Of a stretch of 23,001 nt of DNA, positions 1-23,001 are shown one piece after another. Where the stretch lies: positions 1 through 23,001 of IMG/VR virus record IMGVR_UViG_3300047586_000035; one strand, given 5' to 3'. The translations under genes and the position numbers were made by a program. The DNA comes from a virus. Numbering within the stretch: position 1 is the first letter of the stretch; the number at the start of each line of letters is the position of its first letter. The notes below the pieces were generated by a model. It was not told the origin of the DNA, made no database searches, and saw nothing but the letters and a program-made list of their open reading frames with translations.

Positions 1-117
1 CGCGCCGCCGTCGGTCAGGCTGACCAACTGGGCGGCGGGGTCGGCGAGTCCGCGGAAGCGATCCCGCAGGATGGTGACGACGTGTTCGCGCGGGGAGACG
101 TGATCGATGAGCGCCAC
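1..117 (-). CDS. Partial phage protein, N-terminus only (cut by left edge)
   Basis: This is the first 39 codons of a gene that runs off the left edge. It starts with GTG at 117, preceded by a strong Shine-Dalgarno GGAGGAG (126-132) eight bases upstream. The frame is open to base 1 and begins MALIDHVSPREHVV (GTG read as Met). It follows the RDF-like gene after a 14-base gap, the Shine-Dalgarno sequence overlapping that gene's stop codon, so it belongs to the same minus-strand operon. The visible part is not enough to recognise a family. Confidence 0.65.
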   Translation of the reverse strand, partial: MALIDHVSPREHVVTILRDRFRGLADPAAQLVSLTDGGA

Positions 118-131
118 GGTGACGGCTCCTC

Positions 132-1214
132 CTAGCTCTCGCCGCGCTTGATGGCGGCGAGCAGTTGTGTGCGTTCGGCGGCATTGAGTCCGCGCTTCGG
201 ATTGGCAGTCAGCCAGGCCGGGAACAGACGACCGGCGAGCTTGCGTCCGTCGATGCCGGCGGTGTCCGCAGCCTCGCGCACCTCTTCCATCGTGACTTCG
301 GGCGGCGGGGCGGCTGGCTGGGGCACGGCTTCTTCTGGCGGCAGGAATCCGTCTCCCGGTAGTTCCGGCGGCTCGCCGAGCGGCGGGTCGTTGGTACGCG
401 CCATGTCCGCGCGGTCGGGCAGAGCGGCGCTCGGCGGGCTGGCGGGCCGCGCGACACGTTCGCGCCGGTTGACCGGGCCCGACGGCAGGCGCTCAGCCGG
501 CGCCGCGATCTGTGCGACGGGCGTCCCGCCGCCGAGCAGGTCCATCGGCCGGACGTCGATGTCGATGGTCGGTACCGTCCAGTTGCGCGTCTGGACGCTC
601 TCATTGCCGTCCTTGAGCACCTTGACCTTGCGGCTGCGGTTGACGATGCGCAGATGGGCCGGCACGCGATGGCCCAGGCTCGTGGCCATCGAGAGATACT
701 CGGCGGCGCCGGCGAGTTCGACCGCGGCGTAGTGGCCGTGGCTCTCCAGGCGCCATAGGCCGAGGCCCGGGAGCTCAGGCAGGATCACGTTGAGCCGCGT
801 CGTGGGCTTGCAGGCCTTGCCGTTCTTCGCGAGCTCGGCACGCTCGGTCTTGTCCTCGGGACACGAGCACGGCTCGTCGGCCAGGACGTTGCGGCCGCCC
901 GTACCTTCGCACCGCCGCTTGCAGCCCCCGGCATCCCAAAGCTCCCACCACTGGCTCATCGCCTCGCCGGGGGGCAGCATGATCGGCAGCGTCTCGGCGG
1001 TGATGACGACTTCCCACTGATCGTTCCAGGCGCCGGGCGTGCCACCGTAGAGTCGGGCAGCCTCCGCGATCAACTCCTTGTTCTGGCTCGTGAGCCGGAA
1101 CGTCTCCAGCTTGCGCGGTCGCTTCTTGCCGGCCTGGCCGGCGATGTCGACCTGATCCCCGGTGCGGATGCGACCGAGTTCTACCATCTGTCGCTGAATG
1201 TCGATCATTGGCAT
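132..1214 (-). CDS. Recombination-directionality-factor-like protein (phiC31 Gp3-like)
   Basis: A 360-residue protein. The N-terminal 230 residues match, from memory, a family widespread in actinophages and annotated as phiC31 Gp3-like recombination directionality factor. Recognisable parts are the opening GRIRTGD and KRPRKLETFRLTS (residues 14-43), LYGGTPGAW (55-63), a cysteine cluster (C98, C102, C116, C118, C135) likely to bind zinc, and LPGLGLWRLESHGHYAAVELAG (148-169). Residues 230-300 are a proline-rich linker and the C-terminus looks helical. In phiC31 such a factor binds the serine integrase and switches it to excision. The start at 1214 is two bases after the HNH stop and has GGAAAGG upstream, so an in-frame upstream ATG (1310) inside HNH is rejected. 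No integrase lies in the window; many family members are untested, so the RDF role is inferred. Confidence 0.6.
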   Translation of the reverse strand: MPMIDIQRQMVELGRIRTGDQVDIAGQAGKKRPRKLETFRLTSQNKELIAEAARLYGGTPGAWNDQWEVVITAETLPIMLPPGEAMSQWWELWDAGGCKRRCEGTGGRNVLADEPCSCPEDKTERAELAKNGKACKPTTRLNVILPELPGLGLWRLESHGHYAAVELAGAAEYLSMATSLGHRVPAHLRIVNRSRKVKVLKDGNESVQTRNWTVPTIDIDVRPMDLLGGGTPVAQIAAPAERLPSGPVNRRERVARPASPPSAALPDRADMARTNDPPLGEPPELPGDGFLPPEEAVPQPAAPPPEVTMEEVREAADTAGIDGRKLAGRLFPAWLTANPKRGLNAAERTQLLAAIKRGES

Positions 1215-1216
1215 GG

Positions 1217-1564
1217 TCAGGCCACCCCTTTCCAATCGGCCCGGAAGGGCAGACCGCGGCGGATGTTCTCCGCCTTGGTAACCGGCTCGAGATGGGCCGG
1301 ATTGACGCACTGCCGGTTGCGGCAGAGATGGTCGACCTCGAACCCCTCAGGGATCGGGCCCACGAGCAGTTCATAGATCGCACGATGCGCGTAGGTGATC
1401 CGCCCGCCCGGAGTCGATACGACCCCATAGCCGGCGCGAGAGGTCGCCCGCTGCCAGTTCCAGCAGTCGAAGAGCGTGCGCTCGAGCGGAAGGCCCAGGG
1501 CGATCCGCACCGACATCGGGGCCCCAATCGGGACGAGTGTCCGCAGCCCACGTGAGGCTGTCAT
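1217..1564 (-). CDS. HNH endonuclease
   Basis: A 115-residue single-domain HNH nuclease. The core runs from AHRAIYELLVGPIP (residues 59-72) through VDHLC (77-81), with H79 as the likely general base, to CVNPAHLEPVTKAENIRRG (86-104). In that stretch N88, H91 and N100 would complete the beta-beta-alpha-metal motif. The upstream CWNWQ...GYG segment is also typical of this phage/homing HNH group. Its ATG overlaps the stop of the RecB-like nuclease gene (ATGA at 1561-1564), and its stop is two bases before the RDF-like gene. It could be a free-standing homing nuclease or a phage DNA-processing enzyme. Packaging HNH proteins normally sit beside the terminase, which is 20 kb away here. Confidence 0.85.
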   Translation of the reverse strand: MTASRGLRTLVPIGAPMSVRIALGLPLERTLFDCWNWQRATSRAGYGVVSTPGGRITYAHRAIYELLVGPIPEGFEVDHLCRNRQCVNPAHLEPVTKAENIRRGLPFRADWKGVA

Positions 1565-2427
1565 GCTGCGGCCTTCCGGCTTCCCTTGGATTTGGAAAGA
1601 GGGGCGAGAGCCTCCAGGACGAGCGGCGCCCCGAGAACCGTCTTACTCAGCTCCTCCATGAATCGGAACGATTCGCGCACGTACCTAAAGGCGCGCCAGA
1701 CGGGATCGCCGATGTCCACGGGGATCAGGTGGTAATCGGTCTCGGTGATGTGGACGGCCAGGGCGCCTTCGATGGCCGGCAAGGGGGCGACGGTGCCAGG
1801 TGCCAGATAGACACCCTCCGCGTGGGCGTAGGCGGCCATCTGCAGCGCGGCCTCGGCGTACACATCCTTGCCTGTCTTGTGATCCACCATGACGAGCCGG
1901 TCGCGCCACGGGGCCGGGACGCGCTTGCCGCGCAGACGCCCAATCCCGTCGAGAGTCCCGCCGAAGGACTCGTGCACGCTGTAGACGGTGGCCTCACTCA
2001 TCTCCCACTCCGGCTCGCACTCGGTCTCGAACCGTTGGAACTGCGCATAGAGCGGGGCAACCTCCGGTGTGATCTGCGGCAGCGGTCGCTGCAGCGCCCG
2101 AGCTTCGGCGATCGAATGCAGCAGCGTCCCGAGGTCCGCCTTCTTCTCTCGCTCGCGGTACGGCGCGCCCTTGAGCCAGGCCACGACCTGATAGAGCGCC
2201 TCGTCGTCACCCTCCGCGGCCTTGACCATGCGATAGAGGCGCTCGTAGTTCGTCACGGCGTACTCAGCGGTCGCCTTCATGCCCCACGGCACCAGGGCAG
2301 GTTTCGGCAGGCCTCCCCCGATGATCGTGGTCACCGACCACAGGTTCACGTGGCCCGTCGGCGGCGGCAGTTCCAGACCGTACGTTCGGCCTTTGCTCGT
2401 GGTGATGGCGGCCCTGGGTTGACTCAT
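1561..2427 (-). CDS. PD-(D/E)XK exonuclease (RecB/Cas4-like)
   Basis: A 288-residue nuclease of the RecB-like PD-(D/E)XK superfamily. Motifs in order are GTLLH (100-104), GGTLDG (156-161, D160 as a metal ligand), VMVDHKTGK (179-187, D182 and K184 as the catalytic D-x-K), and LQMAAYA (195-201, Q196 and Y200 as the motif IV pair). Phage members usually act as 5'-3' exonucleases in recombination or DNA processing; no single-strand annealing protein was recognised nearby. The start at 2427 (MSQPRAAITTSKG) is chosen because its ATG overlaps the previous gene's TGA (ATGA, 2424-2427). An in-frame ATG at 2577 would add 50 low-quality residues overlapping the neighbour. Confidence 0.85.
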   Translation of the reverse strand: MSQPRAAITTSKGRTYGLELPPPTGHVNLWSVTTIIGGGLPKPALVPWGMKATAEYAVTNYERLYRMVKAAEGDDEALYQVVAWLKGAPYREREKKADLGTLLHSIAEARALQRPLPQITPEVAPLYAQFQRFETECEPEWEMSEATVYSVHESFGGTLDGIGRLRGKRVPAPWRDRLVMVDHKTGKDVYAEAALQMAAYAHAEGVYLAPGTVAPLPAIEGALAVHITETDYHLIPVDIGDPVWRAFRYVRESFRFMEELSKTVLGAPLVLEALAPLSKSKGSRKAAA

Positions 2428-2759
2428 GACAGCCCCGCCGCGACTCTCAGCGCCTTGACAAGGTTCTGCTGCTCGGGCGAGAGGTGTTCCCAGTGCGCGA
2501 TGCGTCGTCGGAAGCAACCGCATTGCTCCGCGGCAGTGAGCCGGTGCTGTTGTTCCGCCTGCTGGTCGGACAAGCATTCGGCCCGCCTTGATTGACGTTC
2601 AGCGATGTCCTCCGCCTCACGCTCCCGGCAACGCGTTTCGATGATGGCCTCCATGTCCTTCATGGCACCGAGGGGGTCGTCAGCGCCCCGGAACAGAGCC
2701 TGCATTCGAGCCGAGTACTGGCCGCTCGCCGTGTCGAGTGGGTTCTTCCCAATGCTCAC
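2424..2759 (-). CDS. Hypothetical phage protein, charged helical
   Basis: 111 residues, starting VSIGKNPLDTASG with GTG as the start codon. The GTG overlaps the stop of the upstream gene (GTGA, 2756-2759) and its own stop overlaps the next ATG, so both ends are fixed by context. The middle (about residues 35-75) is rich in E, R, A and Q and probably forms a long helix. A CGC pair sits near residue 80, followed by the helical tail LSPEQQNLVKALRVAAGLS. I do not recognise the family. A longer in-frame reading from 2924 is rejected because it overlaps the zinc-ribbon gene. Confidence 0.7.
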   Translation of the reverse strand: MSIGKNPLDTASGQYSARMQALFRGADDPLGAMKDMEAIIETRCREREAEDIAERQSRRAECLSDQQAEQQHRLTAAEQCGCFRRRIAHWEHLSPEQQNLVKALRVAAGLS

Positions 2760-3010
2760 GTGACGGATCCCTTCCGCGCCTTCGCTCGGCGCTCGTGCCG
2801 CTTCGGCCGGTTGATGAGGCGACGGTTGGCCGAGCCGGTCTCGGCGATGTTTCGCGCTACGGTGGCGCAGCGGCCACACATGCCGGACCCCTCCCAGGCA
2901 GCCAGCTCGACGCCACACTGGCAATGGATGCGTTCGCGACGCTCACGGCGCACGGTGCCCTTGGCGGTCGTGTCGCCGGCGAGCTTGCGGAGGCGTGCGA
3001 TGCCGGTCAT
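2756..3010 (-). CDS. Small zinc-ribbon protein
   Basis: 84 residues with two CxxC-type knuckles, CQCG and MCGRC, about 14 residues apart and flanked by strongly basic segments (RRERRER before; RRLINRPKRHERRAKARK after). This suggests one bound zinc and nucleic-acid or protein contact. The ATG at 3010 overlaps the stop of the preceding gene and the TGA overlaps the GTG of the next. Function is unknown; small zinc-binding proteins of this kind are common in early operons of actinophages. Confidence 0.75.
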   Translation of the reverse strand: MTGIARLRKLAGDTTAKGTVRRERRERIHCQCGVELAAWEGSGMCGRCATVARNIAETGSANRRLINRPKRHERRAKARKGSVT

Positions 3011-3384
3011 GGCTGCTCGTTCGGATGCTGGGTCGCGACGTGGCGCGCGACGTTCGCGAAGTTCCGGTGGCAGAACTGGCAGGCCCCGACGATGGCGCGC
3101 TTGCGCATCTTGGTGACCACGCCCTTCGTCGTGCGGAGACGGTTCTGCTCATCTGTGAGGCGCCGGTTGAGACTGGTGGCGTAATCCTTCTCCGCCCGCA
3201 ATTCCTTTCGGAGCCTGTCCGTCTCGGTCTCGGTCACAACCCAGATGTGACCAAGCGGGCAATAGACTTGGTGGCCCTGCTCATTCGCCTGCCGATAGAG
3301 GCTCGCAGGCAGGGCCATCCCTATGCCGCACCAACAGGTCGTGCTGACCAACTCGCCAAAGTAGGTCAGGGTTTTCGTCGTCAT
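3007..3384 (-). CDS. Phage protein with N-terminal zinc knuckle and C-terminal C2H2-type finger
   Basis: 125 residues beginning MTTKTLTYFGEL. Three parts are visible: a knuckle CWC (C17, C19) paired with CPLGHIW (C42, H46); a heptad-like coiled-coil stretch (about 52-85, ETDRLRKELRAEKDY...); and a C-terminal finger C102-x2-C105-x9-H115-x4-H120. I recall this three-part layout in many actinophage genomes as a zinc-finger protein of unknown role. The start at 3384 shares one base with the stop of the upstream gene (TGATG). The in-frame ATG at 3450 would overlap that gene extensively and is rejected. Confidence 0.8.
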   Translation of the reverse strand: MTTKTLTYFGELVSTTCWCGIGMALPASLYRQANEQGHQVYCPLGHIWVVTETETDRLRKELRAEKDYATSLNRRLTDEQNRLRTTKGVVTKMRKRAIVGACQFCHRNFANVARHVATQHPNEQP

Positions 3385-3581
3385 CACTGCCTCTCTTCCT
3401 GCCGCAGCCGTGCCGCGATCGGATCGTCGGCCGCAGCCGGACCGCTCCACGGCAACTCAGCCCGATAGACCGTGCGCCCTGGCGCCCGCAGTTCGGGATG
3501 GCGGCGCAGCGCCTCGCCGAGATCGTGGAGACGGGTTGAGTACCCGAGCCGGCGGAGGTTGGAGCGGTGACGGTTCCTCAT
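3384..3581 (-). CDS. Small hypothetical protein
   Basis: 65 residues, MRNRHRSNLRRLGYSTRL..., with an arginine-rich basic N-terminus and an acidic-basic C-terminus. The ATG overlaps the stop of the octapeptide-repeat gene (ATGA, 3578-3581) and its TGA overlaps the next ATG, which is the main evidence that it is translated. No known domain was recognised. The N-terminal repeats of R, H and L suggest a short nucleic-acid-binding helix, but that is only a guess. Confidence 0.6.
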   Translation of the reverse strand: MRNRHRSNLRRLGYSTRLHDLGEALRRHPELRAPGRTVYRAELPWSGPAAADDPIAARLRQEERQ

Positions 3582-4471
3582 GCCGTGACCTTCGGCTTCC
3601 GCGCACGCTTCGGCTTCACGACCGGGAGCGGATCACCGTCGGCGTCCACCTCGACGATCGGGCCGCAGATGCGCGGCGCCTTCACCTTGTTGGCGCCGTA
3701 GCCGGGCTCGACGACGACCATCTCGTCGAGGCGTACCGGGCAGGCCAGGTAGTGCTTTGTGCCGTCACCGTTGATCTGCCGCGCCATCCGTGGGCGGGGT
3801 GAGAAGTGAAGGCCGCCGCCGCACTCGGGCCGGTCGTTCCAGTCGGGGGCTACCGGCTGCTCGCCGGGGCGATAGGAGATGCCGCAGCGCCGGGCATAGC
3901 TTGTGCTGTAGTCGTCGTCGGTTGCCTTGTAGAGCGTCGCCACGCCATCGACGACCTCGACGCCGTAGAAATCACAGAAGGCCTCCGGCGAGTCGATCGG
4001 AGGAACCTCGATCTGGATGCCCCCCGTGACCTGCGGATTGCCGCCGTACGCGCGGACGATGTGGATGGCGACGTACTTGGAGGCCCGGACGGTCGCTGAG
4101 TCCCAGGCCTCGACGGTCGCTGAGCCCCAGGCCCGGACGGTCGCTGAGCCCGAGGCCCGGACGGTCGCTGAGCCCGAGGCCCGGACGGTCGCTGAGTCCG
4201 AGGCCCGGACGGTCGCTGAGTCCCAGGCCCGGACGGTCGCTGAGCCCCAGGCCTCGACGGTCGCTGAGCCCCAGGCCCGGACGGTCGCTGAGCCCGAGGC
4301 CCGGACGGTCGCTGAGTCCGAGGCCTCGACGGTCGCTGAGCCCGAGGCCCGGACGGTCGCTGAGCCCCTCACGGAGAAGTGGCCGGAGCCTCGGCAGACG
4401 ATCAGATCGAGCGGGCCCGCCTTCGCCAGGGCTGCGTCAAGTTCGGCTTGGGTCGTGACTTCGTACTGCAT
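3578..4471 (-). CDS. Octapeptide-repeat (beta-solenoid-like) phage protein
   Basis: 297 residues in three parts. Residues 1-35 form a short N-terminal domain (MQYEVTTQAELDAALAKAG...). Residues 36-131 are twelve exact-length octapeptides of the form [GD]SATV[RE]A[SW], and a degenerate continuation (KYVAIHIVRAYGG...) follows to about 160. The C-terminal part (about 160-285) contains LYKATDDDYSTSY, PDWNDRPECGGGLHFSPRP and ACPVRLDEMVVV. I recall this C-terminal pattern together with 'SATV' repeats in other actinophage proteins of unknown function. Strictly periodic Gly/Ser-Ala-Thr-Val repeats would be expected to coil into a beta-solenoid. Stop overlaps the next ATG. No signal peptide or membrane segment is seen. 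Confidence 0.85.
   Translation of the reverse strand: MQYEVTTQAELDAALAKAGPLDLIVCRGSGHFSVRGSATVRASGSATVEASDSATVRASGSATVRAWGSATVEAWGSATVRAWDSATVRASDSATVRASGSATVRASGSATVRAWGSATVEAWDSATVRASKYVAIHIVRAYGGNPQVTGGIQIEVPPIDSPEAFCDFYGVEVVDGVATLYKATDDDYSTSYARRCGISYRPGEQPVAPDWNDRPECGGGLHFSPRPRMARQINGDGTKHYLACPVRLDEMVVVEPGYGANKVKAPRICGPIVEVDADGDPLPVVKPKRARKPKVTA
4079..4366 (-). repeat. Twelve tandem 24-bp coding repeats
   Basis: Twelve head-to-tail 24-bp units with no spacers, all in frame inside the preceding coding region. The core ACGGTCGCTGAG (plus strand) is constant. Variation is confined to three codons per unit: GGC/GAC (G or D), CGG/GAG (R or E) and TCG/TGG (S or W). Near-identity at DNA level implies recent expansion or recombinational homogenisation. 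Confidence 0.95.
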
Positions 4472-4517
4472 GGGACGGGTCCCTGTAGGTGGGGGCGCGC
4501 GGCCCCCCTGACGGGCT
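4472..4517 (-). promoter_or_regulatory. Intergenic gap with GC hairpin(s)
   Basis: The only clear gap in the left operon. It contains GGGGGC (4491-4496) paired with GCCCCC (4502-4507) around a 5-base loop, and GGGAC (4472-4476) paired with GTCCC (4479-4483) immediately before the start codon of the repeat protein. The hairpin could attenuate transcription after the 4518-4871 gene or limit initiation at 4471. No U-tract is present. Confidence 0.35.
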
Positions 4518-4871
4518 CTAGACGGGGCTGAGGCCGAACAGCCTGGACTGACTCGATGACAGAGAGTCCTGTCGCTGGCTACCGTTGACGTCTTCGTAAC
4601 CGGAGAGCTGCTCGGCCCCGGAGAGCGCAGGAAGGGGGGATTTCGCTGCGCTCACCGCGGACGAGACAGGTTCACCATTGAGGAGGTCGGCCAGGGCGCA
4701 GGCTTGGCGGGGCTTGCGGAAGCCCGGTCCGACGGGAGGGGAAGACCTCAGGCCATCGAGCAGGAAGTAGACCCGATACCCCAGGTCATCGAAGGTGCAG
4801 TAGGCCCGGGCCCTCGTGCCCATGGCATCGACCGGGACGGGGATCGTGGCGGCAATGGCGTGGAGGTTCAT
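4518..4871 (-). CDS. Hypothetical protein
   Basis: 117 residues, MNLHAIAATIPVPVDAMGTRARAYCTFDDLGYRVYFLLDGLRSS... The first 50 residues look like a folded domain (AYCTFDDLGYRVYFLLDG, alternating beta pattern). The C-terminal half is Ser/Gln-rich and low in structure (SGYEDVNGSQRQDSLSSSQSRL). Its ATG overlaps the stop of the 40-codon ORF upstream (ATGA, 4868-4871). Family not recognised. Confidence 0.6.
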   Translation of the reverse strand: MNLHAIAATIPVPVDAMGTRARAYCTFDDLGYRVYFLLDGLRSSPPVGPGFRKPRQACALADLLNGEPVSSAVSAAKSPLPALSGAEQLSGYEDVNGSQRQDSLSSSQSRLFGLSPV

Positions 4872-4990
4872 CGGGTGCCTCTCCGCCTGTCAGAAGCCCC
4901 AGGACGAATCCGGCGCCCGAACATGTGGCTGGCAGCTGCGCGCAGCTGCGCCTGGCTGTGGCTGGCGCAGGGGCCCGGATTCCGCGTCAC
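4868..4990 (-). CDS. Possible 40-residue micro-protein
   Basis: A 40-codon frame beginning GTG ACG CGG AAT CCG and ending at a TGA that overlaps the ATG of the next gene. Its GTG also overlaps the stop of the gene before it (GTGA, 4987-4990). Overlap at both ends continues the pattern of the whole operon and fills an otherwise unexplained gap. The predicted peptide (MTRNPGPCASHSQAQLRAAA...) is basic with an Arg-rich end and has no known domain. It also spans an 18-bp perfect palindrome, so the DNA may matter more than the peptide. Confidence 0.4.
   Translation of the reverse strand: MTRNPGPCASHSQAQLRAAASHMFGRRIRPGASDRRRGTR
4932..4949. promoter_or_regulatory. 18-bp perfect palindrome
   Basis: GCAGCTGCGCGCAGCTGC is identical to its reverse complement over all 18 bases, with each half being the smaller palindrome GCAGCTGC. 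It could be a dimeric protein-binding site or, in RNA, a short hairpin. It lies within the possible 40-codon ORF. Confidence 0.5.
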
Positions 4991-5217
4991 GCCGGGCCTG
5001 CCTTCGGCTTCGCGGGCTCGACCGGCAGCGCCCGGCCGTCGCGCTCGCTCATCCAGCCCAACGCGACGAAGGCCCGCCGCGCCTCTTCGCTGATCTCCCC
5101 GTCCTTGACCTGCTGTGTCCAGGCTTCGACGTGGACCTTCATCTTGGCTTCGATGAGGACCGACAGGATCTCCTGAAGCGCGGGCTCCAGACGGAAGCGG
5201 CGACTGAGACGGGTCAT
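4987..5217 (-). CDS. Small hypothetical protein
   Basis: 76 residues, MTRLSRRFRLEPALQEILSVLIEAKMKVHVEAWTQQVKDGEISEEARRAFVALGW..., mostly predicted helix with a basic N-terminus and a Pro/Lys-rich tail. The ATG overlaps the stop of the 47-codon ORF (ATGA, 5214-5217) and the TGA overlaps the next GTG. No family recognised. The amphipathic helices suggest a small globular or interaction protein. Confidence 0.6.
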   Translation of the reverse strand: MTRLSRRFRLEPALQEILSVLIEAKMKVHVEAWTQQVKDGEISEEARRAFVALGWMSERDGRALPVEPAKPKAGPA

Positions 5218-5357
5218 GACATCACCTCAGCGACATGGAAAGACCGGGCCGCCTCGGAGGAGGAAGAGACGGCCCGGCTGCGGGAGTCGCCCGCACGGAA
5301 GGAGGAAGGCCGCCGCGTCCCGGTACGGCGGCTTGTGTGGTGGAGGGGGCGGTTCAT
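5214..5357 (-). CDS. Possible 47-residue Arg/Ser-rich micro-protein
   Basis: 47 residues (MNRPLHHTSRRTGTRRPSSF...SRAVSSSSEAARSFHVAEVMS). The ATG overlaps the stop of the 165-residue gene (5354-5357) and the TGA overlaps the ATG of the 76-residue gene (5214-5217). Composition is low-complexity, rich in Arg and Ser, so it may be disordered, nucleic-acid binding, or a coupling leader rather than a functional protein. An inverted repeat (5244-5277) lies inside it. Confidence 0.4.
   Translation of the reverse strand: MNRPLHHTSRRTGTRRPSSFRAGDSRSRAVSSSSEAARSFHVAEVMS
5244..5277. repeat. Inverted repeat, 8-bp arms
   Basis: CCGGGCCG (5244-5251) and CGGCCCGG (5270-5277) are perfect inverted arms around 18 bases. 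In the minus-strand mRNA the loop is a pyrimidine run (CTTCCTCCTCC) that could pair with purine-rich ribosome binding sites. It is inside the 47-codon ORF. Confidence 0.4.
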
Positions 5358-5851
5358 GCTGACCGCCTCGCGAAGGTCAGGTAACCAATGCGTCGGGCGT
5401 CGCGCATCCAAGCCACGAGATCGGCGCACGCCCAAAGGAAAGGCTCACTCCGAGGCGCGACGCCTTCGCCACCAGGGGCGCTCATTGGGCCAGGGCCATC
5501 GAGGAAGTCGGACAACTCAGACTCCAGAAAGCCGATGGCCTCGGCCGGGTAACCGCCGAGCAACGGAAGGGCGGGCTCGATCGGCCTGGTTCCTGGTCGC
5601 GTTCGCGCCGCCCAAATGGTCATTTGCTGTAGCAGGAACTCGCCCCAGGGCGGGTCGCAACGCGGGCACCAGACGGTGCCGATCGTCGCTCCGGCGCTGA
5701 GCTCCTCCGGGTCCTCGAAGAGATCGAGGTCCTCGAAAACGGGGAAGGGGTAAGCCCGGGCTGGCCATCCGCATTCGTCGCAGAAGAGCGTGAAGGGCCA
5801 CGGGAGGCGATTCAGCGTCACGGTCGCAGGACCATGCTGCTTGCGGCTCAT
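5354..5851 (-). CDS. Hypothetical zinc-ribbon protein
   Basis: 165 residues starting MSRKQHGPATVTLNRLPWPF. Two CxxC pairs, CDEC and CPRC, about 40 residues apart suggest one zinc site. The segment between them is acidic (FEDLDLFEDPEEL). The C-terminal half is helical (AIGFLESELSDFLDG; FLWACADLVAWMRDARR). The start at 5851 overlaps the stop of the 53-residue gene (ATGA, 5848-5851), so the longer in-frame reading from 5941 is rejected. Function unknown. Confidence 0.7.
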   Translation of the reverse strand: MSRKQHGPATVTLNRLPWPFTLFCDECGWPARAYPFPVFEDLDLFEDPEELSAGATIGTVWCPRCDPPWGEFLLQQMTIWAARTRPGTRPIEPALPLLGGYPAEAIGFLESELSDFLDGPGPMSAPGGEGVAPRSEPFLWACADLVAWMRDARRIGYLTFARRSA

Positions 5852-6009
5852 GCCCCCACCCTCCCCCGCACGTACTCGCGCGCTGCCTCGTACTCCGCGC
5901 TCAGGACGTAGCCCCGGCGCTGTGCCTCTGCCTCCAGCCACGCCATCATGTGGGCGAGGGAGGCCGTCAGCTCGCGGCGGCGGGCGGAGGGGTCGCAGTG
6001 ATCAGTCAT
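5848..6009 (-). CDS. Small hypothetical protein, 53 residues
   Basis: ATG at 6009 opens a 54-codon frame (M T D H C D P S A R R R E L T A S L A H ...) ending in TGA at 5848-5850. Both ends make 4-base overlaps with neighbours (ATGA at 6006-6009 and 5848-5851). The peptide is mostly helical (LTASLAHMMAWLEAEAQRR) with a C-terminal EYEAAREYVRGRV. Its amphipathic, ordinary composition looks more protein-like than the two other micro-ORFs in this operon. No family recognised. Confidence 0.6.
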   Translation of the reverse strand: MTDHCDPSARRRELTASLAHMMAWLEAEAQRRGYVLSAEYEAAREYVRGRVGA

Positions 6010-6311
6010 GCCGACCACCCGTAGACCACGTTCGCGCAGGCACCGGCCGTCCAGAGGGTCGCACCCAACAGCGCGGCAATGACGGCCGCGCAGTCGATCA
6101 GCCGGTCGTGAGCGATTCTCACGACGAGGCCGAGAGCGCCGAGGGCCGCAACCTTAAGGGCCAGCAGGACGATCGGGAAGTCGGGGAAGGCGCGTGCGAA
6201 TGGGCTCAGGTCGGTCGGCTTGATCCAGTCGGGGCTCATGGCGAAGGTGGTCACATCGGCCACGCCAGCCCAGAAGGCGAGGACGAGGCAGAACCAGACG
6301 GCGCGGTTCAT
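6006..6311 (-). CDS. Small membrane protein
   Basis: 101 residues with three probable membrane segments: about 4-25 (AVWFCLVLAFWAGVADVTTF), about 45-66 (FPIVLLALKVAALGALGLVVRI) and about 73-96 (AAVIAALLGATLWTAGACANVV). The start at 6311 overlaps the stop of the HTH gene (ATGA, 6308-6311); an upstream in-frame ATG at 6368 lies within that gene and is rejected. Small polytopic proteins in early phage operons can act in superinfection exclusion or lysis. Lysis is unlikely here given its early position. Role unknown. Confidence 0.75.
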   Translation of the reverse strand: MNRAVWFCLVLAFWAGVADVTTFAMSPDWIKPTDLSPFARAFPDFPIVLLALKVAALGALGLVVRIAHDRLIDCAAVIAALLGATLWTAGACANVVYGWSA

Positions 6312-6529
6312 GACGCCCGCCCTCGCTGGCCGGGGAAGCGGGGCTCGATGCCGAGCAGGCGCATCCACTTTCGGAGGGTGGTCACGCCGATGCCCAGGTC
6401 GGCCGCGAGTTCGGCGAGAGTCAGCCCGTCGGTCTGGTATCGCTCCTCGACGTACCCCCGGAGCGGCCGCCCGAGGCGGCTCTGCATTCGCCGCATAGGT
6501 CCCGTTTCGTACTTGCCTCCGTCACTCAT
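6308..6529 (-). CDS. Helix-turn-helix DNA-binding protein (early-operon regulator)
   Basis: 73 residues. The central LTLAELAADLGIGVTTLRKWMRLLGI (36-61) is a clear helix-turn-helix of the kind found in small phage regulators and resolvase/transposase-type HTH domains. Basic arms lie on each side (RRMQSRLGRPLRGY; PRFPGQRGR). It is the first gene of the left operon, divergent from the XRE-type gene. No Shine-Dalgarno sequence precedes the ATG, and the promoter is placed so that the transcript should begin at the start codon. A Cro-like or excisionase-like role would fit the position, but neither is shown by sequence. Confidence 0.75.
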   Translation of the reverse strand: MSDGGKYETGPMRRMQSRLGRPLRGYVEERYQTDGLTLAELAADLGIGVTTLRKWMRLLGIEPRFPGQRGRAS

Positions 6530-6541
6530 GCGACTAATCTA
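6512..6541 (+). promoter_or_regulatory. Weak candidate promoter for the XRE-type regulator
   Basis: TTGCCT (6513-6518) and TAATCT (6535-6540) are 16 bases apart upstream of the plus-strand gene at 6582. The match to consensus is poor (4/6 and 3/6), but its -10 overlaps the -10 of the opposing promoter, which would make the two mutually exclusive. Confidence 0.25.
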
Positions 6542-6563
6542 GCAGAACTGCGCCCACTGTCAA
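6536..6563 (-). promoter_or_regulatory. Sigma-70-type promoter of the left (early) operon
   Basis: On the minus strand a perfect -35 TTGACA (6558-6563) is followed after 16 bases by TAGATT (6536-6541). A start about seven bases downstream falls at 6529, the A of the HTH gene's ATG, predicting a leaderless mRNA. A short inverted repeat GCAG-AA-CTGC (6542-6551) lies in the spacer and could be part of an operator. Confidence 0.75.
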
Positions 6564-6581
6564 GCGCGGGGGAGGAAGATC

Positions 6582-6974
6582 ATGGATGCTGCCACCATTC
6601 AGAACGTGCTGTGGATAGGGCCGAATTGGGCCGGTAGCGTCGGGTTTGCGATGCCCGACCAGCGAAGCGACTACATGAGCAGCTTCGGCGCCCAGTTACG
6701 AGCGCGGCGTCTCGAGGCCGGATACACCGACCGCGCCAAGCTGGCTGAGCTCGTGCCGATCTCCGAGGCCACCTTCGGCCGGTGGGAGAATGGGCTGCTC
6801 TTGCCTGATCTCTGGGAACTGCGGGAGATCTGCCGCGTGCTGGCGATCGAGCCGACCGAATTGATCTACCCCGAACCCCTCAGCGAACGGGAGCGCCTCG
6901 TGCAACGGCGGGGACTACGGGCGGTCCGCAAGGCTTCCGCCCCAAAGCGGCGAGCCTCCGGCGGGCACGCCTGA
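6582..6974 (+). CDS. XRE-family transcriptional regulator (repressor-like)
   Basis: 130 residues. The XRE/lambda-repressor-type HTH spans about 33-96 (SSFGAQLRARRLEAGY...KLAELVPISEATFGRWENGLLLPDLWELREICRVLAIEPTELI). The recognition region is SEATFGRWENG, where the usual Q/S-x-W-E-x-G turn is conserved. The C-terminus is basic and short, with no peptidase domain, so it is not a LexA/CI-type autocleaving repressor. The start at 6582 is supported by GGGGGAGGAAG six bases upstream; ATGs at residues 24 or 32 are alternatives nearer the HTH. Divergent placement against the early operon suggests an immunity repressor or lysogeny-control role. Confidence 0.85.
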   Translation: MDAATIQNVLWIGPNWAGSVGFAMPDQRSDYMSSFGAQLRARRLEAGYTDRAKLAELVPISEATFGRWENGLLLPDLWELREICRVLAIEPTELIYPEPLSERERLVQRRGLRAVRKASAPKRRASGGHA

Positions 6975-7032
6975 TGGCGGCTACGATCTCGCGTTCCATG
7001 GCGGCCAGAATGGCCTCAACCTGGGTATCCAT
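6880..7032 (-). CDS. Possible small antisense ORF, 50 residues
   Basis: ATG at 7032 is preceded by GGAGGGG five bases upstream, one of the best ribosome binding sites in the window. The frame (M D T Q V E A I L A A M E R E I V A A I R R A ...) forms an amphipathic helix for about 30 residues, then turns Pro/Val/Arg-rich where it overlaps the 3' end of the XRE gene on the other strand (95 bases). It ends at TGA 6880-6882. It may be real or a chance ORF. Confidence 0.35.
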   Translation of the reverse strand: MDTQVEAILAAMEREIVAAIRRARRRLAALGRKPCGPPVVPAVARGAPVR

Positions 7033-7051
7033 CGGTACCCCTCCGATAGGC

Positions 7052-7070
7052 CGGCGGACAGGTGCCGCCG
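7052..7070. terminator. Candidate hairpin terminator downstream of the XRE gene
   Basis: CGGCGG (7052-7057) and CCGCCG (7065-7070) flank a 7-base loop, 78 bases after the XRE stop codon. There is no U-tract. Two competing short hairpins around 7023-7047 enclose the Shine-Dalgarno and start codon of the small minus-strand ORF. Confidence 0.25.
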
Positions 7071-7094
7071 AGCGGATCAGACTCAGAGACGGTC

Positions 7095-7113
7095 GTGCCG
7101 CCTAGGGTGGCAC
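7095..7113 (+). promoter_or_regulatory. Imperfect palindrome with TAGGGT element upstream of the lipoprotein
   Basis: GTGCCGCC-TAG-GGTGGCAC forms an 8-bp inverted repeat with one G:U-type mismatch, 48 bases before the lipoprotein start. It contains TAGGGT (7103-7108), a plausible high-GC -10 element, but no good -35 is seen. It could be an operator over a promoter, or a weak terminator for transcription from the XRE gene. Confidence 0.3.
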
Positions 7114-7161
7114 GGGGCGGTGCGCGGAGGCCCCACGTTCCGCGCGAAATGGGAGGATGAG

Positions 7162-7803
7162 ATGAAGCGTTTGATGGTGGGAACTTTGGTTGCGGCCGCG
7201 ATCCTCGGCGGATGTGCGCTTGAGGCCAGTCCGTCAGCGCCTGGGAATGAGGCCACCGGTAGTCCGAACGCCACCGTTGCAGGGTCTGCACCCGCATCGG
7301 CCAAGCCAGTAGCCACGCCGACGAGTAAGTTCCGCACCTTCTCGGATGGGAAGGCCGTGGTCGGCACGGACATCCAGGCCGGGACCTATCGGACGCGCAC
7401 CGCGTCATCCGGCTGCTACTGGGAACGCCTCAGTGGCTTCGGCGGCACCATGGGTGAGATCTTGGCGAACGAGAATACCGACGGGCCTGCGGTCGTGACG
7501 ATCGCCGCCTCGGACAAGGGGTTCAGCTCACACCGTTGTGGGACCTGGACGACCGACCTCTCGGCGATAGTCTCGGGCAACACTTTCCCCGATGGCACGT
7601 ACATCGTGGGGACGGACCTGACCGCTGGGACCTACCGAGCGCCGGCCAGCCCCGGCTGCTACTGGCAGCGGCTCAAGGGGTTCAGCGGCTCAATGTCGGA
7701 CATCATCGCCAACGAGAATACCGATACCGGCGGCATCGTCACGATAGCGGCATCCGACAAGGGATTCCAGTCAAGCCGCTGCGGAACCTGGACCAGGCAA
7801 TAG
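7162..7803 (+). CDS. Secreted lipoprotein with duplicated Cys-containing domain (moron-type gene)
   Basis: 213 residues. The lipoprotein signal MKRLMVGTLVAAAILGGC ends in the lipobox LGGC (C18). A Ser/Ala/Pro/Thr-rich linker to about residue 55 follows, typical for spanning a cell wall. Then come two copies of a domain of about 65 residues, each of the form VGTD[IL].AGTYR...GCYW.RL.GF.G.M..I.ANENTD...VTIAASDKGF.S.RCGTW, with two cysteines per copy. Domains like this occur, from memory, in lipoproteins of high-GC Gram-positive and related bacteria. The start has GGGAGGA five bases upstream. It is on the plus strand between a minus-strand late operon and the regulator, with its own flanking hairpins, the usual setting of a lysogenic-conversion or superinfection-exclusion gene. 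The function is inferred from position only. Confidence 0.85.
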   Translation: MKRLMVGTLVAAAILGGCALEASPSAPGNEATGSPNATVAGSAPASAKPVATPTSKFRTFSDGKAVVGTDIQAGTYRTRTASSGCYWERLSGFGGTMGEILANENTDGPAVVTIAASDKGFSSHRCGTWTTDLSAIVSGNTFPDGTYIVGTDLTAGTYRAPASPGCYWQRLKGFSGSMSDIIANENTDTGGIVTIAASDKGFQSSRCGTWTRQ

Positions 7804-7858
7804 CGGAAGGTGGGGCCAGACACTAGGCTCAGCTCTAGTCTGTCGGGAAGTTGATGCC

Positions 7859-7894
7859 GTCCAGGGCGTGCCAGTGTGCGGCATCGCCCTGGAC
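7859..7894. terminator. Strong hairpin between convergent genes (bidirectional terminator)
   Basis: GTCCAGGGCG (7859-7868) pairs perfectly with CGCCCTGGAC (7885-7894). Inside it, TGCC pairs with GGCA around a 7-base loop with one bulged T, giving 14 base pairs. It lies in the 105-base gap between the stop of the lipoprotein (+) and the stop of the giant tail gene (-). No U-tract follows on either side, as is common in high-GC terminators. A weaker inverted repeat built on ACTAG/CTAGT lies at about 7817-7843. Confidence 0.65.
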
Positions 7895-7908
7895 CGGGAT
7901 CACGGCGT

Positions 7909-10900
7909 CTAGATCGCACAGATGCACCAGTTGGCGTCGAGGCCATCGTAAACCAGGTCCACCGAACCATAGGCACGGATCACGACGTTCGCCCCGGCCG
8001 GTCCCAGGAAGCGATTACCGACGCTGCTGGAAGCGGACTGCCATACGAGCGTGGTCGAGAACCCGCCGATATTGAAGAGCCGGAGCCGAAAGCCGTGCGC
8101 CTGAGCCACGATACCGGTGATGTCCCAGGCAGCATTCGGCCTGATGACGATGCACGAACAGGTCGCTAGCCCGGCCGGGTTCCAGTTGTTCACACTGGCT
8201 GTCAGACTGACAGAGAGTATCCCCGATGTCACCATCTGGCCAGCCACGGTCTCACTCGCTGGGGCAATCGCCTGGCCCGCGATGGCCGCGACTCCAACAG
8301 CGGCCGGGACCGAACCCGTATCGTTGGCGCGAATGTCCCACCCGTGTGTCGGCGTCGTAATGCGGCCGCCGGCGCCGCCGGGGAACGCCGTGCCCGCGCC
8401 ATCTGCACCACCTGCCGCGTTATATGTCGTCAGGGTGCGGGCCGTCAGAGCATCGGTGGCCTGCAGTTTGAAGTTCCCGGCGCCCGGATCGGTGGCGTTG
8501 GGCAGCATATAGATGCGGACCTTGTTCGGATCGTCAGCGCCGCCCACCGGGATAGTCGGCGTAGTGACGGTGAGTTGTCGGCGCTTGGTCATCGTGATGC
8601 TGGCACGCGGGCTGATGGGCGTCTCGTGCGTCGGCGCTGCGTCGTCATACCAGGCATGCCCCGCCCAGTAGGGCACTGTGGCGGTCGTCCAGGACCAGTT
8701 CGTATAGGGCTGCAAGGTGTGGTCGCTGGAGTTGAACTGGCAGAATTGGGTGCCGTCCCATACCAGGCCCTGCGGCCACCAGCCGCTTGTCGTCATGGAG
8801 TTGGCCTTCTCCGGCCAGTCCGTGCTGGCGACCAACGAGCCGTCCGCCTTGAACTGGTAGATCTCGCCCAGGGTGCAGGTAGCCCCCCAGGTGGCGGAAT
8901 CCGCCCACACAAGGTCAAGCCAGTAGCACACACCATTGCCATCGCCGTCGTCATACTGGCCGAAGTCTCTGACGCCGAGCCAGTCCTTCCCGCCCGGGGC
9001 GCCTGGCACCGCCAGGGTAGTGCTCGAGACGTAGGCCAGCGCCGCGCTGCACTTGACGACCCGCATCGTCAGCGCCGTGGTCGCCCACCCCACGATGTAG
9101 AGGGCGGTCCCGTCGGTTCCGATCTGCCAGCCTTGCCCGTAGAGGAACCTGGCGCTGATGTCCAGCTCGCCCACGTAGGCGCCCGTGGCACGCGTGACCT
9201 TGATTAGCAGGAGCGGCGACCCGCCAGTCAGGTACCACGAAGTCCCAATCCGGGTGATGCCATCTACCGCCTCTGGGGCCGTCCATCCGGTTATGGCCGT
9301 CGTCCGGCTGATCGTGCCGTCCGACCGCTTCCATTCGGTGACGCGGTAGCTCCCAAGTCCATCCGCCTCGACACCGACGTAGCAGGGAGTCGCGCCGTCC
9401 GCACCACCGACCGGATCGTAGAAGCCACCACCTGTGGCGGTATAGGCATCGCCGATATCACCGGCGAAGCCACAGGCGCTTGACCAGCCGTTCGTCTGAG
9501 CCAGTGCAAGCGTCGCCGGGAGGCCCTGCGCCAGCACCGGCGCAGCGCTCGGGGCCTGGACGCCTGTCTGCACCGTCATCACTGCATCCTTCGCCAGCGA
9601 CATGGCGCCGCGGATCTCGCCGGCGCCGATCAGGGTCAGGGTCTGTGCCACGAGATCGCCGTTGAAGTACATCGGGGCGCCGTCGGTACCTAGACGCACC
9701 ATCAACTCATTGGTCGGGCTGTAGATGGCGAACTGCGGGTTGGCCAGGGTGCCGTCGAGCTCGATCCGGCCTGCCGCTGGGTCGCCAGCCACGAGCTTCG
9801 ACACCCAGGCCAGGGTGGCAGCGAACTTGTCGGCCGTCATCGTCCCCGCAGCGACCAGGCCGGCGACGATCGAGTAGGCGATCAGCTTCGTCGCCGCGTC
9901 GATCGAGCCGTCGGCGATCTCACTGGGCATCGGGGCGTAGGCCGTGGCCAGGCGTCCGCGCTCCGCCTGGACGCCGCCCACGTCGCAGGTGAGCGTCGAG
10001 GCCCCGGCCGTGAAGATGGCCAGGCGCACGGCAACGGTGTCGGCATCGAAGCCGGTCCGGCCCAGCTCGTCATTGGGACCCATGTGGAGGCGGTGCGCGG
10101 TGAAGCCTGTCTCCGCAGCCGCGAGGTCGGCGATCGTGGTGCTGGCCAGGAGGGCGTCTGCGGCGTTGTACTCGCGCAACTCGATCCGCACGGTGCCCGA
10201 GGTCCACGCCCGTATCCACGTCCAGACGCTGAACCAGTAGTCGTCGAGGCGCGCGACCGGGACCGGGGCCGTGACCAGCTCCCCGGCGGTCTGCGCGGCC
10301 AGGGTCGCGCGGGCAGTCTTGGAGCCCCATAGGGCGAGCTCCGGCGAGACAGGGGTGTAGCCGAAGACCCAGTTCGCGCCGACCGTCCAGGTGGTGCCCA
10401 GGGCATTGCCGAAGAAGGAGTTGGCCACGAGGTTCGCGCCGCCGACCGAGAGGTCGACGAGCTTGCGGCTGGCATCACTGGCCACGCCTGCGGCGCCTGC
10501 GATCTGGTCGGCCAGACCGCCCGAGCCCCCGATGATGCTGGCCTGGGATAGCCGTTCGTCACCGAATCCCACGTCATAGACTGCGGTGTCCGGAGTGTCG
10601 GGTGTCGGCTTCACGCTGACGATGCGGAAAGGCTCGGCGTCCAGGCCATGGGCGGCATGGGTGATCTGGACGGTCTGCCCGGCCAGCAGACCCGCGTGCA
10701 CCGTCTTGAGCTTGCCTGCGCGTCGTGGTCGATGGGCCAGCAGGAACGCATCGCCGGCGGCCTCGCACTGGGCGATGCTCGTCAGCTTGTCGTTGACCAG
10801 TGGAGCGATGCGGCGATATGCCGCGGCCGGAGCGTCGGGCGCTGTCCGCGTGACAGTCAGCAGCCCGGCGCCGGCCTCCAGCTGGCAGCCGAAGACCACG

Positions 10901-11574
10901 ACCTGATCGACCTTCGGAACGTTGTCGTCCTCGAGCGAGAAGTCGAAGTAGTCGCGGGTCGTGGTGCCGTTGGGATCGTCGCTGAGGTTGAACGGCGCGG
11001 CATCCACCTCATCGATGAAGTGGTGGAGGCGCAGCGAGTAGTCCACGTTGAGCTTGCCACCGGTCAGGGCCGTGATCTTGCTCGCCGCCTCCCGCAGACC
11101 TGACGGACCGAACTCCTGCTCAGGCTTGCCGTCGGCGCCGCCGGGCATCTGGCCGATGATCTCCTGGACCTCATCGCCGCATGTGATGCCGTGTGTGCCG
11201 TAGGTCTGGATGAGCCAGGTGAGTCGCTCCTTGTCGGTCTCGACGACGCTCCGCCAGCATCGCGGCACCACGTCCATATCCAGCAGCGCCGTGTAATCGG
11301 TGGCCGTCACGTCTTCGACGACCGCACTCCCCGGCTGGTCCTCGTCCGAATGCTTGACCGTGTCGATTAGCCCCTCGAAGGTTGTGACGCCGCTGATCTT
11401 GAGGCCCCAGTCCTTGAGCGGGGTGGCGGGCGGATCCACAAAGCGCACCGGGGCGGTCCCAGACTCGGCGGACGCCCGGCTCTCCGGTGTGACGCTGGTG
11501 AGGGGGAAGACGTAGTCGCTCCAATCCTCCCAACCGCCTCCGGCGTGACGGTCGACCTCGACCTTGAGCGTCAC
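7909..11574 (-). CDS. Tail hub / receptor-binding tail protein (minor tail protein)
   Basis: 1221 residues, the last gene of the late operon. Residues 1-345 look like the siphophage tail-hub (Tal/gp27-like) baseplate domain. Residues 380-555 resemble a carbohydrate-binding beta-sandwich (NLVANSFFGNALGTTWTVGANW...), and about 560-690 hold the 'GTMTADKFAA' type segment of phage host-specificity proteins. About 710-1020 is a Trp/Gly-rich repeat-like region, possibly a beta-propeller. The last 110 residues (NNWNPAGLATCSCIVIRPN...GNRFLGPAGANVVIRAYGSVDLVYD) match a C-terminal beta domain I recall from many phage tail fibres. It probably joins the tail tip to host recognition. ATGA overlap with the tape measure gene fixes the start. 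Domain limits are approximate. Confidence 0.8.
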   Translation of the reverse strand: MTLKVEVDRHAGGGWEDWSDYVFPLTSVTPESRASAESGTAPVRFVDPPATPLKDWGLKISGVTTFEGLIDTVKHSDEDQPGSAVVEDVTATDYTALLDMDVVPRCWRSVVETDKERLTWLIQTYGTHGITCGDEVQEIIGQMPGGADGKPEQEFGPSGLREAASKITALTGGKLNVDYSLRLHHFIDEVDAAPFNLSDDPNGTTTRDYFDFSLEDDNVPKVDQVVVFGCQLEAGAGLLTVTRTAPDAPAAAYRRIAPLVNDKLTSIAQCEAAGDAFLLAHRPRRAGKLKTVHAGLLAGQTVQITHAAHGLDAEPFRIVSVKPTPDTPDTAVYDVGFGDERLSQASIIGGSGGLADQIAGAAGVASDASRKLVDLSVGGANLVANSFFGNALGTTWTVGANWVFGYTPVSPELALWGSKTARATLAAQTAGELVTAPVPVARLDDYWFSVWTWIRAWTSGTVRIELREYNAADALLASTTIADLAAAETGFTAHRLHMGPNDELGRTGFDADTVAVRLAIFTAGASTLTCDVGGVQAERGRLATAYAPMPSEIADGSIDAATKLIAYSIVAGLVAAGTMTADKFAATLAWVSKLVAGDPAAGRIELDGTLANPQFAIYSPTNELMVRLGTDGAPMYFNGDLVAQTLTLIGAGEIRGAMSLAKDAVMTVQTGVQAPSAAPVLAQGLPATLALAQTNGWSSACGFAGDIGDAYTATGGGFYDPVGGADGATPCYVGVEADGLGSYRVTEWKRSDGTISRTTAITGWTAPEAVDGITRIGTSWYLTGGSPLLLIKVTRATGAYVGELDISARFLYGQGWQIGTDGTALYIVGWATTALTMRVVKCSAALAYVSSTTLAVPGAPGGKDWLGVRDFGQYDDGDGNGVCYWLDLVWADSATWGATCTLGEIYQFKADGSLVASTDWPEKANSMTTSGWWPQGLVWDGTQFCQFNSSDHTLQPYTNWSWTTATVPYWAGHAWYDDAAPTHETPISPRASITMTKRRQLTVTTPTIPVGGADDPNKVRIYMLPNATDPGAGNFKLQATDALTARTLTTYNAAGGADGAGTAFPGGAGGRITTPTHGWDIRANDTGSVPAAVGVAAIAGQAIAPASETVAGQMVTSGILSVSLTASVNNWNPAGLATCSCIVIRPNAAWDITGIVAQAHGFRLRLFNIGGFSTTLVWQSASSSVGNRFLGPAGANVVIRAYGSVDLVYDGLDANWCICAI

Positions 11575-13325
11575 CGTCGCACCAGCCGGCGCTGGAGGAT
11601 GCGGCCCAGGCGCTCGTCCTCAGCCTCACCGCCCGAGTAGTTCTCGATGTAGACGAGGGGTCCGCTGAACCCACCGCCACCCCCGAAGCCGCCCCCTCCG
11701 GCGAACGCCGCCCGCAGGCCTGACGCGGGCCCCTCCGGGACGACCATCTCGCCGCGGTGGATGATCGCCAGCATGTCATCGAGGATGTTCCAGGCACCGG
11801 CCGAGAGCCTCGGGATTGCTTTGATGGTGGGGAGGCCGACGGAGAAGCCGCCAACCCTGCCGACCAACGGAATGTCCACCGAAGGCACGGTGATCCTGAT
11901 CTTGTTCAGGAAGCCGATGAAGCTGTTGACCATGCCGATCACGCCGTTGATCGAGCCTTTGACGCCGGAGCTGATGCCATCCCAGACGCCCTTGAGGATC
12001 GAGGCCGCAGCCCCGAAGGCATCGCCGATGCTCTTGGCCACGGTCTGCACCGGCCCGATGAGGGCGTTGAAGATGGCCACGGCCGTGTTGATCTGCAATT
12101 TGAGCAGCGCGAGCCACGGGCTCAGGATCCTAGAGGCCATATCGACCAGCCATTTGAAGACCGCCACGACCCCGTCGATCACGCCACCGATCGCCGAGCC
12201 GATCGCCGAGAAGATGGCGATGATCGCATCGCGGAACGGTGGGCAGTTGTTCCACAGCCAGATCAGGCCCAGGATGAGCGCGGCGATGGCCGCGATCACC
12301 AGGATGATGGGGTTGGCCGCGAGAAACGCCATCGCCCCCGACAGCACGCCAGTGGCAGTGGCGGCGATGCCCTGCGCGGTGGCCAGGGCGGTATGCGCGA
12401 AGCTCAGACCCCACATGATCGGGCCCATGGCCATGAGGATGGGCGCCAGCTGGCCGGCGGCGCCTGCGATGTCGCCGAACTTGAAGCCGAGCTTCTCTAC
12501 CTCCGTCGCCAGGCCCTGGAGCGGCGTCCGCGTCTTGTTGAAGGCGTCGGACTGCGCTTCGATCACACCGGTCGAGCTCTGAACCTTCGCCCGGTATTCG
12601 GTCAGCTTGGCGCTGCTCATTCCGAGCGTCGCCAGCATCTTCTGGAGATCCCCATCGGACGAGTTGACGGCCGCCGCGAATTGCGCCTTCGCCGTCTTGC
12701 CCGTCATGCCGAGCTCGTTCTCCATGTAGCCGAGGATCGCCGCCGTGTCGTTCACGTCGAGGCCCATGGCCCGGATCTGCGGGCCGGCCTTCTGGACGAA
12801 GGCCAGGAAGTCGCTGATCGAGCCGCTGGTCTGTGTCGTGATGTAGCCGAAGGCGGACATCGCCTCGCCTTCTTGGCCTGCGTCGATCCCAAGGGCGCGC
12901 AATGCCACGCTGGCCTTGGCGAGTTCCACGCCGCTCTCTCCGGTCGCATCGGCAACCGTGTCCCAGTAGCTGGCGTATGCCTGAAGCGCAGCCTTGCCGT
13001 CGAGTCCCTGCTTGGTCCCCAGGCTCATCAGCGCCGTCATTTCTTCGACACTGTCGCCGGCGCCCATCACCTCCGTGATCCATTCGCGCAAGGTGGCAGC
13101 GCTTTCGCCTGTGGCCAGGCTCAGTTTCTCGACGCCGAACGTGTTCTCTTGCTGGCTGCGCGCCAGCCCCTCGAGCGCCACTCCGGCCGCAGCAATGGCG
13201 AGGCCGGCCGCTGCCCAGGACACGTTGATCGTATCGGCGGCCTTGCCGCCGGCGTCGCCGACTTGGGCCATCACCGCCGAGGCTTCGTCCTTCGCCCGGA
13301 TGATGATGTCCATGAGGCTGGCCAT
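11571..13325 (-). CDS. Tail tape measure protein
   Basis: 584 residues. The N-terminus MASLMDIIIRAKDEASAVMAQVGDAG is typical of TP901-type tape measures, followed by a long helical domain with the ATGES/LGTKQG/FLAFVQKAGPQIRAMGLDVNDTAAILGYME pattern. Hydrophobic segments lie at about 290-360 (PIILVIAAIAALILGLIWLW) and 366-400. The C-terminus is Gly-rich (GGGGFGGGGGF) with a basic end. At about 0.15 nm per residue the tail would be near 90 nm. No peptidase or muramidase domain was recognised. It starts one base after the T-extension stop, and its TGA overlaps the hub gene ATG. Confidence 0.9.
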   Translation of the reverse strand: MASLMDIIIRAKDEASAVMAQVGDAGGKAADTINVSWAAAGLAIAAAGVALEGLARSQQENTFGVEKLSLATGESAATLREWITEVMGAGDSVEEMTALMSLGTKQGLDGKAALQAYASYWDTVADATGESGVELAKASVALRALGIDAGQEGEAMSAFGYITTQTSGSISDFLAFVQKAGPQIRAMGLDVNDTAAILGYMENELGMTGKTAKAQFAAAVNSSDGDLQKMLATLGMSSAKLTEYRAKVQSSTGVIEAQSDAFNKTRTPLQGLATEVEKLGFKFGDIAGAAGQLAPILMAMGPIMWGLSFAHTALATAQGIAATATGVLSGAMAFLAANPIILVIAAIAALILGLIWLWNNCPPFRDAIIAIFSAIGSAIGGVIDGVVAVFKWLVDMASRILSPWLALLKLQINTAVAIFNALIGPVQTVAKSIGDAFGAAASILKGVWDGISSGVKGSINGVIGMVNSFIGFLNKIRITVPSVDIPLVGRVGGFSVGLPTIKAIPRLSAGAWNILDDMLAIIHRGEMVVPEGPASGLRAAFAGGGGFGGGGGFSGPLVYIENYSGGEAEDERLGRILQRRLVRR

Positions 13326-13326
13326 G

Positions 13327-13927
13327 TCAGCGTCTCCTTGAGCTCATGGCATCAGCCTGGCGGCGCCCGTACTCAGGGAGCGCCGCCACCAGAAACTCGT
13401 GCTGAGCCCAGCTGAGCTCACCCTGCGTTCTCGCCAGAGGTATCCCCGCCATCTGGAGCGCCAGCATCGTCTGGCCCTCGTCCGAGACCGCGAAACTGGC
13501 TGATCGCGGCGGCCTGGGAGAGGCCGGAGCGACGGATCACCTCCTGCCCGATCTCCTCGATGGTCGGGGCGTCGGCCTTCTGGACTTCGGCCAGGGTCAT
13601 GACTGGATCGACAAGGCCGTAGTGAGCGGCGAGCTGATTGGCCTCGTGACTCCCGCCGACCACGCTGGCCAGGTCGAGCGAGATTTGAGCCTCGCCAGCC
13701 GTTTCGCGCGGAATGGCGCCCTTGTCCAGATGGTCCGCAGGTGGCCGGATGCCGCGTCGGGTAGGGACGTCCCCGCCGACCTTCATGCCGGCCATCTGGG
13801 CGGCCTGGACCTCCTTCGCCTCCCCCGAGTGAAGCCGGCGAAGGATGACCTCGGCGCCGTCCAGCGCCGGAACCGCGAACGGCGCCGGCGCGGCGCCGGC
13901 GAGGATCAGGTCCTTGGTCGCCTTCAT
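13327..13927 (-). CDS. Tail assembly chaperone, frameshifted long form (G-T type)
   Basis: Proposed 199-residue product: 145 codons of the 13418-13927 frame up to TTT at 13493-13495, then 54 codons in the +1 frame. After the shift the peptide continues AVSDEGQTMLALQMAGIPLA and then RTQGELSWAQHEFLVAALPE before a basic end and TGA at 13327-13329, one base before the tape measure ATG. This downstream frame looks like true protein and like the T part of other chaperones, while the unshifted end (GPDDAGAPDGGDTSGENAG) looks like out-of-frame sequence. Reading CAG TTT CGC with P-site slippage from TTT to TTC gives a seamless ...ISQF-AVSDEG join. The T frame has no start of its own that would make a full protein. 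A sequencing indel is the main alternative. Confidence 0.65.
13418..13927 (-). CDS. Tail assembly chaperone, short form (G type)
   Basis: 169 residues, MKATKDLILAGAAPAPFAVPALDGAEVILRRLHSGEAKEV... The N-terminal beta region and helical middle (MTLAEVQKADAPTIEEIGQEVIRRSGLSQAAAISQF) are typical of siphophage tail chaperones, which bind the tape measure during tail assembly. Its position directly between tail tube and tape measure genes is diagnostic. ATG overlaps the tube gene stop (13924-13927). The last 24 residues are low-quality sequence, consistent with being the unshifted readthrough of a frameshift site. Confidence 0.8.
   Translation of the reverse strand: MKATKDLILAGAAPAPFAVPALDGAEVILRRLHSGEAKEVQAAQMAGMKVGGDVPTRRGIRPPADHLDKGAIPRETAGEAQISLDLASVVGGSHEANQLAAHYGLVDPVMTLAEVQKADAPTIEEIGQEVIRRSGLSQAAAISQFRGLGRGPDDAGAPDGGDTSGENAG
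13492..13495 (-). other. Candidate +1 ribosomal frameshift site (TTT C)
   Basis: In the chaperone frame the codons read CAG TTT CGC GGT. Slippage of the tRNA on TTT by one base to TTC opens the T frame. The +1 frame is closed by a TGA about 40 bases upstream (in GAGGTGATC, near 13533), so the shift must occur between there and the zero-frame stop at 13418. The exact codon is inferred from protein quality. Confidence 0.45.
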
Positions 13928-14928
13928 GAGGGGATGGCCTCCAGATCATCCGCGTCGTTGAGGACGCTGGCCAGAAGTTCCGAGCGAACCGTCGTCACGC
14001 CATCGTCGAGGACGATGTCGGTGGTCATGGCGCGGAGCTCGGTGGACTGCTTGACTTCGTCCCGTCCGGAGACGGGGAGCGAGACCTTGGAGAAGTGGAC
14101 CGAGGGCAGGTTGAGAGCGAGGCTGCCATCTGCACCGGCGGTCGCATTGATCGCGAGGCCCATGTCGACGGAGCCGGAGTCAGCCGGGCCGGTAGCGCCG
14201 CCCCAGAAGGCCTCCAGGTGGTCGAGGTTCTCGAAGTACAGATCGAGCCCGCCCGTGATGTCCCGTCCGCCGGCCACCAGGCGCCGCGGGAAGCGGCTCC
14301 CGATGCCGCGGCCGGATTCGGCCTTGACGCCGTTGGCGATCGTCAGCTTGAGGGCTCGGACCTTGGCCGAGATGTCCTCCGAGCTGCCGGCGTCGAGGGT
14401 GGCCGTGACCTCGTGGAAGGCTAGCGGGAACTCCTCGGGCAGCAGGAGATCGGCCTCCTCGGTCAGGGTGCCCTTGCTGTCCTTGGCCGCGACGACGTCC
14501 ATCGAGGCCTGGAGGATGTCGCTGGCCAGGTCCAGCTCCAGCTTGTCGGCGACGCAGCCGGCGAAGATGTGCTCGAAGACATCCTTGCCGATGCGGGCGG
14601 TGAAGCTGGGCAGGATGCTCTCGGCGGTGCCCCACATCTCGTGGAGGTTGTGCGGAGTGTCGCCCGTGAAGGCGTAGCCGCCGAGCACCCAGCGGAGCAT
14701 CGCGGCAATCGTCCGGATGTCCCAGCCATAGACGATGTTGCCCGACGGCGCGTAGAAGCCCGGGCGCCGCGTGCGGAGCCCGCGGCCGATGCCGCCCTGG
14801 TAGTAGGTCTCGGTGCCCGATGGGGTGTCGAGACTCGCGCTCTGGATGTCAACGTGGAAGGCGGCCTCTACCGGGTCGCCGAAGATGGCCTCGTTGCCGA
14901 AGCCGGCATAACGCAGAACAGGTGGCAT
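13924..14928 (-). CDS. Major tail tube protein
   Basis: 334 residues starting MPPVLRYAGFGNEAIFGDPVEAAFHVDI. The pattern of a long tail tube protein of the kind grouped as Phage_tube_2 is visible: N-terminal GFGNE.IFG, a beta-rich body (FPLAFHEVTATLDAGSSEDISAKVRALKLTIANGVKAESGRGIGSRFP), DLYFENLDHLEAFWGG near residue 240, and a C-terminal VHFSKVSLPVSGRDEVKQSTELRA strand region. Its order between the tail terminator and chaperone genes agrees. The start at 14928 lies two bases after the upstream stop; the in-frame ATG at 14997 lies inside that gene and is rejected. Confidence 0.85.
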   Translation of the reverse strand: MPPVLRYAGFGNEAIFGDPVEAAFHVDIQSASLDTPSGTETYYQGGIGRGLRTRRPGFYAPSGNIVYGWDIRTIAAMLRWVLGGYAFTGDTPHNLHEMWGTAESILPSFTARIGKDVFEHIFAGCVADKLELDLASDILQASMDVVAAKDSKGTLTEEADLLLPEEFPLAFHEVTATLDAGSSEDISAKVRALKLTIANGVKAESGRGIGSRFPRRLVAGGRDITGGLDLYFENLDHLEAFWGGATGPADSGSVDMGLAINATAGADGSLALNLPSVHFSKVSLPVSGRDEVKQSTELRAMTTDIVLDDGVTTVRSELLASVLNDADDLEAIPS

Positions 14929-14930
14929 GG

Positions 14931-15221
14931 TCAGGACTCCTTGTGGCTTCGCATGTGGGCCTTGAGCCCGAAGTCGCTCTTGCAGATGCGCCCGCACTCC
15001 GGGCAGGTGATGGCTTGGAGGACAGCCGCGGTGGCGCTGGCCACGTAGTTTCCGCGAGGAACGATGGCCTCCACGACCTGCTCGACCACGAGGCCGTACT
15101 TCGCCCCGATCTGTCGGGCCACTCGGGCATCGACCTCGATCTCCACCGAGCTCCGCGGGCGGAAGGATCGGCCGGCGACCACGACGGAAACCGGGCGCTT
15201 GTTGGTGACCTTGATCTTCAT
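14931..15221 (-). CDS. Small protein with C-terminal C2H2 zinc finger
   Basis: 96 residues. The first 55 form a small beta domain (KIKVTNKRPVSVVVAGRSFRPRSSVEIEV...VARQIGAKYGLVVEQVV) similar to short proteins encoded beside tail tube genes in other phages. A linker is followed by a textbook C2H2 finger: C73-x2-C76-x12-H89-x3-H93 with L86 in the core position. The ATG overlaps the tail terminator stop (15218-15221). A zinc finger fused to a tail-side structural protein is unexpected; it may be a structural zinc site or a DNA contact near the connector. Confidence 0.75.
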   Translation of the reverse strand: MKIKVTNKRPVSVVVAGRSFRPRSSVEIEVDARVARQIGAKYGLVVEQVVEAIVPRGNYVASATAAVLQAITCPECGRICKSDFGLKAHMRSHKES

Positions 15222-15688
15222 GGCGTCTCCCTAATTCGGAACCGGACCGTTACCGTGGCGTCGGCCCAATGCATGGTCTTGTTGTCGAGGAGTGAGCTGC
15301 GGATGGCGTCAAACCGCGTCGATACGACGTCGTTGACATAGGGCAGGCCCAGGCCCAGGCGCCGGGCTGCGAGGATGAGGCGACGCGCGATCGCCGCCAA
15401 TCGGATGGCGTCCTTCTTGGCCTTCTCGATGTCGTCCGAGCGGGTGCCGACGATGATGTGGACGGCCATCGTCCAGCTCTCCGCCAGGCCCGGACTCGTG
15501 CTCTCAACCTCCGCGGCCTCCGGCACGATCCAGACGACCGGGGTGTCCGGGAAGGGCCGGGTACTGTTGCCCCAGACGAGCGACTTCACTTCGGCCAGTT
15601 CGCCGCCGGACTTCTTGGCCTCTTTGACGATCGCCACCATGGCGTCGAGGATCGCCACCACCGCATCTTCGAGCAGCACCGTCGTCAT
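15218..15688 (-). CDS. Tail terminator / head-tail completion protein
   Basis: 156 residues, MTTVLLEDAVVAILDAMVAIVKEAKKSGGELAEVKSLVWGN..., with an N-terminal helix, the beta strands TPVVWIVPEAAEVE and SWTMAVHIIVGTRSDD, a helix (KAKKDAIRLAAIARRLILAA) and a final strand WADATVTVRFRIRET. This alpha-beta order and the position after the gp10-like gene fit the lambda gpU/HK97 gp10-neighbour type tail terminator that caps the tube. The start overlaps the upstream stop (ATGA, 15685-15688); a longer in-frame reading to 15880 is rejected. Confidence 0.7.
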   Translation of the reverse strand: MTTVLLEDAVVAILDAMVAIVKEAKKSGGELAEVKSLVWGNSTRPFPDTPVVWIVPEAAEVESTSPGLAESWTMAVHIIVGTRSDDIEKAKKDAIRLAAIARRLILAARRLGLGLPYVNDVVSTRFDAIRSSLLDNKTMHWADATVTVRFRIRETP

Positions 15689-16107
15689 CTGGCTGCCTCC
15701 ACTACCAGCCGATCGAGGATGCTTGGCATCGCGGACAGCGCCGCGGTCTTGGCGCGCTCGTCGAACGGATCGGCCTTGATGCCCTGCACGAAGCGCGCGT
15801 GGATGCCGACGCCATCGATCGCGAAGACCAGCAGCGGCTTGGTGCGGGGACCGTGCCCGCGTGTACCGCGTGCGAGCCATCCGGCGAAGAAGACATCCGA
15901 ACTGACCTTGCTCTCCAGGTCGCCCATCTGGTCCACCGCCCAGGAGTCGGCGACACGCGACGACGCCCGGCCGGACTCCGCGATCAGGTCCGTGCGCAGC
16001 TCGATGGCCACCTCATCGATCAGCTGGGGAATGCCAGCCTTGGCCCGGTCCAGCATCGCCTGGACCTCGCTGCTGTCGACCTCGATCTGCAGGGCGTCGT
16101 CGCTCAT
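15685..16107 (-). CDS. HK97 gp10-like head-tail connector protein
   Basis: 140 residues, MSDDALQIEVDSSEVQAMLDRAKAGIPQLIDEVAIELRTDLIAESGRASSRVADSWAV... It shows the HK97 gp10-like pattern: an N-terminal D/S-E-V-QAMLDRA helix, a second helix, then beta segments with a mid-protein ARGTRGHGPRTKPLLVFAIDG loop and a C-terminal helix. These proteins sit at the head-tail joint. ATG overlaps the connector gene stop (16104-16107). Confidence 0.7.
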   Translation of the reverse strand: MSDDALQIEVDSSEVQAMLDRAKAGIPQLIDEVAIELRTDLIAESGRASSRVADSWAVDQMGDLESKVSSDVFFAGWLARGTRGHGPRTKPLLVFAIDGVGIHARFVQGIKADPFDERAKTAALSAMPSILDRLVVEAAR

Positions 16108-16520
16108 CGGTTGCTCATTCCTACGCTGCGCACGCCGTGGCGGCCATACAGGCGCAGGCGATCGAGAATGTCCTCGGAGAAGACGCGGGCGCGTAGCGTG
16201 GCCACGGCGAACTCGTCGATGCGCACGATCGGCGCCTGGCGGGTGGCCATCATCGTGCGCAGTGAATCGGCGGCGATGTCGGCGCCGATGCCGTTGAGGC
16301 CTGGCGGGATCTCCTCGATGGTCCCGGCGTCGTAGAGCGCGAGATAGTCGCGGCCGAGCTTCCGGTTCATCAGATCGCTCATCTCGGTGAGCAGCCCTTC
16401 GATGAACTCGGCCAAGGACTCGTCCACGCCGCTCTCCTCCTCCTCGTCCCATCCCAGGTCCTTGGGCTGGACGCCGACCCGACGGATGACGTCTTCGGCT
16501 GTGCTGTAGAAGGCGGTCAT
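16104..16520 (-). CDS. Head-tail connector (adaptor) protein
   Basis: 138 residues, MTAFYSTAEDVIRRVGVQPKDLGWDEEEESGVDESLAEFIEGLLTEMSDLMNRKLGRDY... It has the opening of phage adaptor proteins of the gp6/gp15 type: YSTAEDVIRRVG, a long acidic helix ending in MNRKLGRDY, then GIGADIAADSLRTMMATRQAPIVRIDEFAV. These bind the portal and join the tail. It follows the Stealth-like gene with ATGA overlap (16517-16520). Confidence 0.7.
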   Translation of the reverse strand: MTAFYSTAEDVIRRVGVQPKDLGWDEEEESGVDESLAEFIEGLLTEMSDLMNRKLGRDYLALYDAGTIEEIPPGLNGIGADIAADSLRTMMATRQAPIVRIDEFAVATLRARVFSEDILDRLRLYGRHGVRSVGMSNR

Positions 16521-17215
16521 GACATCGACCTTTCGTAGGGGGAGGGCTGGCGGAACATCGCCCGGATCTCCTTGCCGACCTTGCCCGCCTCAAAGCTGCC
16601 ATCGGAGGTGGAAACCCAGCCCATGCCCGCGATGATGCCGGAGGTCCGCGAGGTCTTCTTCATGTCTTCGATCTTGGAGCCGCCGAGCCCGGCGACCGCT
16701 CCGTACAGAGAGCGGTAGGCCAACGCCTTGAACGGGCCTTCCTTCAGGGCGCGCTCCAGGGTCTGGCGCAGGATGGCCTTGTCGAAGACCATCGGCATGT
16801 GCGTCTCGAAGCTCAGCGGCTCCGGGTAGCCCCAACGCCCCAGGAGCTTGAACGTCTGACGCTGCCCCATGATGTAGGACGAGCAGGCCTGGCCCTTGCG
16901 CCCGATGTAGTCGGAGAGTGGGCCGCGGTGGTACAGCGGGATCTCATCGACCGGCGTCAGGCAGAAGAAGTCGTCATTCCAGTAGCTGAACTGGCCGCTC
17001 AGCCGTTCCTGCTTGCAGGCCCAGAGCAGGTCGGCTGGCAGGTTGCTCCACTTCGTGCCCTTGGCACGCGAGGGCAGATGCTCCACGCCCTGGACCCAGC
17101 TCGCCTTGGCCCCGACGATCCAGACGCGACCGTGGGGCACGTTCGCCGCGAGCGAGCGCAGGCTGTAGCGGAGGTCTTCATAGACCCCTGCGCGGACCAG
17201 GTAGACGGCGTCCAT
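16517..17215 (-). CDS. Stealth-like phosphotransferase / glycosyltransferase
   Basis: 232 residues. Pieces match the conserved regions of Stealth (capsular polysaccharide phosphotransferase-type) proteins: MDAVYLVRAG at the N-terminus; YSLRSLAANVPHGRVWIVGAKASWV (17-41); KW.NLPADLLWACKQERLSGQFSYWNDDFF (55-84), with the acidic NDDFF; FETHMPMVF (136-144); and GWVSTSDGSFEAGKVG (199-214). Stealth enzymes transfer sugar-1-phosphate. Related enzymes are encoded beside structural genes in some actinophages, where virion proteins can be glycosylated. The likely target would be the capsid protein encoded just upstream. No Shine-Dalgarno sequence precedes its ATG, and a hairpin separates it from the capsid gene, so expression should be lower. 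Activity and substrate are inferred. Confidence 0.75.
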   Translation of the reverse strand: MDAVYLVRAGVYEDLRYSLRSLAANVPHGRVWIVGAKASWVQGVEHLPSRAKGTKWSNLPADLLWACKQERLSGQFSYWNDDFFCLTPVDEIPLYHRGPLSDYIGRKGQACSSYIMGQRQTFKLLGRWGYPEPLSFETHMPMVFDKAILRQTLERALKEGPFKALAYRSLYGAVAGLGGSKIEDMKKTSRTSGIIAGMGWVSTSDGSFEAGKVGKEIRAMFRQPSPYERSMS

Positions 17216-17222
17216 CGGGTGA

Positions 17223-17251
17223 GGGGCCCGGAGGGGTAGGCTCCGGGCCCC
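17223..17251 (-). terminator. GC-rich hairpin after the capsid gene
   Basis: GGGGCCCGGAG (17223-17233) pairs perfectly over 11 bp with CTCCGGGCCCC (17241-17251) around a 7-base loop, in the 43-base gap after the capsid stop. There is no U-tract. It probably reduces readthrough into the Stealth-like gene or protects the 3' end of capsid mRNA. Confidence 0.6.
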
Positions 17252-17258
17252 CTGTCCC

Positions 17259-18209
17259 TTAGCTCGAGGAGGCCGCGGTGATCTTCACCGCGCGCACGAA
17301 CAGCTCGCTGGCCCCGGAGTCGTCCGGGTCTTCGGCCGGAGTGAAGACGTCGCCGTCCATCGCCCCGACATCGGTCACGGCATTGAGGCCGACCCACGAA
17401 TCCATCGCGAGGATGTCTTCGATGGTGTCGCTGTCGAGGACACGGACCATCCGCAGGGCGTAGCCCTGGTAGGCCTGGCTGGACCCGAAGGGCGCGCCGG
17501 AGGGGACCACCGGGGCCCGGTTGGAGAGGACGTACGCCGTCTGATGGTAGGCGTAGCCCTCGTCCGGATCGAGCTCGCTGGCCGGGAAGACATCGAAGCC
17601 CATGACCCGACCGATCGAACCCTCGCGCAGAGTGGCGGTCGTGCCGCTCTGGCTCTGGTTGATGAACTTCTGGCTGGACAGGAACTCCGCCTCGAGGGAA
17701 CCGCCGAGGGCCAAGGAACGCCCAGCCTGCGGCACGTTGCCCGCGTTGAGAAGACGCCGCGCCTCGATTGCGATCTGGGTGACCGGATCACCGCCGTAGA
17801 CGTAGTCGATCTCGTACTGGTAGATCGAGTCCTGCATCAGGGCGGCGCAGAGATCGGTGATCTTCTGGGCGATGCCGACCATGACCGGGTTGAGGACCTG
17901 CGTTCCGAAGTTGGTGATGTCGAGCGACAGCTGCTCGTCGGTGATCCGGACGTCCTTATAGACGTCGGTGTCGAGCGTGATGTCGACCTTGCGCTCGTAG
18001 AGCTCATCGCGGTCGCGACTGGATGCGGACCGCAGGACGCGGGTCTTGGCCGGCGCGTAGGCCGGGACCCGGATGCTGATGGTGTCGTTCTTGGCGCCGG
18101 CGAAGTCGCCGACCGCGTTGCGCCAGAACGTGGAGGGGATGACGCTGCTGCGAACCAGCAGCCCCAGAGCAGTCGCGACGATCTGCTCCGCCTTGAGGAA
18201 CTCACTCAT
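17259..18209 (-). CDS. Major capsid protein (P22-coat-like HK97 fold)
   Basis: 316 residues, MSEFLKAEQIVATALGLLVRSSVIPSTFWRNAVGDFAGAKNDTISIRVPAYAPAK... The pattern matches phage capsid proteins related to P22 coat: an N-terminal arm with 'IVATALGLL', the KNDTISIRVPAY strand, YERKVDITLDTDVYKDVRITDEQLSLDITNFGTQVLNPVM, and GRVMGFDVFPASEL near residue 205. It lies directly after the scaffold gene. The ATG has GGAAGC four bases upstream. No separate protease gene was seen, as expected for a capsid with a separate scaffold. Confidence 0.9.
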   Translation of the reverse strand: MSEFLKAEQIVATALGLLVRSSVIPSTFWRNAVGDFAGAKNDTISIRVPAYAPAKTRVLRSASSRDRDELYERKVDITLDTDVYKDVRITDEQLSLDITNFGTQVLNPVMVGIAQKITDLCAALMQDSIYQYEIDYVYGGDPVTQIAIEARRLLNAGNVPQAGRSLALGGSLEAEFLSSQKFINQSQSGTTATLREGSIGRVMGFDVFPASELDPDEGYAYHQTAYVLSNRAPVVPSGAPFGSSQAYQGYALRMVRVLDSDTIEDILAMDSWVGLNAVTDVGAMDGDVFTPAEDPDDSGASELFVRAVKITAASSS

Positions 18210-18223
18210 CGATGCTTCCTATC

Positions 18224-18781
18224 TCACCCGTACATCGGGGGGACTTTGGCGGCGAGCTTGGCCGGGTCCATCTCGACCGCCTCCGCGCTCGGCGCTGCGC
18301 CGGGCTGGAGTTTCTCGGTCGGACGGGCTCGGGTCCCGCCGGTTGTCGTTGCCTTGTCGGCCGCGCCCTTGACCGCTTCCCCCGCCGCCGGCGTCCCGCC
18401 GAGGGTGGAGAGCAGCTCGTCGGCATCCGACTCCAGTTCCTCGCGGGTCGTTCCCACGAGTCGCTTGGCCAGAGCCGGCGTCAGGCTCTTGGTGACCGCG
18501 ACCTCCAGACGGAGAGCGCGGTGCTCGGCTTCGGCGGCCTTGGCTTCGGCGGCTGTGACCTTGTCCTGAGCCAGCTGGAGATCGGACTTCTTGGAGTCCT
18601 CCATCTCCGTCAGCTTCTTGGCCGCTTCGGCGTTGGTCTTGGCTTCGGCCTCCCACTTGCGGTGAGCCTCCCGCTCCTTCGCAAGGGCCGACTTCAATCC
18701 AGCCACGCCACTCTCGTCGGCGCCCTGGTCTTCGTTCTCGTTCGCGGGCTTCTCGCCCTTGGTCTTGTCCTCGTCAGCCAT
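18224..18781 (-). CDS. Capsid scaffolding protein
   Basis: 185 residues, almost all charged helix: an acidic N-terminus (MADEDKTKGEKPANENEDQGADE), a long coiled-coil (KSALAKEREAHRKWEAEAKTNAEAAKKL...LRLEVAVTKSLTP, residues 29-101), then an Ala/Gly/Thr-rich linker and a short C-terminus AKLAAKVPPMYG. This composition, size and position just before the capsid gene are characteristic of phage scaffolds such as GP20/SPP1 gp11 types. The stop is 14 bases before the capsid ATG. Confidence 0.85.
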   Translation of the reverse strand: MADEDKTKGEKPANENEDQGADESGVAGLKSALAKEREAHRKWEAEAKTNAEAAKKLTEMEDSKKSDLQLAQDKVTAAEAKAAEAEHRALRLEVAVTKSLTPALAKRLVGTTREELESDADELLSTLGGTPAAGEAVKGAADKATTTGGTRARPTEKLQPGAAPSAEAVEMDPAKLAAKVPPMYG

Positions 18782-18828
18782 CTCGGCTTCTCCAACTTGG
18801 GCCGGCCATCACGGTCGGCATGGGGTGA

Positions 18829-19440
18829 TTAGCTGGCGAATATCGGCTCCGCGGAGCACGCGCAGTGGTCGTGTGCCTCGAAATCCACCGTTTGCTCGCG
18901 GTAGACGGCGCCCCGATCGGCCAGCATCGCGCAGAAATCGCAGGGGTTGCCTCCTGTTACCCGCTCCCAACCGATGCAGTACGGATCCTTCTTGACCGTC
19001 TCGACGATCGTGTCGCGGCCACCGTGGAGGGTGAGGGAGCTGGCACTGCCGGCCGCTCGTACCCACCCGTTCTCAGAGGCGGCCTGCAGGTCCTTCCCGG
19101 CCCGCAGAGCGTTGAGGGTGCCCAGGAGGCCAGTCGCCCGGAGTTCGTCGCGGATGACGCCTACCGGCGGCGGCGGGGCGATGACCGGCGGGGTCTCGTC
19201 CGGCTGCTCCTCGATCGCGCGCATGGCGATGAGGTAGCGCGCCGCCAGTGCGGCGGACGCCCGGTTGCCCGCCTGAACCAGCGTTGCCGCGAGGGCCGAG
19301 AAGTCGTCGAACGTGTCGAAGTCCTCCGGCTTGAACATCGGCCAGAGGCGCTGCAGGTTGCGCAGCATCGCCGCCCGGATGGCAAGCTGCGCCAGCCGAT
19401 GCTGCTGTGTCAGAGTCGCGCCCATTGCGGTGACGGCCAT
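18829..19440 (-). CDS. MuF/VG15-like minor head protein
   Basis: 203 residues, MAVTAMGATLTQQHRLAQLAIRAAMLRNLQRLWPMF... N-terminal helices are followed by a Pro-rich loop, and the C-terminus carries NPCDFCAMLADRGAVYREQTVDFEAHDHCACSAEP, the Cys/His pattern of the VG15/MuF-like minor capsid proteins that associate with the portal. No toxin domain is fused to it. The start shares one base with the portal stop (TGATG at 19440). The in-frame ATG at 19551 would overlap the portal gene and is rejected. Confidence 0.8.
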   Translation of the reverse strand: MAVTAMGATLTQQHRLAQLAIRAAMLRNLQRLWPMFKPEDFDTFDDFSALAATLVQAGNRASAALAARYLIAMRAIEEQPDETPPVIAPPPPVGVIRDELRATGLLGTLNALRAGKDLQAASENGWVRAAGSASSLTLHGGRDTIVETVKKDPYCIGWERVTGGNPCDFCAMLADRGAVYREQTVDFEAHDHCACSAEPIFAS

Positions 19441-20924
19441 CAGGCCACCGCCTTCACGGCCGGTGGGGCCGAGGCTCCAGGGTTGGCCTGGCGATTGAGG
19501 ACATCCGTCAGCTGGCTGAAGGCATCGCCCTGAACCGCCTGGGCCTTCCACCGTTCGACGTCCTGCTGGCTGACACCCGGGATCCGCTCCCAGAGTTCGG
19601 AGGCCGGGACGCCGAGCATCGTGCTGAGCTTGCCCAGAGCGTCCACCGTAGCAGCGAAGGAGCGGGCGGACGTGTTGCGCCAGACCATTTGCGCGTCCGG
19701 CGACACTTCAATCTTGGCGAGCGAACCGGCTAGTCGCAGCATCTGCTCATGGCTCTCGCCGAGCATCGTCTCGCGGGATGCCACCTTGCGATCGCGACCG
19801 GCCTCCGCAGCGGCCAGGGCTTCGGCCGAGAGATTGACGAGCTCGCCGATCAGCTCGTGGGCCGGGGTCTGGCTGAGGGATGCGGCGTGCCGCAGGGATG
19901 CCTCGCGGGCCTTGATGTAGCCCTCGAGGCTGGTCTCCGAAAACTCGCCGACCTCGACATCCTTATCGTCGAATGTCCAGACCCTCGCGGCCGAGGCGCT
20001 TAGCACGGCCTCGCGCCTGGCCTTCTTCAGTTCCTCGCCAGTCAACCCGAGCTGCTCGATCTCGTCGGGGCCCGTCCAGCCCATGATGTACCGCTGCCGG
20101 AACGCAGCGAAGTGCATGGCCACGAGCAGGTTGAACGTGATGACATCGACCTGGTCCTGGATCGACATGAGCGGGCCGACCTGGCCGATAGCAGACACGC
20201 GACGGGTGCTGGACCGGGTGATGGTCAGGCCGGTCGACTCTTCGGTGTAGGTCTCCAGGGCGGCCGCGATGTCATTGGAGACATCGTCCGCCAGGTCCAG
20301 GTCCTCGACCTCGCGGAACCGCACTACGGGCGTGACAGGACGCCCCTCTTCGGTCGCCATGTGCTCGGCGGTGCCGATGAGGGTGACGGCCTTGCCGCTG
20401 TCGAGATCGCTCAGCGTGTAGACCGTCGTCTCGTCCAGGAGCCGGTAGGTCTTGTCGGCGCGCCGCTCGAGCGCGTAGACCGGCCAGTCAGGGTCGTCCA
20501 CGCTGTAGACCGCGTGTAGGGCCCGAGGCGACAGACCGCGGATGACGGGCACCGGCTCGCCCGGGAGCACCGTCGCGTAGCCCGTACCGTAGGCGAGCGA
20601 CGCCCGGTGGATGCCGGATTGGCGGGCATCGAGCCGGTTGCGCTGCCAGATGTCCCAGACCGGGGCGTTGTCCGCGTCAGTTTTCCCGCGGAAACCTTCG
20701 ACGAACAGGCTCTGGCCGAGTGACTCCATGACGATCGAGATGACGTTGACCCGGGACATCCGGGCCATCGCGTAGACCTCGGCCGGGGCGGCGCGGGGGA
20801 TGACGCGGGGCAGGCTCTGGCAGCCGATCCAGTAGCGGCGGATGTCGTCGAGCACTTCGCGCTCGGCCTTCATCGTGCCCAGCAGCTCCTTGGCCTTGTC
20901 GATCGCCTGCTTCTCAGTCAGCAC
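19440..20924 (-). CDS. Portal protein (SPP1 gp6-like)
   Basis: 494 residues. Features of the SPP1-gp6-type portal: an N-terminal LTEKQAIDKAKELLGTMKAEREVLDDIRRYWIG helix pair, RVNVISIVMESLGQSLFVEGFRG, a central beta wing domain, then DQVDVITFNLLVAMHFAAFRQRYIMGW (stem) and SQTPAHELIGELVNLSAEALAAAEAG (the crown side). It forms the dodecameric portal through which DNA is packaged. I chose the GTG at 20924 because it has AGGGGAAG just upstream and lies 23 bases after a promoter-like element. The ATG at 20984 adds 20 residues but has no ribosome binding site. Confidence 0.9.
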   Translation of the reverse strand: MLTEKQAIDKAKELLGTMKAEREVLDDIRRYWIGCQSLPRVIPRAAPAEVYAMARMSRVNVISIVMESLGQSLFVEGFRGKTDADNAPVWDIWQRNRLDARQSGIHRASLAYGTGYATVLPGEPVPVIRGLSPRALHAVYSVDDPDWPVYALERRADKTYRLLDETTVYTLSDLDSGKAVTLIGTAEHMATEEGRPVTPVVRFREVEDLDLADDVSNDIAAALETYTEESTGLTITRSSTRRVSAIGQVGPLMSIQDQVDVITFNLLVAMHFAAFRQRYIMGWTGPDEIEQLGLTGEELKKARREAVLSASAARVWTFDDKDVEVGEFSETSLEGYIKAREASLRHAASLSQTPAHELIGELVNLSAEALAAAEAGRDRKVASRETMLGESHEQMLRLAGSLAKIEVSPDAQMVWRNTSARSFAATVDALGKLSTMLGVPASELWERIPGVSQQDVERWKAQAVQGDAFSQLTDVLNRQANPGASAPPAVKAVA

Positions 20925-20941
20925 GCTTCCCCTAGTTCCCG

Positions 20942-20959
20942 ACTCTAAATGAGAGTATA
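20942..20959 (-). promoter_or_regulatory. Candidate promoter and inverted repeat ahead of the portal gene
   Basis: In the 87-base gap between terminase and portal, the minus strand has TATACT (20954-20959, five of six to the -10 consensus). The overlapping inverted repeat ACTCT-CATTT-AGAGT (20942-20956) lies over the expected start site. No convincing -35 was found. The gap also carries the direct repeat CCACGG (20995-21006 region). Confidence 0.4.
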
Positions 20960-21011
20960 GCCCCGTCGCGGCCGCATTTACCACTGATTATTGCCACGGC
21001 CACGGCCCTTC

Positions 21012-22634
21012 TCATACGAATACCGCCCGTCCGGTGCGCTTGCGACGCTGGCGGCTCGCAGGCAGGGCGAGATAGGCACGGCGCGCCATCCGCGCGAGAC
21101 ACCCCGCGGGCAGGGCGTCGACCTTGCGCAGCGATTCGCGGTGCTCCTTGCCGAAGCTCACGCCCCATGCGTTCGGCCGCCGGCGCGCGTTGTGGATGTG
21201 CTGGCGAACGCGGGCATTCACGTCGTGACGGAAGGGTGGAACGCGGCCTTCGGCCAGCGCCTTCACGCCCTCCGTGATCTCGTCGTGGACCCGCATCGCG
21301 CCGTCGAGGGTGAACTCCTTGTGTCGGCCCCGCATGTCCCAGGCAATCGCATGGCGAAGCGAGGCCTTCACGCAGAGCTTCTGGCCGTACTTGTCGGCCC
21401 ACTTGTCGACGTAGCTCTCCCAGCCCTCCAGGTCCCCGAAGAACGCGACGACGTCGGCCTGGCCGAAGACTTGGTCGACCGTCCCGTCGATCAGGTCGCG
21501 CGGCGCTTCTCCGCCATGCTCGGTCGGGTCCCAGACGCCGAGCGAGAGCCAGGCCCCATCCGAGATCCGGGCGCCGATCAGCGCCGTATGGTCGTCGGTC
21601 TTGCTGCCATCGAAACCCAGGGCGATCTGGTCCCCCGGCTGCAGCTTGACGGTCGGGTCTTCGAGGGCGTCCCACTCCTGCGGGGCGCACCAGGCATCCT
21701 CGGCCGCGACGATCTGGTTGAGGTACTTGCGCCGCGATTCGGAGGGCGGCGTCCGCGGGTCCCAGACCTCGGCCACCAGCCGATCGATCTCCAGCCAGAT
21801 AGAGTCGCCACGCGACGCCGCCAGGCCGCGCCGCAGCGATGTCTCATCCGCAAGGTCCGTATCGGCGGGTGCCTCGACCGAGTCGTAGAGGACGCCGGTG
21901 CCCTTGCTGCGCCCCTGGTCGATCGCCTGCCAGGCATCCCACTCGCGCTCGCCGACCGAGTCGAGCCCGGGGACGTGGGCATTGCACAGCGACAACGCCC
22001 GGGCGGACCCGTCGCGGCTCTTGGCCAGGTTGCCGTCGATGACCTCGGCCATGTCGTGGCCGTCGTTCGCCTTGATCCAGTTCTGGATCTCGTTGCGGAG
22101 GACGAACGAGGGACGCGGGCCTTCGGCCGACAGCGGCGAGGTGGTGATCGCCTCGATGACGCGCCGGCCACCATCGATGTGGACGATCTCCTTGTGAACC
22201 TCGATGCCGTAGTGCTCGCGGGTTTCCTTCGGGAATAGACCGGGGAAGAGGCGCATCGTCGTGCGGGTCTGATCGCGGCTGACAGCGGCCACCTGCACCC
22301 AGGCGCCCGGGTTCGGCCCATAGCCGAGCCCCCCCTTGCGATGTGTGATGCGGCACGGGCCGACCGCTTCGATCGCGCAGATGACGGCGCCGAGCGGGTC
22401 CTTGCCCCAGCCCTTCATGCGGCGGAGCGTGCCGCGTCGGTAGAGCCACCGGCCACGCTCGTCGTAGGCATACCACCAGGCCAGGAAGTGCGCCTGCTCG
22501 GGCGTGAACTCCCATGGCCGGCCGGCTTCCGGGCCGTCTGGCTGGCGCAGCCAACGGCGACACCATTCCTGCTGGATCGGGAAGAGCGTCTGGGCGGGCT
22601 CGCCGACCGGGCCGATGCGGATGGCGTCACCCAT
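21012..22634 (-). CDS. terL: Terminase large subunit
   Basis: 540 residues. ATPase half: Walker A-like MKGWGKDP (73-80), Walker B-like SFVLRNEIQNW (176-186), where E182 is the catalytic carboxylate and the usual Asp position is Asn, as in many actinophage terminases, then ALSLCNAH (213-220) as the coupling motif. Nuclease half: D342 in ALGFDGSKTDD, D401 in FFGDLEGWES and D506 in RKVDALPA make the RNase-H-type metal site. It cuts and pumps DNA into the prohead. Its ATG lies eight bases inside the small terminase gene. The C-terminal 30 residues are basic. Confidence 0.95.
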   Translation of the reverse strand: MGDAIRIGPVGEPAQTLFPIQQEWCRRWLRQPDGPEAGRPWEFTPEQAHFLAWWYAYDERGRWLYRRGTLRRMKGWGKDPLGAVICAIEAVGPCRITHRKGGLGYGPNPGAWVQVAAVSRDQTRTTMRLFPGLFPKETREHYGIEVHKEIVHIDGGRRVIEAITTSPLSAEGPRPSFVLRNEIQNWIKANDGHDMAEVIDGNLAKSRDGSARALSLCNAHVPGLDSVGEREWDAWQAIDQGRSKGTGVLYDSVEAPADTDLADETSLRRGLAASRGDSIWLEIDRLVAEVWDPRTPPSESRRKYLNQIVAAEDAWCAPQEWDALEDPTVKLQPGDQIALGFDGSKTDDHTALIGARISDGAWLSLGVWDPTEHGGEAPRDLIDGTVDQVFGQADVVAFFGDLEGWESYVDKWADKYGQKLCVKASLRHAIAWDMRGRHKEFTLDGAMRVHDEITEGVKALAEGRVPPFRHDVNARVRQHIHNARRRPNAWGVSFGKEHRESLRKVDALPAGCLARMARRAYLALPASRQRRKRTGRAVFV

Positions 22635-23001
22635 TGGACACCACCAGTTTCGGGGCAGGAAGCGGGCCCTCGTCTTTGCCTTCGGGCTTGCCGCGCTCGA
22701 CCTCGAGGCGATTACGCCGGCGGTCGGCCTCCGTCGTCAGAAGCCGTGCCGTGCCCGCGATGAATTGGCCGATCATGGCCGCGTTGGCGGTCGTCAGCCC
22801 AAGGCTGTAGATGTCCGCGAGACAGACGGCAAAGGCCCAGTCGGAAGGCTCGAAGTAGTCCTTCGACACCGAGCGCGCCAGCGACTCGTACCAGGCCCTG
22901 GCGTGGGGATGCCAGGTCTTCAGCGCGGCCGGTCTACGCGCCTTGCCGGCCACGACACTTACGGTTTCCGGGCGCGACTCTTTGTTCGTGCGGATGCGGT
23001 C
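22627..23001 (-). CDS. terS: Terminase small subunit, N-terminus missing at right edge
   Basis: 124 visible codons, open to the right edge. The visible start D-R-I-R-T-N-K-E-S-R contains the RTN motif that precedes the body in this terminase small subunit family. It is followed by KTWHPHARAWYESLARSVSKDYFEPSDWAFAVCLADIYSLG, characteristic of small terminases. A GTG at 22953 looks like a start but is probably internal, because the upstream frame is both open and family-like. The C-terminus (RRRNRLEVERGK...) is basic and overlaps terL by eight bases. Confidence 0.85.
   Translation of the reverse strand, partial: DRIRTNKESRPETVSVVAGKARRPAALKTWHPHARAWYESLARSVSKDYFEPSDWAFAVCLADIYSLGLTTANAAMIGQFIAGTARLLTTEADRRRNRLEVERGKPEGKDEGPLPAPKLVVSNG

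Follow-up and report, generated by a model that had tools for sequence, protein, structure and literature searches.

Frameshifting in the -1, -2 and +1 directions is described among tailed phages by Atkins et al. (PMC5009743), who are also our source for the roles of the lambda chaperones G and G-T, and who consider a +1 shift very likely for the tail assembly chaperone (TAC) of HSTV-2. For the TACs of HF1-like haloviruses, Dyall-Smith and colleagues proposed a +1 shift at TTT-CGC in six genomes (PMC7230728). The same kind of site is described in viruses of eukaryotes: a shift at UCC_UUU_CGU has been demonstrated for influenza A PA-X (PMC5009743, PMC8310308), and UUU_CGN has been proposed for amalgaviruses, where it is explained by P-site slippage from UUU to UUC and where the need for a rare A-site codon is doubted (PMC5052127). 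According to a paper presenting a prediction tool, forward frameshift sites have no general motif that has yet been identified (PMC10885494).

The DNA analyzed here, hereafter the window, is an entire IMG/VR virus record of 23,001 bases with a GC content of 67%. The minus strand carries the structural genes, which run from terminase through portal, capsid, connectors, tail tube, and TAC to tape measure (Table 1). The ATG of the TAC gene overlaps the stop codon of the tail tube gene, and the tape measure ATG is found at 13325-13323 on the minus strand. Three other minus-strand genes were noted along the way. A Stealth_CR2-like gene (PHROG_7999; 16517-17215) lies between the capsid and connector genes, and the methanogen virus PhiF3 carries a "putative glycosyltransferase" at the matching position. 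Between the connector and tail tube genes there is a 96-aa protein (14931-15221) with a C-terminal C2H2-like zinc finger that scores below the Pfam cut-off, and the gene at 3578-4471 encodes a protein rich in ASGSATVRA-like repeats with weak matches to DUF2807 and gp5-trimer.

Table 1. Features of the predicted TAC gene and its neighbors in the window
Feature	Coordinates	Strand	Basis
Tail tube protein, predicted to partner the TAC long form	13924..14928	-	Pfam Phage_tube_2, E 1.2e-20
TAC 0 frame (predicted G-like short product, 169 aa)	13418..13927	-	PHROG_344 match; fold of residues 1-145; synteny tube-TAC-tape measure
Putative +1 shift site TTT_C	13492..13495	-	P-site Phe TTT 13495-13493; skipped C 13492; A-site CGC 13492-13490
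0-frame tail beyond the site	13418..13491	-	24 residues plus stop when C 13492 is included; non-coding GC pattern; length varies in relatives
+1-frame extension (predicted T-like domain, 54 aa)	13327..13491	-	Stop TGA 13329-13327; homology to L037; coding GC pattern
Tape measure protein, predicted client of the chaperone	11571..13325	-	PHROG_3981 tape measure, E 3.7e-21; Pfam PhageMin_Tail, E 2.4e-10

On the comparative evidence set out below, this gene very probably encodes a TAC of the lambda G/G-T type whose long form would be produced by programmed +1 ribosomal frameshifting at TTT_C. It has the overlapping frames between tube and tape measure, the TAC homology, and the extension conserved as protein that mark such chaperones. 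The first part matches the tail assembly chaperone family PHROG_344 at E 1.6e-5. An AlphaFold2 model of residues 1-145, the unshifted part (mean pLDDT 78), has the HK97 TAC 2OB9 as its top solved fold (probability 0.96 and TM 0.59 by target length, at an E of only 0.37), and among viral proteins its best fold match (E 6e-5) is uncharacterized and comes from the methanogen virus Drs3. Phages and viral contigs gave no match to the window TAC, genome contigs none to a TAC profile or the portal, and viral contigs none to the tape measure.

Both frames, the homology of each part, their junction, and the conserved site can be read directly from the DNA. In the 0 frame, TTT_CGC stands at 13495-13490 in the context CAG_TTT_CGC, and a stop follows 24 codons past TTT. 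The last 24 residues of this frame, those after Phe145, are RGLGRGPDDAGAPDGGDTSGENAG, while the +1 frame from the site encodes 54 aa, AVSDEGQTMLALQMAGIPLARTQGELSWAQHEFLVAALPEYGRRQADAMSSRRR, and its stop codon ends one base ahead of the tape measure ATG. An open +1 frame would be no evidence by itself, since the -1 frame is also open in DNA of 67% GC; composition is more telling. GC at codon positions 1/2/3 is 0.76/0.48/0.85 in frame 0 upstream of the site and 0.70/0.52/0.80 in frame +1 downstream of it, and all genes of the window together give 0.66/0.50/0.86. Past the site, the same DNA has non-coding patterns both in frame 0 (0.88/0.71/0.50) and in frame -1 (0.50/0.80/0.70). Coding periodicity moves from frame 0 to frame +1 at the site, and the first-pass annotation, which had taken the 24 terminal residues for out-of-frame sequence and the +1 peptide for a convincing protein running up to the tape measure start, was right on both counts.

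That annotation had also proposed a homologue search for the +1 peptide, and homologues do exist. The closest comparison, with the +1 peptide of record L037 (related records are given L numbers here), shows 43% identity over 44 aa (E 2e-12), starting with the residue that directly follows the site, and the homologues begin at that same point. Across five Haloferacalesvirus genomes, dN/dS of the extension is 0.14-0.23. Searched alone against phages, the window peptide gave no significant match: the hits, for the most part streptococcal phage proteins that were unnamed or of the Gp15 family, had E values of about 1 or worse.

Relatives were reached by several routes. The tail tube led to L016 (49%), to L017, and to a prophage on a plasmid of the Bacillota species Pontibacillus chungwhensis. 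In the L016 chaperone gene the site reads TCC_TTT_CGC and a homologous +1 peptide follows; L017 has CCC_TTT_CGT. The Pontibacillus gene, whose first part also matches PHROG_344, has CGG_TTT_CGT and is annotated as two hypothetical proteins. Searches with the L016 fusion found the methanogen viruses PhiF3 (CAA_TTT_CAT), Drs3 (AAA_TTT_CCT), and vir075 (GAC_TTT_CCT), and, via HRTV-25, the haloarchaeal Hafunaviridae; IMG/VR profile searches added L030, L032, L033, L037, L039, L042-L045, L049, and L056. The L017 TAC found no match among phages, nor did the Pontibacillus TAC among phages or viral contigs. Contigs L003-L015, which are related through the capsid, have no convincing homologue of the window TAC where the tail region is present, and are for that reason irrelevant to the question.

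An in-frame TTTC is present in the overlap of all 27 distinct records that have a +1 extension (the window and 26 others), and the next commonest 4-mer is found in 17. These records are mostly archaeal tailed viruses and comprise haloarchaeal and methanogen viruses, the Bacillota plasmid prophage, and the window, which is probably from an actinobacterial phage. The shortest overlaps, those of L042, PhiF3, Drs3, and L032, leave only 5-8 candidate codons. Given each record's own codon use, an overlap would contain TTTC by chance with a probability of 0.005-0.13; multiplied over 19 lineages this gives about 2e-30, a guide only because the lineages share ancestry. The invariant junction residue is Phe and is always encoded by TTT, which is a small minority of Phe codons in most of the haloviruses and accounts for 7 of 132 in the window. 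The A-site codon is CGN in 20 of the 27, CCU in five, CAU in one, and CUU in one; the E-site codon varies, with UCC in six. In the relatives the 0-frame stop lies 2-25 codons past the site, and since this distance varies so widely, the stop is not a fixed part of it. Neither a conserved upstream Shine-Dalgarno-like element nor a conserved downstream structural stimulator (mean z -0.55) was seen among the 27 records. The proposal of a +1 event at TTT-C (13492-13495) in a TAC is supported as to site, direction, and function.

The extension is in the -1 frame in five relatives, and each of these carries a canonical -1 heptamer: A_AAU_UUU in L038 and L058, G_GGU_UUU in L055, A_AAA_AAG in L040, and A_AAA_AAC in L046. 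No heptamer of the form X_XXY_YYZ is present in the overlap of the window, where the extension lies in +1. Direction and shift motif therefore change together within the family. In L038, L058, and L055 the two frames join at the homologous Phe, as can be seen by comparing KF-SESPEGQE in L058 with NF-AESQEGQR in L049, a +1 record. A TTTC stands beside the heptamer in three of the five -1 relatives, so TTTC by itself does not set the direction. We consider it likely that one TAC family, present in viruses of archaea and of bacteria alike, has UUU_C as its standing +1 site, that the A site needs only an initial C, and that +1 and -1 may replace one another at a single joint by changes as small as that between AAC_TTT_CGC and A_AAT_TTT_C.

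Phe codons are read by a single tRNA-Phe with anticodon GAA, which pairs by wobble on UUU and fully on UUC, so a +1 slip at this site improves pairing. Most ribosomes would pass TTT_CGC in frame and stop 24 codons on to give the 169-aa G-like chaperone. In a minority, tRNA-Phe in the P site would slip from UUU to UUC and enter the +1 frame, and the product would be a 199-aa fusion that carries the conserved C-terminal domain. A hungry A-site codon is not evident, because CGC is the commonest Arg codon by the phage's own usage (160 of 323) and so is not rare on that measure. By analogy with lambda G, the short form may bind along the tape measure protein, the long form may recruit tail tube subunits, and the ratio of short to long would matter for tail assembly. 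We infer the slippage itself, its efficiency, and the division of labor between the products.

The extension frame would also be reached by a -2 slip, which gives an identical frame and is used by phage Mu (PMC5009743). The GenBank note "putative programmed translational -2 frameshift" appears in six records that we examined. A slip of this kind is nevertheless very unlikely here. Two bases back, tRNA-Phe would meet AGU (as in the window), CCU, AAU, ACU, CGU, or GGU across the 27 records and in none of them UUN, and the invariant C in fourth position is explained only by +1 re-pairing to UUC. Because no UUN codon is available two bases back, the -2 notes in the halovirus records are probably wrong. 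The predicted junction reads ...ISQFAVSD... after a +1 shift, with the tryptic peptide SGLSQAAAISQFAVSDEGQTMLALQMAGIPLAR, and ...ISQFFAVSD... after a -2 shift. Among the GenBank haloviruses L021-L024, L026, and L029, those with an annotated shift carry the -2 note, yet every site is TTT_CGN and the shift is probably +1; the TAC of L025 (HF2) is annotated as two genes, not as a -2 product.

Two-gene annotations, found for HF2, VOLN27B, and the Pontibacillus record, would fit a separate small gene in the +1 frame that is translated from an internal start or by reinitiation with no fusion formed, and the window does have an in-frame ATG eight codons past the site. Conservation, however, begins at the residue directly after the site and hence upstream of that ATG. 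The extensions of Drs3 and vir075 lack ATG, GTG, and TTG in their first 38 codons, and those of L017 and L032 lack them throughout, which argues against separate initiation. Separate initiation also leaves the invariant TTT_C unexplained, and we regard it as extremely improbable.

A one-base assembly or sequencing error in a continuous gene was the main alternative put forward in the first-pass annotation, and the window is indeed a single metagenomic contig; as a general account it fails and retains next to no probability, since the frame breaks at the same Phe in another 26 distinct records, and several of these are complete isolate genomes. None of the relatives found has the single uninterrupted frame that the proposed comparison was meant to look for, and retention of the slip site in 26 other tailed viruses indicates that the frame break is programmed. 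Transcriptional slippage was rejected because there are just three T residues at the site.

Other genes bear on the origin of the window. The portal is closest to those of actinophages, and these account for nearly all of 935 records, at identities reaching about 36-37%. In the annotated collections, the tail tube matches archaeal viruses and a Bacillota plasmid only. The window appears as a mosaic, with an actinophage-like portal and with a tail tube and TAC closest to those of archaeal tailed viruses and the Bacillota plasmid prophage. A Gp3-like recombination directionality factor (132-1310, minus strand; E 3.7e-41) suggests a temperate phage of the serine-integrase type, and no integrase was identified within the record. 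On the strand opposite the structural genes, beside an HTH regulator, there is a predicted lipoprotein of 227 aa with two similar repeats (7120-7803, plus strand). Within the plasmid collection it matches actinobacterial plasmids only, and it is possibly a lysogenic-conversion gene. As to host and lifestyle, our best guess is that the phage is a temperate siphophage of actinobacteria whose tail module is of the archaeal-virus type.

The first-pass annotation regarded a +1 shift in a TAC as a less common variant. The direction stands, but the rarity needs adjusting, as +1 shifts in haloarchaeal virus TACs had already been proposed, at TTT-CGC (PMC7230728) and for HSTV-2 (PMC5009743). In the literature searched, which left most subscription papers outside, only PMC7230728 pairs TTT-CGC with frameshifting, and no paper was found on ribosomal frameshifting in a methanogen-virus TAC. 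What is new within that literature is the breadth across archaeal and bacterial viruses, the tolerance of CCU, CAU, and CUU in the A site, the alternation of +1 and -1, and the evidence against -2 shifts. Predicting forward frameshift sites is difficult, and 27 diverse records of prokaryotic viruses provide a natural comparative set in which one can ask why UUU_C is slippery for bacterial and archaeal ribosomes, the homologues with a -1 shift at the same joint serving as internal controls. The site also offers a simple annotation rule for TAC fusions whose current entries show a pair of hypothetical proteins or a -2 shift.

The closest described systems resemble the window to different degrees. 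The HF1 group (HF1, HF2, Serpecor1, and others) shares the gene family, its position, TTT_CGC, the +1 extension, and the tape measure gene that follows, but these are contractile-tailed haloarchaeal viruses with AAG_TTT_CGC, a stop two codons past CGC, and little sequence identity to the window. HSTV-2, a Halorubrum myovirus and in this unlike the window phage, likewise has a +1 extension, and we read TCC_TTT_CGC from its sequence. Lambda G and G-T agree in function, in gene order, and in the making of a short and a long chaperone from one gene; lambda differs in its -1 slip at a canonical heptamer, a direction also used by the five members of the window's own TAC family. The TAC extension of phage Mu is in the same frame as that of the window, but is reached by a -2 shift whose re-pairing is impossible here. 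The release factor 2 gene, prfB, shares a +1 P-site slip on bacterial ribosomes, whereas the window has CGC and not a stop in the A site and no upstream Shine-Dalgarno-like element. PA-X and the plant amalgaviruses are alike in shift site and in P-site re-pairing from UUU to UUC, although the genes are unrelated, the ribosomes are eukaryotic, and CGN is rare in their hosts whereas CGC is common in the phage; the TAC family, unlike these UUU_CGN systems, also has CCU, CAU, and CUU in the A site. If UUU_C is indeed a standing +1 site, these prokaryotic viruses would use the same slip as eukaryotic RNA viruses, and the -2 annotations of the haloviruses would be wrong.
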